Of a DNA stretch of 64,000 bases, positions 1-64,000 are shown piece after piece. Numbering within the stretch: the stretch's first letter is position 1; each line of letters begins with the position of its first letter. A model generated the notes under the pieces. That model did not search any database. It worked only from the letters and a program-made list of their open reading frames with translations, and was not told where the DNA came from. The position numbers and the translations under genes were made by a program. The stretch comes from Candidatus Binatia bacterium. Its GTDB lineage: Bacteria > Vulcanimicrobiota > Vulcanimicrobiia > Vulcanimicrobiales > Vulcanimicrobiaceae. Location: assembly GCA_035544215.1 (NCBI GenBank), contig DATKHY010000003.1:506501-570500 (forward strand). The letters are read 5' to 3'.

Positions 1-443
1 GCCGCGACGTACCACGCGACGAGCACGAGAAGGTCGACGAGGATCATACCGATGGTTTGGCTCCAGCGCCGCAGCGCCACCTCGTAGCACGCGCGAAAGG
101 CGATCGGCAGGTTGCGATAGAGGTGCGCGACTCCGACGGCTACGGCGTTCAGCGCAAACGGCCAGACCGAGTACGTGAAGAGCAGCATCGCCACCACCGC
201 AATCAAGATAGCCGGCGAGTTGAAGATCGTCGGGATCGGTTCGGTCGGCGTGCTGCCCGGATGCTGCAGCATGTGCCAGAATGCATCGAACTCAGGCTGC
301 TGCGCGAGATCCACGAAATACCCCATGACGGCGGTCGGGACGATGAGGACCGCGACGATCGCCGCGAACGGAACGAAGTTGCGGATATACAGCGTAATCG
401 CCCGGTCGAATATCTCGCCGAAGCCCAGGGGGCGAAGCTCCAT
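1..443 (-). CDS. Partial membrane protein, GPDPase-membrane-domain-like
   Basis: The reading frame is open from an ATG at 443 to the left edge, so the C-terminus is missing. The start MELRPLGFGEIFDRAI followed by a tyrosine and an arginine is the signature of the membrane domain found beside glycerophosphodiester phosphodiesterases and in many stand-alone bacterial membrane proteins. Two hydrophobic segments are visible near residues 24-44 and 78-105, and a third begins near the edge. The family role is poorly known; no enzyme domain is visible in the part present. It is divergent from the BtuF-like gene, with about 90 bases between them. Confidence 0.6.
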   Translation of the reverse strand, partial: MELRPLGFGEIFDRAITLYIRNFVPFAAIVAVLIVPTAVMGYFVDLAQQPEFDAFWHMLQHPGSTPTEPIPTIFNSPAILIAVVAMLLFTYSVWPFALNAVAVGVAHLYRNLPIAFRACYEVALRRWSQTIGMILVDLLVLVAWYVA

Positions 444-536
444 CGCTGGGCGCTTCTTGCCGGGCCGTTGGGAAACCCGCCGGTCGCGGCTTCCCGTTGA
501 AAGGACGGCACGGGTCCGCACGCGGAAGGCGCTTGC

Positions 537-1418
537 GTGCGCATCGTGAGCCTGTTGCCGAGTGCGACCGAGATTCTCTTTGCGATCGGCGCGGGCGAAG
601 ACGTCATCGGCGTCACGCACGAGTGCGATTATCCGCCGGAAGCATTACGGCTTCCGAAGGTGACCTCTTCCTCAGGACCCGATCTGGACGACCCCGGCGA
701 GATCGACCGTCACGTCCGCGCCGCGATGCACGCGGGATCGAGCCTCTACGCCCTCGACGGCGCGCTGTTGGAGCGCCTCGCGCCGGATCTGATCGTGACG
801 CAGGAGCTCTGTCCGGTGTGCGCCGTCTCCTACGAGATCGTCGCGCGCGCCGCCACGCGTCTGCGATCCGATCCGCGCATCATCTCGCTCGAGCCGTATT
901 CACTCGAGGACGTGTTGGCGAACATCGCCTTGCTCGGCGAGGTAACGGGCAAAGCGGACGAGGCGCGGCGACTGGTGCAAGAGCTACGACTGCGCATTGC
1001 AGCGTTGAAGCGCGAAGTTCCGTCACCCTTCGGGAGAATGCGCACTCTCGTGTTGGAGTGGACCGAACCGCCGATGAGTGCGGGGCATTGGATACCGGAG
1101 CTGGTCGAGCTCGCCGGCGGCACGCCGATCTTGGCGCATCCGGGCGCGAACTCGCAACGTCTCGAGTGGGACGCGATCGCTGCCGCCGATCCGCACGCCG
1201 TGATCGTGGCGCCGTGCGGGCTGGACCTCGACAAAACGAACCTCGTGATCGCGCGGCTGGACGGCGTCGAACAGTGGCGTTCGTTGACCGCGAGGCGTTC
1301 CGGGCGGGTGCTGGCCCTGGACGGCAACGCGTACCTCAGCCGCCCCGGTCCCCGCCTGGTGGAGGCCGCGGAAATCATCGCGCGATGGTATACTACCGTG
1401 GCGGAGTACGCTGGATGA
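537..1418 (+). CDS. Cobalamin-binding, BtuF-like substrate-binding protein
   Basis: Starts at GTG with GGAAGG seven bases upstream. The 293-residue protein opens with RIVSLLPSATEILFAIG, the usual beginning of class III substrate-binding proteins that bind vitamin B12 or Fe-siderophores, and continues through THECDYPPEAL and TQELCPVCAVSYE, typical of the cytosolic-looking BtuF relatives annotated as cobalamin-binding proteins. There is no signal peptide, unlike true periplasmic BtuF, and no BtuCD genes are nearby, so transport is not supported by context. Its last six codons form the 5' arm of the RNase P RNA P1 helix, and a -10 element for that RNA lies in its coding sequence. Confidence 0.75.
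   Translation: MRIVSLLPSATEILFAIGAGEDVIGVTHECDYPPEALRLPKVTSSSGPDLDDPGEIDRHVRAAMHAGSSLYALDGALLERLAPDLIVTQELCPVCAVSYEIVARAATRLRSDPRIISLEPYSLEDVLANIALLGEVTGKADEARRLVQELRLRIAALKREVPSPFGRMRTLVLEWTEPPMSAGHWIPELVELAGGTPILAHPGANSQRLEWDAIAAADPHAVIVAPCGLDLDKTNLVIARLDGVEQWRSLTARRSGRVLALDGNAYLSRPGPRLVEAAEIIARWYTTVAEYAG
1389..1394 (+). promoter_or_regulatory. Putative -10 element of rnpB
   Basis: TATACT ends seven bases before the first base of the RNase P RNA P1 helix, the right distance for a transcription start at about 1401. It lies inside the codons for the last residues of the BtuF-like protein. No convincing -35 element is visible at the usual spacing. Confidence 0.55.
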
Positions 1419-1748
1419 CCGCGCTCCCCAACCGGGGTGAGGAAAGTCCGGGCTTCATATGGGCAGGGTGCAGGATAACGTCCTGTCGAGGCAACTCGAA
1501 GGAAAGTGCCACAGAAACATACCGCCGGATGCTTGCGTCCGGCAAGGGTGAAATCGTGAGGTAAGGGCTCACGGAGCACCGCGGTGACGCGGGCTCGGGT
1601 AAACCCCACCCGAAGCAAGATCGCTCGATACAATGGACGGCCCGTCCAACGAGTTACGTCGCATTGAGGCGCTCGGCAACGCGCGCCCCAGAGAGATGGT
1701 CATCACCCACTCGTGGGTACAGAATCCGGCTTACAGGCGTACTCCGCT
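1401..1748 (+). ncRNA. rnpB: RNase P RNA, bacterial type A
   Basis: This is the catalytic RNA that trims the 5' leader of pre-tRNAs. The 5' part carries the conserved GAGGAAAGTCCGGGCT block and later ACAGAA; the 3' part carries AGAGAGATGGTCATC and the block TACAGAATCCGGCTTACAGG. An 11-base perfect P1 helix closes it: 1401-1411 pairs with 1737-1747. The 5' arm of P1 overlaps the last codons and stop of the upstream CDS. The protein partner rnpA is not in the window. Confidence 0.95.
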
Positions 1749-1751
1749 TCT

Positions 1752-1799
1752 CCCCAAAATGCCGCGCATTTCGGGGCCCCATTCCGTTCGTGGGCCCCC
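1752..1799 (+). terminator. Hairpin pair after rnpB
   Basis: The first hairpin has an 11-base stem (CCCCAAAATGC with GCATTTCGGGG, one mismatch) and a three-base loop. It shares its last bases with a second GC-rich hairpin (GGGGCCCCA with TGGGCCCCC). No T-run follows, so this may be a terminator of the GC-rich type or a 3'-end processing or stability structure for the RNA. Confidence 0.45.
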
Positions 1800-1850
1800 A
1801 TTGTGAAACCGGGCGGGCGACGCGGGCGTTATAGCGAAAGAGATTTAGCG

Positions 1851-2234
1851 ATGAGCCAACAGTATTTTACCCCCGAGATGACGGTGGACGAGGCGTTCAG
1901 GATACATGCCGGCGCCCGCCGCGTGTTCGCGCGCTTTCACCTTGGAGGGTGCTCGAACTGCGCGATCAGCGAAACACACACGATCGGCGCCATCAGCGTG
2001 GATTACGGCATTCCGCTGCCGATGCTGCTCGACAGCCTAAACGCGCTCTTCGATCAGAATCCGCTCGCCATCGGCGCGCACGTGCGCATTCCCGACGAGA
2101 TTCGCGCGAAGATCCCGCAGCTCGCCAACGTGCCCGACGTTGGAGAGATCACGGGCGTAGAGAGCGGCGCGTACACCGCCGATTTCGGCGAGGTTCGCCT
2201 GCAGGGGCTGGCCGAGGACTTTATCGCGGTCTAG
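1851..2234 (+). CDS. DUF1858-domain protein
   Basis: A 127-residue protein; the ATG at 1851 (MSQQYFTPEMTVDEAF) is the natural start because DUF1858 domains begin with a similar I/FTPDMTV stretch. The domain covers about residues 5-65 and keeps the paired cysteines in GGCSNCAIS. DUF1858 occurs alone or attached to hybrid-cluster and iron-sulfur repair (ScdA/RIC-like) proteins, so a redox or Fe-S role is plausible but unproven. The second half (to FIAV) is not recognised. Its stop codon overlaps that of the convergent DUF2203 gene: the four bases CTAG give TAG on both strands. Confidence 0.7.
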   Translation: MSQQYFTPEMTVDEAFRIHAGARRVFARFHLGGCSNCAISETHTIGAISVDYGIPLPMLLDSLNALFDQNPLAIGAHVRIPDEIRAKIPQLANVPDVGEITGVESGAYTADFGEVRLQGLAEDFIAV

Positions 2235-2626
2235 AGCTCTTTGCGGTATGCGAAGCCCTCTTCGACGCCGTGCCAGTACTCGACGCGCCGCTCTCCGAGC
2301 TTCCAGCATAGGTAGACCGGCTCGTCGTCGAGCGTCGCCGGAAAATCGATGAGGCCCAGGTCGATGTCCTTGACGACGCATCCAAACGATTCGATCCGAT
2401 AGATCAGCCGCGCTATTTCGTGTTTGAGCTCGGCGAAACGCGGCGCGGGCAGGGGCGAGCGCACGCCGGCGAGCCGCGGTCGCGGCGCAGGCGCGGCGTG
2501 ATGCAGCGCCGGATCGGATTCCAGGAGTTTGATGGCCAGCTCGCGCCGGCGGCTCAGCAGCTCCTCGACGAGCGGTTCGAGCTTCGGAATGAGGGCGTTG
2601 GCGCGTTCGGGCGAAAAGAGCTTCAT
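2231..2626 (-). CDS. DUF2203 family protein
   Basis: A 131-residue protein starting MKLFSPERANALIPKLEPL, the standard opening of DUF2203 (small, soluble, helical; function unknown). The ending carries the conserved DLGLIDFPA and EPVYLCWKLGE stretches, then a tryptophan-histidine pair and GFAYR. The start is adjacent to the rapZ start on the other strand (CATATG), so both ribosome binding sites and any promoters lie inside the neighbour's coding sequence. A possible AGGGA ribosome site lies in what is rapZ codons 3-4 on the opposite strand. Confidence 0.8.
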   Translation of the reverse strand: MKLFSPERANALIPKLEPLVEELLSRRRELAIKLLESDPALHHAAPAPRPRLAGVRSPLPAPRFAELKHEIARLIYRIESFGCVVKDIDLGLIDFPATLDDEPVYLCWKLGERRVEYWHGVEEGFAYRKEL

Positions 2627-3487
2627 ATGGGTTCCCTGCGCATCGTCTTCGTGACGGGACTCTCCGGTGCGGGTCTGAGTCAGGCGATCAAGTCGTTTGA
2701 GGATTTGGGCTTCTACTGCATCGAACACCTGCCTCCCGCCGTGCTCGACGCGGCGGTAGCCGCCCTCGAAAACTCGGCGACGCGCGACGTCGCCATCGCG
2801 CTTGACATGCGGAGCGACGCGAGCCTCGGCGACGCGCGCATCGCTATCGATCGAATCATACGTAGCCACAGTGCGAAGGTGCTTTTCCTGGATGCCTCCG
2901 ACGAGCTGCTCGTGCGGCGCTTCAGCGAGACCAGGCGGCGTCACCCTTTCGCGCAGACGGGCTCGGTCCGCGAGGCGATCGAGGCCGACCGGCGCGTACT
3001 CGCTCCCTTGCGCGAGCGTGCCGACGTCGTCATCGATACGACCAGCCTGACCCACGGGGCGCTTAAGGATCGGATCGCCGGGGCGTTCCTCAGCGCCGGG
3101 CCGGTTCGGCTCGGCGTCACGTTCGTTTCGTTCGGCTTCAAGTTCGGGCTGCCGACCGACCTGGATCTGCTCTTCGACGTGCGGTTTCTGCGCAACCCGA
3201 ATTACGAGGAACCGCTCGCCGAACAGACGGGGGAGGATGCTGCGGTCGGCGCATTTATCGAAGATGACCCCTCGCTCGACCCTTTCCTCGCGAAGGTCGG
3301 CGACCTGCTCGACTTCCTTCTGCCGCGTTACTTGGCCGAAGGCAAGACGCAGCTCACCATCGGCATCGGGTGCACCGGCGGCCGCCACCGCTCCGTGTAC
3401 GTCGCGCGCCGGCTGATGCGCCGTTTCGAAGGCGATCTGCGGTTAGACCTAACCCTCGAGGCGCGGGATATGGCCAGGGTGGCCTGA
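2627..3487 (+). CDS. rapZ: RNase adapter / nucleotide-binding protein RapZ (YvcJ family) with altered P-loop
   Basis: A 286-residue member of the RapZ/YvcJ family, which in E. coli binds GlcNAc6P and directs RNase E to GlmZ sRNA. Family blocks are present: SFEDLGFYCIEHLPP, VLFLDASDE followed by the LVRRF and HPF region, SFGFKFGLP, DVRFLRNPNYE, and the C-terminal IGCTGGRHRSVY. The N-terminal Walker A is unusual: residues 11-18 read GLSGAGLS, with leucine where the family has the invariant lysine of GxxGxGKS. The gene runs into yvcK with a TGATG overlap. ATP/GTP binding may be lost while the C-terminal ligand domain is retained. Confidence 0.9.
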   Translation: MGSLRIVFVTGLSGAGLSQAIKSFEDLGFYCIEHLPPAVLDAAVAALENSATRDVAIALDMRSDASLGDARIAIDRIIRSHSAKVLFLDASDELLVRRFSETRRRHPFAQTGSVREAIEADRRVLAPLRERADVVIDTTSLTHGALKDRIAGAFLSAGPVRLGVTFVSFGFKFGLPTDLDLLFDVRFLRNPNYEEPLAEQTGEDAAVGAFIEDDPSLDPFLAKVGDLLDFLLPRYLAEGKTQLTIGIGCTGGRHRSVYVARRLMRRFEGDLRLDLTLEARDMARVA

Positions 3488-4827
3488 TGCCGCAGCGATT
3501 CACGCGGTCGCTGCATTGGCTCTTGCCGGGGCTCGGCGTCAAGCGCTGGCTTTTGCTCGCCGCATTCGGCGTGGTGCTGCTGGTCGATGCCGTGACGCGG
3601 TGGTTCATCGCTCAGGGCACCGGCGTCGGAGTCAACGAAATTCTCGACGACATCGTCGACGATTATTTTCCGCCGGCGTACCTCACCTGGGTTCTCGGGA
3701 TCGCCGGACTCATAGCGCTCGCGGCCGGAACGTGGATGTTGCTGCGTTCGGTCGTCCGCGTCGCGCGCGACCGCACCCCCAAGGGAGTCCGCGACGCGCT
3801 CGTCGGGCGACGCTTGCAGCAGGGCTATAAGATCGTCGCGATCGGCGGCGGCACCGGTCTCTCGACGCTGTTGCGCGGGCTCAAGCGCCGCACGAGTAAT
3901 CTCACGGCGATCGTCACCGTCAGCGACGATGGCGGGTCGTCGGGTCGCCTCCAGAAGGAGCTTGGCGTGTTGCCGCCCGGCGACATCCGCAACTGTCTCG
4001 TGGCGCTAGCCGATGACGAGGCGCTGGTGACGGACCTCTTCCGTTACCGCTTTACCGAGGGCGAGGGGCTGAGTGGTCATTCCTTCGGCAACCTGTTCTT
4101 GGCCGCACTGACCGGCGTGACCGGGAACTTCGATCACGCGATCAAGGAGTCGAGCCGCGTGCTCAACGTCGTCGGGCGCGTATTACCCGCCACGCTCGGC
4201 GTCGTGCGGCTCTGCGCGGAACTCGACGACGGCACGATCGTCGAGGGCGAATCCAACATATCGAACGCGAAACGGCCGATCAAGCGGGTCTTCTTCGATT
4301 CACCAGCGGCGGCGCCGCTCGACGAGGTCATCACCGCGATCCGCGATGCCGACGCGATCGTGCTCGGGCCCGGTTCGCTCTTCACATCGGTCGCGCCGAA
4401 CTTCCTGGTCACCCGCATCGCCCGCGAAGTCGCCGACGCTCACGCTGTCAAGATGTACGTCTGCAACGTTATGACGCAACCGGGCGAGACCGATGGCATG
4501 ACGGCCGCGGATCACGTCGAGGCGCTGCTAGCCAACGCCGGCGAGCGCGTCTGCGACTACGTCATCGTCAACGACCAGCCCCCGTCGCGGCTGCTCGCCG
4601 CGTACGCGCAGGAAGGGCAGGATCCCGTCGAACCGGACGTTGACCGTATCGCGGCGCTCGGCCTCGAGGCCGTGCGCGCGGCGGTTATCGGGGAAACGGA
4701 AACCGTGCGCCACGATCCCCACAAGCTCGCAACGGTCGTACTCGGGATCGTCGATCGTACCGTAGCCGATCGGGCCACGCTGGTAAAGCCCGCTAGCGCG
4801 TATCGGCGCTCGACGGCGTTCGGTTAG
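3487..4827 (+). CDS. yvcK: YvcK/CofD-family gluconeogenesis factor with membrane anchor
   Basis: A 446-residue protein; ATG overlaps the rapZ stop (TGATG). The family core starts near residue 116 with IVAIGGGTGLSTLLRGLK and continues with TVSDDGGSSGRLQ, PPGDIRNCLVAL, LSGHSFGNLFL and VLGPGSLFTSV. B. subtilis YvcK binds UDP-GlcNAc and supports cell shape on gluconeogenic carbon. Here about 115 extra N-terminal residues carry two hydrophobic helices (about 20-38 and 66-86), so the protein is probably tethered to the inner membrane. The whiA gene that usually follows in Gram-positives is absent. Confidence 0.9.
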   Translation: MPQRFTRSLHWLLPGLGVKRWLLLAAFGVVLLVDAVTRWFIAQGTGVGVNEILDDIVDDYFPPAYLTWVLGIAGLIALAAGTWMLLRSVVRVARDRTPKGVRDALVGRRLQQGYKIVAIGGGTGLSTLLRGLKRRTSNLTAIVTVSDDGGSSGRLQKELGVLPPGDIRNCLVALADDEALVTDLFRYRFTEGEGLSGHSFGNLFLAALTGVTGNFDHAIKESSRVLNVVGRVLPATLGVVRLCAELDDGTIVEGESNISNAKRPIKRVFFDSPAAAPLDEVITAIRDADAIVLGPGSLFTSVAPNFLVTRIAREVADAHAVKMYVCNVMTQPGETDGMTAADHVEALLANAGERVCDYVIVNDQPPSRLLAAYAQEGQDPVEPDVDRIAALGLEAVRAAVIGETETVRHDPHKLATVVLGIVDRTVADRATLVKPASAYRRSTAFG

Positions 4828-4833
4828 ATTACT

Positions 4834-4851
4834 CTTCGACTTCGCTCAGGG
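4834..4851. repeat. Partial REP-like element
   Basis: CTTCGACTTCGCTCAGGG lies in the short convergent gap between yvcK and the lipoprotein gene. It matches the core of the longer repeats near 58.85-58.98 kb (CTTCGACACGCGCG...CTCAGGATGA), without the central hairpin. Confidence 0.4.
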
Positions 4852-4855
4852 CAGG

Positions 4856-5203
4856 CTAGTGAGGCTGTGCCGCTAGCGTAAGGTTCAGCGCGAACGGCTT
4901 GCCCGGCTCGATGTTCGCGCTTGCCGCGAGCGTCTGATAGCCCTTGGCCGCAACAGAGTAGTCGGCGAGGCCGCTCGGCACCTTATCGATCGAGAACTTG
5001 CCGGCTGCGTCGGTCGTGGCAGTGAGGACCGTGTCGATGGTGATCACGGCACCCGCAATCGGAGCGTTGGTCGCGCCGTCTACGATAATACCCGACACCG
5101 GCGCGTATCCCGCAGCGGGCGGAAGCTGATCGTTGTTGCACGCGGTCGTCGCGAATAGCAGCAATACGGTCGCGATGACGAGTCGCCCGGCGAGCGTTTT
5201 CAT
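4856..5203 (-). CDS. Lipoprotein with carboxypeptidase-regulatory-like domain
   Basis: A 115-residue protein starting MKTLAGRLVIATVLLLFATTAC, a lipoprotein signal peptide with lipobox ATTAC at residues 18-22. The rest (VSGIIVDGATNAPIAGAVI followed by the TTDAAGKFSIDKVPSG region) is one Ig-like beta-sandwich of the carboxypeptidase regulatory (CarboxypepD_reg-like) type, found in many surface proteins with no enzymatic role. Divergent from the CBS gene, so the two may share a promoter region of about 40 bases. Confidence 0.8.
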   Translation of the reverse strand: MKTLAGRLVIATVLLLFATTACNNDQLPPAAGYAPVSGIIVDGATNAPIAGAVITIDTVLTATTDAAGKFSIDKVPSGLADYSVAAKGYQTLAASANIEPGKPFALNLTLAAQPH

Positions 5204-5240
5204 AGGTGAAGTTCTTCGCCGCGCGGAAGGCGCCGCTCCT

Positions 5241-6644
5241 ATGGCGAGCACCGTCCCGTCGGCCCGTACGGCCGGCCTATCGTACTGCGCGAACGCGCTA
5301 GAGGCCATCGGCCACACCCCGCTTGTCAAGCTGAACAAGGTCGTCGACGGCGCGCCATGCCTCGTGCTCGCCAAGGTGGAGTACGTCAACCCGGGCGGCA
5401 GCGTAAAGGATCGCCCGGCCGTTGCGATGCTCGACGCGGCGGAACGGCAGGGCCTGCTGAAGCGCGGCGGCACGATCGTCGAGCCGACCAGCGGCAACAC
5501 CGGGACGGGGCTGGCAATGGCGGCGGCGATCCGCGGATATCGCTGCATCCTGGTCATGCCGGACAAGATGTCGCGTGAAAAGATCGACCTGCTGCGCGCG
5601 TACGGCGCCGAGGTCGTGATCACGCCTACGAACGTGCCGGCCGATTCCCCGGAGTCGTATTACGGGGTCGCCAACCGCCTCGCTTCCGAGATACCGGGCG
5701 CTTTTCAGCCGAACCAGTTTCACAACCACTTCAATCCCGAGGCGCACTACCACACGACCGGGCCGGAGATTTGGGAACAAACCGACGGCGCGGTGACGCA
5801 CTTCGTCGCGGGAATCGGCACCGGAGGAACGATCTCCGGAACGGCGCGCTTCCTAAAGGAGAAAAATCCCGCGGTTCACGTCATCGGCGCCGACCCCGAG
5901 GGATCGATCTACTCCGGCGACATTCCGCGTTCGTACGCCGTCGAGGGCATCGGCATGAGCTATCTCCCCGAGACGGTGGATCTGCGAGTGATCGACGAGA
6001 TCGTGCGCGTCTCGGATCGCGATTCGTTTCTGACGGCGCGGCGGATCGCGCGCGAGGAGGGCCTGCTGGTCGGCGGCTCGTCGGGAACGGCCGCGGTCGC
6101 GGCGGTCAAACTGGCCAAGACGCTTCCGGCCGACGCGATCGTCGTCGTCATCTTCCCGGACTCGGGGCGCGGCTACATGTCGAAGATCTTCAACGACGAC
6201 TGGATGATCGCCAACGGCTTCATCGCCGACGCCAAGCGTCGCGCGACGCTCGGCGACGTGCTGCGCAGCAAGACGCCGGTGCCGCCACTAATCACCGTGC
6301 AGCAGGACGACACCGTGAAGACCGCGCTTGACCTGCTGCGCAAATACGAGATTTCGCAGCTGCCCGTCATGCACGGGCACGAGCTGGTCGGCAGCGTGAA
6401 TGACGTGGGCGTGATGCAGAGCGTCTTCGATCACGCCGACATCCTCCATCAGCCGGTCAGCGAGGTGATGGGGCGCCCGTTTCCGGCCCTGGAGCAGTCC
6501 GAGGAGATCGAGCTGGCATACAAGCTGCTGACGCTCGCCAATCCGGCCATCGTCGTCACCGACGACGAGGAACCCATCGGGGTGCTGACGCGCCAAGACA
6601 TCATCACGTTCCTCTCGACCAGCTCCGAAGTCGTGCACAAGTAA
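5241..6644 (+). CDS. Cystathionine beta-synthase (PLP domain plus CBS domain pair)
   Basis: The ATG at 5241 gives 467 residues; GGAAGG lies ten bases upstream. The PLP fold-type II domain (about 15-330) has the Schiff-base lysine K56 in NPGGSVKDRP, the substrate loop EPTSGNTGTG and the phosphate-binding GIGTGGTISG. Residues about 340-460 form two CBS motifs (VQQDDTVKTALDLL... and VMGRPFPALEQSEE...). This architecture makes cystathionine from serine or O-acetylserine and homocysteine. Four bases downstream lies a cystathionine gamma-lyase-like gene, so together they would form a reverse transsulfuration operon. A plain cysteine synthase is the alternative, but the CBS pair favours CBS. Confidence 0.88.
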   Translation: MASTVPSARTAGLSYCANALEAIGHTPLVKLNKVVDGAPCLVLAKVEYVNPGGSVKDRPAVAMLDAAERQGLLKRGGTIVEPTSGNTGTGLAMAAAIRGYRCILVMPDKMSREKIDLLRAYGAEVVITPTNVPADSPESYYGVANRLASEIPGAFQPNQFHNHFNPEAHYHTTGPEIWEQTDGAVTHFVAGIGTGGTISGTARFLKEKNPAVHVIGADPEGSIYSGDIPRSYAVEGIGMSYLPETVDLRVIDEIVRVSDRDSFLTARRIAREEGLLVGGSSGTAAVAAVKLAKTLPADAIVVVIFPDSGRGYMSKIFNDDWMIANGFIADAKRRATLGDVLRSKTPVPPLITVQQDDTVKTALDLLRKYEISQLPVMHGHELVGSVNDVGVMQSVFDHADILHQPVSEVMGRPFPALEQSEEIELAYKLLTLANPAIVVTDDEEPIGVLTRQDIITFLSTSSEVVHK

Positions 6645-6648
6645 CCGC

Positions 6649-7821
6649 ATGAAATTTTCGACAAGGGCAATACATGTCGGGCAGGATCCGGATCCGACGA
6701 CCGGCGCAACGATTGTCCCGATCTATCAGACTTCCACCTACACGCAGATGCGGGTCGGCGAGCACAAGGGCTTCGACTACAGCCGGACGATCAATCCGAC
6801 ACGCCTGGCCTTGGAGCGGCAGCTTGCGTCGCTCGAGAGCGCGCGCTTCGCCAGCGCGTTTGCGAGCGGCATGGCTGCAACCTCGGCCGTGCTGGGGCTG
6901 CTCTCCGCCGGCGATCACGCCGTCGTGAGCGACGACCTGTACGGCGGCACGTATCGGCTCTTCTCGCGCGTGCTGGAACGCTACGGGATCACGTTCACGT
7001 ACGTCGACATGAGCGACCTGGCCGCCGTGCGCAACGCGGTCTCGCCCGCGACGAAGTTGTTCTGGGTCGAGACGCCCACGAATCCGCTGTTGCGCGTCGT
7101 GGACATCGCAGCGATCGCGTCGCTGCGGCGCGGCGAGCAAGTGGTCGTGGTGGACAACACGTTCGCGACGCCGTATTTCCAGCAGCCGCTGACGCTGGGC
7201 GCGCAGATCGTCGTCCACTCCACGACCAAGTACATCGGCGGACACAGCGACGTCGTCGGCGGCGCTGCCGTCACGGACGATCCCGAGCTGCACGAACGGA
7301 TCAAGTTCCAGCAGAATGCGGTGGGCGGAGTCCCCGGCCCCATCGATGCATGGTTGACGATGCGCGGTGCGAAGACGCTCGCGTTGCGAATGCGCGAGCA
7401 CGCGCGCAACGCCCAAGCGGTCGCGGAGTTCCTCGAATCGCGTGACGACGTGGCGCGAGTGTATTATCCCGGACTGCCGTCGCATCCACAGCACGAACTC
7501 GCGCGGCGCCAGATGAGTGGCTTCGGCGGGATGGTCTCGTGCGCGTTCGACGACGCCGAGCGCGCCAAGGCGTTCGCGGGACGGCTAAAGCTCTTCAGCC
7601 TGGCAGAGAGCCTCGGCGGCGTGGAATCACTGATCTGTCATCCCGGCCGCATGACGCACGGCTCGATTCCGGCGGCCGATCGCGAGCGGCGCGGCATCGG
7701 TGACGGGCTCTTGCGCCTCTCGGTCGGAATCGAGGACCTCTCAGACTTGATCGAGGATCTGCGCGCGGCGCTCGACGCTACGGCTGATTCACGGGGTACG
7801 CGACCGCCGTTACTTGCTTGA
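6649..7821 (+). CDS. Cystathionine gamma-lyase / gamma-synthase family enzyme
   Basis: A 390-residue Cys/Met-metabolism PLP enzyme. It starts KFSTRAIHVGQDPDPTTGA; the PLP lysine is K194 in VHSTTKYIGGHSD, preceded by VVVDNTFATPY; the C-terminal SLGGVESLICHPG and ADRERRGIGDGLLRLSVGIE are typical. Gamma-lyase and gamma-synthase cannot be separated from sequence alone; the position directly after the CBS gene argues for gamma-lyase acting on cystathionine to give cysteine. The 3' end overlaps the convergent secreted-protein gene by 44 bases. Confidence 0.88.
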   Translation: MKFSTRAIHVGQDPDPTTGATIVPIYQTSTYTQMRVGEHKGFDYSRTINPTRLALERQLASLESARFASAFASGMAATSAVLGLLSAGDHAVVSDDLYGGTYRLFSRVLERYGITFTYVDMSDLAAVRNAVSPATKLFWVETPTNPLLRVVDIAAIASLRRGEQVVVVDNTFATPYFQQPLTLGAQIVVHSTTKYIGGHSDVVGGAAVTDDPELHERIKFQQNAVGGVPGPIDAWLTMRGAKTLALRMREHARNAQAVAEFLESRDDVARVYYPGLPSHPQHELARRQMSGFGGMVSCAFDDAERAKAFAGRLKLFSLAESLGGVESLICHPGRMTHGSIPAADRERRGIGDGLLRLSVGIEDLSDLIEDLRAALDATADSRGTRPPLLA

Positions 7822-8347
7822 GAAGCTGCTTGGCTTCGTCCGGCCCCGCGTCGCCGAGGCGCACGGTTTCGGAGAGGACGACGCCGCGCTGGCCGTCGGC
7901 CCACACGATGGCGAACTCCTTGCGCGCATCGAATCCGCTTCCGTAAGCGATCTCGACGAACGTTGCCGGCATCCCATTGAGCAGCGTCATCGGCGTTCGA
8001 TCGCGTATCAGGGTGCCGTCCTGCGCACCATGCGTCTGGCTCTCGAACTGTCCCTCCCACTGCGATGGAGCGCCGGCGTAGTCTTCCATTGCGAGCGTGA
8101 TCTCGCGCGCATTCTCCTTGCCGGGATACACCACCCAGGCGGCGACGGTCTGGAGATCCTGCGAAAGCTGGTCGGGCGAAGTCTTGGGCTGGCGCCCTAT
8201 CAGCACTGCGTCGGGAGGCGCCGTGAAGCTCATCGCGGCATCGGTGAATACGAGCGGATCGGGTGCCGGCGTCGCGGGCGCATCCTGCGCCCAAGCCGTT
8301 CGCGCCGCAGCGATGAGTAACACCGAGAAGATCAAAAACGTTTTCAT
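7778..8347 (-). CDS. Secreted protein of unknown function
   Basis: A 189-residue protein with a clear signal peptide (KTFLIFSVLLIAAARTAWAQ, cleavage after AWA) and a soluble remainder with no domain I recognise. It contains PDAVLIGRQPKTSP near the N-terminus and YAGAPSQWEGQFESQ in the middle. The start overlaps the end of the esterase gene by four bases (ATGA), so the two are probably co-transcribed and translationally coupled; it may be a periplasmic partner of the esterase. Confidence 0.75.
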   Translation of the reverse strand: MKTFLIFSVLLIAAARTAWAQDAPATPAPDPLVFTDAAMSFTAPPDAVLIGRQPKTSPDQLSQDLQTVAAWVVYPGKENAREITLAMEDYAGAPSQWEGQFESQTHGAQDGTLIRDRTPMTLLNGMPATFVEIAYGSGFDARKEFAIVWADGQRGVVLSETVRLGDAGPDEAKQLLKQVTAVAYPVNQP

Positions 8348-9384
8348 TCGTTGTCCAAAACTGCGGTGAGCGCGGGGAGCGACACCGCGTAGCGATATCC
8401 GACGTTGCGGTGGTCGTCGTCGAATTCCTCGTGGCGGACGTCCAGCCCGAGGTCGCGGATGCGCCGGGCGACGACCCGGGCGCCGATGTCGAGGTTGTAT
8501 TCGTCACGGCGCCCGCAGTCGAGGTAGCGCAGGCGCAGGCGGCTCAGCTGGGCCTTGTGCTTGGCTACGCGCTCGGCCGGGTCGAAGGCCAGCCAACGGG
8601 CGAAGACGTCCGGCAGCAGCTCGCCGCTCGCTCTATCGAAGGGCAGATCGAGGTCGAACGCCTTCGCAGAACGTGGCGAGTACGCGGCGGCGTAGGCGAG
8701 CATTTCCATCGTCGTGTACTCCGCCGAACTGCGTTTGGGCTTGCGTTCGAAGCCGGCCACGAAGGCCGAGATATCGAACGCATGCGCCTCAAGAGCTCGC
8801 TGCACCGTCGCGAACGCCGGCGGATGCGCGTATTGAAAGTACGAGTCGCCGCTGTGCGACGCGAACGCGCCGAAGACACCCGGATGGTCGAGCACGAGGT
8901 GCATCGCGCCGAAGCCGCCCGACGATTTGCCGAGCACTGCGCGGCCGCCTTCGGAGCGAATCGTGTGGTAGTGCTCGTCGACGTGCCCGACGACGTCGCG
9001 AACCGTGTACGTTGCGTAGCCACCGTTGTGAACCGAGTCGACGTACTGCGAGCCGCCGAGCCGCGTGAAGCCGTCGACGAGCACGACCAACGCCGGCGCC
9101 ATCTCGCGCCGCTCGATGAGGCGATCGGCCCATTGCAGCACGTTCGTCTCCCACGGCCGGGTGGACACCAGCGCCGCGGCGTCGCCGGTGTAGCCGTGCA
9201 GCACGTAGAGCACCGGGTAGCGGCGCGAGCCCTCCGCATCGTACGCGGCGGGCCGGTAGACGACGACCGGACGCTCCGACGGATCGCCGAGCGGATTTCC
9301 CGCGAGCGCGTCGCTGCGCACGAAATCGATCGCGACGTCGCCCGCGAGACCGAGCAGCCGCGCTAGGCCGGAACGCCCCTGCAT
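8344..9384 (-). CDS. Esterase, alpha/beta hydrolase (esterase D / feruloyl-esterase-like)
   Basis: A 346-residue protein with the alpha/beta hydrolase features of the putative esterase family: PVLYVLHGYTGD (oxyanion-hole region), the nucleophile elbow GKSSGGFGA, SHSGDSYFQYA after it, and a late DDHRNVGYRY with the likely catalytic histidine. No signal peptide is visible. The family includes S-formylglutathione hydrolase, antigen-85-like and feruloyl esterases; the substrate cannot be chosen. It is divergent from the permease-GH35 fusion gene with only about 37 bases between starts, which suggests joint control and perhaps a role in removing acyl groups from glycosides. Confidence 0.8.
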   Translation of the reverse strand: MQGRSGLARLLGLAGDVAIDFVRSDALAGNPLGDPSERPVVVYRPAAYDAEGSRRYPVLYVLHGYTGDAAALVSTRPWETNVLQWADRLIERREMAPALVVLVDGFTRLGGSQYVDSVHNGGYATYTVRDVVGHVDEHYHTIRSEGGRAVLGKSSGGFGAMHLVLDHPGVFGAFASHSGDSYFQYAHPPAFATVQRALEAHAFDISAFVAGFERKPKRSSAEYTTMEMLAYAAAYSPRSAKAFDLDLPFDRASGELLPDVFARWLAFDPAERVAKHKAQLSRLRLRYLDCGRRDEYNLDIGARVVARRIRDLGLDVRHEEFDDDHRNVGYRYAVSLPALTAVLDNE

Positions 9385-9421
9385 GGCGATTCCCTTCGTC
9401 GCGCGAAGAGGTCGAGCCTAG

Positions 9422-12400
9422 ATGAACGAGTTGAAGCGCGCGATCGATTTACGCAGCGCGATATCAATCAACGTCATCACGATGATCGGAATCGGGCCGC
9501 TCGTGACTATCCCGCTCGTGGTCGCCGCGCTCGGCGGCCCGCTCGCGCTCGTCGGGTGGATCGCCGGCGCGATCGTCGCGCTGTGCGACGGCCTGGTCTG
9601 GGCGGAGCTGTCGTCGCGCTATCCCGGATCGGGCGGAACGTACGTGTATCTGCGCGAGGTATTCGGGCCGCAGCGGCTGGGGAAGGCCCTCGCGTTCCTG
9701 TTCAACTGGCAGTTTCTCTTGTACGCGCCGTGCCTGCTGGCCAGCGGCTACATCGGCTTCGCGAACTACGCGGCGTACCTATATCCGCCGCTGGCCGGCA
9801 ACGTCTTCGCGCACGACGCTGCGGCGGTCGGGATCGGCGCGGTCACGCTAGTGCTCCTGTATCGGCGCACGTCGCAGGTCGCGTCGGTCGGAAACCTGCT
9901 CGCGATCGCGGCCGCGCTGACCGTCGCGCTGGTGGCGTTGGCCGGACTGTCGCATGCGGACTTCCATCGCGCCTTCGCTCTGGCGCAGCCGGTGCGCTTC
10001 AACTGGGCGTTTCTGGCTGGCTTCGCGAGCGCGCTGGTCATCACGCTCTACGACTACGTCGGCTACTCCGACGCCGCACTGCTCGGCGACGAGGTCATTC
10101 GGCCACAGCGCACGATACCGCTGGCGATCGTGGTCTCGGTCGTGATCGTGGCGATCCTGTACGTGCTGTTGCAGGTCGGCGTCCTCGGCAGCGTTCCGTG
10201 GCGTTCGCTGCTCGACGCGCACGGCGTGCCCACGGCACAGGCGCAGTATGTCGGTGCCTTCGTCGTGGAGCGAACGTGGGGGCGCGTCGCCGCGATCGGC
10301 GTGACGCTGCTCGTGCTCGTCACGGCGTTCGCGTCGCTGTATGGGAATCTGCTCGGCTTTTCGCGGATCTCGTACGCGGCCGCGCGCGACGGCGCGTTCC
10401 TCCCCGCGTTCGGTCGGCTGCACCCGCGTAAGGACATTCCGCACGTTGCGCTGATCGTCGTCGGGGGACTGTCGCTGGTCGCGAGCCTATTCACGCTGGA
10501 TCAGGTGATCGCGTTTTTAACGGCGGGGATCGTGTTGATTCAGGGAATCGCGCAGATCGTTGCGCTTGGCCTGTTGCGGGCTCGACGCGCCGCGGCGCCG
10601 TTTCGCATGCCGCTCTATCCGCTGCCCGCGATCGTGGCGCTCGCGGGCTGGAGCCTGGCCTTCGTGGGCTCCGGCGCCGGCGCGATCGCGCTCGGCGTGG
10701 GATGGCTCGCGGCCGGTGCGCTCGTCTTTCTCGTGGTAGCGCGCACCCGGCGCTGGTGGCCCTTTGCCGTCGCCGCCGTCGCGGCTGTGGTGCTCGCCGC
10801 GCTGCCGCGCGCGGATGCGTCCGCAGCCGGCTGGTCGTCGTGGAACGCTGCACGCGTCGTTTCAGAGCGAGGCTACCCGGTGTTCACCGTAAACGGCAGG
10901 CCCTTCTTCGTGTACGGCGCCGCGTTCTTTTACGAACGCATTCCGCGCGACCGTTGGCGCGAAACGCTCGTCGCCTACAAGCGGCTCGGCATCAACACCA
11001 TCGACCTGTATTGCATTTGGAACTGGCACGAGCCGAGCGAAGGCGTCGCCGACTTCACGGGCAGTACCGATGCCCGGCGCGACCTCGTTGGCTTGCTGGC
11101 GCTGAGTCACGAGCTGGGGTTCAAGCTGATCCTGCGACCGGGACCCGTCATTCGCAACGAGTGGCGCAACGGCGGCTATCCCGCGTGGCTGCTCGAGCGA
11201 CCGGAGTACCGCATGCCGCTGCACGACGTGCTCGAGGGGCGGTATCCCGCGACGGCCACGCTTCAGAACGCGCACGCGGACGCTGCGGCCGCGGAGTGGC
11301 TCGCGAACGACACGCACCTCAACGAGACCGAGGCGTGGCTTCGCGACGTCCTGCGGGCGGTCGAGCCTTACTCGAGCGACGTGCTCGCGATTGCGCTCGA
11401 CGACGACCAGGGCGCGTATCTCGATAACGACACGTGGCCGGCGCCGCATTGGCGCGCCTACATCGGGTGGCTGCGCTCCACGGTCCAATCGATCGCGGGA
11501 TCGCGCGTTCCGCTTTTCATCAATACGTACGAGATGAAGGTGACTGCGGCGTCGCCCGTGTGGGCGTGGGGGAACTGGTACCAGAGCGGCTCGTACCGCA
11601 TCGGAGCGCACGATCTCGCGGACTTGGACTTCGCGACGGGACTGCTGCAGACGCAGTCGCGCATGCCGGTGATGCAGTCGGAGTTCCAAGCGGGATGGTT
11701 TCAAGGCGCCGACGAGGGAGCGCCGCGGCCGAGCGACCCCGCCAACACGGCGCTCGCACTCGCGGAGCTGCTGCGCGACGGCGCGCACGGCGTGGTGAAC
11801 TTTCCGGTGCAGGACACGATCTATCCGCACGGCTGGGAAGCGCCGTGGGCGAACTGGTCGTACGCGTGGGACGCGGCGCTCACGGTCGACGTGCGCGCAT
11901 CGCCGCGCTACGCGCCGACGCGTGCGTTCGGCGACCTCGTCGCGCGTTACGGCCCGCTGCTCGCCCGCACGCACGTCGCGGCGGATGCTTGGATCGTCTG
12001 GCCCGCGAGCCTTTACGTTCCGGGGAGCCTGAGTAACGACGATTTCGCCGCGCTTGCGAGCGCGACCGTCGCCGCGCAGCGTGCCTGCAACTCACGTGGG
12101 TTGAGCTGCATGCTCGTCGATCTGGCGGCGACGAGCGATCGCGCGCTGCGAACCAAGGCGCTTCTCCTTCCGCTTCCGCCGACGGGCATCGGCGGCGGTC
12201 GGATTCAAGCGTGGGCTGTTACCAGGCTGCGGGATCTGCGCGAAAACGGGCGCCTCGTTGCGGATCTGTCGAAGATTCGGCCGATTGCGCGCGACAGAAG
12301 TGTACCAAACACGACGCTGCTCCTGGCAAACGATTCGTCGTACGGCTTCATCGTCGCGGTGAACGCGAGCCGTACGGTGCGGCGAGTTGTTGTCGGCGCG

Positions 12401-13204
12401 GTTCGGTTAGGGCGCCGAAGCGTGAAGGTCCCGACGTTCTATTTGGCATCCGGCGGTGCGCGCCTGGTCGCTGTGGGCGCAACAGGCGCCGCGCCGAACC
12501 GCGCGCCGTGGCCGGCGCGGGGCACTCCACCGCCGTTTAAGGATCCGGGAGGCACGGTGATAGCCAACGCGCACCTACGCGTCGTCTTCGCGCCGTTCGC
12601 CGGCGCGCGGATCGCGGAGCTCGGTGACGAGCACGGCAACGCGGCGGCGAGCATCGGCCTGCTGCGCGACGCGACCGATCCGCAGCCGCCGGTATCGCCG
12701 CGCGACTTCATCGCGGGATACACGCATCCGTTGCCGGCCGGGACCTTTAATCGCGAGTACGCCTGCGACCGCGTGGATCTCGGGACGACCGCACGCGCGA
12801 CGTGTTCCTACGACGCGCCGGATCTGCCGAGCGGCGGCGCGGTCTTCAAACGCACGCTGACGCTGAACGGAAACGGCAGCGAGCTCATGAGCACGGAAGA
12901 GTTTTCGCCGCACGATCCGCGCTCGGCGGCTCGCCTTGAGAGCATCTCAGGCTTCGCGTTCGTCCCTGGGGACCGGATGCTCACCGCTTCGCAAAGAGAT
13001 GCCGTTGCGATCTTGCACGGGACGCGGCTCGTGCGGCTACGCTGGCGTCCCGGAGACGTGGCGCACCTCGACTTGCGGCAGACGCGCGGCGCCGCGCTCG
13101 TGACGCTGATCTTCGCGCGCCGGTCGGTAGAGATGGGTCTTGGCGTGTATCACGTTGGTGGCGCCGCCGAGGCACAGCGCCTGGTCGACTCGAAACAGCC
13201 GTAG
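9422..13204 (+). CDS. Fusion: APC-superfamily permease with GH35-type glycosidase domain
   Basis: One uninterrupted 1260-residue frame. Residues about 1-440 are an APC-superfamily permease: about 12 hydrophobic segments, with GIGPLVTIPLV in TM1 and AELSSRYPGSGGTYVYLREVF in the TM2-3 loop. Residues about 443-468 (RRWWPFAVAAVAAVVLAALP then RADASA) read like a signal peptide or a thirteenth helix, which would put the rest outside the inner membrane. From about 480 a GH35 domain begins (YPVFTVNGRPFFVYG, then KRLGINTIDLYCIWNWHEPSEG, then RPGPVIRNEW). The nucleophile motif is SEFQAGW (E754); the acid/base motif, normally ENEYG, is DDDQG (D660-G664). The last 300 residues are beta-rich. No start-stop pair separates the two parts. 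Confidence 0.85.
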   Translation: MNELKRAIDLRSAISINVITMIGIGPLVTIPLVVAALGGPLALVGWIAGAIVALCDGLVWAELSSRYPGSGGTYVYLREVFGPQRLGKALAFLFNWQFLLYAPCLLASGYIGFANYAAYLYPPLAGNVFAHDAAAVGIGAVTLVLLYRRTSQVASVGNLLAIAAALTVALVALAGLSHADFHRAFALAQPVRFNWAFLAGFASALVITLYDYVGYSDAALLGDEVIRPQRTIPLAIVVSVVIVAILYVLLQVGVLGSVPWRSLLDAHGVPTAQAQYVGAFVVERTWGRVAAIGVTLLVLVTAFASLYGNLLGFSRISYAAARDGAFLPAFGRLHPRKDIPHVALIVVGGLSLVASLFTLDQVIAFLTAGIVLIQGIAQIVALGLLRARRAAAPFRMPLYPLPAIVALAGWSLAFVGSGAGAIALGVGWLAAGALVFLVVARTRRWWPFAVAAVAAVVLAALPRADASAAGWSSWNAARVVSERGYPVFTVNGRPFFVYGAAFFYERIPRDRWRETLVAYKRLGINTIDLYCIWNWHEPSEGVADFTGSTDARRDLVGLLALSHELGFKLILRPGPVIRNEWRNGGYPAWLLERPEYRMPLHDVLEGRYPATATLQNAHADAAAAEWLANDTHLNETEAWLRDVLRAVEPYSSDVLAIALDDDQGAYLDNDTWPAPHWRAYIGWLRSTVQSIAGSRVPLFINTYEMKVTAASPVWAWGNWYQSGSYRIGAHDLADLDFATGLLQTQSRMPVMQSEFQAGWFQGADEGAPRPSDPANTALALAELLRDGAHGVVNFPVQDTIYPHGWEAPWANWSYAWDAALTVDVRASPRYAPTRAFGDLVARYGPLLARTHVAADAWIVWPASLYVPGSLSNDDFAALASATVAAQRACNSRGLSCMLVDLAATSDRALRTKALLLPLPPTGIGGGRIQAWAVTRLRDLRENGRLVADLSKIRPIARDRSVPNTTLLLANDSSYGFIVAVNASRTVRRVVVGAVRLGRRSVKVPTFYLASGGARLVAVGATGAAPNRAPWPARGTPPPFKDPGGTVIANAHLRVVFAPFAGARIAELGDEHGNAAASIGLLRDATDPQPPVSPRDFIAGYTHPLPAGTFNREYACDRVDLGTTARATCSYDAPDLPSGGAVFKRTLTLNGNGSELMSTEEFSPHDPRSAARLESISGFAFVPGDRMLTASQRDAVAILHGTRLVRLRWRPGDVAHLDLRQTRGAALVTLIFARRSVEMGLGVYHVGGAAEAQRLVDSKQP

Positions 13205-13211
13205 CTTCAGT

Positions 13212-13295
13212 GGGGGAGTGGCGGAATGGCAGACGCAGCCGCCTCAAAAGCGGCCGAGGCAACTCATGTGGGTTCGACTCCCACCTTCCCCACCA
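13212..13295 (+). tRNA. tRNA-Leu (CAA)
   Basis: Acceptor GGGGGAG pairs with CTTCCCC (one G-U), T-arm GTGGG-TTCGACT-CCCAC, anticodon loop CTCAAAA giving anticodon CAA for the UUG codon, and a variable arm as expected for a class II tRNA. CCA is encoded (13293-13295). It lies 7 bases after the stop of the fusion gene and marks the left edge of an A/T-richer region with gene debris. Confidence 0.95.
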
Positions 13296-13369
13296 GATTT
13301 GCGGGATAGGGGATACCGTGCGGGATTCTGACCCCCCTTTGCGTCACGCCGATCGGCGCCGTTTCCTTG

Positions 13370-13711
13370 TTAAGGGCTTGTCAGCCAGTGAATAATGCCG
13401 TCCGTTGCCCGGCGCGCGTTATTCTCAAAGCCGCTGAGAATCGCACTGATCAATATTTCGCGCCCGTCGTCGACTGACGTCTTTTCGTGAAAGTCTTCCT
13501 TTTCCAGGAGGCGCGCTTGTCTCGACAGCGCGGGGTCGAAGAGAAGCCGCAGCGCCGCCAGTAGATTCGACTTACCGACGTTGTTCGGCCCGATGATTGC
13601 GGTGACCGGCGTCGCGAAGGGCACCGCGACCTCGCTAAAGTTCCGAAAGTTACGTATGTAGAGTTTTTCGATGTGGATAGTAAATAGCCCCAATGGCGAT
13701 AGCTTCCACAC
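13370..13711 (-). pseudogene. Truncated OLD-family / AAA ATPase nuclease fragment
   Basis: A 113-residue frame whose useful start is HIEKLYIRNFRNFSEVAVPF, followed by TAIIGPNNVGKSNLLAALRL, a Walker A motif (GPNNVGKS) of the RecF/OLD type. OLD-family ATPase-nucleases run to about 500-700 residues with a C-terminal Toprim domain; here the frame ends soon after the first beta-hairpin region. No continuation is seen downstream, where the tRNA-Leu gene comes next. It is most likely a remnant of a defence or mobile-element gene left at the tRNA site. Confidence 0.65.
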
Positions 13712-14190
13712 AATAGCGTCCGAGAAGTGCCTTGTTCGTCAAGGGCTACAGCTAAGCCGTTGGGGGAAGCGTAGAAAGCGACACTGTTGGCATGGGCTAC
13801 AGCTAATGATGTTCTCGACGCGGCGGGCGCCCAAAGGTTTCGCGAACGGCGCACCGAGGAAATGCGGGCCATGCTGGGCACCGGGCAAAGCCGCGGCTTA
13901 CGTGAAGTAGCGCCGAAGTCCTTAGACTGAGGCGAGGCAATCGCCGAGGGCATCGCCGCAATCGCAGCTGGGCACTCGAGCATCCGGGTCAGCGCGACGA
14001 AGCGTGGTTCAAGCGCGAGATTGTGCCGAAGCTCGATGCGTTCTCGCTCAACGAGATCGCCGAGGCTACGGAGCTATCGCTCGCAGCTTGCTCGCGTATG
14101 CGATCTGCAAACAGGCTCCTGGCGTTGCTCTCGGCAGAGAATGACGCTGGCGAGACCCTTGCGATCGCGGCTACGGATGCTATACTGAGC
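13712..14190. other. Gene-debris zone
   Basis: No intact gene is seen. On the plus strand, 13801-13929 is open for about 45 codons (ANDVLDAAGAQRFRERRTEE...) and ends in a stop with no start. At 13981-14100 a second open piece reads HPGQRDEAWFKREIVPKLDA then FSLNEIAEATELSLAACSRM, which looks like the end of a small helix-turn-helix protein; after it the frame turns into unrelated sequence, as if by frameshift. A 13-base direct repeat GGGCTACAGCTAA lies at 13743-13755 and 13794-13806. The zone probably holds remnants of mobile-element genes. Confidence 0.45.
14159..14186 (+). promoter_or_regulatory. Putative promoter of the haem-c protein gene
   Basis: TTGCGA, a 16-base spacer and TATACT at 14181-14186 form a good sigma-70-type promoter. 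It would leave a leader of about 85-90 bases before the ATG at 14281, which is preceded by GGAGGG. Confidence 0.5.
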
Positions 14191-14280
14191 TAGCTGGAGG
14201 TGGCTAGCTTATCAGGCCAAGCCAGGCGAACCGTCCGAGTCCTGGCTACCGGAGCAATCCGCGCAGCGAAGGAGGGCACG

Positions 14281-16218
14281 ATGCGGATCGGATCGGAGTC
14301 GGTTTCGAGCACGTTGAGGTTGTGGGTACTGTTACTCGTTCCGGCGCTAACATTAGCCCAGGGTGGGGGCGGCGCGACGAATAACACGCAGTTGCCTACC
14401 GATGCCGCCGCCACGTGCACGGTCGCGGCTCCCACGTTTGCGAAGTGGTTCGCATCTGGCGCGCCGAGCCTGAACGGTATCGTGAGTCCCGACAGCGCGC
14501 AGTTCGCCATTCAAGGCACAACCACAACACCGTTCGCAAACTGCCCGTTCTATCAGTGGGCCGAACAGACGTTTCTGTGGGCGACCTCGCCTGCGCCCGC
14601 TTCGTATGGGGGCAAAGGGTTAGTCTTCTCTTCGCTAGCGTTCTTCATCGTCCCACCGGCGGACGCGAGTGGGAAAAGGATACTGCTATCACAGATCGGT
14701 AACACGCCCCCGACGTTTCAGTTGCGCTCGGCACAGGTTGGGCCCCACGGCAAACCCGTCATTTTTTCGGTCGCTGGGCAGATGCTCGAGGTTGCACTTC
14801 CGAGTCAGGGCCAAAGGCCGCTAGTGCGGGCCATATCCCGGCAACTGGTTCAAATCGCGCACGCTCGGCTCGGATCCAATGGAATGCCCATGTTACTGGA
14901 CGCTCATGGTAGCACCATTGAAGCTCAGAAACTCGACCTACGACACCGCACAAAAAGTTCGCTTATTGTCACGAAGTTCACAATCGACAACATCAATGTA
15001 TTTATAGGTCCGCTTAATCAGGTCATCGATGTCGAGCAGAACGAAGCGGTCGATAACGGGGTCTTGGAATCTCAGGCCGGATCGCTCATATACTACGAGA
15101 CGCTCGTTAACGACGTATACGCCTATTTTGCAACAGCGAGAATGGACGGAAAGATGCCGCAGCCATCCCCGCGATTCCCTACGACGCTAGGGGATTTGGA
15201 ACGGGTAGTGGCATTCGCACAGGAGCATAAGGTGACCTTCCCCGATATAAATGCACTGGTTGTCGAGTTGAAAACATCGTGGGTCGAGGCCTCGACGGTT
15301 CCTGACGTGAGTTCCTACATTACGACGACCGCGACGATACCCACCTATAAGCACACGAGCACCAAGAAATGGACTCAAAGCGGGCAAAAGACGGTGCTTA
15401 TGGCGCTCGTTGGCATGCACGTCGTTGGAGCCGTCCCGGGCCATCCGGAACTCATTTGGGCCACATTCGAACATTTCGCGAACGCGCCACGCGACTCGTA
15501 TACATATATCAACTCGAGCAACAGTGTAACGACCCGTTCGATCGATGCCACCGATCCGCCGATTGGGCCTAACGGCCCGGCGGCCCAATGGCTGTTTGCC
15601 ACTAACGGAGCGACTTCCAACAACCCCCCCAAGAAGGGCGGGTTCAACGCCATGCACATGCGGTACAGTACTCCCCCACCCGAGATCAATGGTGTCAGCG
15701 GATTCATCGTTAGTCCCAGTGACACCATCCGCTCAAAGGCCTTTGGCGTGGCCGATGTGGTTCCAAATCCTCTGGAGAACTGTCAAGGCCCTGGTGGAGG
15801 ACGCATCTCCCCTTGTACGCCCGGCTGTCCCATCACCACTTGTACGAGCACCACCGATCTAATTGCCTCCGCGAATACGGAGATCATCTCGATCAACAAT
15901 TCCGTACAAGCGCAACTGATTAGCGGAGATGTGCGCGCGAACTATTTGCTAACGGGAGCAACTTGGACCCCAGGGGGCGTAGCACCTAACGGATTTTCTT
16001 TTGGAGACCCTTCCGATAATGGCAATGCGGTGGGCACCAGCTTTCTCTCCAATACGACGATGGAGACGTACCAACAGGGCACCGATAGTACGCATGAACA
16101 CAGCTCAACGAACTGCTTCACGTGTCACCAAGGAAGAAACGCGCAAGGTATTCCCCTTCTATTCCCAAACAGCCTGAGCCATATCTACGGCGCATTAAGG
16201 CCGTTGTTCTCGAATTAA
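14281..16218 (+). CDS. Secreted cytochrome-c-type protein with one C-terminal haem site
   Basis: The ATG at 14281 gives 645 residues; GGAGGG lies a few bases upstream and a signal peptide follows (STLRLWVLLLVPALTLA). Features: CPFYQWAEQTFLWATSPAP near residue 90, a motif of large secreted cytochrome-c family proteins in soil bacteria, and a single CFTCH haem-attachment site at residues 612-616 (NCFTCHQGRN). The middle is unassigned. Haem c would be attached in the periplasm. Base composition and codon use are visibly more A/T-rich than in the flanking housekeeping genes. A cupredoxin follows 145 bases later, so the two could exchange electrons. No catalytic role can be named. Confidence 0.8.
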   Translation: MRIGSESVSSTLRLWVLLLVPALTLAQGGGGATNNTQLPTDAAATCTVAAPTFAKWFASGAPSLNGIVSPDSAQFAIQGTTTTPFANCPFYQWAEQTFLWATSPAPASYGGKGLVFSSLAFFIVPPADASGKRILLSQIGNTPPTFQLRSAQVGPHGKPVIFSVAGQMLEVALPSQGQRPLVRAISRQLVQIAHARLGSNGMPMLLDAHGSTIEAQKLDLRHRTKSSLIVTKFTIDNINVFIGPLNQVIDVEQNEAVDNGVLESQAGSLIYYETLVNDVYAYFATARMDGKMPQPSPRFPTTLGDLERVVAFAQEHKVTFPDINALVVELKTSWVEASTVPDVSSYITTTATIPTYKHTSTKKWTQSGQKTVLMALVGMHVVGAVPGHPELIWATFEHFANAPRDSYTYINSSNSVTTRSIDATDPPIGPNGPAAQWLFATNGATSNNPPKKGGFNAMHMRYSTPPPEINGVSGFIVSPSDTIRSKAFGVADVVPNPLENCQGPGGGRISPCTPGCPITTCTSTTDLIASANTEIISINNSVQAQLISGDVRANYLLTGATWTPGGVAPNGFSFGDPSDNGNAVGTSFLSNTTMETYQQGTDSTHEHSSTNCFTCHQGRNAQGIPLLFPNSLSHIYGALRPLFSN

Positions 16219-16230
16219 AGCCGTTGTTCT
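16200..16230 (+). repeat. 20-base-period direct repeat at the 3' end of the haem-c gene
   Basis: GCCGTTGTTCT occurs at 16200-16210, just before the TAA of the haem-c protein gene, and again at 16220-16230 just after it. It looks like a small tandem duplication across the stop codon. Confidence 0.5.
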
Positions 16231-16363
16231 AACCGCACCGCCGCGAGTTCGCCCTTAGTTCGAGACGCGCGGACCACGGCGATACGCAAAACAATGGCTG
16301 CGGGGAGCCAAAAAGCGCCGTGAGGCAGGCCTATGGTAGGATCAATGCACGGAGGAGTCAGAC

Positions 16364-16753
16364 ATGAGACAATCCTGGATGCTAGCGCCGGCCTCGGCCT
16401 TAGCGGCGGTTGCGGTCGTCATGTTCGCCGCGGCTGCCGTTTGCGCGAAGACGGGCCCCGGAAACTCCAATTCGGTAGGCCTGGCCGGAGTCCCGCCCGA
16501 CCCTACGGTGGCTGTGAAAATTTCCGAATTCGCCTATAAGCCCGCCACAGTGACAATCAAGGTGGGCACAACCTTGAAGTGGACGAACTACGACAGCATC
16601 CAGCACACGGTCACTGCTCGCCACGGGGCCTTCAAATCGGGAAACCTGGGCCTTGGCAAAAGTTTCAGCCACACGTTTAAGACGACAGGAAAGTTCTCGT
16701 ACTACTGTATCTTCCATACGTTCATGAATGGAACGGTCATAGTAACCCCGTAG
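16364..16753 (+). CDS. Cupredoxin (plastocyanin/azurin-type blue copper protein)
   Basis: A 129-residue secreted protein: signal peptide to about residue 28 (AVVMFAAAAVCA), then one cupredoxin domain. The four type-1 copper ligands are all visible: H81 (SIQHTVT), then C115, H118 and M121 in YYCIFHTFM. This predicts a small periplasmic electron carrier. GGAGGAG lies 8-10 bases before the ATG. It sits downstream of the haem-c protein on the same strand and shares its A/T-richer composition. Confidence 0.9.
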   Translation: MRQSWMLAPASALAAVAVVMFAAAAVCAKTGPGNSNSVGLAGVPPDPTVAVKISEFAYKPATVTIKVGTTLKWTNYDSIQHTVTARHGAFKSGNLGLGKSFSHTFKTTGKFSYYCIFHTFMNGTVIVTP

Positions 16754-17153
16754 ACCTGCACTTAGCCTAGAACCCTCGCAGCTGCACAGCCCGGCGCGGA
16801 TCGCATAGCGCCCTGCAGCCTAGAGCGGAGCGGATTAGATTCGGGGCGCTTAAGGCGTTGCAGCTCAGATCGGGCTGGCTAGGCTGCCGGAAGGGGGCGC
16901 ACAATTTTAGGGGCCTAACTCTTATCCCACAATGCTGCGGGACCGCCGGTGCTATGCGAGCAAAGCTGCCATGAGACGACGGCCTCGCTGGCGCGAACGC
17001 CGTGCAAAGTGCGGGGTGGCGGGGGCTGAGAAACGTTGTGCGGCCGCATTGCCCACCACCGTGCTCCGGGTCAGGGATTGGTCACACAGGAAATAAAACG
17101 AACCGTCTCGACCGTCAACGAACCTTCGCCATGCGAACGGCCTCTCGCACGAA
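16754..17153. other. 400-base intergenic stretch
   Basis: No RNA gene, repeat or convincing coding frame is seen between the cupredoxin and the next membrane protein. Short open frames have no ribosome binding site. It may hold the promoter for the following gene, but no good -10/-35 pair stands out. Confidence 0.4.
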
Positions 17154-17963
17154 ATGCGGCTTTATTACACGAATGATGCAGCTGCACGTGCGATGCATCG
17201 GGCATCACACGTGCGAAGACGAGTTGTCCCGCATATGCTTATTTGCGAGCGGGACGTGTGGGCCGAGGCGGTAAAAGAGCCGGTTGCAAGACTCGCACCG
17301 GTAAATGAGGTGATATTCGGAGTGACGACGCAATCGAGCACCTCTTGGAGGACCGAGCCACGTTGGCCGGCCATCCTCACTCTCGTCCTCGTATTTGCGC
17401 TCACGATGTCGCTTCCTAGCCGCTACAGGGAGGCGCCGATGTGGGTCTCCTGGGTGGGTGTCAGCTTCTGCGTAGCCTCAATGGTTGCCGTCAGCATCGC
17501 CCCAGCGAGCACGTTTTGGCATCATGTAGAGCGCTACATCTTGATCGCGATCGTCATAATAGGCTGCACCTTGAACATTGCGGGCGCGGCCCGACTCATC
17601 GCGGACATGCTAACTGCGACACACGCCTATAGCAGCACAACGTTGCTAGCGACGGCAACGGTGATTTGGACTCTTAACGTTTTACTCTTCGCGCTTCTTT
17701 ATTGGCAGACTGATCGCGTCGGCCCAAGGCTACTCTCCGAAGACTTCCACTTCGTTCAGCAAGAAGGATTAGAAGCTACAAAATGGGAGCCGCGCTTCAT
17801 CGATTATCTCTTTCTCGCATTTGCGACATCGACGTCATTCACGCCGCCGGACTCTTCGAGAGCTATGAGCCATAGAGCAAAGCTGCTTGCGATGTTGCAG
17901 GCTTCGATCTCGATGGTAACGCTGTTCTTAATCGCGTCGCGGGCGATCGCTACGCTCTCATAG
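17154..17963 (+). CDS. Multi-pass membrane protein, DUF1345-like
   Basis: The frame gives up to 269 residues; the start is uncertain, with ATGs at 17154 and 17235 and no clear ribosome site before either. Hydrophobic segments lie near residues 74-90, 96-118, 126-150, 165-185 and 245-265. The C-terminal part FIDYLFLAFATSTSFTPPDS followed by SRAMSHRAKLLAMLQA resembles the channel-like end of DUF1345 membrane proteins. Function unknown. It is one of the genes of the A/T-richer stretch. Confidence 0.55.
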   Translation: MRLYYTNDAAARAMHRASHVRRRVVPHMLICERDVWAEAVKEPVARLAPVNEVIFGVTTQSSTSWRTEPRWPAILTLVLVFALTMSLPSRYREAPMWVSWVGVSFCVASMVAVSIAPASTFWHHVERYILIAIVIIGCTLNIAGAARLIADMLTATHAYSSTTLLATATVIWTLNVLLFALLYWQTDRVGPRLLSEDFHFVQQEGLEATKWEPRFIDYLFLAFATSTSFTPPDSSRAMSHRAKLLAMLQASISMVTLFLIASRAIATLS

Positions 17964-17977
17964 GGCGAGGCTGGGCG

Positions 17978-18340
17978 CTAATGACGGTCGAACCAAAGGT
18001 ATTGAAGGGCGACGGCAAGCGTGGAAAACTGCTGGCCGAGTCCACCGCTCAACCAGCGCGACCACGAGACCTTCGCTGATAAGCCCGATCCCATTGGCTG
18101 CGAAAACGTGAGACCGTAGCGCGAGTGTGCAGGGAATTGACCGGCGTCGTACCGTTTACGCTCGTCGCACCGCCCGAGTAATAATTCCCAGCGTGGTGCT
18201 CGGCTTGCGACGCGTGAACTCTGTCGGCGGAAGAGCTCGACCAAAGAGATTCACGCCGAAACGGGCTCGGAAATCTGCGAACCCATAGCGCGAGGACGCA
18301 AGTTGCACCCTTAATCGCCGGCATTTGAGGTTGGCGGGTC
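17978..18340 (-). pseudogene. Decayed outer-membrane beta-barrel gene (MetA-pathway-of-phenol-degradation-like)
   Basis: Two pieces in different frames can be read on the minus strand. Upstream: LASSRYGFADFRARFGVNLF then GRALPPTEFTRR. Downstream: SRYGLTFSQPMGSGLSAKVS, then WSRWLSGGLGQQFSTLAVAL and QYLWFDRH, ending in a stop. These match the beginning and the very end of the outer-membrane transporter family named after phenol degradation, where the last strand reads SxAWQYxW. The family is about 300 residues, so a large internal part is gone and at least one frameshift separates the pieces. It supports an outer membrane in this lineage. Confidence 0.6.
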
Positions 18341-18347
18341 CGCACAC

Positions 18348-19307
18348 CTATGGCACGTAGTTACTTCCGTCGACAACACTTTCTGCATACGCCACGAGAG
18401 TCCCCACTACTTTTCCACTGGGATAGTCGACCTCAACGACGTCGCCGGTATCGCTATCCAGTACCCATGCTCGGGTGTTAGCAGCGTTGATCTTCACATC
18501 GCTTGGGAATCCCCAGTGAGATCCCAAATGGCCCGACACGGTGTTGTAGGGCGGTTTTATTATGTCCACCGCCCTGTTGTATGGCTGGGTAAGAATGATA
18601 TCGTCGTGCTTATCGACAGCCATTGCGCCCGTCTGCCCGAGCCTTACCCCTAGTACCTTGTGTTTGCAAGCGTCGAAGTCGGTGAACTCAACGATATGGC
18701 CCACGTTGCCACTATAATAAGCTGCAAAAACGACTTCTCCGGTAGTTCCCGTTGCAACACCTGTAGGTGCCGCTACGACGGAACACTTCTTCACGACGAA
18801 GTTGGCTTGTTGATAGTATTCGTTGATGTAACCGGTATAGTCAGCCTCGAAAATGTCTCCCAGTCTGTCCGTAGTAACAGCTATCGGCGAGCTCATTCCG
18901 GCTTTATAAGTAAACGGCATCGAGGTTAGGTAGCTATACTGAGTAATGCTTCGCGCGAGGTTGTTGGCGACATATAATCCGTGGGAGTCGACCCAAAGGC
19001 CATCGGGGCTGCTGATCCCTTGTTTGATTTGGCCCAGTTTCTTAAACGTCCCGTTTTGATAGATCTGGATGAGGCTTTTCGCGCTACTTACGAACTCGCC
19101 AACGAACAGGTCTTTTGTGCTTACCGAGTCGGGACGAATGCCCCCGGTTTGGCCCCAGTCTAACAGCGCCTGGGGCACCGCAGCGGTCGGGAGGGCTGAC
19201 TCCCCTCGCTGCAAGCCACTGCTAGAGCACGCGGCGAGGAACAGGACCGCGCTCGTCGCGGCGGCTGAAGCGATCGAAACGTTCCGGAAAAGACCCAGGC
19301 TCATCAT
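18348..19307 (-). CDS. Beta-propeller (NHL/YncE-like) lipoprotein
   Basis: A 319-residue protein with a lipoprotein signal (SAAATSAVLFLAACSSSG, lipobox LAAC). The remainder has repeated beta-propeller-like blades: SSPDGLWVDSHGLYVANN, SPIAVTTDRLGDIFEADY, GAMAVDKHDDIILTQPYN, GFPSDVKINAANTRAWVLD. Such propeller lipoproteins are structural or sensing surface proteins without known chemistry. A -10 hexamer TATACT and GGAGGA precede the ATGATG start. It is the right-hand member of the A/T-richer island. Confidence 0.75.
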   Translation of the reverse strand: MMSLGLFRNVSIASAAATSAVLFLAACSSSGLQRGESALPTAAVPQALLDWGQTGGIRPDSVSTKDLFVGEFVSSAKSLIQIYQNGTFKKLGQIKQGISSPDGLWVDSHGLYVANNLARSITQYSYLTSMPFTYKAGMSSPIAVTTDRLGDIFEADYTGYINEYYQQANFVVKKCSVVAAPTGVATGTTGEVVFAAYYSGNVGHIVEFTDFDACKHKVLGVRLGQTGAMAVDKHDDIILTQPYNRAVDIIKPPYNTVSGHLGSHWGFPSDVKINAANTRAWVLDSDTGDVVEVDYPSGKVVGTLVAYAESVVDGSNYVP

Positions 19308-19325
19308 GCGAAGTCCTCCGCGGCT

Positions 19326-19331
19326 AGTATA
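19326..19331 (-). promoter_or_regulatory. Putative -10 element of the propeller lipoprotein gene
   Basis: TATACT on the minus strand, about 18 bases before the ATG and followed by GGAGGA at the correct ribosome-site distance. No clear -35 hexamer. Confidence 0.45.
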
Positions 19332-19401
19332 GCAGAGCCGGTTTTCGATGCGCGCTCAGGTAATGATTCAGGTCGGCACCCAACGCCGAGGATAAGCGGC
19401 G

Positions 19402-20202
19402 CTAGCGGCAGCGGTCCATGCCGGGCAGCACGGCGCTCAGCACCTGATCCTCGGTGTCGCCGGTCAGCCTCTGGCTGATGTCGACCAGCGCGGCAACTCC
19501 GCCGACCGGCGTGCCCGCGAAGAGGGAGCCGTGGGGTAGCGCGCCGCCAGCCGGCAGCGGCGACGAACCCGGCGACGCGAGAATCGGATCGCCCAGCTTG
19601 AGGTTCTTGTCGACGATGCTGCCAGCACCCAGTGCTCCAGCCGTGTTATCGCCGCGCGCAAACATATCGTCGAGCGCCGCCGTTTCGTACTCTCCCGAGA
19701 TGAGGTTCAGGGAGCGCTCTTGCGCCTCGGCGATGGCTAAGAGGGCCGATTTCATCGTTGCCAGTTCGCGGTCCGCGTCGTTCTGAGGATGTTCCGCAAA
19801 ACGCCTCGGATCGTTGAGCAGGCCGTAGACCCGCTGCAGATTGTGCGCGATCTGACCCATGACTTGCCCGAGCTGATACTGGTCCATCCGGACGCTCGGC
19901 GCGCCTAGGTTTTGCGGCGGAACACCTGGCACGGGGCCGGGCATGCCGGTCCGATCGACGACGCCGTCGTACGCGGTCTTCGCGAGCAGCGATCGGCCTT
20001 GCTCGATCACGCGGTCGTTGACGCGCAGGCCTTCGACGGCATGGAAGACGTTCTCCCGAAAAGCCTCGCAGAACGGGCTCGTCTTCATGCGAATGATCGT
20101 TTTCAGGGCCGGCGGGGGCGTGGGATTCGGAGCCGGTGCCGACGGCTTCTGGAGCGCCAAGATCATGAACGCTGCGCCCAGCATCATCTGTAAGGGTACC
20201 AC
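19402..20202 (-). CDS. Secreted hypothetical protein
   Basis: A 266-residue frame with a short hydrophobic start (MLGAAFMILALQ at residues 7-18) and a proline-rich linker (PSAPAPNPTPPPA). The body has PFCEAFRENVFHAVEGLRVN near residue 45, a helical region with QVMGQIAHNLQRVYGLLNDP, and an end near VLPGMDRC. Paired cysteines near each end could form a disulfide. No known domain is recognised; the start could be at either of the first two methionines. Confidence 0.65.
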   Translation of the reverse strand: MVPLQMMLGAAFMILALQKPSAPAPNPTPPPALKTIIRMKTSPFCEAFRENVFHAVEGLRVNDRVIEQGRSLLAKTAYDGVVDRTGMPGPVPGVPPQNLGAPSVRMDQYQLGQVMGQIAHNLQRVYGLLNDPRRFAEHPQNDADRELATMKSALLAIAEAQERSLNLISGEYETAALDDMFARGDNTAGALGAGSIVDKNLKLGDPILASPGSSPLPAGGALPHGSLFAGTPVGGVAALVDISQRLTGDTEDQVLSAVLPGMDRCR

Positions 20203-20322
20203 CGGCGCGGCGACGCGTCATTGAAGGCGCCGAAGCTGGCAAGCAGGCATCCCCTAGCGGCTCCCGAACGGCCGAAATTTCGTTCACCGGCAAGCCCGAA
20301 ACGTGCAGAAAGGACCTGCGAC

Positions 20323-20640
20323 ATGGCGACAACGACTAAACTGGAGCGCGACGCCGTCTCCCTCGACCCGAAGCACTACACCGTGGAGGCCGACACGGAC
20401 ACGGTCCGCATCGTGCGCATTCGCTACGGGAGCGGGGAGCAGTCGGTCATGCACCAGCACGGCCGCGGCGTCGGCATCTTCCTTACGGATGGCGACTTTA
20501 CGTTCAAGTTCTCGGACGGCAGAGCTGAGCGCGTTGTTTCCAAGAAGGGCGACTTCATCAACTTCGACGAGCCGTGGGAGCACAACCCGGTGAACAACTC
20601 GAATCAACCCTTCGAACCGATCTACATCGAGGTCAAGTAA
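20323..20640 (+). CDS. Small cupin-fold protein
   Basis: A 105-residue single cupin barrel, with AAAGGA nine bases before the ATG. Visible cupin motifs: GSGEQSVMHQHGRGVGIFLTD (metal-type histidines in HQH) and later KKGDFINFDEPWEHNPVN with the third histidine. Such stand-alone cupins bind small ligands or act as simple isomerases or dioxygenase-like proteins; nothing in the context decides. The 3' end overlaps a small minus-strand gene by 19 bases. Confidence 0.8.
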   Translation: MATTTKLERDAVSLDPKHYTVEADTDTVRIVRIRYGSGEQSVMHQHGRGVGIFLTDGDFTFKFSDGRAERVVSKKGDFINFDEPWEHNPVNNSNQPFEPIYIEVK

Positions 20641-20822
20641 TCGGCCGGAGCGTCGATGTTGGCGCGCAGCTCGCCGAGCGAACACCGGCTCACCTCGCGG
20701 CCGTTGACGTTGGCGAGGACGACGACGTCGGGGTGACTGCGGATGCGGTCGATGCGGAAGACGCCGCAGTGGCCGCGTAGGGTAAACCACTCGGGGAACT
20801 CGGCGAAGGCCATCTGGTTCAT
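20622..20822 (-). CDS. Small hypothetical protein
   Basis: A 66-residue frame (MNQMAFAEFPEWFTLRGHCG... ending NIDAPADYLTSM) with amino-acid use typical of a folded soluble protein and no signal peptide. It overlaps the cupin gene tail to tail. It is not recognised as a known family; a real but short conserved protein is more likely than chance. Confidence 0.5.
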   Translation of the reverse strand: MNQMAFAEFPEWFTLRGHCGVFRIDRIRSHPDVVVLANVNGREVSRCSLGELRANIDAPADYLTSM

Positions 20823-20878
20823 GCCTCAAGCCTAGCCGCGCGGGGCGGCCGCCACCACGAAGTTTCTAGAAATTTGAA

Positions 20879-20904
20879 GCGGCGGCGCTTTTACGCGCCG
20901 CCGC
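20879..20904 (-). terminator. Perfect 10-base-pair GC hairpin
   Basis: GCGGCGGCGC and GCGCCGCCGC flank a six-base loop TTTTAC. It lies just after the stop of the kelch-like lipoprotein (minus strand), where a terminator is expected; only a weak T-rich run (CAAATTTCT) follows. Confidence 0.55.
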
Positions 20905-20932
20905 AACTACGGCCGCTTCAGGGATCGAGGTG

Positions 20933-22519
20933 CTAGCTGACCGTCACGCTGACGCCGGCCGACTGGATGCCGTTAACCACCACATAGAGCGTACTCGCGC
21001 CGGTCTCGATGCCGGACGGAACGTCGAACATCGTCGACACCGTCTTGCTCGATCCGATGCCCATGTAGCTGTGGTTGTGGGTCTTGCAGTAGAACACGTG
21101 TCCCGTCGAGCTGTTCACGATGCGCACGAGCGGATAGTTCGTGGCTTCCTGAACGTCGTCGCCGTAGAAGTTCGCCTGCGTGAAGCCGTTGAAGCGCCTG
21201 CCGCTGACCGTGTACGTGGTTCCCGGAGCGAGCGACGACGGCACCGACGTGATCGAGGGAGCTGTGCTGTGGTGATGGTGCAGGGCCGCTGAGCCGGAAT
21301 AGATCTCTACGTCCGTCGATCCGTCGGTCTCCATGATCTGCCCCGTCGGCAGAACCAGCAGCCGGACGTTGTAGCTCGAGTCATTGGGAGCGTTCGGCGG
21401 CGCCGCGAGGCTGTTGATCGCCGTGCCGTTGAAGAGGTAGAACGTCGCCGGTGCGTTATAGCAGCCGGGGCTGGCTACGATCATCACCTGGCCGTTGGGC
21501 AGCACCGACGATGGACCGTCCGCGACATCGACCCCTGAGGGGAATGCCGGGCCTGCCTTCCACGTCTTTAGATTGACGTTGTAGATCGCCGTCTGACCGT
21601 TCGCTCCGGCGACCCACACTGTGTTATTCGGCCGCATGCTTTGCGGACCCATCTCGGTGCACTGCACGAGACTACCGGGTAGGTTGCCCGCCGTTGACCA
21701 TGAGTTAGCCGTGGGGTTGTATTCCTCCGAGTTCGGCGCAAGTTCAACGTCGGCGGTCAAAACGTTGCCGCTGCGCAGCAGCGTCCAGCCCTCCTCACTG
21801 TTGGGGTCGTGCTTGCCGGTGCCGATCTGCGTCCACGTCATCGACGACTCGTTCAAGAGCGCCTGATTGCTCGTGCAGCAGTTGCCGAGCATGTACGTGC
21901 CGTTGGCGAGCACGACGCTCGACGCGTCGCCGATCTCGCCCCAGCCGGTGGGGCCCGTCACGGCGGTCCACGCGTTCGTGGACGGATCGTAGATGGCGCC
22001 GAGATTCGTTTCGTCCTGGTGGCAGAAGTTATACTCGCCGCCGTTGACGATCAGCTTGCCGTCGGGAAGAACCGCCGAACCGAAGTAGAGCGGGCCGTAA
22101 CTGGACGGCAGCGAGCCCATCTTGGTCCACGTGCCGTTGACGTAGCTGCCGGTCTTGTCAGGCGTGAGACTGTACCAGTTGCTCGTGCAGTAGTCCGACA
22201 CCATGATCGTCCCGTTGGTCATCAGGACCTCCGTGCCGGGCCCGCTGCTCCACGGCGCTACCGAAGTGACCGGCGTCCACCCGGCCAGGCGTGCGCGAGT
22301 GCGTTCGGCGCTCGTGATGTGATGGCGCCGCGGCGGCGGATACGCCGGCGTATGCCGGAAGTGAAACAGTTTTGTTGCAGCGCTCATCCCGGTCGAGCGA
22401 TCGGATTGGACCGCCGGCGTGCCAGGGGAGCTCGCGATCGGCGCGCCTGCATTGCCGCTGCACCCGGCGATCAGAACCGCCGGGGCGAGCGCCGATAGAA
22501 GAATTCCTAAACGTCGCAT
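20933..22519 (-). CDS. Kelch-repeat / galactose-oxidase-like lipoprotein
   Basis: A 528-residue protein with a lipoprotein signal (LLSALAPAVLIAGCSGNAG). About residues 80-430 form a kelch-type propeller: LPDGKLIVNGGEYNF, YDPSTNAWTAVTGPTGWGEI, LLRSGNVLTADVELAPNSEE, YNPTANSWSTAGNLPG. About 430-528 is an Ig-like domain (APSITSVPSSLAPGTTYTVS) of the DUF1929 kind that ends galactose oxidase-like proteins. The active-site Cys-Tyr pair of galactose oxidase is not identifiable, so an enzyme function is not claimed. Confidence 0.78.
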   Translation of the reverse strand: MRRLGILLSALAPAVLIAGCSGNAGAPIASSPGTPAVQSDRSTGMSAATKLFHFRHTPAYPPPRRHHITSAERTRARLAGWTPVTSVAPWSSGPGTEVLMTNGTIMVSDYCTSNWYSLTPDKTGSYVNGTWTKMGSLPSSYGPLYFGSAVLPDGKLIVNGGEYNFCHQDETNLGAIYDPSTNAWTAVTGPTGWGEIGDASSVVLANGTYMLGNCCTSNQALLNESSMTWTQIGTGKHDPNSEEGWTLLRSGNVLTADVELAPNSEEYNPTANSWSTAGNLPGSLVQCTEMGPQSMRPNNTVWVAGANGQTAIYNVNLKTWKAGPAFPSGVDVADGPSSVLPNGQVMIVASPGCYNAPATFYLFNGTAINSLAAPPNAPNDSSYNVRLLVLPTGQIMETDGSTDVEIYSGSAALHHHHSTAPSITSVPSSLAPGTTYTVSGRRFNGFTQANFYGDDVQEATNYPLVRIVNSSTGHVFYCKTHNHSYMGIGSSKTVSTMFDVPSGIETGASTLYVVVNGIQSAGVSVTVS

Positions 22520-22611
22520 GGTGACTCCTCGTCGAGAGTAGCGCGGGAAACTACGAGCCCTTCGCTTTGAGCGCCGCGCGTAGTGATAACGTCGGTCGAA
22601 ATAGAAAAGTT

Positions 22612-22983
22612 CTAGCGCTTCTTCCGCGCGGCGGTCTTCCTCGCCGGAGCCTTCCGCGCGGGAGCTTTTGATGTGGCTTTCTTCCGAGATGTGCCGCGTG
22701 CGCCCCGCTTGGACATAACGGCTTCTTTGAGCGCCTTCGCCGGCAGGAACTTGAAGACGCGCTTTGCAGGCACTTTTACCTGCTCACCCGTCGCCGGATT
22801 GCGCGCCATGCGCGCTGCGCGATCGCGAACCTTGAACTGCCCAAAGCCCGGGATCTTGACCGCCTCGCCCGAAACCACCGCCGCCTGAATGTCGTCAAAA
22901 ACGCCGTCGATCAATGCGACCGCGTCCCTACGCGAGAGCTCGCACCGATCGACCGCCGAGCGCACCAAATCTAGTTTGTTCAT
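22612..22983 (-). CDS. HU-family DNA-binding protein with histone-H1-like tail
   Basis: A 123-residue protein; AAAGGAA lies before the ATG at 22983. The first 90 residues are a standard HU/IHF fold (NKLDLVRSAVDRCELSRRDA, VKIPGFGQFKVRDRAARMAR, NPATGEQVKVPAKRVFKFLP). The last 30 residues are a low-complexity Lys/Ala/Arg tail (KKATSKAPARKAPARKTAARKKR in two pieces), like the tail of mycobacterial HupB. It binds and compacts DNA; the tail likely strengthens binding and is a site for acetylation in relatives. Confidence 0.92.
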   Translation of the reverse strand: MNKLDLVRSAVDRCELSRRDAVALIDGVFDDIQAAVVSGEAVKIPGFGQFKVRDRAARMARNPATGEQVKVPAKRVFKFLPAKALKEAVMSKRGARGTSRKKATSKAPARKAPARKTAARKKR

Positions 22984-23086
22984 CGGTTCCTTTCGTGTTG
23001 AAAAAGCAGCCACTGACGTGCTAAATCGCTTCGCGCTGCTTGCTACGAAATGATGATGGACTCCTTGTCGAAAAGCTAATCCGCTC

Positions 23087-24364
23087 ATGCCCGGCAAGGT
23101 CGCGACCTTTCATCCCGGTCCGCTGCGCGGCAACGTCGGCGTCCCAGGCGACAAGTCGATTTCGCACCGGGCGTTGATCGTGGCCGCCCGGTGCGCCGTC
23201 CCAATCCGTATCTCGCATCTCAACCCGGGCCGCGATGTGCGCGCGACGCGCCAAGCGGTCATCGCGCTCGGAAGCCGCATCGCGGGAGACGGCGACGACG
23301 TCGTCGTGCACCCCGGCCCGTGGCGAACGCCGGACCGCGCGCTCGATTGCATGAACTCCGGTTCGACCGCCAGGATGCTCCTAGGCGCCTGCAGCGGCGC
23401 GAACGTGGCCGCCGCATTCGACGGGGACGCGTCGCTGCGCCGCCGCCCCATGGAGCCGGTGGCCGCGCAGCTGCGCGCCTTCGGTGCGAAGATCCGGACG
23501 TCCGAGGGTCGTCTGCCGCTTGAGTTGTCCGGCACCCCGGCGATCGAAACGCGCCGATTCATCCTGCTCGCGCCCTCCGCGCAGGTCAAATCGGCGCTGC
23601 TGTTTGCCGGGCTGTTCGCCGGCGTTCCGGTGCGGATCGGCGGAGATCGCGGCTCGCGCGATCACACAGAGCGGCTCTTGCGCTATCTCGGGGCGGAAAT
23701 CGAATGGAACGCCCGCACCGTCGAGTTGAGCGTGACGGCGCTCGCGAGCCGTGCCGTGGAGGTTGCCGGAGACATCTCGGCCGCCGCGTTCTTCATCACG
23801 GCGGCGGCGATTACGCCCGGCAGCGCGATCGTCATTGGCGACGTGGGCGTCAATCCTACTCGCACGGGGCTCCTCGACGCGCTGCGCGCGATGGGCGCGA
23901 GCATCGACCTGTGCAACGAGCGAATGCAAAGCGGCGAGCCGGTCGCGGACGTGGCCGTCGAGTACCGCCCGCTGAGCGCGGCGCGGATCGGGCGCGAGCT
24001 CGCGCTACGCGCCATCGACGAGATCCCCCTCCTGGCTGTCGCCGCGGCCTTCGCCCCGGGAACGACGACGATCGACGGCGTCGCGGACCTGCGCACGAAG
24101 GAGTCGGATCGTATCGCGGCCATCGAGCGGCTCCTCGACGCGGTGGGCATCCGCGCGGCTTACGAGCGGCATGGACTCGCGATCACGGGGGGCAGGCCGG
24201 CGCAGCGCGGCACCCTCGTCACGACGCACGACGACCATCGCATCGCCATGGCAGCGGCGGTGTTAGGCTGCGCGGCGGGCCCGCTGGCTATCGACAGCGA
24301 CGCGAGCCTGGACGTGAGCTTTCCGGGGTTCGTCGCGGCGCTGGAGCGCCTGCGCGCCGGTTAG
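23087..24364 (+). CDS. aroA: 3-phosphoshikimate 1-carboxyvinyltransferase (EPSP synthase)
   Basis: A 425-residue enzyme joining shikimate-3-phosphate and PEP in the sixth step of chorismate synthesis. Motifs: VPGDKSISHRALI, CMNSGSTARMLLGAC, the mid-protein GDRGSRDHTERLLRYLG, LRTKESDRIAAIERLLDAVG and DDHRIAMAAAVLG. Full length; divergent from the HU gene, with about 100 bases between. The stop shares bases with the stop of the convergent zinc-ribbon gene (TTAG: TAG on plus, TAA on minus). Confidence 0.95.
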   Translation: MPGKVATFHPGPLRGNVGVPGDKSISHRALIVAARCAVPIRISHLNPGRDVRATRQAVIALGSRIAGDGDDVVVHPGPWRTPDRALDCMNSGSTARMLLGACSGANVAAAFDGDASLRRRPMEPVAAQLRAFGAKIRTSEGRLPLELSGTPAIETRRFILLAPSAQVKSALLFAGLFAGVPVRIGGDRGSRDHTERLLRYLGAEIEWNARTVELSVTALASRAVEVAGDISAAAFFITAAAITPGSAIVIGDVGVNPTRTGLLDALRAMGASIDLCNERMQSGEPVADVAVEYRPLSAARIGRELALRAIDEIPLLAVAAAFAPGTTTIDGVADLRTKESDRIAAIERLLDAVGIRAAYERHGLAITGGRPAQRGTLVTTHDDHRIAMAAAVLGCAAGPLAIDSDASLDVSFPGFVAALERLRAG

Positions 24365-24645
24365 GCCGCCGGCTCGGAGGCCGGCGACGAGGGCTTCTTC
24401 TCGCTCTTCTCGGCCGCGGCGGGCTTTTCAGACTTCTCCGCCTTTTCGGGCTTACTGCCGGAGCCCGAACCCCGCGAGTCCGTCACGTAGAATCCCGAGC
24501 CCTTGAAGAGCACGGGGGCGGCGTTAAACACTCTGCGCAGCGGGGCGCCGCAGCTAGGACACGGTGCGTCGTGGGTCTCGTCGAAGCCGTGCCGCACCTC
24601 GTGGATCCGCCCGCAGCGCGTGCACGCATAGTCATAGAGCGGCAT
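24361..24645 (-). CDS. FmdB-family zinc ribbon protein
   Basis: A 94-residue protein; residues 1-40 are the regulatory FmdB zinc ribbon (MPLYDYACTRCGRIHEV then CPSCGAPLRRVF) with two CxxC knuckles. The last 40 residues are low-complexity (KPEKAEKSEKPAAAEKSEKK), likely disordered. The family is often near translation or amide-metabolism genes but its function is unsettled. TATACT ends six bases before the ATG, so its mRNA is probably leaderless. Confidence 0.9.
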   Translation of the reverse strand: MPLYDYACTRCGRIHEVRHGFDETHDAPCPSCGAPLRRVFNAAPVLFKGSGFYVTDSRGSGSGSKPEKAEKSEKPAAAEKSEKKPSSPASEPAA

Positions 24646-24651
24646 GGTCAG

Positions 24652-24657
24652 AGTATA
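24652..24657 (-). promoter_or_regulatory. -10 element six bases before the FmdB start
   Basis: TATACT then CTGACC then ATG. Transcription starting six or seven bases after the -10 would begin at the A of the ATG, so the mRNA would have no leader. An AAGGAGG upstream of the -10 is too far from the start to act as a ribosome site. Confidence 0.5.
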
Positions 24658-24705
24658 GCCTCCTTAGCACTCTCGGTCAATGACTGCTAGCGCCGGCTTG
24701 CCGAA

Positions 24706-25203
24706 CTAAAAATCCGCCAAAACCGGCGCATCTCGCCGGTACTCGACCAGACCCTTGAAGTGAACGAGTGAATCGTCGAGGGCGCTGGCTAGCCTGCGGC
24801 CGCGCTGCCAGCGGTCGAGCAGCAGCCCCAACCGGCCGTGATACGCCGGGTAGGCGAGGCGCACGTGAATCCGGGTGCACGACGTCCGCCGCTCGATGCG
24901 GAAATCGATCCGCCTGCGCACGGAAAATGCGCCGACTAACGAGAGCCGGTAATTGGCGATGAGATCGTCGACTTCGTAGAGCTGCTCCTCGTTGCCGGGA
25001 AGCCACGAGCGGATGACGACCTCGCTGGCGGCATCCAGCGGTTCCGAGCTCACGCGGCGCGCGCTCCGCAGGAAGGATAGCCACACCGGCCACTTCTCCA
25101 CGGCGCAGAGCAGCGCGAACGCCTCCTCCGCGGAGCAGTCGACGTCGAGGCTCGAGCTATGCGTGGGAAGACCTGGCGCAAATACGTCGTCGGCGATTGC
25201 CAT
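24706..25203 (-). CDS. SRPBCC / polyketide-cyclase-like protein
   Basis: A 165-residue protein of the START/SRPBCC lipid-binding fold: an N-terminal strand HSSSLDVDCSAEEAFALLCA, then VEKWPVWLSFLRSARRVSS, beta-strands with EVVIRSWLPGNEEQLYEVDD, and a long C-terminal helix (LDRWQRGRRLASALDDSLVH). These bind hydrophobic ligands or act as cyclases/dehydratases. It follows the M20 amidohydrolase by 10 bases on the same strand, so is probably in its operon; GAGAGG precedes the ATG. Confidence 0.75.
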   Translation of the reverse strand: MAIADDVFAPGLPTHSSSLDVDCSAEEAFALLCAVEKWPVWLSFLRSARRVSSEPLDAASEVVIRSWLPGNEEQLYEVDDLIANYRLSLVGAFSVRRRIDFRIERRTSCTRIHVRLAYPAYHGRLGLLLDRWQRGRRLASALDDSLVHFKGLVEYRRDAPVLADF

Positions 25204-25213
25204 ATCGCCTCTC

Positions 25214-26395
25214 TTAATCCGAGTTAACGCGATGAGACTCCTGCGCGAAGAGCGCAAAGAGCACGAGCGTCTCGACGCCCATCGGCAGCGCCGCTTCGTC
25301 GATCCGAAACAGCGCGCTGTGCCCGGGATGCACGGCGCCGGCCGACTCGCTGCGCACGCCGAGGCGTACCAGCAGCGCCGGGACGCGCTGCGCGAAATAC
25401 GCGAAGTCTTCCCCGCCCATCGTCGCCTCCGGCGCGTCCACGCGCAGCACGCTTTTCTCGCGAACGTAGCGGGTGAAGTTGTCGGCGAGGGCGGCATCAT
25501 TGATCACCGCCGGGTATCCTCGGACGACGCGCACCTCGCTCTCGACCCCGTATGCGGCCGCGATGCCCGCTACGATGCGCCGCACCTTTTCGATCAGCGC
25601 TTCGCGAACCGCCGCGTCGTGCGAGCGCAGCGTGCCGCTCAGCGAGATTTCGTCCGCTATGACGTTGCTGCGATAGCCGCCGGCGATTGTGCCGATGGTT
25701 ACGACGGCGCTGGCCAGCGGATCGGTCTCGCGGGCCACGACGTTTTGCAAGGCCAGCACGATCGCGGCCGCCGCGGGCAGCGCGTCGACCGCAGTGTGCG
25801 GGTAGCCGCCGTGGCCGCCGCGCCCGCGCACCGTGACGTAGAGCTCGTCGGTTGCCGCGTTCACTGGTCCGGGCGCGACGCCGATCGTTCCGACGTCGAG
25901 ACGCGTGTCGACGTGCAGCATCGCGATCGCCTCGACGGGGGGCGCGTCGAGGGCCCCCTCCTCGAGCATCGGCAGGGCCCCGCCGGGCCCTTCTTCCGCG
26001 GGCTGGAAGAGCAACACGACGGTGCCGCGCAGCGTGGTGCGCATCGCCGCAAGCACACGAGCCGCGCCGAGGAGCATCGCGGTGTGCGCGTCGTGACCGC
26101 ACGCGTGCATCTTCCCGTCGATCTCCGAGGCAAAGGGCAGTCCGCTGCGCTCGGCGATCGGCAACGCGTCCATGTCGGCTCGCAACGCGACGGCCCTGCC
26201 GGGAACGCCGCCCCCGACGTAGCCGATCACGCCGGTCTGTGCGACACGCCGGTGACGGACATGTAGAGAGTCGAGCTCTCGCTCGATCAGCGCGGCGGTC
26301 TGATGTTCCTCGAAGCCGAGCTCGGGCCGGCGATGTATCGCCCGCCGCAGCTCCACGACGCGCTCGGCCAGCGTTTTGTCGATCTCTAACGCCAT
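25214..26395 (-). CDS. M20-family metal-dependent amidohydrolase
   Basis: A 393-residue peptidase-M20D-type enzyme of the hippurate / IAA-amino-acid / N-acetyl-diaminopimelate deacylase group. Motifs: LRADMDALPI, then DGKMHACGHDAHTAMLLGAA (metal ligands in ACGHDAH), FQPAEEGPGGA with the general-base glutamate, a lid dimerisation domain (about 170-290) and the final GAVHPGHSALFRIDE. The substrate is some N-acyl amino acid; nothing in the context fixes which. Confidence 0.9.
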   Translation of the reverse strand: MALEIDKTLAERVVELRRAIHRRPELGFEEHQTAALIERELDSLHVRHRRVAQTGVIGYVGGGVPGRAVALRADMDALPIAERSGLPFASEIDGKMHACGHDAHTAMLLGAARVLAAMRTTLRGTVVLLFQPAEEGPGGALPMLEEGALDAPPVEAIAMLHVDTRLDVGTIGVAPGPVNAATDELYVTVRGRGGHGGYPHTAVDALPAAAAIVLALQNVVARETDPLASAVVTIGTIAGGYRSNVIADEISLSGTLRSHDAAVREALIEKVRRIVAGIAAAYGVESEVRVVRGYPAVINDAALADNFTRYVREKSVLRVDAPEATMGGEDFAYFAQRVPALLVRLGVRSESAGAVHPGHSALFRIDEAALPMGVETLVLFALFAQESHRVNSD

Positions 26396-26454
26396 CGCTG
26401 GCGGAGTTAACTCACCGGTACTTTCGTTCCCTCCGGCGAAGCCACATCGCCGCG

Positions 26455-27198
26455 ATGATGACGCCGGATCTCGCCTTTGCGATTCTGATCAACCGCACAA
26501 GCGCGTACTACAATGCCAATTCGCCGGCCTACATGACCTACGTGGAGCGAACGCACGTCATGGCGCCGACACTGGGACGGACGCAGGACATCAATCGCTC
26601 GATCGCGGTGCGGGTTGCCGACAACTACGCCGTCATGCAGGACCTCCCAAACGGCGGGTATCGCACCGGCCAGGCCTTCCCGGTCGTGGCCTACTTCGAT
26701 CCCCTCTCGGCGTTTACGTTCAGCTACTTCGCCAACCTCAAGCGCGTCGACATCACGCTGCAGCGCGGGGCGCCGCTCTTCCTGCGATTGCCCGAAGCGG
26801 ATCCGAGCGTGACCGTGGTCGTTCCGTACAACAGCTACTGGGCTGCTCGATACGCGTCCGACTCGACCGACGCGGCCTTACACCTGCTGATCGATCCGAC
26901 GCCGCGCGTCCAGCAGGGTTTCTACCCGTCCGAAATCGTGGAGGACGCCACCACGCGTCTACCCTCCAAGATCGAGATGCGCGTGGTGGGCGGAGACGAG
27001 ATCATCGATCTGGACTACGCGATGATCGACGGTCACTGGGTCGTCGTGCACGGGCGATTTAGCGCGACTCAGCATGCGTTGTTTATGACCTTCAAGGTGA
27101 TCGCCGACGTCACGTTCAGCGATATTGCGTTCCCGGCACAGGCTCCTGACCCCCGGTTGGCGGGAACTCCCACGCCGGAGGCGACGCCCACTCCCTAG
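26455..27198 (+). CDS. Hypothetical protein with C-terminal Pro/Thr tail
   Basis: The ATGATG at 26455 gives about 247 residues. The body reads as an all-beta soluble protein: LINRTSAYYNANSPAYMTYV, VRVADNYAVMQDLPNGGYRT, VVAYFDPLSAFTFSYFANLK, EMRVVGGDEIIDLDYAMIDG. It ends in PDPRLAGTPTPEATPTP. There is no obvious signal peptide and no known domain. The last 83 bases overlap antisense with the end of the RND pump gene. Confidence 0.6.
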   Translation: MMTPDLAFAILINRTSAYYNANSPAYMTYVERTHVMAPTLGRTQDINRSIAVRVADNYAVMQDLPNGGYRTGQAFPVVAYFDPLSAFTFSYFANLKRVDITLQRGAPLFLRLPEADPSVTVVVPYNSYWAARYASDSTDAALHLLIDPTPRVQQGFYPSEIVEDATTRLPSKIEMRVVGGDEIIDLDYAMIDGHWVVVHGRFSATQHALFMTFKVIADVTFSDIAFPAQAPDPRLAGTPTPEATPTP

Positions 27199-30100
27199 CG
27201 GGTTTGTCGCGCGGCGCGAGCCACATGTAGACGTTTGGGATCAGCAATAGCGTCAGCACGAGCGAGCTCATGACGCCGCCGATCACGACGATACCGAGGC
27301 TCGAGCGTGCGGCGGCTCCGGGATCCAGCGCGAGCGCGAGCGCGAGATTTCCGGCCATCACGGAGAAGCTGGTCATGATGATCGGTCTAAATCGCGTGTG
27401 CGCGCTCTGCATGATCGCCGATAGCTTGTCGAGCCCGCGGTTTCGCAGCGTGTTGGCGTAGTCGACCAACAGGATCCCGTTCTTGCTCGCGATCCCGATC
27501 AAGAGGATCGTTCCGATCAGCGAGAAGAGGTTGAGCGTACGATGCGTCAACAGGAGCGCGCCGATCGCGCCGATGGCCGCCACGGGCACCGAAAAGATGA
27601 TGATGAACGGCGACACGTAGCTGTTGTACAGCGCGACCATCAAGAGGTAGACGAGAATTACCGAGACGATCATTGCCAGCCCCATCCCGACCAGCGTCTG
27701 ATGCATGAAGTCCTGCTGGCCGAGCGGTGCGGGCCGCACGACGATGTTCGGCGGCAGGTGAAGCGAGGGCAGTCGCTTGAGCAGGCCGCGCTCTACTGCG
27801 GAGAGCGACGAGCTTTGGCTGTAGTTCGCGTCGACGTGGATGACGTTGTTGCGGTCCGTTCGCGTGATCAGCGGCGCCGTCGGAGTCGAGACGAAGCGCG
27901 CGATGTCGCTGAGATAGACGAGGTTGCCCGATGAGGAGCGCACCGCCACCGACTTCAGCGTGTCGAGGCTTGTCTGAGACGATTGGGGATAGATCACCTG
28001 GACCTGTTCGAGGCCCGACGTCGTTTCGAACTGGGTCGCCTGATTGCCGCCGAACGCCGCGCCGGCCGCCTGGGCCGCCTGCCCAAGGTCAACGCCCAGC
28101 GCCTGGGCCTTCTCACGGTCGAACTGGATCGAAATCTCGGGTGCGAGCTGCGTGCCCGTGCTGTTGACGCTGGTCGCGCCCGGCACGCGTTGCAGCAACC
28201 GGAAGACTTGCTGCGCGTACGGCGTCGGGTCGCCGCCGGTCACGTCGGTCACGAGGAAGTCGATCGGCTGCGCGTTGCCTCCTTGCGAGGATGTGGCGGG
28301 CACGACGACGGCCTGCACGCCGCTCGGGAGATAGCGATCGACGATGCGCCGGAACTGGTCGACCCAGTAGCTCGTTTCGTGCGCTCGATTATCCTTTAGC
28401 CAGATGTGAATCTGGCCCACGTTGCTCTGCGAGACGAAGCCGCCGAACGAGGCCGCGTAAGCGCCGGCCACCGCGGTGTTCGCGAAGACGTCGGGCGCGC
28501 CGAGCATCTGGTGCTCGAGCGCGAACGTTGCTTTCTCGACCGTCTGAATCGGCGTGCCGATCGGATAGATGAGCTGCACGAACAACTCGCCCCGATCCAC
28601 CGGCGGAATGAACTCCTCGCCGACCGCGCCGAACCCGACGAGCGCCAGCGCGAGAGCGAACGTGCCCGCGCAGAACAGCGCCACGAGCCGGCCATGGGCG
28701 AGGCTCCAGGGGAGCGCACGTTGCGTGTACCACGCGCGCGTGTCGTCGAATCGCCGCCCGAACCACTCCACGACGGGCCACGGCTTCCAGTGGGAGCGCA
28801 GCGCCCAGAGCCCTGCCAGCGTCGGCGTGATCGTGAACGATACGAACAACGAGGTGAGCGTCGAGATCACGACGACGATAGCGAACTCGGCGATCTGCCG
28901 CCCAACTTGGCCCTGAATGAATGCGATCGGGAAGAACACGACCACGTCGACCAGCGTGATCACGACGGCGGCAGCGCCGATCTCCTCTCGGCCCCGCACG
29001 GCGGCCTCTTCCCGGTCGGCCTTCAACTCGGTGTAGTGACGCTCGATGTTCTCCAAGACGACGGTCGAGTCGTCGACGAGTATCCCGATCACGAGCGACA
29101 TGCCGAGCAGCGAGATCGTGTCGATCGTCAGATGCATCAGCTTCATGACGGTGATCGCGATTGCGAGCGACGTCGGTATCGAGACGCAGACGACGATCGC
29201 GCTGCGCCACGATCGCAGGAAGAATATCATCGCGATCCCGGTGAGCAGGATCGCCTCCATCAGCGTGCGCGTGACGAGCGCGATCTGCTGCCCGGTGAAC
29301 TTCGACTGGACGTTGATCACCCGGAAGCTGATCTCCGGGAACTGCCGCTCGATGTTCGGCAGGGCGCGCAGAATGTTGTTGGAGGCGTCGACCTCGCTCC
29401 CGGTCGCGGCCTTCTGCACCTGCATGAAGAGCCCCGGCGTCCCGCTGATGTGGGCGTACTGCAGCCTCGGCTCGTAACCTTCGGATACCGTGGCGACGTC
29501 GCCGATGCGAACTACCGAGTTCGACGCGGTCCACGGGTTCACGACGCCGGCGAGCGCCCCGACGCCCCCGCGATAGTTCTCGACCTGTGCGCCGGTCGAG
29601 GTCTGGTTGCTGGCGATGGCCGGACCCGAGCCGCCCGCCTGGACGATCGCGAGGTTACGTACCGTGTCGAGGTTCTGGATGTCCCCGCGGATGTCGATCG
29701 TCGTCTGCCGGTTCGGCTCGTAGGCGAAACCGCCGGGCACGCGCTGGTTGTCTGCCGTCAGCGTGTTGATGACGTCGTTGAGCGTGAGGTTCGCCGCGGC
29801 AAGACGCGCCGGATCGACGACCACCTCGTACGCCGGGGTGACGACGCCGCCGACGTTGACGAACGAGATATCCGGAACTTGCTCCATCTGCGGCGCAATA
29901 ACGTTGGTGGCATACATCGCCAGCCGCGCCAGAGAAAGCTTCTTCGAGTAGAGCGCCAGCGTCACCACCACGGACTGGGTCGGATCGCGCAGGTTGACCG
30001 TGGGCGGGCTGATGTTCGTCGGCAGGTATTTCTCGGCGGCCTGAATCGCCTTGTTCGTGAGCGCCAGGTCCGTCGCGGTGTCGGACGTGATGTCGAAGAT

Positions 30101-30385
30101 GGCCGTGATCTGCGCCTGGCCCTGCTGGACGACAGCGTTGAGCGTCTGAAGGTCCGGCGTGCCGGCCAGGTTCTGCTCGATCGGCTGCACGATGTTGTCG
30201 CGCATCTCGGTGACTGAGGCGCCGCTGTACGAAACCGAAACGGTCACGGTCGGCTGGCTGACGTCGGGGTAGAGCTCCTTGACGATCGTCGCTGTGGAGA
30301 GAACGCCGGCGAACGTCATCAGCGCGACGATGACGAAGACGAGCGTGGGGCGCCGGATGAACAGCCGGGTCAGGCTGAACTTCAC
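27116..30385 (-). CDS. RND multidrug efflux transporter (HAE1/AcrB type)
   Basis: A 1089-residue inner-membrane proton antiporter. It starts FSLTRLFIRRPTLVFVIVAL (TM1), followed by two large periplasmic loops and 12 helices. The proton-relay aspartates D438 and D439 are present in GILVDDSTVVLENIERH, and the GxxxD-type stretch GQVGRQIAEFAIVVVIST follows. It forms a drug/solute exporter with the membrane fusion protein upstream (ATGA overlap). No TolC-type gene is in the window. The last 27 residues (REWASPPAWEFPPTGGQEP...) are an unusual extension lying antisense to the neighbour. Confidence 0.95.
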   Translation of the reverse strand: MKFSLTRLFIRRPTLVFVIVALMTFAGVLSTATIVKELYPDVSQPTVTVSVSYSGASVTEMRDNIVQPIEQNLAGTPDLQTLNAVVQQGQAQITAIFDITSDTATDLALTNKAIQAAEKYLPTNISPPTVNLRDPTQSVVVTLALYSKKLSLARLAMYATNVIAPQMEQVPDISFVNVGGVVTPAYEVVVDPARLAAANLTLNDVINTLTADNQRVPGGFAYEPNRQTTIDIRGDIQNLDTVRNLAIVQAGGSGPAIASNQTSTGAQVENYRGGVGALAGVVNPWTASNSVVRIGDVATVSEGYEPRLQYAHISGTPGLFMQVQKAATGSEVDASNNILRALPNIERQFPEISFRVINVQSKFTGQQIALVTRTLMEAILLTGIAMIFFLRSWRSAIVVCVSIPTSLAIAITVMKLMHLTIDTISLLGMSLVIGILVDDSTVVLENIERHYTELKADREEAAVRGREEIGAAAVVITLVDVVVFFPIAFIQGQVGRQIAEFAIVVVISTLTSLFVSFTITPTLAGLWALRSHWKPWPVVEWFGRRFDDTRAWYTQRALPWSLAHGRLVALFCAGTFALALALVGFGAVGEEFIPPVDRGELFVQLIYPIGTPIQTVEKATFALEHQMLGAPDVFANTAVAGAYAASFGGFVSQSNVGQIHIWLKDNRAHETSYWVDQFRRIVDRYLPSGVQAVVVPATSSQGGNAQPIDFLVTDVTGGDPTPYAQQVFRLLQRVPGATSVNSTGTQLAPEISIQFDREKAQALGVDLGQAAQAAGAAFGGNQATQFETTSGLEQVQVIYPQSSQTSLDTLKSVAVRSSSGNLVYLSDIARFVSTPTAPLITRTDRNNVIHVDANYSQSSSLSAVERGLLKRLPSLHLPPNIVVRPAPLGQQDFMHQTLVGMGLAMIVSVILVYLLMVALYNSYVSPFIIIFSVPVAAIGAIGALLLTHRTLNLFSLIGTILLIGIASKNGILLVDYANTLRNRGLDKLSAIMQSAHTRFRPIIMTSFSVMAGNLALALALDPGAAARSSLGIVVIGGVMSSLVLTLLLIPNVYMWLAPRDKPAREWASPPAWEFPPTGGQEPVPGTQYR

Positions 30386-31659
30386 GGCTGGAACGAGACC
30401 TTCTCGCCGTCCCCGACGCTGGACTGGCCGTTGGTCACGATGCGCGTGCCTGGCGAGACGCCGGTCACGACCGACGTCGTGCCATCGTTGCCGACCTCGG
30501 CCACCTGCACCGTCTTGACGCTGCCGTCCGCCTGCACCGTCATCATCGCGTCGTGGTTGTCGTCGGTGAAGGCCGTCGCCGGCACGCGAACGCCGCGAAT
30601 CGGCGTCGTCGCGATCGTCCCCTGAACGACCATGCCCGGCCGAAGCCGGCGCAGCGGGTTAGCGAGTTGAACCTTGACCTGAAAGTCCGTCGACCCCGGG
30701 TTGATCTCGTTGAGCACGCCGACGACGCGGCCGCTGAAGCATTGTACGCCGGCGATGTCGGGGGCCGTTATCGTCGCGGACACGCCGTTAACGATTCGCG
30801 CGACCTGTTCGCTCGACGCGTGCAACACCGCGTAGATTGGGTTGATCTGCTGTAGCGTGAACAGCTCGCGCGATCCGGGATACTCGCCCGGGTTGAGATT
30901 GCGGTTCACGACGACGCCGTCGATGGGCGAGACCAGTGTTGCCTTGCCGATCTGCACGCGGACCTGCTGCGCTTGTGCGATCGCGACCTCTTCCTGCGCC
31001 TGCGATTGGCGCACCGCGGCCGCCTGAAGACCCTCGCCGGAGAGCGAGCCGTTAGCCTGAACGGTGGAGCGCGCCGAGGCGAGGTTGGCGTTGGCCGAGT
31101 TAAGCGCCTGTTGATCGTTGCGGACCAGCGTCGACTGCGCGTCGACGGCCTGCTGCGAAATGTAACCTTGCCCGAGCAGGTTCTGATCACGAGCCAGATT
31201 CATCTGGTCGTTGGAGAGCGTCTCCTGCGCCTGACGGACCGCCGCGTCGTCGGTTCGCAGCGTGTCTTGACCCTGCGCGATCGAGAGCGAACCTGAAAAG
31301 ACCGTGTGCGTCGTGTTGGCGTGATTGCTGTTGGCCGTCGCCAGGTCCGACTGCATCTGCGCCTGCAGGTCGGAAGTGTCGAGCTGCGCCAGGATCTGCC
31401 CGGCGCGCACCGAGTCTCCCTCGCGCACGTAGACCGCGTTGGTCGGCTCGGAGAGCGAGCTCTGAATGGCCACGTTTTGGAACGGTGCGATGATGCCGGC
31501 GAGGCGTTGCGCCGGTTGGATCGTGCCGTAGCTCGCGATGCTCGTCTGGACGTACGGCGGCCGCACCGGCCCGGCGTTTTGGCGACGCCCGCAACCGATC
31601 GCGGCTAGGATTGCCAAAGCCGCGCAGAACAATCGCAAGAGGCCGTCGCTTCGTTTCAT
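30382..31659 (-). CDS. RND membrane fusion (periplasmic adaptor) lipoprotein
   Basis: A 425-residue adaptor with a lipoprotein signal (LFCAALAILAAIGCGRRQ, lipobox AIGC). Barrel-sandwich halves are seen at IIAPFQNVAIQSSLSEPTNA...VREGDSVRAGQILAQLD and VRVQIGKATLVSPIDGVVVN, separated by a long alpha-helical hairpin rich in Q/N/A. Beta-barrel and membrane-proximal domains follow. It would link the RND pump to an outer-membrane channel. It is divergent from the two-component genes, a layout often seen when the regulator controls the pump. Confidence 0.92.
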   Translation of the reverse strand: MKRSDGLLRLFCAALAILAAIGCGRRQNAGPVRPPYVQTSIASYGTIQPAQRLAGIIAPFQNVAIQSSLSEPTNAVYVREGDSVRAGQILAQLDTSDLQAQMQSDLATANSNHANTTHTVFSGSLSIAQGQDTLRTDDAAVRQAQETLSNDQMNLARDQNLLGQGYISQQAVDAQSTLVRNDQQALNSANANLASARSTVQANGSLSGEGLQAAAVRQSQAQEEVAIAQAQQVRVQIGKATLVSPIDGVVVNRNLNPGEYPGSRELFTLQQINPIYAVLHASSEQVARIVNGVSATITAPDIAGVQCFSGRVVGVLNEINPGSTDFQVKVQLANPLRRLRPGMVVQGTIATTPIRGVRVPATAFTDDNHDAMMTVQADGSVKTVQVAEVGNDGTTSVVTGVSPGTRIVTNGQSSVGDGEKVSFQP

Positions 31660-31715
31660 GGGCTGGGAAGATTGTACCGAAAGCGCCGGTTCCGAGTCCT
31701 GGAGTGAATCTGAGA

Positions 31716-32411
31716 ATGAGCTTGGCGGCCGAGCGGCCCCGCGTGCTCGTCATCGACGACGAGCGTGGTTTGCGAGAGCTCCTCGAGTACGGACTCGAGC
31801 GGGCCGGCTTCGAGGTGCGTAGCGTCAGCGAGGGCTTGGCGGCATTGCCTTTGCTCGAGGCCTGGGCCCCCGACGTGCTCGTCCTGGACGTCATGCTGCC
31901 GGGGCCGGACGGCTTCACGCTGCTGCCCGAGATCCGGCGGCTCACCACGGCGCCCGTCGTGATGCTCACGGCGCGAACCGAGGTCGCCGAGCGGGTCGCC
32001 GGCCTCTCCGCGGGCGCCGACGACTACGTCGGCAAACCGTTCGATTTCGAGGAGCTGGTCGCGCGGCTGCGCACGGTGCTGCGACGCCCGAGTATCGAGG
32101 GGCGCGAGACGCTGCAGTACGCCGACCTCAGCATCGACACGCCCAGCCGCACCGTGCATCGCGGCAACCGGCGCATCGAGCTCTCGGCCCGCGAGTTCGA
32201 CTTGCTGCGCGTGTTCGCCGAGCACGCGGAAGAGGTGCTGACGCGCTCGGAGCTGCTCGATCTGGTGTGGGGCGTGGATCGCGACGTCGTGCCCAACACG
32301 GTCGAGACGTACGTTTCCTTCCTGCGCGCCAAGCTCGACAGCGGCGAGCCCGTCAAGCTGATTCAGACGCTGCGCGGCGCCGGATATTCCCTGCGAGCGA
32401 CCCCGTCGTGA
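31716..32411 (+). CDS. OmpR/PhoB-family response regulator
   Basis: The ATG at 31716 (MSLAAERPRVLVIDDERGLR) gives 231 residues; a GTG twelve bases earlier is an alternative. The receiver domain (9-125) has acidic D15-D16, phospho-acceptor D58 in VLVLDVMLPG, T in VVMLTARTE and K in GKPFDFEEL. The C-terminal winged helix (about 135-230) ends RAKLDSGEPVKLIQTLRGAG YSL. It is coupled to the kinase by a GTGA overlap and is probably a regulator of the divergent RND pump. Confidence 0.93.
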   Translation: MSLAAERPRVLVIDDERGLRELLEYGLERAGFEVRSVSEGLAALPLLEAWAPDVLVLDVMLPGPDGFTLLPEIRRLTTAPVVMLTARTEVAERVAGLSAGADDYVGKPFDFEELVARLRTVLRRPSIEGRETLQYADLSIDTPSRTVHRGNRRIELSAREFDLLRVFAEHAEEVLTRSELLDLVWGVDRDVVPNTVETYVSFLRAKLDSGEPVKLIQTLRGAGYSLRATPS

Positions 32412-33802
32412 CGACGCGTCTGGCGCGTCGCCTACGGTCACTCGCGGCAATCGAGATCTCACTCGTGCTCGCCGCTGTGATCGTCGCGGGCGCGCTGCTC
32501 GGCTTCGGCGTTTATATTCGTACGATACAGAACGAGCTCACAGGCACCCTCACGCAGCTCCAGGCTGCGCTGTCGCGCACGTCGCTTCCCAACGCGCGGG
32601 CGGGCGGCGCGTTCGCGGCGTCGCTGCTCCTCGGCGCGGGCAGCGAGATCGTGTTTCTCGATGCGAACACCCGCGTCACGGTCTATCGACCGCATCGCAG
32701 CGACGCGCAGCCCACCGTCACGGTGCGCAGCCGCGGCGATCTCTCGGGCGATCCGCGCCCGAACGGTCCGCTGGCGCGGGTCATCCTCGGCATGGCGACC
32801 GCGTTCGGCCTGCAGCCGCTGTTCGCGCGGGCCGGCAACCTGTACGTGATCGTGCGCAGCAACGACGGCGTGCTGGTCGCGACTGTGCGCTCGTTCCTCA
32901 TCCCCCTGCTGATCGCGCTGGCCATCGCCGTCGCGTGCGGCTTCCTGATCGCTCGGGTTCTCACGCGTCAGGCGCTGCGGCCGCTGGACGACGTTACCGC
33001 GGCGCTGCAGCGCTTCGCTTCCGGCGATCTCACTCCGCACACGATCGCCGCCGACGAGGGCCACGAGCTGGGGCAGTTGGCGGCGGCGTATAACGGCGCC
33101 ATCGACCAGCTGCAACGCGCCTTCGCCGCGCGCGACCGCGCGAACGCATCGATGCGGCAGTTCATCGCCGACGCCGGCCATCAGTTGCGCACGCCGCTCA
33201 CGGTCGTTCAGGGATTCATCGCGATCCTGCGCCGCGGCGGTATCGAGAGCGGACCGGATCGCGAGCGCATCCTCGACACGATGAACGATCAGAGCCGCAT
33301 CATGGGATCACTGATCGACAAGCTGATTCTGCTGGAGCGCTGGGAGAGCCCCGAGGCGATCGCGCGCGCCGTGCCGATCGACGTCGGAACGCTCGTCGCG
33401 GACCTCGTGACGCCGATCGCCGACGCGCACCCGGACCGCCGCTTCGTCATCTCGGCGCAATCCGGCATACTAGCCCTCATCGACCCGACGGAGCTCGGCT
33501 ACGTCGTGACCAACCTCGCGGACAACGCCGTGAAATACGGCGTCGGCGAGATCGCGGTGCGCGTACGCGCGGAGAACACGCAGGCGGTCATCGAGGTCGC
33601 CGATCAGGGTCCCGGAATCCCGTCGACCGACGCCGCTCGCGTCTTCGATCGCTTCTATCGCGGAGCGCAGCGCGACGTGTCCGGTTCCGGACTCGGCCTG
33701 GCGATCGTCAAGCGCGCCGTCGAGCGCGCCAACGGCAGCGTCTCACTAGATACGAGCCCGAGCGGTTCCCGCTTCACGGTTCACCTGCCGCGCGCCGCCT
33801 AA
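32408..33802 (+). CDS. Sensor histidine kinase, EnvZ/BaeS type
   Basis: Starts at GTG within GTGA, sharing the stop of the response regulator; 464 residues. TM1 is at about 17-38, a periplasmic sensor of about 120 residues follows, then TM2 (SFLIPLLIALAIAVACGFLI) and a HAMP linker. The dimerisation box FIADAGHQLRTPLTVVQGFI carries the phospho-acceptor histidine; the ATPase domain has an N-box (VTNLADNAVKYG), G1 (VADQGPGIP) and G2 (GSGLGLAIVKRAVE). The pair faces the efflux operon. Confidence 0.93.
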   Translation: MTTRLARRLRSLAAIEISLVLAAVIVAGALLGFGVYIRTIQNELTGTLTQLQAALSRTSLPNARAGGAFAASLLLGAGSEIVFLDANTRVTVYRPHRSDAQPTVTVRSRGDLSGDPRPNGPLARVILGMATAFGLQPLFARAGNLYVIVRSNDGVLVATVRSFLIPLLIALAIAVACGFLIARVLTRQALRPLDDVTAALQRFASGDLTPHTIAADEGHELGQLAAAYNGAIDQLQRAFAARDRANASMRQFIADAGHQLRTPLTVVQGFIAILRRGGIESGPDRERILDTMNDQSRIMGSLIDKLILLERWESPEAIARAVPIDVGTLVADLVTPIADAHPDRRFVISAQSGILALIDPTELGYVVTNLADNAVKYGVGEIAVRVRAENTQAVIEVADQGPGIPSTDAARVFDRFYRGAQRDVSGSGLGLAIVKRAVERANGSVSLDTSPSGSRFTVHLPRAA

Positions 33803-33837
33803 GCTCTCGGTGTCATGCTGAGCCGGGTGACAAAGCG

Positions 33838-33928
33838 TGGCGGAGAGGGTGAGATTCGAACTCACGGAACGCTATTAACGTTCGCCCGCTTTCGAGGCGG
33901 GTGCCTTCAACCACTCGACCACCTCTCC
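33838..33928 (-). tRNA. tRNA-Ser (CGA)
   Basis: Acceptor GGAGAGG pairs with CCTCTCC, anticodon stem CCCGC with loop CTCGAAA (anticodon CGA, reads UCG), long variable arm GAACGTTAATAGCGTTC as in class II tRNAs, T-loop GTTCGAATC, and an encoded CCA. It lies 12 bases after the tadA stop on the same strand. Confidence 0.95.
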
Positions 33929-33940
33929 GCCAGTATTCTT

Positions 33941-34447
33941 TTAGGAGTCGGACGGGATATCTTTTTCGGACACGCGAGCGCGCCGGGATCGAAAGAATCG
34001 CTGCAGCTGCTCGGCCGCCTCGGCCTCGAGAACGCCGGCGGTGACTTCGAGCCGATGATTCGTGTGCGGCGAGCGCAGGATGTCGAAGGCGCTGCCGTCG
34101 GCGCCGCCCTTGGGATCGCGGGCTCCGTAGACGAGCCGCTCGATGCGCGCGGCGATCAGGGCGCCTGCGCACATGACGCAGGGCTCCTTCGTGACGTACA
34201 TCGTCGCCCGCGACAGCCGCCATGCGTCGAGCCGCCGCGCGGCCTCGCGAAGCAGCAACATCTCGGCGTGCGCCGTAGGATCGCGCCGCGCTTCCTTCTC
34301 GTTCTTAGCTTCCAGCCGCAGGTCACCGCAGATCAGTACCGCGCCGATCGGCACGTCGCCGCCGGCCGCGGCCGCTTCGGCGAGCTCGAGTGCGCGGCGC
34401 AGGTTGGCTTCGTCGCCGTCTACGGCGGGCAGCCCGCGTCCATCCAC
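33941..34447 (-). CDS. tadA: tRNA-specific adenosine deaminase TadA-type nucleoside deaminase
   Basis: A 168-residue zinc deaminase. HAEM (zinc histidine plus catalytic glutamate, in DPTAHAEMLLLREAAR) and PCVMC (in VTKEPCVMCAGALI) are the family signature; GARDPKGGADGSAFDIL and NHRLEV near the end match TadA, which makes inosine at position 34 of tRNA-Arg(ACG). Its substrate tRNA is encoded about 4 kb away. It starts at a GTG overlapping the end of the preceding small gene by 28 bases. Confidence 0.88.
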   Translation of the reverse strand: MDGRGLPAVDGDEANLRRALELAEAAAAGGDVPIGAVLICGDLRLEAKNEKEARRDPTAHAEMLLLREAARRLDAWRLSRATMYVTKEPCVMCAGALIAARIERLVYGARDPKGGADGSAFDILRSPHTNHRLEVTAGVLEAEAAEQLQRFFRSRRARVSEKDIPSDS

Positions 34448-34674
34448 TTGGAGTACAGCGCTAATTGCTCCACCGACCAGTACGGGCCGTTTGGCGGCAT
34501 CTGCGGCTGCGCGTCGCCGTTCAAGAACTTCAGCACGTTGTCGGCGTTTGCGCGTTGCGACATGTACGCGTAGTCGTCGAGCAGCACGCCGAAGCCCTTC
34601 ATATGCTCGATGTCTACGTCGCGAAAGAGCGGCCGGATGTCGGCCGCGAACGATACTGCTTTTTCGTCTGCCAT
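34420..34674 (-). CDS. Small hypothetical protein with DIRPLF motif
   Basis: An 84-residue protein, MADEKAVSFAADIRPLFRDV at the start and GPYWSVEQLALYSKWMDAGC at the end. The opening ADIRPLFRxxDIxHM and the ending layout resemble the ends of haem-c domains annexed to many planctomycete-type proteins, but no CxxCH is present, so haem binding is not expected. Relatives appear as short conserved proteins of unknown role. It overlaps the tadA start on the same strand. Confidence 0.6.
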   Translation of the reverse strand: MADEKAVSFAADIRPLFRDVDIEHMKGFGVLLDDYAYMSQRANADNVLKFLNGDAQPQMPPNGPYWSVEQLALYSKWMDAGCPP

Positions 34675-34721
34675 GACGGGAAGGCTACCTTGGCGGGCCG
34701 TCCGAACCCTTCGTGGCCACA

Positions 34722-35612
34722 ATGCGCGAACCGTTGCGATTCGAAGTGATTGCGGACGAGGCCATGCACGTGCATGCCGGAGAACCGCTTGCGTCGTTTT
34801 ATCAGTTGAGCCCCTTCGTGTGGCGCGCGGTCGGCGGCTTCGAGGTGATGCTCCGCGCCGTCCCGTTTTCGGGCGACCCGGCGCAGAAGATCGCGTGCAT
34901 CTATCACGGGCGGTCGAACGACGGGCTCGTCTTCCACATGGACGAAGCACCGGCCATCGCCCCCGGGCCGGAGCCGGAGGATCGCGACGGCTGCGAAGAC
35001 CCGACGGTTGCGATCGCCTCGGGCGCGGCCTACGTCTACTACACCGGGTGGAATCACACGAAGCGCAGCGGCTGCCTGATGCTCGCGTCCGGGCCGGATG
35101 CATCGCATCTCGTCAAGCGCGGCGTGGCGCTGGAGTCGCGCCCGGGTCTATTGAACCCGAAGGAGGCCGAGATTGCGCAGACTCGCGACGAGACGTGGCG
35201 GCTGTTCTTTGAGTATGCAAAAGACAACGTTTCGTGTATCGGCCTGGCCTCTGCTGATCGCGTGGATGGGCCGTGGCGCGTCGACGCGCCGCCGTTCGAG
35301 CGGAGACCGGCGGCCTGGGACTCGTGGCATCTCAGCACCGGGCCGGCCGTTACCATCGACACAAACCCGGTGATGTTCTACAACGGCGCCACGCGCGACG
35401 CGAAGTGGCGCATCGGATGGATTCGTTTCGACGTCGGCTTTGCAAGGGTGCTGGAACGGTGCGATGAGCCGCTGATCGTTCCGCCGGCACCGAAAGACGA
35501 CGACACCGACATCGCGTTCGCGGCGTCGGCTTTCTGCGAAGGCGATCTCATCCGCGTGTACTACTCCGTCGCCGATCAGTACCTTCGAAGAGCGACGGTG
35601 CTGCAGCGATAA
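34722..35612 (+). CDS. GH130-family glycoside phosphorylase/hydrolase
   Basis: About 296 residues from the ATG at 34722; a GTG nine bases earlier is possible. The five-bladed propeller features of GH130 are present: YHGRSNDGLVFHMDEAPAIA, DRDGCEDPTVAIASGAAYVY, YYTGWNHTKRSG, NPKEAEIAQTRDETWRLFFE, PVMFYNGATRDAKWRIGWIR. GH130 enzymes act on beta-mannosides, mostly by phosphorolysis. Which linkage is used here cannot be told. It has no obvious partner gene. Confidence 0.78.
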   Translation: MREPLRFEVIADEAMHVHAGEPLASFYQLSPFVWRAVGGFEVMLRAVPFSGDPAQKIACIYHGRSNDGLVFHMDEAPAIAPGPEPEDRDGCEDPTVAIASGAAYVYYTGWNHTKRSGCLMLASGPDASHLVKRGVALESRPGLLNPKEAEIAQTRDETWRLFFEYAKDNVSCIGLASADRVDGPWRVDAPPFERRPAAWDSWHLSTGPAVTIDTNPVMFYNGATRDAKWRIGWIRFDVGFARVLERCDEPLIVPPAPKDDDTDIAFAASAFCEGDLIRVYYSVADQYLRRATVLQR

Positions 35613-35619
35613 AGGAAAT

Positions 35620-35693
35620 CGCGCCCGGAGGGATTCGAACCCCCGATCCCAGCCTTCGGAGGGCTGTGCGTTATCCAGCTACGCTACGGGCGC
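35620..35693 (-). tRNA. tRNA-Arg (CCG)
   Basis: Acceptor GCGCCCG pairs with CGGGCGC, D-arm GTAGCTGGATAAC, anticodon stem CAGCC with loop CTCCGAA (anticodon CCG, reads CGG), T-arm GGGGGTTCGAATCCCTC. No CCA is encoded. It lies six bases after the stop of the small zinc-type gene. Confidence 0.95.
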
Positions 35694-35699
35694 AGGCGA

Positions 35700-35936
35700 T
35701 CAGCGAGACGCGTCGGGCGGCGCCCCGGCGCTCGGAATGTGCTTGAAGAGATCCAGCTTGTGATCCACGAGCGTGCGGTAGAACTTACGCACGCAGTCGG
35801 GATGCCCAAAGAAATACGTCCTCGCGTATGCGAGGTCTTCGCCGGAACTATCCGGCACGTAGTGCGAGATCTCGATTTCCTCCATCTGTCCCCGATCGAC
35901 GGGGTGGGGGCAGAAATCGCACGGAATCGTTGACAT
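35700..35936 (-). CDS. Small Cys/His-containing hypothetical protein
   Basis: A 78-residue protein between two tRNA genes. It starts MSTIPCDFCPHPVDRGQMEE; CDFCPH and the later FGHPDCVRKFYRTL provide Cys and His residues suited to one zinc site. No catalytic motif is seen and the family is not recognised. The tRNA-Met, this gene and tRNA-Arg(CCG) are close enough to share one transcript. Confidence 0.6.
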   Translation of the reverse strand: MSTIPCDFCPHPVDRGQMEEIEISHYVPDSSGEDLAYARTYFFGHPDCVRKFYRTLVDHKLDLFKHIPSAGAPPDASR

Positions 35937-35962
35937 GAGATGACACCTTAACCCTTTGCGTT

Positions 35963-36034
35963 TGGCTCGGGTAGGACTTGAACCTACGACCAAGGGCTTA
36001 TGAGTCCCCTGCTCTACCACTGAGCTACCGAGCC
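35963..36034 (-). tRNA. tRNA-Met (CAT), elongator
   Basis: Acceptor GGCTCGG pairs with CCGAGCC, D-arm TAGCTCAGTGGTAGAGCA, anticodon loop CTCATAA (anticodon CAT), T-arm GTAGGTTCAAGTCCTAC. The 1-72 pair is G-C, so it is an elongator rather than an initiator. A tRNA-Ile needing lysidine has the same anticodon but the body fits Met. No CCA is encoded. Confidence 0.93.
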
Positions 36035-36063
36035 GCGGCCAACTTACGCGGTTTCGACACCGC

Positions 36064-36092
36064 AGTATATCAGGACCCGCGGCCAGCCACAA
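36064..36092 (-). promoter_or_regulatory. Promoter of the tRNA-Met transcript
   Basis: On the minus strand TTGTGG, a 17-base spacer and TATACT (36064-36069). A start about seven bases later leaves a leader of about 23 bases before tRNA-Met. Confidence 0.55.
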
Positions 36093-36138
36093 GCGCTGCG
36101 ATGGTTGCGGCCGCGCCGTGGGGAAGCTACGGCAGGAC

Positions 36139-37677
36139 ATGTCGCAGCGCGGGTTTTGCCGTGTCGTGCTCCTGGCCTGCGTAGGCCTCGGCGCGCCGCT
36201 GTGCGCCCCCGCGGCGCCGGACGATGCCGCCGCGGTGCTGCTCGCCAAGCACCGCGCTTTCGTTGGATGGGAGCTCGGCGACGGATCGTTTCGCATGCTG
36301 CGTCTCGCGCGCGAACGCGCGGGCGCCGAGGGCGCAGTGGACCAACGTGCGACCGAGTACCGCGCCGGCATCGTCTATCGCAATCACTACGTCTTTCCCA
36401 AGAGAGCCGATACGGTCGAGGACAGCGGCTATACCGGCAGCGTGTTCTGGAACACCAACCAAAACGGCTTCACCACGCCGGTTTACGGCGACCTCGCCAA
36501 GTTTCGTCTGAGCTACGCGGTGCTGTTCAACGAGGGCACGACGGAGCTGCCCGCAGTGATAGGCGGCGCGGAGAGCGTCGACGGCAGGCAACTGCAGAGC
36601 GTGCGCCTCGACGTTCCGCACGCCGATGCAATCGAGGTCGACGTCGATCCTGATTCGGGCGCTTACGTGCGCGCGGTGATCGATCCGGGCGGCGACGAGG
36701 AGACGACGGTCCGCATCTTGTCGTATATGGAAGTCTCGCCGGGGAAAAAGATGATCGGCTCCTTTCGCATCGGCGAGGGCACGCGCGACACGTATACGTA
36801 CACGCGGATCGAGCCGAACGTCACGGTCACCGACGCCGACTTGCACCCTCCGCCGGCGGGCGCCACCTGGACCTTTGCAAATCCCAAACCGATTCCGATC
36901 GCCGTGACGCCGCAGCGCGTGCTCGTCGACGCGAAGGTCAACGGCGTCAAGGGGCGGTTCATCCTCGACACCGGCGCGAACGCGATCTTCCTGAATCGGG
37001 CGTTCGCGGATCGCGCCAAGGTGACGAAGCTCAACGCGCGCGGCACGACGGTCGGGCTGTACGGCGGCGAGCCGTCCGACACGCGGCGCGCCGACACGAT
37101 CGAAATCGGCGGCAACGTGCTTTCAAAGGTCATCGTCGAGGCGACCGACTTCAACTCGCGCGACTATCGCGGGCTCGACCGCCAGAACTACGACGGTCTC
37201 CTAGGCTACGACGTCTTCGCGGGTGCGCTGGTCACCGTCGATTTTCGGGCGCAGACGATGACCATCGAAGATCCGGTCTCGCAGCAGGGCGATCCCGGAG
37301 GTCTCAGCATCCTGACCGACACCTCCGGCTGGATCCCGACGATTCCGATGACCCTCGATCGTAGCATCGCCGTGAAGGCGATGCTCGACACCGGGGATCC
37401 GGGCGCGATCATCTTCGGCCCGGACATTCTCTACAAGTACCACCTGCGGATGGCGCGCAGCATCGGCGTCCGCGCGGGCATGGGCAGCGTCGAGTGCGGT
37501 AACGTCGACTCACTCCAGATCGGCCCGATCACGTATTACGGCGAGATGGCGTGCAAACTCGACACCGATCTCATAAACGGGCGCAGGATCCTGGTGGGTT
37601 TGGACTTCCTGCGCCACTTCATCGTGGCCTTCGACTACCCGCGGGGCAGGTTGTTTCTGCAGCCCTTGCGCGGGTAA
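36139..37677 (+). CDS. Secreted protein with two retropepsin-like aspartyl protease domains
   Basis: About 512 residues from the ATG at 36139, with a signal peptide (VVLLACVGLGAPLCAPAAP). The N-terminal half (to about 260) is an unrecognised domain. Two retropepsin-type repeats follow: RFILDTGANAIFLNR (about 275-290) and KAMLDTGDPGAIIFG (about 413-427), each with the DTG catalytic triad; two hydrophobic-Gly flap-side motifs (YDGLLGYDVFA; RILVGLDFLRHF) close each lobe. Together they could form a single bilobed active site in one chain, as in bacterial aspartyl proteases of the PerP/SpoIIGA type. No inhibitor or partner is seen nearby. Confidence 0.8.
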   Translation: MSQRGFCRVVLLACVGLGAPLCAPAAPDDAAAVLLAKHRAFVGWELGDGSFRMLRLARERAGAEGAVDQRATEYRAGIVYRNHYVFPKRADTVEDSGYTGSVFWNTNQNGFTTPVYGDLAKFRLSYAVLFNEGTTELPAVIGGAESVDGRQLQSVRLDVPHADAIEVDVDPDSGAYVRAVIDPGGDEETTVRILSYMEVSPGKKMIGSFRIGEGTRDTYTYTRIEPNVTVTDADLHPPPAGATWTFANPKPIPIAVTPQRVLVDAKVNGVKGRFILDTGANAIFLNRAFADRAKVTKLNARGTTVGLYGGEPSDTRRADTIEIGGNVLSKVIVEATDFNSRDYRGLDRQNYDGLLGYDVFAGALVTVDFRAQTMTIEDPVSQQGDPGGLSILTDTSGWIPTIPMTLDRSIAVKAMLDTGDPGAIIFGPDILYKYHLRMARSIGVRAGMGSVECGNVDSLQIGPITYYGEMACKLDTDLINGRRILVGLDFLRHFIVAFDYPRGRLFLQPLRG

Positions 37678-37691
37678 CGACGCCGGCGCGG

Positions 37692-38300
37692 TCAGCGCAG
37701 GACGAACTTCTCGATCAGGCAGTCGTACTTAAAGTGCGGGCCGTGATCTTCTTCCATGACGCCGCGGCCCAGCGAGTAGCCGTAGTTGTGTGTGCCGCCG
37801 CTCTCAAAGTAGGGCGCCACCCAGAAGACGCCGAGCGGGGTCTTGTTCGTATACTCGAAGCCTACGAAGACGCGGCCGATCTTACCATGGTTGGCGTTCG
37901 GGTAGTCGTAGTGCTTGTTGAGCACGGGCTTCGCCGCCACGATCTGAGTCGGCTTGACGGAGACGAGCTTGCCGTGGATCAAGTAGCCGTAGATCCATGT
38001 GTCGCCTTTGGCGTCGTTGCCCAGGAGTTGCACGACGTCAACCGACTTCTTCGGCGAGCTCGGTATCTGCAGCGAGAGCGCATAGGCGACGCGCCCGTGC
38101 ACGTGGTAGGAGCCCGTGACACGGTCCTCGATCGTGAAACTGTTGCTGCAGATGAACTTCCAGTAGTCGCCCACGGCCAGCGGCTGATACACTTTCGTCG
38201 CGACCGGCGTGAGTGCAGCGGCAAGCACGGGCGGGCTCGCGTTGGGCGGTACGGCCGATGCGCACGCGGCGAGAAGACCGGCGCTCAAGATTCCGGCGAT
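37692..38300 (-). CDS. Putative lipoprotein, start codon unclear
   Basis: The frame encodes a lipoprotein signal (IAGILSAGLLAACASAVPPN, lipobox LAAC) followed by about 185 residues: YQPLAVGDYWKFICSNSFTI, YALSLQIPSSPKKSVDVVQL, KIGRVFVGFEYTNKTPLGVF, ending FKYDCLIEKFVLR. No ATG, GTG or TTG lies in frame between the tRNA-Arg(ACG) gene and the hydrophobic core; the coordinate chosen marks an in-frame ATC. A TTG at 38288 would leave only six residues before the lipobox. No known domain; the two cysteines at the ends could pair. Confidence 0.6.
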   Translation of the reverse strand: MAGILSAGLLAACASAVPPNASPPVLAAALTPVATKVYQPLAVGDYWKFICSNSFTIEDRVTGSYHVHGRVAYALSLQIPSSPKKSVDVVQLLGNDAKGDTWIYGYLIHGKLVSVKPTQIVAAKPVLNKHYDYPNANHGKIGRVFVGFEYTNKTPLGVFWVAPYFESGGTHNYGYSLGRGVMEEDHGPHFKYDCLIEKFVLR

Positions 38301-38319
38301 GGCGACGCGATGAGGGAAT

Positions 38320-38393
38320 CGCGGTCGGAGGGACTCGAACCCCCAGCCTACAAGTTCGTAGCCTGTTGCTCTATCCAATTGAGCTACGACCGC
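38320..38393 (-). tRNA. tRNA-Arg (ACG)
   Basis: Acceptor GCGGTCG pairs with CGACCGC, D-arm GCTCAATTGGATAGAGC, anticodon stem ACAGG/CTTGT with loop CTACGAA (anticodon ACG), T-arm GGGGGTTCGAGTCCCTC. This is the usual substrate for TadA, whose gene is in the same region. No CCA encoded. Confidence 0.95.
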
Positions 38394-38414
38394 TCACCTT
38401 TCTCTGCGTTGCTT

Positions 38415-38504
38415 CGGAGAGAGAGGGATTCGAACCCTCGATACGACTTTACATCGTATAACGGTTTAGCAAACCGCCGCCTTCAGCCGCTCGGCCATCT
38501 CTCC
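38415..38504 (-). tRNA. tRNA-Ser (GCT)
   Basis: Acceptor GGAGAGA pairs with TCTCTCC, anticodon loop TGCTAAA (anticodon GCT, reads AGC/AGU), a long variable arm (TTATACGATGTAAAGTCGTAT) and T-loop GTTCGAATC. It lies 21 bases upstream of tRNA-Arg(ACG) on the same strand and the two are probably one transcript. A TATAGT at 38518-38523 is a fitting -10. Confidence 0.95.
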
Positions 38505-38557
38505 CGAAGCGGTCCAAACTATACCACGCTTGCCGCTGTGGAACCTAGCGCCGGCGT

Positions 38558-39094
38558 CTACGGCGACGCCGTCGGGCGGTCCATCGGCCGCTCGGGGACC
38601 ACTTCCGGAACCACCGTGGCCTTGACGCGCCGGTGCGAGAAGAATGCATCGAGGCCCACGACGCGGCCGGTCGGCAGCACGAGGCTGATCGCGGAGAGCA
38701 GGGCCATGCACGCGTCGACGGTCGACCAGTCGGTGAACGTCGTCAGCGCGCCGCGCGCCGCCATGTAATCCAGCGGTAGCACGATCCCGAAGAAACCGCC
38801 GAGTCGCGTGAAGAGACCGAGCACGAGCGAGATTCCGACGCAGACCTCGCCGAGCCGCACGAGCTCGGCGAAGATACCGATGTTGGGCTGCACGACGCCG
38901 ACGAGAAAGTCGTGGTACGGTCCGGCCGTCTTGCCGATGCCTTCCTGCACGTAACTCACGATAAAGCCGGACGGCGGCATGAACGCGGCGCTGTTCGTGA
39001 ACTTGGGAATGCCGTGAATGAGCCAGATGAGCCCGGTGAGGACGCGAACGAGCGCGAGCCATCCGCCGTAGACGCGTGAGGAGGGAAGGTTCAT
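38558..39094 (-). CDS. DoxX-family membrane protein
   Basis: A 178-residue protein with four hydrophobic segments: WLALVRVLTGLIWLIHGIPK (TM1 with the DoxX-typical GxxxxxxGxxK ending), GIFAELVRLGEVCVGISLVL, GGFFGIVLPLDYMAARG and DACMALLSAISLVLPTGRVV. The role of DoxX-type proteins is loosely linked to quinone- or sulfur-dependent redox in the membrane. The start overlaps the end of the glycosyltransferase gene by four bases. Confidence 0.8.
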   Translation of the reverse strand: MNLPSSRVYGGWLALVRVLTGLIWLIHGIPKFTNSAAFMPPSGFIVSYVQEGIGKTAGPYHDFLVGVVQPNIGIFAELVRLGEVCVGISLVLGLFTRLGGFFGIVLPLDYMAARGALTTFTDWSTVDACMALLSAISLVLPTGRVVGLDAFFSHRRVKATVVPEVVPERPMDRPTASP

Positions 39095-40227
39095 GCGACG
39101 ATCTCCTTTCGCTCTTTCACCAGCGCCGCGATCATCGCGGCCGCGTCGCGGGCCGCGTTCGGACGGCCGAGCCGCCGAGCGGCGGCGACGAGGCTCGCGC
39201 GGCGTCCCGCGTCCGACAGCACCGCGTCGATCGCCGCGGAAAGTTCCTCGATGCGCCGCGTGCGCAGCGCCGCCCCAGCGTCTGCCAGCACGCGGGCGTT
39301 GCGCTCCTCTTGCCCCGGCAGTGGCTTGCACAGCACCATCGGGACTTGCGCCACTAGCGCCTCCGCGGTGCTCAGCCCGCCGGGTTTCGTGACGAGGACG
39401 TCTGCCGCGTGCATGTAGTCGTAGACGTTGTCGACGAAACGCAGCGTGCGCACGGGATACGCGACGACTTCGGCGGCGCGCATGAGACGGCGCTCGATGC
39501 GCGCGTTCCGACCCGCGACGACGACCGCCGCCAACGGCACGCGCGCGGAGCTCAGCGCGGACAGCATGCGCTCGAGGGGCGCGATCCCGAGCCCACCGCC
39601 CATCAGCAGCGCGACGCATCTATCGGTGGGCAGGTCGAGACGCTCGCGCAGTGCAGTGCGCGATTCGGAGCCGGGGGCGAACTCCGGCCGCACCGGAATT
39701 CCGGTCACACTGATCCGTTCGGGCGCGACGCCGCGCGCCATCAGCGCGTCGCGCAGGCTCTCGTTCGCCACGACGTAGCGGTCGATGTTCTGGTGGATCC
39801 AGAAGCCGTGGACCGCAAAATCCGTGACGATGGCGACCACCGGCGGCGCGTCGGCGAAGGATCGCTTGTACTCCGCCATCGCGCCGCTCGGAAACGCGTG
39901 TGTGCAGACGACGGCCTGCGGCCGCTCGCGCAGCATCAGCGGGCGCAGGTTGGCCGCGGTGAACTGATGGGCCCACGTGCGAAACCGTCCGACCTCGGTG
40001 GCGCGCTCGGCGCGGTCGTAGATGTAGCGATACATCTGCGGAATCGTCTTCACCATCCGTAGGTACCCGTCGGAGACGACCCGCGATACGACCAGCGCCG
40101 CATAGTCGTACGAGTCGACGACCGTCGTTTGGGCAGACGGTTCGAGGGAGCGCAGGGCAGCGCCCACGGCGTTCGCGGCCGATACGTGACCGACGCCTAC
40201 GCTAGCGGACAAGAACAGTACGCGAAT
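39091..40227 (-). CDS. Diacylglycerol glucosyl/galactosyltransferase (MGDG-synthase-like, GT28)
   Basis: A 378-residue GT-B protein if translation begins at an ATT at 40227; the first candidate canonical codon, a TTG at 40212, would remove the conserved first strand. The N-terminus IRVLFLSASVGVGHVSAANA followed by VDSYDYAA is the MGDG-synthase N-domain; VVCTHAFPSGAMAEYK, VTDFAVHGFWIHQNIDRYVV, VALLMGGGLGI and the UDP-sugar site DVLVTKPGGLSTAEALVAQ complete it. It likely makes glycolipids at the inner membrane. The ATT shares its A with the TAA of the upstream gene (TAATT), with AGGGGAG eight bases before. Confidence 0.85.
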   Translation of the reverse strand: MRVLFLSASVGVGHVSAANAVGAALRSLEPSAQTTVVDSYDYAALVVSRVVSDGYLRMVKTIPQMYRYIYDRAERATEVGRFRTWAHQFTAANLRPLMLRERPQAVVCTHAFPSGAMAEYKRSFADAPPVVAIVTDFAVHGFWIHQNIDRYVVANESLRDALMARGVAPERISVTGIPVRPEFAPGSESRTALRERLDLPTDRCVALLMGGGLGIAPLERMLSALSSARVPLAAVVVAGRNARIERRLMRAAEVVAYPVRTLRFVDNVYDYMHAADVLVTKPGGLSTAEALVAQVPMVLCKPLPGQEERNARVLADAGAALRTRRIEELSAAIDAVLSDAGRRASLVAAARRLGRPNAARDAAAMIAALVKERKEIVA

Positions 40228-40499
40228 TAGTCTCTCTCCCCTGAGGGCTCGGCGCCGGCGTGCTCCTCTTCGGCAAAGTCAAGGAACTCGTCGAGCACTT
40301 GCTGGGCGAGGTCCTCGTCCTCCAGAATATTCCCCGCGGAATCGGTAACGATGAAGTGCTCCTCGCCGTTATCGGTGCCCTGGTGCCGGAGCACGGCGTA
40401 CGAGGCCTGCGCGTCGGGGTCTTCCACGATGCCGACGACCTCGAAATCGTACGACGCGCCGTCGCTGGTTTGAATGTGGAGCACCTCGCTCAGCTCCAT
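40227..40499 (-). CDS. DUF1292 protein (YrzB-like)
   Basis: A 90-residue acidic protein; MELSEVLHIQTSDGASYDFE then VVGIVEDPDAQASYAVLRHQ and LEDEDLAQQVLDEFLDF. DUF1292 proteins are small, soluble and of unknown role, and often lie beside ruvX and mltG in Gram-positive genomes, as here. It lies 22 bases after mltG in transcription order. Confidence 0.85.
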   Translation of the reverse strand: MELSEVLHIQTSDGASYDFEVVGIVEDPDAQASYAVLRHQGTDNGEEHFIVTDSAGNILEDEDLAQQVLDEFLDFAEEEHAGAEPSGERD

Positions 40500-40521
40500 T
40501 GCAGAGCCTCCTTCTTCCGCT

Positions 40522-41517
40522 CTAGTGCAGGCACCGGGCGACGTTAGCCTGGTGCTCCGCCAGCGTCTTGGCAAACACGTGTCGCCCGTTTCCGCAGTAG
40601 ACGTAGTACAGATCCTCGCTTTTCGATGGATGAAGCGCGGCCTCCAGCGATGGCAGCCCCGGATTGGCGATGGGCGTCGGGGGCAGGCCCGCGTGGGCGT
40701 AGGTGTTATAGGGCGAGTCGATCTTCAGGTCCGCAAACGACAGTTCGCTCTTATGCTTGGGCAGCGCGTATTCGATCGTGGCATCGACCTGCAGGGGCAT
40801 TCCCAATCTGAGCCGGTTGTAAATCACTGCCGCGATCTTCGGGCGGTCCTCCTCGCTCTTGGCCTCCCGTTCCACGAGCGACGCGACCGTAACGGCCTGC
40901 GGCACGCTGACGCGCAGGGCGCGCGCCCCGGTCGCGGCGTCTGCCGGCAGCTCCTTGAGGAACTGGGACGTCAACGTGGCCGCAGCCTGCGAGGGAGCGG
41001 CTCCGAGCGGCACGAGGTAGGTGCTGGGGAAGAGAAAGCCTTCGAGATTCTTCGTGCGCGCGCCGGCGATGACGATCGTGTCGCGCATGAACTCGCGATA
41101 GAACGCGGGCCCGGGGCCGATGCCGGCCTCGTCGAGACGACTTGCGATTTGCGCCGCGGTGAAGCCCTCGGGGATCGCGACCCAGGCCGCGACCTGCGCG
41201 CCGCCGCTGACCAGCGCGCGCAGCACGGCATCTTGCGTCTGATGCGGCGTGAAGCGGTACTCGCCGGCGTGTACGGCGACGTCTTGTTTGCGCAAGCGAG
41301 CCAGGATCCGAAACGTCCAAACGTTGCTGATCACGCCGTCCTCTGCAAGCCGTCGGGCGATCGCGTCGAAGGTCGAGCCGCGCGCGACGATGACCTGCGT
41401 CGCGACCGCCGGATGCGTGCGGTCGCCGTAGAGGGCGTAGCCGAACGCGGCGGCGAGCGCGAGCAGCACGAGCGCGCACGCGGCGGCCCCGATGGCGCCG
41501 CGCCGGACGAACTTCAC
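40522..41517 (-). CDS. mltG: Endolytic murein transglycosylase MltG
   Basis: A 331-residue membrane-anchored enzyme that cuts nascent glycan strands. TM at about 8-30 (AIGAAACALVLLALAAAFGY), a LysM-like subdomain at about 40-110 (VARGSTFDAIARRLAEDGVI), and the YceG core: the catalytic glutamate in LEGFLFPSTY, YNRLRLGMPLQVDATIEYAL, and SPYNTYAHAGLPPTPIANPG. The start overlaps the ruvX stop by four bases. Full length. Confidence 0.93.
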   Translation of the reverse strand: MKFVRRGAIGAAACALVLLALAAAFGYALYGDRTHPAVATQVIVARGSTFDAIARRLAEDGVISNVWTFRILARLRKQDVAVHAGEYRFTPHQTQDAVLRALVSGGAQVAAWVAIPEGFTAAQIASRLDEAGIGPGPAFYREFMRDTIVIAGARTKNLEGFLFPSTYLVPLGAAPSQAAATLTSQFLKELPADAATGARALRVSVPQAVTVASLVEREAKSEEDRPKIAAVIYNRLRLGMPLQVDATIEYALPKHKSELSFADLKIDSPYNTYAHAGLPPTPIANPGLPSLEAALHPSKSEDLYYVYCGNGRHVFAKTLAEHQANVARCLH

Positions 41518-41933
41518 TGCCGCGCGTTGCGCCGCCGCGCGAGGAACGTCTCGAGGATCAGCGCGGCGGCGACGCGATCCACGACCTGTCGGCGTTTGCG
41601 ACCGCGCACGTCTGCCGCGATGAGGCTCTTGTTGGCCTGCGCCGTCGTCATGCGCTCGTCGACGCGATGGACTGTTCCGCTAAAGATCTCGCGCAGGGCG
41701 TCGACGAACGACTCCATCGCGTGCGCCGCGATGCCGCGCTCCCCGGCGAGCGTCAGCGGCTCGCCCACGACGAGCTCGTCGACGCCGTACGCCTCGAGAT
41801 AGTTCTTGATCGCGTCGAGGTCGGCGCGCCGGTTAGTTCGCTCGATCGTCGCAACCGGAAGCGCGAACGTGCGGCCGGGATCGGCCACCGCGACGCCGAT
41901 CCGTTTGGTGCCGAGATCCAGGGCCATGATCAT
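41514..41933 (-). CDS. ruvX: Putative pre-16S rRNA nuclease (YqgF/RuvX)
   Basis: A 139-residue RNase-H-fold protein: MALDLGTKRIGVAVADPGRT (first catalytic aspartate), ELVVGEPLTLAGERGIAAHA, VHRVDERMTTAQANKSL (glutamate) and DRVAAALILETFLARR (final aspartate). The family processes the 5' end of 16S rRNA and takes part in Holliday-junction-like chemistry. Overlaps recO by four bases (ATGA) and mltG by four. Confidence 0.92.
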   Translation of the reverse strand: MIMALDLGTKRIGVAVADPGRTFALPVATIERTNRRADLDAIKNYLEAYGVDELVVGEPLTLAGERGIAAHAMESFVDALREIFSGTVHRVDERMTTAQANKSLIAADVRGRKRRQVVDRVAAALILETFLARRRNARQ

Positions 41934-42676
41934 CGCTCGAATGTGCCCAATGCCGCCAGCGCCTTCGGGCGACGCCCGAGGTGGTGCGCGACCAGCTCCT
42001 CGGCCGCACGGGCCGAGTCCGACGTCGCGCGCACCGCGGCGCCCTCCGCGTCGCCCTTGGGCCGGGCGAGGGCGCGGAGGTTCTGCAAGTCGTCCGGCCC
42101 CAGCTCGGGGAGATCGCGCCAGCGCTCGCGGCAGGCCGCGTCGAGCAGACCGCCGGCGGCGGCGTCGAGCCACACCGGGCCGTCGCCCAGCGGCGAGCCG
42201 CACTGCACGCAGGTATCGAGCGGGGGCGCCAGGCCGAGCATCTCGAGCAGCCGCAGCGAGAAGCGCGGCAGCAGCTCTTGGGGTGCCGGCGACGCCGCGA
42301 CGGCCGCGATGGCCGCCACGAGGAGCTCGTAGACGTCCGGCAGTCCCAGATCGGGCTCGCAGAACGCGTCGATCATTTCCGCCACGACCGACGCGACGGC
42401 GTAGCGCTCCGGCTCGACCAGACGACTCCACGGCGTCCGCAGGATCTCCGCCGAGACGACGACGTCGAGCGAGCGGCCGCGGTGCATCACGAAGTCGCAC
42501 TCGTTGGCAAACTCGAGGCGTCCTGCGAAGTGGCTGCGCGTGCGGCGCACGCCCTTCGCGACGGCGTCGAGCTTTCCGCTTTCGCGCGTGAAGAGCGTTA
42601 GGATGCGGTCGGCCTCACCGAGCTGCCGGCCGCGCAAGATGACGCCGCGCGTCTTATAGGCGCGCGGCTGCGTCAG
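41930..42676 (-). CDS. recO: DNA repair protein RecO
   Basis: About 248 residues if a CTG at 42676 is used; the first candidate TTG (42637) leaves out the conserved AYKTRGVIL that opens RecO. N-terminal OB fold: GRQLGEADRILTLFTRESGK, LDAVAKGVRRTRSHFAGRLE. The centre is helical, and a zinc knuckle with CVQCG survives in the C-domain (second pair DAACRERW only partly kept). RecO works with RecFR in RecA loading. Overlaps ruvX by four bases and the CorC-type gene in its first codons. Confidence 0.85.
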   Translation of the reverse strand: MTQPRAYKTRGVILRGRQLGEADRILTLFTRESGKLDAVAKGVRRTRSHFAGRLEFANECDFVMHRGRSLDVVVSAEILRTPWSRLVEPERYAVASVVAEMIDAFCEPDLGLPDVYELLVAAIAAVAASPAPQELLPRFSLRLLEMLGLAPPLDTCVQCGSPLGDGPVWLDAAAGGLLDAACRERWRDLPELGPDDLQNLRALARPKGDAEGAAVRATSDSARAAEELVAHHLGRRPKALAALGTFER

Positions 42677-43988
42677 AGCCCTCGGATTCCTGCGGCCGGT
42701 GGACGCTGCCGTTGGTGTAGATGCGAACCGTCAGGATGCGCCGGCCGTGTTTTCGATCGACGCGCAGCCGCGTGTGCTCGTTCGCGTCGACCTCCTCGCC
42801 CTCGTTCGGAAGGCGCCCGAAGAGCCCGACCGTGTAGCCGCCGATCGTCTCGAAGTCTTCGGTCGGCAGCTCCGTTCCGAGCTTGGCGTTGACGTCCTCG
42901 ACGTTGACGCCGGCTTCGACGACGGCCTCCGTGTCGGAGATCACCGAGATGGGCTCCTGCTCGTCCGCGTCGTGCTCGTCGCGAATCTCGCCAACGATCT
43001 CCTCGAGTAGATCCTCCATCGTGACGAGGCCCGCCGTGCCGCCGTACTCGTCGACGACGATCGCTAGTGAGAATTTGTCGCGCTGCATCTCGCGCAGTAG
43101 CTCCGCGATCTTCTTCGTCTCCGGCACGTGGACGGCGGGGCGCATCAGGAGCCGCATGCTGGTGTGCGCGAGCGAGCCATTGGCGAGGGCGATCAGGAGT
43201 TCGCGATCGTGAATCACGCCGACTATGTCGTCCTTGGACTCTTGGTAAACCGGGAGCTTCGAGTAGCCCTCGGAGATCACGACGTCCAGCACGCGCCGCG
43301 CCGAGTCGTCGATTGAGACGGCGACCATCTCGGGCCGCGGCTTCATCACCTCGCGCACGATTGTATCGCCGAACTCCATCACCGAGTGAATCAGCTCGCG
43401 TTCCTCTTCCTCGATGACGCGCTGCTCTGCGCCGACGTCGACCAGCGCGCGGATGTCCTCTTCCGTCACGTAGGTGTGCTGCCCGTGCCTGATGTGGAAG
43501 AGGCGCAAGAGCAGGTCCGTGATCACCTGGAACGTGCGCGCGATCGGCGCGAGGACGTAGGAGACGTAGAACGTCGGCAGCGCCAGACGGAGCGCCCAGC
43601 GCTCGCTGTCGCCGGTCGCGATCGTCTTGGGGATGATCTCGCCGAAAAGCAAAAAGACGACGGTCATCACGATCGTCGAGAGCAGCGCCGCGCCCGGCAG
43701 CCCGAGCTCGATAGCCGCGTACGTCGCGAGCGACGATCCGGCGAGCAGCACCACGGTGTTGCCCACCAGGATCGAGGTGAGAAAGCGGTTCTTGTCTTCG
43801 ACGAGGGGCACGAGATTCTGCGAGCCGCGAACCTTGCGCTCGGCGATGGCACGCGCGCGCAGTCGCGAGATTGAAACGAGCGCCGCTTCAGCGGCCGCGA
43901 AGAAGGCCGCCAGAATCACCAGCACGACGAGCGCGACGATCTGGTACGGCAGGCTTTCCGGGCTACTTCGAACGGGGTCGGTGTTCAA
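42654..43988 (-). CDS. CorC/HlyC-family hemolysin-like protein (CNNM + CBS pair)
   Basis: A 444-residue protein starting at TTG. CNNM membrane domain to about 170 (YQIVALVVLVILAAFFAAAE then ALVSISRLRARAIAER and LLFGEIIPKTIATGDSE), CBS pair at about 190-320 (VMKPRPEMVAVSIDDSARRV, then VDEYGGTAGLVTMEDLLEEI) and a C-terminal CorC-HlyC domain (TEDFETIGGYTVGLFGRLPN). The family exports Mg2+ or protects against Mg/Co stress. A perfect TATAAT ends nine bases before the start. Confidence 0.9.
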   Translation of the reverse strand: MNTDPVRSSPESLPYQIVALVVLVILAAFFAAAEAALVSISRLRARAIAERKVRGSQNLVPLVEDKNRFLTSILVGNTVVLLAGSSLATYAAIELGLPGAALLSTIVMTVVFLLFGEIIPKTIATGDSERWALRLALPTFYVSYVLAPIARTFQVITDLLLRLFHIRHGQHTYVTEEDIRALVDVGAEQRVIEEEERELIHSVMEFGDTIVREVMKPRPEMVAVSIDDSARRVLDVVISEGYSKLPVYQESKDDIVGVIHDRELLIALANGSLAHTSMRLLMRPAVHVPETKKIAELLREMQRDKFSLAIVVDEYGGTAGLVTMEDLLEEIVGEIRDEHDADEQEPISVISDTEAVVEAGVNVEDVNAKLGTELPTEDFETIGGYTVGLFGRLPNEGEEVDANEHTRLRVDRKHGRRILTVRIYTNGSVHRPQESEGSDAAARL

Positions 43989-43997
43989 GTGAGCGCC

Positions 43998-44003
43998 ATT
44001 ATA
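43998..44003 (-). promoter_or_regulatory. -10 element directly before the CorC-type start
   Basis: TATAAT, nine bases, then the TTG start. The predicted start of transcription is within a few bases of the TTG, leaving no room for a ribosome binding site. A weak TTGTGC lies 15 bases upstream as a possible -35. It overlaps the end of the DgkA-PAP2 gene. Confidence 0.5.
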
Positions 44004-44763
44004 GCACAACGTGGGGACGCACAAGGACGTAAATCGCCAGGGCGACCAGCGTGCCCAGCACGGCTCCCCAGAAGACCTCGAAAGGCCGGTGGATGCGCGC
44101 CTCGACACGGCTCTGGGCGACCAAGAAGGCGACGAAGTAGGCGAGGATCGCGGCCAGCGGCTTCTGATAGAAAAACGCCAGCATGGTTGCGACGGCGAAG
44201 GCCAGCGCGGCGTGCCCCGAGACTGCGCCTCCTTGCAGCGCCGACCCGCGCCCGATCCACGCCTTCGCGAAGATCGTCGCGATCGCCACGACGGCAAGCG
44301 CGATCAGCGCAACGTTGGCCGGCACGGACTGCACGGCTTCGAAGACGCGCTGCCCTCCGCTGATGATGCCTTGGTAGAAGATCAGGTACGCCGCGAGCAC
44401 CGCGCCGACAGCCGCGATCAGCACGGCCCCGGCCGCCGCGTCCTTCGCAGTCTTGGCCAAGGGGTGATGTGCCACGGTGAGCAGATCGACGATCGACTCG
44501 ATCGCCGTGTTCATCAGCTCGAGACTCAACACGAGGGCGACGAGCGTGACCGTGGCGACGACGTAGAAGCGGTCGAGACGCAGGATCAGCGTCGCGAGCA
44601 GGACGAGCGCGGCGATGAGGAAATGCACGCGCATGTTCGGCTGCGTGCGCGTGGCGTAGATGATCCCCTCGAACGCGTGATGGAACGAGCGAAGAAGCCG
44701 GCTGCGGTCGATCGGGAGGTAGTGCGGCTCTTTCTTGCCGCGGTCTTCGACGGGGTGCTGCAT
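43999..44763 (-). CDS. DgkA-type diacylglycerol/undecaprenol kinase fused to PAP2 phosphatase domain
   Basis: A 254-residue membrane protein. About residues 10-125 are a DgkA domain (SFHHAFEGIIYATRTQPNMR, VLSLELMNTAIESIVDLLT). About 125-254 have PAP2 features: KAWIGRGSALQGGAVSGHAA with SGHAA at the phosphatase SGH site, and AQSRVEARIHRPFEVFWGAV with the closing R/H. A kinase and phosphatase for polyprenol or lipid head groups in one chain is known from several phyla. It lies between ybeY (10 bases) and the CorC gene. Confidence 0.85.
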   Translation of the reverse strand: MQHPVEDRGKKEPHYLPIDRSRLLRSFHHAFEGIIYATRTQPNMRVHFLIAALVLLATLILRLDRFYVVATVTLVALVLSLELMNTAIESIVDLLTVAHHPLAKTAKDAAAGAVLIAAVGAVLAAYLIFYQGIISGGQRVFEAVQSVPANVALIALAVVAIATIFAKAWIGRGSALQGGAVSGHAALAFAVATMLAFFYQKPLAAILAYFVAFLVAQSRVEARIHRPFEVFWGAVLGTLVALAIYVLVRPHVVL

Positions 44764-44773
44764 CAGACGTTCC

Positions 44774-45214
44774 CTAATACGGCCACGGCAGCGCGATGGA
44801 GTTGGCAAGGCGACGCTCCTCGCGCCGCATGACGCGGCGCTCGGGCACCGCGACATGATCGTGCCCCATCAGATGCAGCACGCCGTGGATCAGGAGGCGG
44901 TAGATTTCGCACTGCAGGGTCGCGTCGTACTCCCGCGCCTGTCTGCGCGCCGTGTCTACCGAGATCACGACGTCCCCGAGGAGCCGCTCCGCAGGGCGTT
45001 GCGGCGGCTCCTCGAGCGAGAAGCTCAGCACGTCCGTCGCGCAGTCCTTGCCGCGGTACTCGCGGTTGAGCTTGCGGATCGCGGCGTCTCCGACGAGCCT
45101 CAGCGAGAGAGCGGATTGCGCCTCGCCCACGGCGTCGAGGAGACGCTTGGCGGTCGCCACCAGCGCGTGGCCGTCGACGCCGCTGCGGCGCACGTCGTTA
45201 CGGTAGTAGATCAT
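44774..45214 (-). CDS. ybeY: Endoribonuclease YbeY
   Basis: A 146-residue zinc enzyme for 16S rRNA 3' maturation and ribosome quality control. Signature: LIHGVLHLMGHDH (three histidines), with NREYRGKDCATDVLSFSLEE upstream. Its start overlaps the phoH end by 17 bases, the usual phoH-ybeY coupling. Confidence 0.93.
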   Translation of the reverse strand: MIYYRNDVRRSGVDGHALVATAKRLLDAVGEAQSALSLRLVGDAAIRKLNREYRGKDCATDVLSFSLEEPPQRPAERLLGDVVISVDTARRQAREYDATLQCEIYRLLIHGVLHLMGHDHVAVPERRVMRREERRLANSIALPWPY

Positions 45215-46136
45215 ATGCGCGCACGATCTTCGCCACCAGCGGATGACGCACGACGTCGTTGTCGTCCAGCTCCACCACGCCCACGTCGCCGATGTCGCGC
45301 AGTCGCGCCGCGGCGGCGCGCAGCCCGCTGCGCTGGCCCGCGGGAAGATCGATCTGCGTGACGTCTCCGCTCACGACCATTTTTGATCCGTTTCCGAGGC
45401 GAGTGAGAAACATCTTCAGCTGATCGTCGGTGGCGTTTTGCGCCTCGTCGAGGATGACGAACGCCTCGGAGAGCGTGCGGCCGCGCATGTACGCGAGCGG
45501 CGCGACTTCGAGCGTTCCGCGCTCCATATAGCGATTCACGACGGTGTCCTCGAGCAGATCGGCGAGCGCGTCGAAGAGCGGTCGCATATACGGATCGACC
45601 TTCTCGCGAAGGTCGCCGGGAAGAAAACCGAGCCGCTCCCCGGCCTCGACGGCCGGCCGCGACAGGATCACGCGCGCGATCTCGCGCCGTTTGAGCGCTC
45701 GGACGGCCATGACGATCGCAAGGTACGTCTTCCCCGTGCCCGCGGGTCCGATTCCAAACGTGAGCGTCGACTCCTCGATCGACCGCACGAGGCGCCGTTG
45801 ACCCGCCGTGCGCGGGCGGACCTCGCGTCCGCGGTGCGTGCGCAACAGCGTGACGGGGTGCGGGGCGCCGGATGGCGCGGCGGCGTCCGACAGCGCGAGC
45901 GCCACGTCGTCGGGCGTGATGTGCGCGCCGCCGACGGCCGCCTCGAGGACTCGCCGTACGACCGTTTCGGCGCGCGCAACGGCGGCGTCGTCGCCGGCCA
46001 GCAGCAGACAATCGCCGTCGGCGTGGACGGCAACGTCGAGCGAGGATTCTATCGCCGAGAGATTCCGGTCGTACTCTCCGAAGAGCCGCACGCGGTCGGG
46101 AAGGTCGTGGAGATCGATAGAGCGTTGGGCGGTCAA
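45198..46136 (-). CDS. phoH: PhoH-family ATPase
   Basis: A 312-residue protein beginning at a TTG; an N-terminal KH-like segment (to about 80) then the PhoH ATPase: Walker A FGIGPAGTGKTYLAIVMAVR (residues 127-146), VILSRPAVEAGERLGFLPGD, Walker B FVILDEAQNATDDQLKMFLT, and VVSGDVTQIDLPAGQRSGL. It is probably an RNA helicase-like factor acting with YbeY. It is followed tightly by ybeY. Confidence 0.92.
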   Translation of the reverse strand: MTAQRSIDLHDLPDRVRLFGEYDRNLSAIESSLDVAVHADGDCLLLAGDDAAVARAETVVRRVLEAAVGGAHITPDDVALALSDAAAPSGAPHPVTLLRTHRGREVRPRTAGQRRLVRSIEESTLTFGIGPAGTGKTYLAIVMAVRALKRREIARVILSRPAVEAGERLGFLPGDLREKVDPYMRPLFDALADLLEDTVVNRYMERGTLEVAPLAYMRGRTLSEAFVILDEAQNATDDQLKMFLTRLGNGSKMVVSGDVTQIDLPAGQRSGLRAAAARLRDIGDVGVVELDDNDVVRHPLVAKIVRAYDLLP

Positions 46137-46513
46137 CGAGGAAAGTGTTCGTCGCGCAGGCCGCGGGGCTTTCCGAGCACCTCAGCCGCGATCACCGCAC
46201 GAACGAGCTGCCCCTTGCCCACGAAGAACGGCGTCCGCTTGGCGCGCGGCTCCTCGGCCGGATGGATCGGGGGCCGCGGTTCCGGCCTGGCCGGCGGCAG
46301 CTTCGGGGACGGGACCGGCGGGGGCGCGACGGACTGCGGCACGGCCGTCGGAGGCGCCGGGACGACGAAGCGCACCCTCGTGGGATCGCGCGGCGGCGCG
46401 GGCCGCGCCGCCGGCCGCTGCGCCTGCGCCTGCTTGCGGATGGTCGAGACCATGCTGCTTACGACGCCGACGAAGACGAGAACGACCCAGACGAGAGTTC
46501 CAAGGTCGCGCAC
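46133..46513 (-). CDS. Membrane-anchored proline-rich protein
   Basis: A 126-residue protein: one N-terminal helix (TLVWVVLVFVGVVSSMVS), then a Pro/Ala-rich linker (AQRPAARPAPPRDPTRVRFV, SVAPPPVPSPKLPPARPEPR), ending in a short conserved-looking piece FFVGKGQLVRAVIAAEVLGKP. It lies between floA and phoH and overlaps the phoH start by four bases. The C-terminal motif AVIAAEVLGKPR resembles a small peptide present near floA in other genomes; function unknown. Confidence 0.65.
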   Translation of the reverse strand: MRDLGTLVWVVLVFVGVVSSMVSTIRKQAQAQRPAARPAPPRDPTRVRFVVPAPPTAVPQSVAPPPVPSPKLPPARPEPRPPIHPAEEPRAKRTPFFVGKGQLVRAVIAAEVLGKPRGLRDEHFPR

Positions 46514-46522
46514 GGCGGCGAG

Positions 46523-47530
46523 CTACTTGCCGGGGCCTGAGATCGGCGGCGCCTGCGAGTCGGTCGCGGTTTCCGTTGAGGTTCCGATCGCCGAGCGCAT
46601 CTCAGTGTCGGCCTGAACGTTGCGGAGGCGGTAATAGTCCATGACGCCGAGGTTGCCGCTGCGAAACGCCGCCGCGATCGCCTGCGGAATCGTCGCTTCG
46701 GCCTCGACGACCTTGGCGCGCATCGCCTGCGTTTCCGCCTTCTGTTCTTGCTCGGCCGCCTGCGCCGCGTATTGCCGCTCCGCGGCCTTCGCCTGTGCGA
46801 TCCGGCGGTCGGCTTCGGCTTGACTCGTCTGCAGCTCCGCGCCGATGTTCTTGCCGACGTCGACGTCGGCGATGTCGATGGAGACGATCTCGAACGCCGT
46901 ACCCGCGTCGAGCCCCTTCGCCAGCACCGCCTTGCTGATGCGATCGGGATATTCGAGGACTTCCTTATGGTCCACCGCCGCGCCCACGGCGGAGACGACG
47001 CCCTCGCCGACGCGCGCTATGATCGTCGGCTCGCCCGCGCCTCCCACGTAGCGGTCTAGGTTGCTGCGCACGGTGATGCGTGCCTTGACGTTGAGCTGAA
47101 TGCCGTTCTGAGCGACGCCCTGGAAGGTTGGCGTCTCGATGACCTTCGGGTTGACCGACGTCTGCAGCGCCTCGAGCACATTGCGCCCGGCGAGGTCGAT
47201 CGCCGCAGCGCGTTGCCACTCGAGCGGAATCTGCGCGCGCTGGGCGGCGATCATCGCGAGCGTGACGTTCTCGACGTTGCCGCCGGCGAGATAATGCGAC
47301 TGCATCTGATCGACGGTGAGGTTGAGCCCGGCCTTGCGCGCCCGCACGTAGTTGGTGACGATGACGCTGGGTGGAATGCCGATCAGGCGCATCCGCACGA
47401 GCGCGATGATTCCCAGCGGAACGCCCGCGGCGATGGTGCGAATCCACAGTCCGATCGGGAAGTAGTAGAGGAACGCGAAGAACGCGATGATGACGAGAAT
47501 GATTATGACTGCGCCGCTGACGGCTACCAT
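46523..47530 (-). CDS. floA: Flotillin-like protein FloA
   Basis: A 335-residue SPFH/flotillin relative: an N-terminal hairpin membrane segment ([20 protein letters not shown]), [23 protein letters not shown], the PHB-like core ([20 protein letters not shown] region) and a coiled coil rich in A/Q/E with [20 protein letters not shown] near the end. It scaffolds membrane domains with NfeD, which is next upstream in transcription order, a standard pair. Confidence 0.93.
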
Positions 47531-47538
47531 CTCAACTC

Positions 47539-48837
47539 CTATGAAGCGACAGGCTCGACGAAAATGCGCGCGCCTTCGACGCGCACAACTCGCAGGGGGG
47601 TTCCCTGTGCGATGAATTCACCCTCGGTAAGCACGTCCACGCGCCGGCCGTCTATCGACGCGATGCCGGCCGGGCGCAGATAGCTCACCGCGGTGCCGGT
47701 GCGGCCGAGCAGGCCTCTGTGATCGGCACTGGCGACGTATTCGGGGCCCTGCGCGGCGGCCAGGGCCAGCCGGTGCGCCCAAGCGTTCTCCGGCATCGCG
47801 CGCAAGGCGAGCGAGAACACGATGACGGTGAGGACGATGGCCGTAGCGATCGTCTCGATTCCGACAAAGAAGAACGGCAGCCCGAACGCCAGCAGCACGG
47901 CCACGAGGAGCGCGCCGGCGCCGAGAATCCCCGGCAAGCCGTGTCCCGGCACGACGTGCAGCTCCCATAGAATGCCGACTATGCCGAGCACAGCGAGCGC
48001 CAAAACAAAGCCGTTCGAGAATCCCGCGTAGATGTGGCTCCCGAAGAAAAGCCCCAGCGCGCCGATGCCGATCAGGCCGGCGATTCCGTGGAGCGTCTGC
48101 ATCTCGATCAGCAGGCCCAGCATGCCCAGCGTTAACAGCAGCCCGCTCACGACCGGATCGGTCGCGAACCGCGCGAGCTGCTCGCCCCAAGTGAACGTCT
48201 GCATGAGGCGCGGTGCGCCGGCTAGGTGCAGCTGCGACAGCGCGGCGTCGAGCGTCGGGGCCGTTGCGTCGGCGATGCCGGCGCGCACTGCGTCGTCGGT
48301 GTTCAGCGTCAGGATCGCGCCCGCGCGCTTATATTGCGGCAGGTCTACGTTCTTGTCGACCATGGCGCCCGCGATCTTGGGGTTGCGATGGTTGCGCTCT
48401 GCAGTAGACTCAAACTCGCCGCGCAGTCCGGACACTAGCTTCACGGTGGCGGGAATCGGCTCCGCCGCGCCGATCGACGCGCCCGGCGCCATCACGATGC
48501 GGCCGGCCGACAGCGAAATCAGCGCCGCAGCGGAGTATGCCCGCGCGCCGACGTATGCTACGACAGGCTCCTGCGCAGAGAAAAGCGCGTCGCGTATGGC
48601 AAAGGCGGCCTCCACTAGGCCACCGGGGCTGTTGACGTCGAGCACGATCGCGCGGGCGTTCTCCTGATTCGCTTCCGCGACGGATCGCTGCACGAGGTGT
48701 GCCATGCCGTCGTCGACGGTTCCGTCGATAGGGATGACGACGATCGGACGCCCCGTTTGCGCCCCCGCGGCCAGGCTCGCGACGCCGCAAAGCAGCAAGA
48801 ACGCGCTGACCCAGACGCGCAGGCCGAATGCCTTCAT
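47539..48837 (-). CDS. NfeD-family membrane serine protease (ClpP-like)
   Basis: A 432-residue protein: signal peptide ([14 protein letters not shown]), a ClpP/SppA-type domain at about 30-230 ([60 protein letters not shown] with the nucleophile serine, [18 protein letters not shown]), several membrane helices at about 235-355, and a C-terminal OB domain ([20 protein letters not shown]). It degrades or remodels membrane proteins together with FloA. Confidence 0.92.
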
Positions 48838-48852
48838 GCCGATAGCTACCTA

Positions 48853-48898
48853 GGGGCGGCCCTCAAAGTTACGACGGGGCGGCCCTCAAAGCTACGAC
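48853..48898. repeat. Tandem 23-base duplication
   Basis: Two adjacent copies of GGGGCGGCCCTCAAAG followed by TTACGAC or CTACGAC (one mismatch). The second copy includes the stop codon region of yqeY. It lies between the convergent-in-space ends of nfeD upstream and yqeY, and appears to be a recent slip duplication at a gene end. Confidence 0.7.
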
Positions 48899-49338
48899 GA
48901 GAGCTCTTCTGTTACGATCTGGCGGACCAGGTTGCCGTCGGCCTCGCCGCGCAGCTGCGGCATGACCACCTTCATCACGGCGCCGGCGTTACGAGACTCC
49001 GGCGGAAGCTCCGCCAAGACGCCCTGCACGATCGCGCGCACGTCGGCGGCCGAGCGCTGCGGCGGGAGATACGCGGTAAGAATTTCACGTTCCGTGCGCT
49101 CTTTCGCCGCCAGGTCGGCGCGGCCGGCCTTTTCGAACTCGGCGACCGAGTCGCCGCGCTGCTTCACGAGCCGGCGGACGACATCGGTTTCGTCGGCGTC
49201 CGAGAGCTCCTTGCCGCTCTCGGTCCGCTTGTAGATGAAGCCCGACAGCGCGGAGCGCAGCGTATCCAGACGCAGCTGGTCGCGCGCCCTCATCGCCTCC
49301 TTCAGGTCGGAGGATATCCGGTCTTTCATGGTCCCCAT
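48892..49338 (-). CDS. GatB/YqeY-domain protein
   Basis: A 148-residue helical protein: RISSDLKEAMRARDQLRLDT then LRSALSGFIYKRTESGKELS, and the C-terminal AGAVMKVVMPQLRGEADGNLVRQIV in two pieces. It resembles the tail domain of amidotransferase subunit GatB and often follows rpsU, as here (7 bases). Function unknown; perhaps tRNA-related. Confidence 0.9.
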   Translation of the reverse strand: MGTMKDRISSDLKEAMRARDQLRLDTLRSALSGFIYKRTESGKELSDADETDVVRRLVKQRGDSVAEFEKAGRADLAAKERTEREILTAYLPPQRSAADVRAIVQGVLAELPPESRNAGAVMKVVMPQLRGEADGNLVRQIVTEELSS

Positions 49339-49345
49339 AGGGAGG

Positions 49346-49516
49346 TTATGCGCGGCGCTTGCGCGCTGCGGCCGACTTCTTCTTGCGGCGGACGCTCGGC
49401 TTCTCGTAGTGCTCGTGTTTGCGAGCCTCGGCTAGAATCCCAGCCTTTTGGGTGGCCTTCTTGAAGCGACGCAAAGCGCTCTCGATCGTCTCTCCCGGAG
49501 CGATGCGAACTTCCAT
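49346..49516 (-). CDS. rpsU: 30S ribosomal protein S21
   Basis: A 56-residue basic protein, [20 protein letters not shown], with [19 protein letters not shown] and a tail of Lys/Arg ([14 protein letters not shown]). The ATG at 49516 is chosen because it is preceded by GGGGGTGGA and gives the normal S21 length; a longer frame upstream has no family support. Confidence 0.95.
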
Positions 49517-49649
49517 GTAATCCACCCCCTTTCGGCGCGCCGCGTCGTTGACGCGAACACGAAAAATTAGGCCCCGCAGGGCCACTTTGGTTACAGTAGC
49601 ACAGCGCCCAAGGCAGCGTCAAATCGCCGAACATTACGGGCATTGTGCG

Positions 49650-49991
49650 TCAGCCGGGCGGCCACTCCATGCGCCGCCCGGCCAGCACGTGAACGTGCGC
49701 GTGGTCTACGGTCTGTCCCCCATTGCGGCCCGTGTTGATCACGAGGCGAAATCCCGCGTCGCCGCCGCGCTCTGCGCCGAGTTTCGAAGCGACCTCGAGC
49801 AACCGCGCGGCGAGCGCGCGATCGAGCGTCGTGACCTCGCTCACGTTCGCGTGATGTCGCATCGGCATCACCAGCAGATGCGTCGGCGCCTGCGGATTGA
49901 GATCCTCGATCGCGACGACCAGATCGTCGCGATGCACGATCTTCGCCGGCAACTCGCCGGCTGCGACCTTGCAGAAGATGCAGTCCGTCAC
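49650..49991 (-). CDS. HIT-family nucleotide hydrolase
   Basis: A 113-residue HINT-type protein: DCIFCKVAAGELPAKIVHRD, PQAPTHLLVMPMRHHANVSE, and the catalytic triad HAHVHVLAGRRMEWPPG. It hydrolyses AMP-conjugates; the CxxC at the start may hold zinc. Confidence 0.93.
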   Translation of the reverse strand: MTDCIFCKVAAGELPAKIVHRDDLVVAIEDLNPQAPTHLLVMPMRHHANVSEVTTLDRALAARLLEVASKLGAERGGDAGFRLVINTGRNGGQTVDHAHVHVLAGRRMEWPPG

Positions 49992-50001
49992 TTAACGTCT
50001 C

Positions 50002-51507
50002 TTAACGCGTCCGAATCCAAAAGTTCCACGACTTCGTCGTGGTGTTTCCCGCCTCGTCGGCCACGCGTACCGTCACGTGGATCGGGCCGTCGGGATAGGC
50101 GTACGACGGCAGGTACTGCACGAACTGCGCCGTGCGCACGCACTCCGAGGTCACGTCGCGCCCGTTGATCCAGAGCAGCACGCTCGAGGGATTCACGCCG
50201 ACCGCGTCCGCCGCGAAGCTCGCATAGACGGCGGGCCGGCTGGTGTTTACGGTCGTCCCGGCGTCCGGAGCGAAGTCCGCGATTCCGGGCGGAACGCTCG
50301 ACGCGGAGACGGTGTGCGAAGCTGCGGCTTCGGCCGTCGAGTTTCCCGACGAGAGCCTCCCGATCACGGCGACGTCGCCGAAGTTCGCGCCCTGCGGAAT
50401 CGTGTAACTCCCGACGTATTCGCTGGGCATCCGTTCCTGCATCGCCTGGTTCGCCACGTCGGAGCCGATGTCGAACGTGGCAGAGCCGTGTGGCGTTCCG
50501 TGTAGCGTGACGTGAATCGTGTCACCCGCGCGAAGAGGACGGCTCGCGTCGCTCTCCACGCTCGTGATGCCCACGCCGCCGCTTGGGACGACGGAGGCAG
50601 CCGCCGCACTTCTGCCCGCCAATATCTCGCGCACCTCGTTCGTCTCAACGTTATAGCGCACGGTGACCTGATCGTTCGGCCGCAGGTCACTCATCGAGGC
50701 GGCTTTCCCGTTGAGCGAGATCTCGGTCGTGCGGCCGGCCCCGATGACTTGGCCGTCCCCTAAGACGAACTGGTTTCCGGCGATCGCGACGATATGGCCG
50801 TTGCGCGAGCCGTACTCGTCCACGACGCGCTCGACGCGGCCGTCCTTGCGCATCTCCACGCGGGCGAAGTCGCCGGGGCGAACGTCGCCGAGCTCGCCCG
50901 GCGACGTGACGTTGACGTTGACGTCTTCGACTTCGACGATCGCGTTGGGACCGATCGGGATCGTCTTGACACCGCCGCCGAAGCCCAGCGTCAGCGTCGG
51001 CGGATCCGAGAGCACGTCGACCGCCGCGACCGTGCCGAGTCGCTGGTAACCGTTTCCGGTCGAGATCAGTCCGTTGGCGGAACGGCCCACCAACTGAGCG
51101 ACGATGATGACCGCATTGGTTTTGCGGTCAAAGTGCGCTTGCGCTCCGAGGACGTCCGTGAAGAAGCGCAGCGGCGCATAGAGCACGCTCGCGACCTCCA
51201 GAGGCGGCGCTTCGAGCTGCAACCGGCCCCCGTCGACCTCGGCGATGCGGCTCCCGAGTACGAGCGCGACCGTTTTTGATCCCACCTGCGTTGTGATGCG
51301 ATTCCCGGAGCGGTCGAACGAGAGTCCGAGCGCTTCGAGCGTTCGGCGGACCGGAACGAAGAGGACGCCGTGCTCGATCCGCGGCGGCGGCTGAAGCGAC
51401 AGCGTGTCTCCATTGATCACAATCGCGATCGGCCTCGGCGCCGACGCAAGCGTCGCACCCAACAGCAGGACAACTTCGACTACGCTCAGGACGAGAGTCC
51501 ATTTCAT
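50002..51507 (-). CDS. Secreted protein with copper-amine-oxidase N-terminal domain
   Basis: About 501 residues from the ATG at 51507. Signal peptide (VLSVVEVVLLLGATLASAP), then a Cu_amine_oxidN1 stalk domain at about 20-115 (INGDTLSLQPPPRIEHGVLF, VPVRRTLEALGLSFDRSGNR, LYAPLRFFTDVLGAQAHFDR). Beta-rich regions follow (VEDVNVNVTSPGELGDVRPG, FARVEMRKDGRVERVVDEYG), and an Ig-like end (VYASFAADAVGVNPSSVLLW, YAYPDGPIHVTVRVADEAGN). It has no enzyme domain; probably envelope-associated. ATGA overlap with the glycosyltransferase gene. Confidence 0.8.
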   Translation of the reverse strand: MKWTLVLSVVEVVLLLGATLASAPRPIAIVINGDTLSLQPPPRIEHGVLFVPVRRTLEALGLSFDRSGNRITTQVGSKTVALVLGSRIAEVDGGRLQLEAPPLEVASVLYAPLRFFTDVLGAQAHFDRKTNAVIIVAQLVGRSANGLISTGNGYQRLGTVAAVDVLSDPPTLTLGFGGGVKTIPIGPNAIVEVEDVNVNVTSPGELGDVRPGDFARVEMRKDGRVERVVDEYGSRNGHIVAIAGNQFVLGDGQVIGAGRTTEISLNGKAASMSDLRPNDQVTVRYNVETNEVREILAGRSAAAASVVPSGGVGITSVESDASRPLRAGDTIHVTLHGTPHGSATFDIGSDVANQAMQERMPSEYVGSYTIPQGANFGDVAVIGRLSSGNSTAEAAASHTVSASSVPPGIADFAPDAGTTVNTSRPAVYASFAADAVGVNPSSVLLWINGRDVTSECVRTAQFVQYLPSYAYPDGPIHVTVRVADEAGNTTTKSWNFWIRTR

Positions 51508-52523
51508 CGTTGCTCCAAAACCTCGCGATAGACGTCGGCGGTAGCGCGCGCGCAACGGTCCCAACTCAGCCGCCGCGCCACCTCTCGTCCTGAGTTGATT
51601 GCGCGCGCGCGCAGCCCCTCGTCAGCCAGCAACCTTTCCAGCTCCAGCCGCAGCGCGCCGGAGTTCCGTGCCGCAAACGACTGCGCTGCCTCCTCGAGCG
51701 GGCCCGGCACGGCGTCGCTGCACGCGATCACGGGGCAGCCCACGGCCATCGCCTCCAGCATCGGCAGCCCGAAGCCCTCGCGCAGCGCCGGCTGGACGAG
51801 GGCCCGCGCGCCCGCGTAATAGCTCGCAAGGCGCTCCGCCGGCACGTCGCCCAACGCGACGATCGCGCGCGCGGGCGTGCTGCGCCGCTGCAGCTCCCCG
51901 CCGAAATCATCGGGCCCGGTGACGTAAAGGTCCACGTTCCAACGCTCGGCCAGGGCCGACCACGCGTCGAAAAGCGTCGCGAGATCCTTGTGCTCCCGGT
52001 GATTGCCGACGTAGAGCACGAACGGGCGCTCTCCCGCGAAGGGCTGTACCGGTTCCAGAAAACTCTCCGCGACGCCGAGCGGTATGACGCGAACCTTCGC
52101 GCGGTCGACGCCCAAGAACTCCGCGAGGTCGTCGATGGTGCGCGCGTCGTCCGTAATGACGCGCTCGGCGTGCGCGCACGCGCGCCGTACGACGGCCCGA
52201 TAGTACGGCCCGACTTTCGCCTTGAAGTAGTGGGGAAAACGCAGATGGATTAGGTCGTGGATCGTGATGACGAAGCACGGCGGCAGCAACAGCGGAACGT
52301 ATTGCGAGAGGAAGTGCACGAGCTCGACCCGCGCGCGCCGGATCGCCGACGGAAGCCGCACCTGCTCGCTCCACCCGAAGTTGCCGCCTTCCGAAAACGG
52401 GACGTAGGAATATTCCGGAGCGACCTGCGGCAGGCGCGCGACGAGCTCGCGTGTGTAGGCTTTCATTCCGAGCGACATCTGGCGCGTCAGGCGCGCATCG
52501 AGTCCGACGCGCGCGAGCCTCAT
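51504..52523 (-). CDS. Glycosyltransferase family 4 (GT-B)
   Basis: A 339-residue GT-B enzyme: RLARVGLDARLTRQMSLGMK at the start, FVITIHDLIHLRFPHYFKAK, the donor-domain GERPFVLYVGNHREHKDLAT, VALGDVPAERLASYYAGARA, and the EX7E signature EGFGLPMLEAMAVGCPVIAC. It transfers a sugar from a nucleotide donor, perhaps to an envelope polysaccharide. Coupled to the GT2 gene by a four-base overlap (ATGA). Confidence 0.9.
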   Translation of the reverse strand: MRLARVGLDARLTRQMSLGMKAYTRELVARLPQVAPEYSYVPFSEGGNFGWSEQVRLPSAIRRARVELVHFLSQYVPLLLPPCFVITIHDLIHLRFPHYFKAKVGPYYRAVVRRACAHAERVITDDARTIDDLAEFLGVDRAKVRVIPLGVAESFLEPVQPFAGERPFVLYVGNHREHKDLATLFDAWSALAERWNVDLYVTGPDDFGGELQRRSTPARAIVALGDVPAERLASYYAGARALVQPALREGFGLPMLEAMAVGCPVIACSDAVPGPLEEAAQSFAARNSGALRLELERLLADEGLRARAINSGREVARRLSWDRCARATADVYREVLEQR

Positions 52524-53247
52524 CGCAGCAGCGCTTTCCGCGCGGCGACCGCCGGGTAGACGGCGGAGCGATACGCGACGTACCAGCCGCGCGGACCGTC
52601 GAACAGCGCGCCGCGCCCGACGAGGAGCCAGGCCAGGCGCGGGACGGCCGCCGCGCACGCGGCGACGAAGGCGAACGCGGCACCGTGTATATCGTGCGCC
52701 TCGAGTCCCGTGTAGAGATCGTACTTCCGGCGGTACGTTGCCACATCGGGATACGAGTAGTGCAGCAGCGTCCCGGGGAGGTCGCCGAGGTCGCCGTCGG
52801 ACGACCAGGCCTCGTGGACCGGCGCGAAATCGGCGGCCGCGGGGTGCGCGTTGAGCGTGACGCGATCCGTGCGGAACAGACGCAGCAGCGGCTCGTCGCG
52901 CCAAATGCTCATCGGCTTGCCGCAGAAGTAGGTCGTGCGCTTCACGCGGTAGCCGTCGCATTCGGCCGGCGCCGCGACGATCGCGTCGCGCAGAACGTCG
53001 TCGAGCGCCTCGTCGGCGTCCAGCATCAGCGCCCAGGGCGTCTCCACCTGCGCGAGCGCGAATCGGCGTGCATCGACGAAATCCGTCCAATCGCGCTGCA
53101 CCACCGTCGCGCCCGCCGCGCGAGCAAACTGCACCGTGTGATCGTCGGAGCACGCGTCGAGCACGAGGAGTTTCACGCCGCGCGGCAGACTCGTGAGCGC
53201 GCGCGGCAGATTGCGCTCCTCGTCGCGCGTGAGGACGACGGCGGTGA

Positions 53248-53248
<1 letters not shown>
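52520..53248 (-). CDS. Glycosyltransferase family 2, start codon unclear
   Basis: The family opening TAVVLTRDEERNLPRALTSL is in frame but has no ATG/GTG/TTG before it: the first codons after the pyrG stop are GTC ACC GCC, the G being shared with the TAG (TAGTC). The first canonical start is a GTG at 53176, which would remove the first strand and DE motif. GT2 features: LDACSDDHTVQFARAAGATV, ALMLDADEALDDVLRDAIVA (DXD-like), NAHPAAADFAPVHEAW, and hydrophobic C-terminal stretches typical of membrane-attached WaaE/KdtX-like GT2. Overlaps the GT4 start by four bases. Confidence 0.8.
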
Positions 53249-55121
<1,873 letters not shown>

Positions 55122-55805
55122 TCATGTGTGGGGTGCGGGCACTCTCAGGGAGGCTTCGAAGGCGGCGTTGGTCGGGTACCAGTCGGCGCGGCCGGATGGC
55201 ATGAGGTCGAAGAGATGCCAAATCGGACTCAGTAAATCGATTCCGCGTTCGCGGTCCTCGAGCATCGGATGTGCGGTATAGACGTGGCGTATCGTGTCGC
55301 CGTCTTTCGCGAAGACAGTGACGGTTGAGTCCGGATTGCCCTCGGCATCTTCGGCGTCGATGTCGCGCGCGAACGCGGAGCCATCGTCGGAGAGCAGACG
55401 CAGCCGATCCCAGCCGCGGCGCGTACCCCAGGCGCGGAGCGTTTCGAACGGCGCTCGGGAAGCGACGACGAAGTTCGCGCGTTGGGTGACGTGCGGCACG
55501 ATTCCGTTGAAGCCGTCGAGCCAGAGCGAGCACATCGGACAGAAGTCGTCCTCGTCGGACCAGTACATGAGGTGGTAGACGATCAAGTAAGGCTTGTCGC
55601 CGGCGAACAGCTCGGACAGGTGAACGCGATTACCGTTCTCGACGAACGTGTAGTCAGGCACGACCGGACCGGGCGGCAAAGTGCGTCGCATGGCTGCAAC
55701 GGCTTCGATCCGATCGCGCAGATCGATTTCCGCGGCGCGCAAGCGCTCGCGCGACGCGCGATAGGCCTCGTCGGCGCCGGGCATCAGAAGGCTCGAATCG
55801 GTCAT
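55122..55805 (-). CDS. DUF899 thioredoxin-fold protein
   Basis: A 227-residue protein of the DUF899 family: an N-terminal helical part (RASRERLRAAEIDLRDRIEA) then a thioredoxin-like region with the CxxC in DEDDFCPMCSLWLDGFNGIV, NFVVASRAPFETLRAWGTRR, and DLLSPIWHLFDLMPSGRADW near the end. A redox role is plausible. The start overlaps the prmC end by four bases, which puts an unrelated-looking gene into the translation operon. Confidence 0.85.
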   Translation of the reverse strand: MTDSSLLMPGADEAYRASRERLRAAEIDLRDRIEAVAAMRRTLPPGPVVPDYTFVENGNRVHLSELFAGDKPYLIVYHLMYWSDEDDFCPMCSLWLDGFNGIVPHVTQRANFVVASRAPFETLRAWGTRRGWDRLRLLSDDGSAFARDIDAEDAEGNPDSTVTVFAKDGDTIRHVYTAHPMLEDRERGIDLLSPIWHLFDLMPSGRADWYPTNAAFEASLRVPAPHT

Positions 55806-56716
55806 TTCAGCGTTCCTTTCACGTAGCGCGCGAGGCCGGCGTAATCGTTGCCGATAGTCACGGTGGAGTTGCGAAGCGAGTTTTGGGTGAGTTCGATCAA
55901 ACGCTCGATTGTCGGAGGTGCGGCTTCCAAGAGAACCATGGCCTTGGCGGTGACGTGGTCTGCAATACCCCGTAGCAGAGCGCGATAAACGGTTAGGCCG
56001 TCGGGGCCGCCGTCGAGCGCGACGCGCGGCTCGAACGAGGTCGAATCGGGCCCCGCCGGGAGATCCGCCGTCGGAACGTACGGCAGGTTGGCGACGACGA
56101 CGTCGTACCGCTCGCCCTTTACCGGCGCCGCCAGGTCGCCGCACAAGAAACGGCAGCGCCCCCCGATGGCCAGCCGCTCCGCGTTGCGCGCCGCAAGTGC
56201 GACGGCCTCGGGCGACACATCGGTCGCGTCGACGACCGCGTTGGTTTCCGCGGCGATCGTGCATGCAATGGCGCCGCTGCCGGTTCCGACATCGAGCACG
56301 CGACCCGCGGTGCCTAGACCTCGAAGAAAGGCGACGGCCTCGTCCACGAGATGCTCCGTCTCGGGCCTCGGAACCAAAACGGATTCGTCCACGATAAATT
56401 CGCGACCGTAAAAGCATGCACTCCCGGTGATGTACGCCACCGGCTCGCCCTGGCGTCGTCTCGCGCATAAATCAGTGAAGAGGGCAAGGTCCCCCTCGGA
56501 AAGTCGCGCATCATCATGCGCAACGATCCATTCCCGCGACCGGCCAAGCACATGAGCCAGCAAAATCAGCGCATCCGCCCGCGCCGACCCAGTCGATTCC
56601 GAAAGAACTGAGATCCCGCGCCGCAGCGCGTTCCCAACACTGCACGGTCCGGCGGAGGCGCCGGATGCGCCGAGCAAACGGCCGCGCGGGGGAGATGTAG
56701 CGTCGGCCTGAGGCAT
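55802..56716 (-). CDS. prmC: Release-factor glutamine N5-methyltransferase, PrmC-type
   Basis: A 304-residue SAM-dependent methyltransferase. The first 40 residues are an unusual Ala/Gly/Ser-rich extension; then ISVLSESTGSARADALILLA, HDDARLSEGDLALFTDLCAR, VLVPRPETEHLVDEAVAFLR and VLDVGTGSGAIACTIAAE. The substrate motif, NPPY in most PrmC, reads NLPY (VVVANLPYVPTADLP). It follows prfA by a TGATG overlap, so it probably methylates the GGQ of RF1. Confidence 0.9.
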   Translation of the reverse strand: MPQADATSPPRGRLLGASGASAGPCSVGNALRRGISVLSESTGSARADALILLAHVLGRSREWIVAHDDARLSEGDLALFTDLCARRRQGEPVAYITGSACFYGREFIVDESVLVPRPETEHLVDEAVAFLRGLGTAGRVLDVGTGSGAIACTIAAETNAVVDATDVSPEAVALAARNAERLAIGGRCRFLCGDLAAPVKGERYDVVVANLPYVPTADLPAGPDSTSFEPRVALDGGPDGLTVYRALLRGIADHVTAKAMVLLEAAPPTIERLIELTQNSLRNSTVTIGNDYAGLARYVKGTLK

Positions 56717-57801
56717 CAAACGGCAGCCTCACCGGCCATGAGGCGCGCCCGCTCGTCAGCGATCAGTTCGTCGGCAATCGACGCCAGATTTCCGTCCATG
56801 ATTCCGCGAAGGTTTCCGAAACTACGGTTGATCCGGTGATCGGTGACGCGGTCTTGAGGGAAGTTGTACGTACGGATCTTCTCGGAGCGCTCGCCGGTGC
56901 CGACCTGGGAGCGGCGCATCTCGACTACGGCGTCTTCTTGTTCGCGCCGTTTGCGGTCGTAGATCGTGGCGCGCAGCATCTGCATCGCCTTCTCGCGATT
57001 CTGCTGCTGCGAACGTTCCTGCTGCGACGCGACGACGATGCCCGTCGGCACGTGCGTGATGCGGATCGCGGACTCCGTCTTGTTGACGTATTGGCCGCCC
57101 GCGCCGGATGCTTTATAGGTGTCGATCTGGAGCTCCGAGGGCTTGATCGCGACCTCGACGTCGTCCTCGATCTGCGGCAGCACCGCCACGGTGGCGGTGC
57201 TCGTGTGGATGCGGCCCTGCGCCTCGGTGGCCGGCACGCGCTGCACGCGATGCACGCCGGACTCATGCTTGAGGAAGCGGTACGGCTCGTCGCCCTTGAC
57301 GGCGAAGACGATCTCCTTGTAGCCGCCGGCGTCGCTGGGGCTCTCCGACACGAGTTCGGTCTTCATGCCGGTGGTCTCGGCGAAGCGCATGTACATCCGC
57401 GCCAGGTCGCCCGCGAAGATCGCGGCCTCGTCGCCGCCGGTGCCGGCGCGGATCTCCACGAACACGTCCCGCGAATCGTTCGGATCGCGCGGCATCATCA
57501 GCCGCGTGAGCTCGCCTTCGAGCTCCGTGGCGCGCTCGCGCAAGACCTCGTTCTCTTCTTCCGCGAGCTGACGCAGCTCGCCGTCACTTTCGCGCGCGAG
57601 CGAATCGTTCGCGGCTATTTGGGCGTGCGTCTGCGAGAGCCGGCGATACGTCTCTACGAGGGCTTCGAGCTGCGCGCGCTCCTTGACGAGCGCGGTGTAC
57701 CGGGATTGATCGAAGGTGCCGCCGAGATTGGCCAGCTGCACCTCGATTTCGTCGAAGCGCCGGGCCATCGAATCGAGACGCGCCGTCAACGCGTCGTTCA
57801 A
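56716..57801 (-). CDS. prfA: Peptide chain release factor 1
   Basis: A 361-residue class-I release factor. Domain 1 coiled coil (LDSMARRFDEIEVQLANLGG), anticodon-like region PEATEAQGRIHTSTATVAVL, the GGQ loop GAGGQYVNKTESAIRITHVP, and DRITDHRINRSFGNLRGIM near the end (as TDHRINRSFGNLRGIMD). Full length; rpmE lies 12 bases upstream and prmC overlaps the stop. Confidence 0.97.
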   Translation of the reverse strand: MNDALTARLDSMARRFDEIEVQLANLGGTFDQSRYTALVKERAQLEALVETYRRLSQTHAQIAANDSLARESDGELRQLAEEENEVLRERATELEGELTRLMMPRDPNDSRDVFVEIRAGTGGDEAAIFAGDLARMYMRFAETTGMKTELVSESPSDAGGYKEIVFAVKGDEPYRFLKHESGVHRVQRVPATEAQGRIHTSTATVAVLPQIEDDVEVAIKPSELQIDTYKASGAGGQYVNKTESAIRITHVPTGIVVASQQERSQQQNREKAMQMLRATIYDRKRREQEDAVVEMRRSQVGTGERSEKIRTYNFPQDRVTDHRINRSFGNLRGIMDGNLASIADELIADERARLMAGEAAV

Positions 57802-57813
57802 GGCCGGCGCTCC

Positions 57814-58086
57814 CTAAAGTCCGGCGGCTGTCTTCTTCGCCTCGCGGGCCGCCTTGCGCGCCGCGGCCTCTTCTTGCTTCTGCCGCGCGGCGGCGGAACG
57901 CTGATTGAATTTGTCAACGCGTCCGGCCGTATCGACCAGCTTCTGCTGGCCCGTGAACAACGGATGACAGGCCGCGCAGATCTCGACGGAAATCTCGGGC
58001 AGGGTCGAGCCCGTGACGAAGGTGTTGCCGCACGCGCAGTGCACGCGGGCCTCGGGATACCACTTGGGATGAATCTTGCTCTTCAC
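57814..58086 (-). CDS. rpmE: 50S ribosomal protein L31 (zinc-containing type)
   Basis: A 90-residue protein, [20 protein letters not shown], then [25 protein letters not shown]. Cysteines in HCACG and ICAACHP are the zinc ligands of the C+ form. The C-terminal 25 residues are Lys/Ala/Glu-rich and longer than in E. coli. A TATAAT ends nine bases before the GTG start. Confidence 0.95.
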
Positions 58087-58095
58087 AGCCCCTGC

Positions 58096-58101
58096 ATTAT
58101 A
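58096..58101 (-). promoter_or_regulatory. -10 element directly before the L31 start
   Basis: TATAAT, then nine bases (GCAGGGGCT), then GTG. Initiation at the usual distance would leave a leader of only two or three bases, though the AGGGG could serve as a ribosome site for a transcript starting further upstream. Confidence 0.45.
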
Positions 58102-58180
58102 TCAGGGGGCGCAAATTGGCCGAGTTTGGGCTCGCTCGATTCGCGGAGGAGCCGCACCCGCGGTCCCAAAAGCCAGTCGC

Positions 58181-58783
58181 GTGAAGTCGCTCTCATTCCT
58201 GTTTATCGCGGGCTCGGCCATAGCGCCGCTGATGCTGGCCGGCGCCCTGGAGGGACGGGTTCCGGCCGTCGCCGCGACCCCTCCGCCTACCCCGCCCCCG
58301 ATCGGGACGCCGCAGGCGGCCCAACCCAACGCTTCGGAGGGACCCGCGGCTCCGGTGCCCTCGTTGCCGGGCGCCACGCGGGCGCCGTCACCCAGCCCGC
58401 CTCCCAATCCCCGCAAGGGGCTCGACGGCGTCTGGGAGGTCCAGATCCAGCATCCCAGTGGTACCGACTACACGCACTTCAAGGTCGCGCAACAGGGCGA
58501 GGCGCTGACCGGCACCTACGTCGACTCGCGCGGCAAGCGTTACCCGCTATCGGGGACGGTGGCCGGCTCGGACGTCCGCCTCATCGTGACGATGCCGGAC
58601 GGAACGACGCTGCTCCTGGAGGGCAGGCTAGACGGTACGACGGACATGGTCGGCGAGCTGACGAGGGCCGGCGGCGAGGTGCCGTTCACCGCGTCCTATC
58701 GCCCGAAAGAGAAGTGGATTGAAAACGTCAACGCGTCTCCGGGCGGTATGGGTCAACCCAGCGGCGGTTATACCCCCCCGTAG
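58181..58783 (+). CDS. Secreted protein with proline-rich linker
   Basis: About 200 residues from a GTG at 58181; signal peptide SLSFLFIAGSAIAPLMLAG. A Pro/Ala-rich linker (TPPPTPPPIGTPQAAQPNAS, SPSPPPNPRKG) is followed by a lipocalin-like beta-sheet domain: GVWEVQIQHPSGTDYTHFKV, GEALTGTYVDSRGKRYPLSG, TLLLEGRLDGTTDMVGELTR. The tail is Gly/Pro-rich. No function can be assigned. It is divergent from rpmE. Confidence 0.7.
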   Translation: MKSLSFLFIAGSAIAPLMLAGALEGRVPAVAATPPPTPPPIGTPQAAQPNASEGPAAPVPSLPGATRAPSPSPPPNPRKGLDGVWEVQIQHPSGTDYTHFKVAQQGEALTGTYVDSRGKRYPLSGTVAGSDVRLIVTMPDGTTLLLEGRLDGTTDMVGELTRAGGEVPFTASYRPKEKWIENVNASPGGMGQPSGGYTPP

Positions 58784-58847
58784 TCGCTCTGTTGCCTTGG
58801 AACGGTCGTGCCTAAAGGCCAATTTCCGGCGCGGCTGCCTGTATTAC

Positions 58848-58979
58848 GTCCTTCGTCTCGCTACGCTCGCTCAGGACTGCGAGGCAGGCGCGTCCTTCGA
58901 CACGCGCGCTTCGCGCGCGGCTCAGGATGACATTACTGTCGACACGCGCGCTTCGCGCGCGTCTCAGGATGACATTACT
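58848..58979. repeat. Three REP-like repeat units
   Basis: Two near-identical 41-base units at 58897-58937 and 58939-58979 (TCGACACGCGCGCTTCGCGC..., ending CTCAGGATGACATTACT; one mismatch) each contain an inverted repeat ACGCGCGC-TTC-GCGCGCGT. A shorter divergent unit lies at 58848-58883 (CGTCCTTCGTCTCGCTACGC). The last unit runs into the leuD stop codon (58978-58980). They sit between convergent gene ends, a usual place for REP elements. Confidence 0.7.
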
Positions 58980-59493
58980 ATGCCCGAGATGATTTTTCGG
59001 AGAGGCGTTTTTCGACGTAGGGCACCAGTCCACCGGCGTCGATCAGCGAGCGCATGAACGGCGGAAACTCGGCGGCGCGGTAGGTTTCGCCTTTGGTGAT
59101 GTTTCGGATCATACCGGTTTCGGGCTCGAGCTCGATCTCGTCGCCGGATTTGATGCCCTCGACCGCCTCGGCGGACTCGAAGATCGGCAGCCCAATGTTC
59201 AGCGCGTTGCGATAAAAGATTCGCGCGAAACTCTTGGCGATCACCGCCGACGTCCCGGAGCCTTTGATCGCGATCGGCGCGACCTCGCGGCTCGATCCGC
59301 ATCCGAAGTTGGTGTCGGCCACGATGATGTCACCCGAGCGCATCCGCCCGGTGTACTCGGGGTCGAGACCTTCGAGCGCGTGCTTTCCGAGCTCGACCGG
59401 GTCGATGATGTTACAGTACTTGCCGGGAATGATCACGTCCGTGTCGACGTTCTTCCCGTACTTGTGAGCGTGTCCGCGCAGTTTCGCTTCCAC
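58978..59493 (-). CDS. leuD: 3-isopropylmalate dehydratase small subunit (LeuD/HacB type)
   Basis: A 171-residue swivel-domain subunit of the aconitase superfamily: KYGKNVDTDVIIPGKYCNII, VADTNFGCGSSREVAPIAIK (SSRE motif), FARIFYRNALNIGLPIFE. This short form matches archaeal/bacterial-type IPMD and homoaconitase small subunits; the leuC neighbour makes isopropylmalate the likely substrate, though a homoaconitase-like role is not excluded. Confidence 0.92.
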   Translation of the reverse strand: MEAKLRGHAHKYGKNVDTDVIIPGKYCNIIDPVELGKHALEGLDPEYTGRMRSGDIIVADTNFGCGSSREVAPIAIKGSGTSAVIAKSFARIFYRNALNIGLPIFESAEAVEGIKSGDEIELEPETGMIRNITKGETYRAAEFPPFMRSLIDAGGLVPYVEKRLSEKSSRA

Positions 59494-59494
59494 G

Positions 59495-60778
59495 TTACAC
59501 CTGCGCGTACTGGACGACCCGGGGGTCGGTGATGCGGCCGGTCAGCGCCGAGGCCGCGCACGTCGCCGGCGAGGCGAGATAGATCTCGGCCTTCGGCGAT
59601 CCCATGCGCCCGACGTAGTTGCGGTTGGTCGTCGAGATCGCACGCTCGCCATCGCCGAGCGTTCCCATGTGGCCGCCAAAGCAGGCGCCGCAGCCGGGCG
59701 TGTTCACCGCGCAGCCAGCCGCCGCGAGCGTCGTGAGGACGCCCTCTTGCGCGGCCTGCATCCAGACCTTTTGCGAACCCGGATTGACGATCACGCGCAG
59801 GTTCGGCGCGATCCGTTTGCCTTCCAGAATCTGCGCGACCACGCGAAGGTCTTCCATGTAGCCATTCGTGCACGAGCCGATGAAGACTTGATCGACCGGG
59901 AGGTCCTCACGCGTCACCTCCGAGATCGGATGGACGTTGTCGGGCGTATGCGGACACGCGATCTGTGGCTCCAAGTTGCCGATGTCGATCTCGATAACGC
60001 GCTCGTAGGCCGCGTCGGGATCCGCCCGCTCGACCACGAACGGGCGAGTCGTGCGTTCCTTGACGTAGGCAATCGTCTTGGCGTCGGCGTGGAAGATGCC
60101 GTTCTTAGCGCCCGCCTCGATCGCCATGTTGGCCATGGTAATGCGTCCCGTGATCGACAGATTGTCTACCGTCGTCCCATGGTACTCGATCGCGCGATAC
60201 GTCGCGCCGTCGATGCCGAGCTCGCCAACGGTCCGCAACATGATGTCCTTCGCGTACACCATTGGTCCGGGCTTGCCGTCGTAGACGAGCTTGATCGACG
60301 CGGGGACCTTGAGCCACACCTCGCCGAGGACGAACGCGGCCGCGATGTCGGTGGATCCCATGCCCGTCGCGAACGCGCCGAACGCTCCGTACGTGCACGT
60401 GTGTGAATCGCCGCCGACGATCAGCTCACCCGGCGCGACCAGCCCTTCCTCCGGCAAGACGACGTGCTCGATGCCGCCGCGGCCCACGTCGAAGAAATGC
60501 TCGATCCCTTGCTCGAACGCGAAGTCTTTCATGAGCTTCGCGAGCGACGCCGACTGCGCGTCCTTCGCGGGGACGAAGTGATCGGCCACCAGAGCGATGC
60601 GGCTCGGATCGAACACGCGCTTCGCGCCCGTGATGCCGCGCATCACCTTGATTGCGACGGCCGCGGATAGCTCGTTAGCCAGCACGAGGTCGACCTTGGC
60701 GTTGATGATTTGCCCCGGCTCGACCCGCTCCACGCCGCAGTGGCGGGCGAGAATTTTTTCGGTGAGTGTCATGCCCAT
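59495..60778 (-). CDS. leuC: 3-isopropylmalate dehydratase large subunit (LeuC/HacA type)
   Basis: A 427-residue iron-sulfur isomerase subunit; an ATG six bases in is an alternative start. Features: TEKILARHCGVERVEPGQII, GGDSHTCTYGAFGAFATGMG with the first cluster cysteine, VFIGSCTNGYMEDLRVVAQI and PGCGACFGGHMGTLGDGERA with the second and third 4Fe-4S ligands. One base separates its stop from the leuD start. TATACT ends nine bases before the ATG. Confidence 0.95.
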   Translation of the reverse strand: MGMTLTEKILARHCGVERVEPGQIINAKVDLVLANELSAAVAIKVMRGITGAKRVFDPSRIALVADHFVPAKDAQSASLAKLMKDFAFEQGIEHFFDVGRGGIEHVVLPEEGLVAPGELIVGGDSHTCTYGAFGAFATGMGSTDIAAAFVLGEVWLKVPASIKLVYDGKPGPMVYAKDIMLRTVGELGIDGATYRAIEYHGTTVDNLSITGRITMANMAIEAGAKNGIFHADAKTIAYVKERTTRPFVVERADPDAAYERVIEIDIGNLEPQIACPHTPDNVHPISEVTREDLPVDQVFIGSCTNGYMEDLRVVAQILEGKRIAPNLRVIVNPGSQKVWMQAAQEGVLTTLAAAGCAVNTPGCGACFGGHMGTLGDGERAISTTNRNYVGRMGSPKAEIYLASPATCAASALTGRITDPRVVQYAQV

Positions 60779-60787
60779 GATACGAAC

Positions 60788-60793
60788 AGTATA
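60788..60793 (-). promoter_or_regulatory. -10 element directly before the leuC start
   Basis: TATACT, then GTTCGTATC, then ATG GGC ATG. Initiation would leave a leader of about two or three bases. No clear ribosome binding site lies between. Confidence 0.5.
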
Positions 60794-60819
60794 AGGCGAA
60801 ATAAGGGCGGGAACCTCCG

Positions 60820-62085
60820 ATGATGCAAGACGAACGCGATTTTGGCTTCTCCACACGGGCGCTCCACGCGGGCACGCCGCCGGACCCCGCTACCGGCGCT
60901 CGCGCCGCGCCGATCTACCAGACGTCGGCCTACGTCTTTGGCTCGACCGAGCAGGCGGCGGAACTCTTCGCGCTGCGCAGCTACGGCCACATCTACAGCC
61001 GGATCAGCAATCCGACGGTCGCCGCGTTCGAGGAGCGCATGGCCAGCCTGGAGGGCGGCCTCGGCGGATTGGCCTTCTCCAGCGGACTGGCGGCGCAGCT
61101 CTGCACCGTCCTATCGCTTGCGCAGAGCGGCGATCATCTCGTGTGCACGCAGAACGTTTACGGCGGGACCGTCACCCAGCTCAGCGTCACGATCAAGCGC
61201 ATGGGGATCGAGACGACGTTCGTCTCGGCCGAAGATCTCGCCGCGGTGCGCGCCGCCGTCCGCCGCAACACGAAGCTGCTCTTCGTCGAGACGGTCGGCA
61301 ACCCGTCCGGCGTCGTCGCGGACCTGCGCGCGTTTGCGACGGCGGCGCACGAGGCGGGCATCCCACTCGTGGTCGACAACACGTTCGCAACGCCGTACTT
61401 TTGCCGGCCGATCGAGCACGGTGCCGACATCGTCGTGCACTCCGCCACGAAGTTCATCAACGGCCACGGGACAGCGATCGGCGGCGTCTTGGTCGAATCG
61501 GGCAAGTTCCCGTGGGACAACGGACGCTTTCCGCTGCTCTCGACCCCGAGCCCGGGCTATCACCAGAAGGTCTTCACCGAGACGTTCGGCGAGTACGCGT
61601 TCTTGGTGCGCGCGCGCGCCGAAGTGTTACGCGACGTCGGAGCGCAGATGTCGCCCATGGACGCATGGCTCGCGCTGCTCGGCCTGGAGACGCTCGCCGT
61701 CCGAATGGAGCGCCACGTCGCGAACGCGCGTGCCGTGGCGGTGTTCTTGCAATCGCGTCCGGAAGTCGCGTGGGTCCGCGAGCCGCAGCTCGGATCGATC
61801 TTCACGTTCGGTGTGCGCGGGGGGCGCGAGGCCGGGCGGCGCCTCATCGACGCGTTGGTCCTGTGGAGCCATCTCGCCAACGTGGGCGACTCGAAGAGCC
61901 TGGTGATCCATCCCGCTTCGACCACGCATTCGCAACTCTCCGACGACGAGCTGCGCAACGCCGGCGTCGAGCCCGAGGCGGTGCGGCTGTCGGTCGGCTT
62001 GGAAGACGTCGAGGATCTGATCTGGGATCTCGATCAGGCGCTGCGCTCCGCCGCGCCGGTCGCGGCGCAAGCGCCCGCTTCGTGA
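60820..62085 (+). CDS. metY: O-acetylhomoserine sulfhydrylase-type enzyme
   Basis: A 421-residue Cys/Met-metabolism PLP enzyme, longer than the gamma-lyase type. GFSTRALHAGTPPDPATGAR and YQTSAYVFGSTEQAAELFAL are MetY-like; the PLP lysine is K211 in VHSATKFINGHGTAIGG; FPLLSTPSPGYHQKVFTETF and SHLANVGDSKSLVIHPASTT are characteristic. It makes homocysteine or methionine precursors directly from sulfide. Followed by a CoA-binding protein (GTGA overlap). Confidence 0.9.
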   Translation: MMQDERDFGFSTRALHAGTPPDPATGARAAPIYQTSAYVFGSTEQAAELFALRSYGHIYSRISNPTVAAFEERMASLEGGLGGLAFSSGLAAQLCTVLSLAQSGDHLVCTQNVYGGTVTQLSVTIKRMGIETTFVSAEDLAAVRAAVRRNTKLLFVETVGNPSGVVADLRAFATAAHEAGIPLVVDNTFATPYFCRPIEHGADIVVHSATKFINGHGTAIGGVLVESGKFPWDNGRFPLLSTPSPGYHQKVFTETFGEYAFLVRARAEVLRDVGAQMSPMDAWLALLGLETLAVRMERHVANARAVAVFLQSRPEVAWVREPQLGSIFTFGVRGGREAGRRLIDALVLWSHLANVGDSKSLVIHPASTTHSQLSDDELRNAGVEPEAVRLSVGLEDVEDLIWDLDQALRSAAPVAAQAPAS

Positions 62086-62555
62086 TCTTGACGACGCCGT
62101 CGCAGAGGCGCGACCTGTTGCGCCGCATCCACACCGTTGCGATGGTGGGCGCGTCGGCCAATCCGCTGCGCCCCAGCTACACCGTCTTCTCCTACCTGCG
62201 CACGCGCTCGGACTACGACGTGACGCCGATCAATCCGACGATCCAGGAGATCGACGGCGTCCGCGCATTTCCGTCGCTTGAGGCATACGCGCGCGAGCGC
62301 GGCGCGCCCGACCTGGTCGACGTGTTCCGCAAGCCGGCCGAGGCGCTCGGGGTCGTGCGCGAGGCCATCGCCCTCGGCATACCCGCCGTCTGGTTTCAGT
62401 ACGGCGTCGTCAACCCGGAGGCGATCGCGCTGGCGGACGAGGCCGCCATGAGCGTCGTAGTCGACCGCTGCCTCAAGGTCGAGCACGCCCGTTTCTGCGG
62501 CGGCCTCTCCATGAGCGGCCTCAACAGCGGGATCATCACGTCGCGGCGCCCTTAG
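62082..62555 (+). CDS. CoA-binding domain protein
   Basis: A 157-residue Rossmann-fold CoA-binding protein starting at GTG within GTGA. Motifs: RIHTVAMVGASANPLRPSYT, YDVTPINPTIQEIDGVRAFP, DLVDVFRKPAEALGVVREAI, GIPAVWFQYGVVNPEAIALA, VDRCLKVEHARF. Relatives follow MetY genes in many genomes and are sometimes linked to homocysteine handling. No enzyme centre is known. Confidence 0.9.
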   Translation: MILTTPSQRRDLLRRIHTVAMVGASANPLRPSYTVFSYLRTRSDYDVTPINPTIQEIDGVRAFPSLEAYARERGAPDLVDVFRKPAEALGVVREAIALGIPAVWFQYGVVNPEAIALADEAAMSVVVDRCLKVEHARFCGGLSMSGLNSGIITSRRP

Positions 62556-62589
62556 GAGAAAGCTGGCATCCCGGCGAAGGCTCGCCTAC

Positions 62590-64000
62590 ATGGACAGCCG
62601 GCTTTTTATTTGGCCAGGCCTCATCGCGTTATTGGCCTGGATCGGCCTAGGCGCGCTGTCGCCCAGCGTGGCGGCGGGGGCCCGGCCCGCGCCGACGTTT
62701 TGCGGCCCAACCACCGCCCCGCGTGAGCTCGTCGAGCCCCCCGACATCGACGTCGCAAAGCTCCCGCGCAACGCGAGCGGCGAGCACGAGCTGATCCTAA
62801 CGGTCCACACGGACGGCCGCGGCATCGCGCAGCGCTACTGCTATACGTACGCCTGGAACGGCGCGGCGCAGACGGTCGCTCCGACGATTCGCGTGCATCG
62901 AGGCGAGCATTTCGCGATCCGCATCGTGAACGACATCGCCGGCGCAAGCAAGGCGGATCACGTGGCGTCGACCGCGATTCCCGAGTGCATGCCGATGGCG
63001 ATGCCCGCGCCGGCGACGAACCACTATGTCGGCTACTTAAATCACAAGATAGATGATCGTTACATGGCGGTACCGCCGGGTGACACGAACCTGCACCTTC
63101 ACGGCTACGAGGGGCCCGAGCTTCAGGAGAACATCTTCCTCTCGACGCTGAGCAACCCGCTGCACGCGTGCGAGTATCACGTCACGATTCCGGCTACGCA
63201 GCCACCCGGGACGTACCTGTATCACCCGCACGCGCACGGCTCGTCGGACGACGAGGTAGCGGAGGGTCTCGACGGTGTGTGGATCGTCGAGCCCGGCACG
63301 CCGCAGCTGCCACGCTCCGCCGAGCACGTGATCGTCGTGCGTTATCGGATACCATTCGTCGCCGACAATCCGTTCGCGCCCGACGGCAGCGCCTTCGTGC
63401 CCGCCGGCGCCGCGTACGAGGCGTCGCGGCCGGTGGGCTCACCGGTTCCGTTCGACCCTTTCCATCCGCCGCCGTGGCCGGTGACGTATCCCATGACGGC
63501 CGGTGGGGTGGCGTCCGACCCGATCGGCTGTAACGGCATCGGCTCCGAGGTGCTCGTAACGTTGAACGGCGCGTACACCCCGGCCTCACTCGACGTGCCG
63601 GCGGGAGAGCCGCAGATCCTACGAATCGTCAACGGCACATCCGACACCGGGACCAGGCTGCAGATGCGCGACGCGTCCGGGCGGGTCGTGCCGATCAGGC
63701 TCGTCGGGCTCGACGGCGTGCCGATCTCGAGCGATCCGGAGCAGCCGCTATCGAAATACGTGGCGACCAACGAGCTCATGCTCACGTCGATGTCGCGTGC
63801 GGACATTCTCTTTACGGCCGATCCCGGCGAGAAGCTGACGCTGTCCTCCGAGCACTTTTGTGAAGGCAAAGACGCGTTCTTCGAGATGCATCACGACCTC
63901 TTGAAGATCGCGGCTGGAACGGTCACCGAGACGCCGAGAGTAACCTTGCGTTCGAGTCCCGCGGTGATCGCCGACACGCCGGCGGGCCGGCTCGTCGCCT
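62590..64000 (+). CDS. Multicopper oxidase, partial (3' end beyond the window)
   Basis: Open from the ATG at 62590 to the edge, at least 470 residues. A signal peptide is seen (WPGLIALLAWIGLGALSPSV). Domain 1 holds type-2/3 copper ligands HLHG (H169, H171; NLHLHGYEGPELQEN) and HPHAHG (H212, H214, H216; YLYHPHAHGSSDDEV). The usual WxHWHG tryptophan is replaced (LHLHGYE). The C-terminal ligand cluster (HCHxxxH) is expected beyond the window. It resembles CopA/CotA-like or bilirubin-oxidase-type secreted oxidases; substrate not determinable. Confidence 0.88.
   Translation, partial: MDSRLFIWPGLIALLAWIGLGALSPSVAAGARPAPTFCGPTTAPRELVEPPDIDVAKLPRNASGEHELILTVHTDGRGIAQRYCYTYAWNGAAQTVAPTIRVHRGEHFAIRIVNDIAGASKADHVASTAIPECMPMAMPAPATNHYVGYLNHKIDDRYMAVPPGDTNLHLHGYEGPELQENIFLSTLSNPLHACEYHVTIPATQPPGTYLYHPHAHGSSDDEVAEGLDGVWIVEPGTPQLPRSAEHVIVVRYRIPFVADNPFAPDGSAFVPAGAAYEASRPVGSPVPFDPFHPPPWPVTYPMTAGGVASDPIGCNGIGSEVLVTLNGAYTPASLDVPAGEPQILRIVNGTSDTGTRLQMRDASGRVVPIRLVGLDGVPISSDPEQPLSKYVATNELMLTSMSRADILFTADPGEKLTLSSEHFCEGKDAFFEMHHDLLKIAAGTVTETPRVTLRSSPAVIADTPAGRLVA

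What the first reader, a model, noticed from the sequence alone, without database searches (positions are those of the whole stretch)
9422..13204. Permease and GH35-type glycosidase joined in one 1260-residue protein
Seen: a single uninterrupted frame with an APC-type 12-helix transporter (about 1-440), a signal-peptide-like thirteenth helix (about 443-468) and a GH35-type domain plus beta-rich tail. Known: APC permeases normally end after TM12 with both ends inside; GH35 enzymes are separate. Inferred: TM13 would place the glycosidase outside the inner membrane beside its own transporter, so the product released could be taken up by the same molecule, for example an amino-sugar conjugate or glycosylated amino acid. 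A fused uptake-and-cleavage unit of this kind is unusual to my knowledge and could be an undescribed scavenging system with the divergent esterase.
Basis: partly seen in the sequence, partly recalled or inferred. Interest (0 to 1): 0.78.

Follow-up and report, generated by a model that had tools for sequence, protein, structure and literature searches.

The report
Permease–glycosidase fusion with internal signal peptide
A soil-bacterium gene really does encode an amino-acid transporter and a secreted sugar-cutting-type enzyme as one continuous protein, but the segment joining them looks like a conserved secretion signal with a cutting site, so the two halves may well be separated after synthesis.

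Summary
Window 9422-13204 is one 1260-codon frame: an L-type (LAT-like) APC permease, a thirteenth hydrophobic segment and a GH35-like enzyme. It is no assembly error: 47 of 79 well-covered family genomes (Eremiobacterota/Vulcanimicrobiota) carry it fused. Another 16 carry both halves as separate genes, and 8 have the enzyme only.

The reading needs one correction. "TM13" is a Sec signal peptide. Standalone permeases end about 10 residues after an invariant W-P-F. In every fusion a short hydrophobic core starts right after W-P-F, followed in nearly all by a helix breaker and an A-x-A signal-peptidase motif (31 of 34 representatives; shuffles 17.4 ± 2.6; 0 of 5000 reach it). Standalone enzymes mostly carry an ordinary N-terminal signal peptide there.

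The best explanation is a polyprotein that signal peptidase I may split into permease and periplasmic enzyme. A permanently tethered unit is not excluded. The enzyme resembles archaeal exo-glucosaminidases: it keeps the nucleophile, the amine-recognising Asp and two other subsite -1 residues, but the acid/base Glu is invariably Asp. The substrate is unknown. Interest is moderate.

The parts
9422..10744 (+). LAT-like APC permease, residues 1-441, 12 TM segments
   Evidence: AA_permease_2 E 3e-34; best folds BasC 9h76 (TMt 0.84), y+LAT1, LAT1; positive-inside topology
10757..10765 (+). W446-P447-F448, native C-terminal tail motif of the permease and point of fusion
   Evidence: W-P-[FY] in all fused proteins; WPF also closes standalone permeases, about 10 residues before their end
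10751..10807 (+). TM13 = internal signal-peptide core, residues 444-462
   Evidence: weakest hydrophobic segment; modelled as a 15-residue helix, H446-460; replaced by an N-terminal signal peptide in most standalone enzymes
10811..10825 (+). predicted signal peptidase I site A464-D-A466-S-A468
   Evidence: A-x-A kept in 31 of 34 junction representatives vs shuffles 21.6 +/- 2.5; with helix breaker 31 vs 17.4 +/- 2.6, 0/5000; lowest-confidence stretch of the model, 458-471
10874..11971 (+). GH35-like (beta/alpha)8 barrel, about residues 485-850
   Evidence: Glyco_hydro_35 E 5.5e-31; AF2 pLDDT 88.8; best Foldseek match archaeal exo-beta-D-glucosaminidase 8oug E 6e-23
11399..11407 (+). D660-D661-D662, position of the GH35 acid/base motif (E-N-E in beta-galactosidases, D-E in GlmA); acid/base Glu replaced by Asp
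   Evidence: invariant in 48 of 48 sequences; aligned with LENEYG of a canonical GH35 and IDDE of 5gsl; at the end of barrel strand 4
11681..11683 (+). E754, predicted nucleophile (SEFQAGW), end of barrel strand 7
   Evidence: invariant in 48 of 48; aligned with GEYWAGW of canonical GH35; strand 750-756
12299..13201 (+). C-terminal beta-rich domains, about residues 960-1260
   Evidence: AF2 secondary structure; less conserved than the barrel
8344..9384 (-). divergent esterase-fold gene, conserved neighbour
   Evidence: PF00756 E 4e-16; beside the fused or the standalone enzyme gene in most loci
7778..8347 (-). small protein with signal-peptide-like start, no known family, conserved neighbour
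   Evidence: no Pfam hit; conserved synteny
6649..7821 (+). Cys/Met metabolism PLP enzyme, conserved neighbour
   Evidence: PF01053 E 8e-152
5235..6644 (+). cysteine/cystathionine beta-synthase-type enzyme with CBS domains, conserved neighbour
   Evidence: PF00291 E 1.5e-78, PF00571

Best explanation
The gene encodes a polyprotein: a LAT-type amino-acid permease whose normal C-terminal tail (R-W-W-P-F) runs straight into the signal-peptide core of a secreted GH35-like enzyme. The permease tail serves as the positively charged start of that signal peptide, so the enzyme crosses the inner membrane behind TM12. Signal peptidase I then probably cuts at the conserved A-x-A, leaving a 12-TM permease in the membrane and a free periplasmic enzyme, made in equal amounts. 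The enzyme probably works on a 2-amino-sugar glycoside by a retaining mechanism with an Asp in the acid/base position. Shown: the fusion, its conservation, the junction, the motif, the topology signal and the active-site pattern. Inferred: the cutting itself, activity, substrate, and any link between what is cut and what is imported.
For: Standalone permeases end shortly after W-P-F, exactly where the signal core begins in fusions. Most standalone enzymes carry Sec signal peptides in the same place. A helix breaker plus A-x-A occurs in 31 of 34 junctions vs 17.4 +/- 2.6 in shuffles, and in 30 of 33 vs 14.4 expected from hydrophobic windows of the same permeases. A-x-A typically starts 14-18 residues after W-P-F, giving a signal-peptide-length core. 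The joint is a disordered linker. Four signal peptidase I-family genes are in the genome. Positive-inside topology. No conserved internal start with Shine-Dalgarno (1 of 47). Active-site residues of GH35/GlmA are invariant apart from Glu to Asp.
Against: No protein data: cutting is not demonstrated. The linker is alanine-rich, so the motif is partly expected by composition (shuffles already give 17-22 of 34). Three representatives lack a clear A-x-A. If free proteins were the only product, selection for fusion rests on equal dosage alone. E to D at the acid/base site could mean weak or lost hydrolysis.
Confidence: 0.55

Rival explanations
1. Tethered unit: TM13 is a permanent anchor, the glycosidase stays bound to its own transporter and feeds it the released product.
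For: Fusion kept over about 50% sequence divergence in 47 of 79 family genomes; outside topology; 16 of the 24 genomes with a standalone enzyme still hold the permease orthologue.
Against: Short core and conserved cleavage motif; halves split repeatedly and lie apart; enzyme without detectable permease in 8 genomes; no confident docking in the model.
Confidence: 0.25
2. Bacterial analogue of heteromeric amino-acid transporters: the GH-fold ectodomain (cut or uncut) is a non-catalytic or weakly catalytic partner of a LAT-type permease, as CD98hc/rBAT (GH13-like) are for SLC7 light chains.
For: Permease best matches LAT structures; ectodomain is a glycosidase-fold protein with altered acid/base residue.
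Against: Different GH family; active-site residues are invariant, which suggests catalysis; the enzyme occurs without the permease in 8 genomes; no predicted interface.
Confidence: 0.12
3. Two proteins are made by internal translation start in front of the signal peptide, the full-length form being minor.
For: Some fusions have GTG/TTG codons near the junction.
Against: No conserved position and only 1 of 47 with a Shine-Dalgarno-like core upstream.
Confidence: 0.04
4. Assembly or sequencing error joining two genes.
For: Separate homologues exist.
Against: Same junction in dozens of independent assemblies with intact frame.
Confidence: 0.01

Closest known systems
[quoted passage not shown]
   Same: Closest solved fold (8oug, 6jow, 5gsl, 5gsm); Asp before the acid/base position, Tyr and Glu of subsite -1 kept
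   Different: Acid/base Glu is Asp here in 48/48; carries a signal peptide; fused to a permease; about 15% identity
GH35 beta-1,2-glucosyltransferase IaSGT (Ignavibacterium album)
   Same: Similar fold, TMt about 0.54
   Different: Has Asn-Glu at the acid/base site and no signal peptide
Bacterial LAT exchanger BasC and SLC7 L-type transporters
   Same: Permease fold, TMt 0.84
   Different: BasC has no glycosidase part; in animals the heavy chain is a separate SLC3 protein that first appeared in metazoans (PMC6472337)
Rhizobial cytochrome b/c1 precursor (fbcH), from my own knowledge; not found in the papers held
   Same: Multi-span membrane protein plus internal signal peptide plus periplasmic protein in one reading frame, cut after synthesis
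   Different: Respiratory complex subunits; unrelated proteins

Membership tests
APC / LAT-like permease | 12-TM APC fold with AA_permease_2 signature | tested here: met
APC / LAT-like permease | amino-acid exchange activity | not testable with these tools
   needs transport assay
GH35 | Glyco_hydro_35 profile above curated cut-off | tested here: met
   108.8 bits vs 27, but only model positions 2-108 of 319
GH35 | catalytic Glu nucleophile on barrel strand 7 | tested here: met
   E754 invariant, strand 750-756
GH35 | catalytic acid/base Glu on barrel strand 4 | tested here: not met
   D662 in 48 of 48; so called GH35-like here
Sec signal peptide with signal peptidase I site | positive n-region, short h-core, helix breaker, A-x-A | tested here: met
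   internal rather than N-terminal
Sec signal peptide with signal peptidase I site | actual cleavage | not testable with these tools
   needs protein data
Heteromeric amino-acid transporter | SLC3 (GH13-type) heavy chain joined to a LAT light chain | tested here: not met
   ectodomain is GH35-like, C-terminal and fused

The most novel reading that the evidence does not exclude
A single-chain bacterial LAT permease that keeps a GH35-like ectodomain on its outer face for long enough to matter: a one-gene counterpart of the animal transporter/heavy-chain pair, with the ectodomain cutting or binding an amino-sugar conjugate whose product the same transporter takes up, and with signal-peptidase cutting as an optional switch.
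Probability: 0.18. Interest if true: 0.75.

Novelty: new variant of a known kind. Interest (0 to 1): 0.5.

Why it matters
Bacterial reading frames that couple a polytopic transporter to a secreted enzyme through an internal signal peptide seem to be rare, and this one is conserved across a bacterial family with natural split versions for comparison. It allows direct tests of whether signal peptidase cuts inside multi-span proteins and why cells keep such fusions. The invariant Glu-to-Asp change in a GH35-type active site is a second testable oddity.

Tried and rejected
Assembly error (rejected). Internal translation start (rejected). Operon logic: the Cys/Met genes and the esterase stay beside the enzyme gene whether or not the permease is there, so they do not explain the fusion; fusions without these neighbours also exist (L021, L087, L089). 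Lipoprotein anchoring of the enzyme: no lipobox seen by eye at the junctions. Literature searches for a described permease-glycosidase fusion or for this family gave nothing relevant; the rhizobial precedent could not be confirmed in the papers held. Whether fusion came once and then split, or several times, is not settled: the locus tree needs 11 changes of state, at least 5 on well-supported branches, and standalone permeases nest inside fused ones when rooted on distant permeases, which favours early fusion with later splits, but the root branch is very long.

Full report
What is there. Window 9422-13204 (+) is a single open frame of 1260 codons. Residues 12-415 match amino-acid permeases (PF13520, E 3e-34) and 488-598 match the first third of the GH35 profile (PF01301, E 5.5e-31). 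Hydropathy finds 13 segments; K+R counts in alternate loops (22 vs 5) give an inside N-terminus, an inside end after TM12, and an outside enzyme.

It is real and widespread. A search of the order returned 83 genomes at least 80% complete, 79 of them in the window's family. I count: 47 fused (two split by contig ends), 16 with both halves as separate genes, 8 with the enzyme only, 3 with the permease only, 3 with neither and 2 fragments. The four order members outside the family have neither. A scan of 84,980 species for the enzyme's most conserved peptides returned 72 loci; nearly all are named Eremiobacterota/Vulcanimicrobiota, the rest being unnamed bacteria and two Rhodospirillales-labelled MAGs that match contigs of the window's family. 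The first isolate of the phylum is Gram-negative with two membranes (PMC9758169).

The junction. In standalone permeases the protein ends about 10 residues after W-P-F. In every fusion a short apolar core starts directly after W-P-F, followed in nearly all by a Pro/Gly and A-x-A, e.g. VPAGARA, LPAGARA, QPATARA. Most standalone enzymes carry ordinary N-terminal signal peptides at this place, for example MRPTRFALALVAALAALLPLRANA; some have only a short hydrophobic start without the motif. In 34 junction representatives, helix breaker plus A-x-A is present in 31, against 17.4 +/- 2.6 after shuffling the linker (0 of 5000), and in 30 of 33 against 14.4 expected from hydrophobic windows of the same permeases. 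The linker is alanine-rich, so composition explains part but not all of it. The genome has four signal peptidase I-family genes, three in tandem. There is no conserved internal start with a ribosome-binding site.

History. The enzyme locus keeps its neighbours (CBS-type synthase, Cys/Met PLP enzyme, small secreted-type protein, esterase) in fused and separate versions alike. On a tree of three neighbours the fused/separate state changes 11 times, at least 5 on well-supported branches. On a permease tree rooted with distant permeases, standalone permeases fall inside fused ones, so an early fusion with repeated separation is favoured, not proved.

The enzyme. The model of residues 477-1260 is good (pLDDT 88.8) and matches archaeal exo-beta-D-glucosaminidases best (8oug, E 6e-23). 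In GlmA, Glu179 is acid/base, Glu347 the nucleophile, and Asp178 recognises the amino group of glucosamine (PMC6566704). Here D661 takes the Asp178 place, D662 the Glu179 place and E754 lies at the end of strand 7; all are invariant in 48 sequences. GlmA's nucleophile cannot be placed from sequence alone, so E754 rests on the model strands and on alignment to a canonical GH35 from a relative. I read this as a probably active amino-sugar glycosidase with an unusual acid/base; activity and substrate are inference.

The permease. The 1200-residue model has two confident halves, a disordered 458-471 and pTM 0.61, so it predicts no fixed docking. The permease half matches the bacterial LAT BasC and animal LATs. 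This makes the animal LAT/heavy-chain pairs a fair comparison of layout, but the heavy chains are separate SLC3 proteins that first appeared in animals (PMC6472337) and, from general knowledge, GH13-like, so membership fails.

Verdict. The fusion is real, conserved and apparently undescribed in the papers held. The simplest mechanism is a polyprotein with an internal, probably cleavable, signal peptide.

Noticed in passing
L158 1418-4363 (-), and relatives L124-L128, L130: A second GH35-like fusion in the same family: GH35 plus beta-galactosidase beta domain joined to a multicopper oxidase in one frame (PF01301, PF13364, PF07731, PF07732), apparently without the usual catalytic Glu motifs.
   Followed up: partly
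5235-9384: Cys/Met biosynthesis pair, a small signal-peptide protein of no known family and an esterase keep their order beside the enzyme gene across the family.
   Followed up: partly
13370-13983 (-): AAA ATPase N-terminal piece (113 aa) that looks split over two frames, a possible gene remnant.
   Followed up: no
14200-16218 (+): 672-aa protein with no Pfam match and a late CFTCHQG (CxxCH) motif, possibly a haem protein.
   Followed up: no
G000:C7:720959-722779: Three signal peptidase I genes in tandem.
   Followed up: no
L038 (G022): The permease alone sits between the Cys/Met gene and the esterase, with no enzyme half found in that genome.
   Followed up: partly
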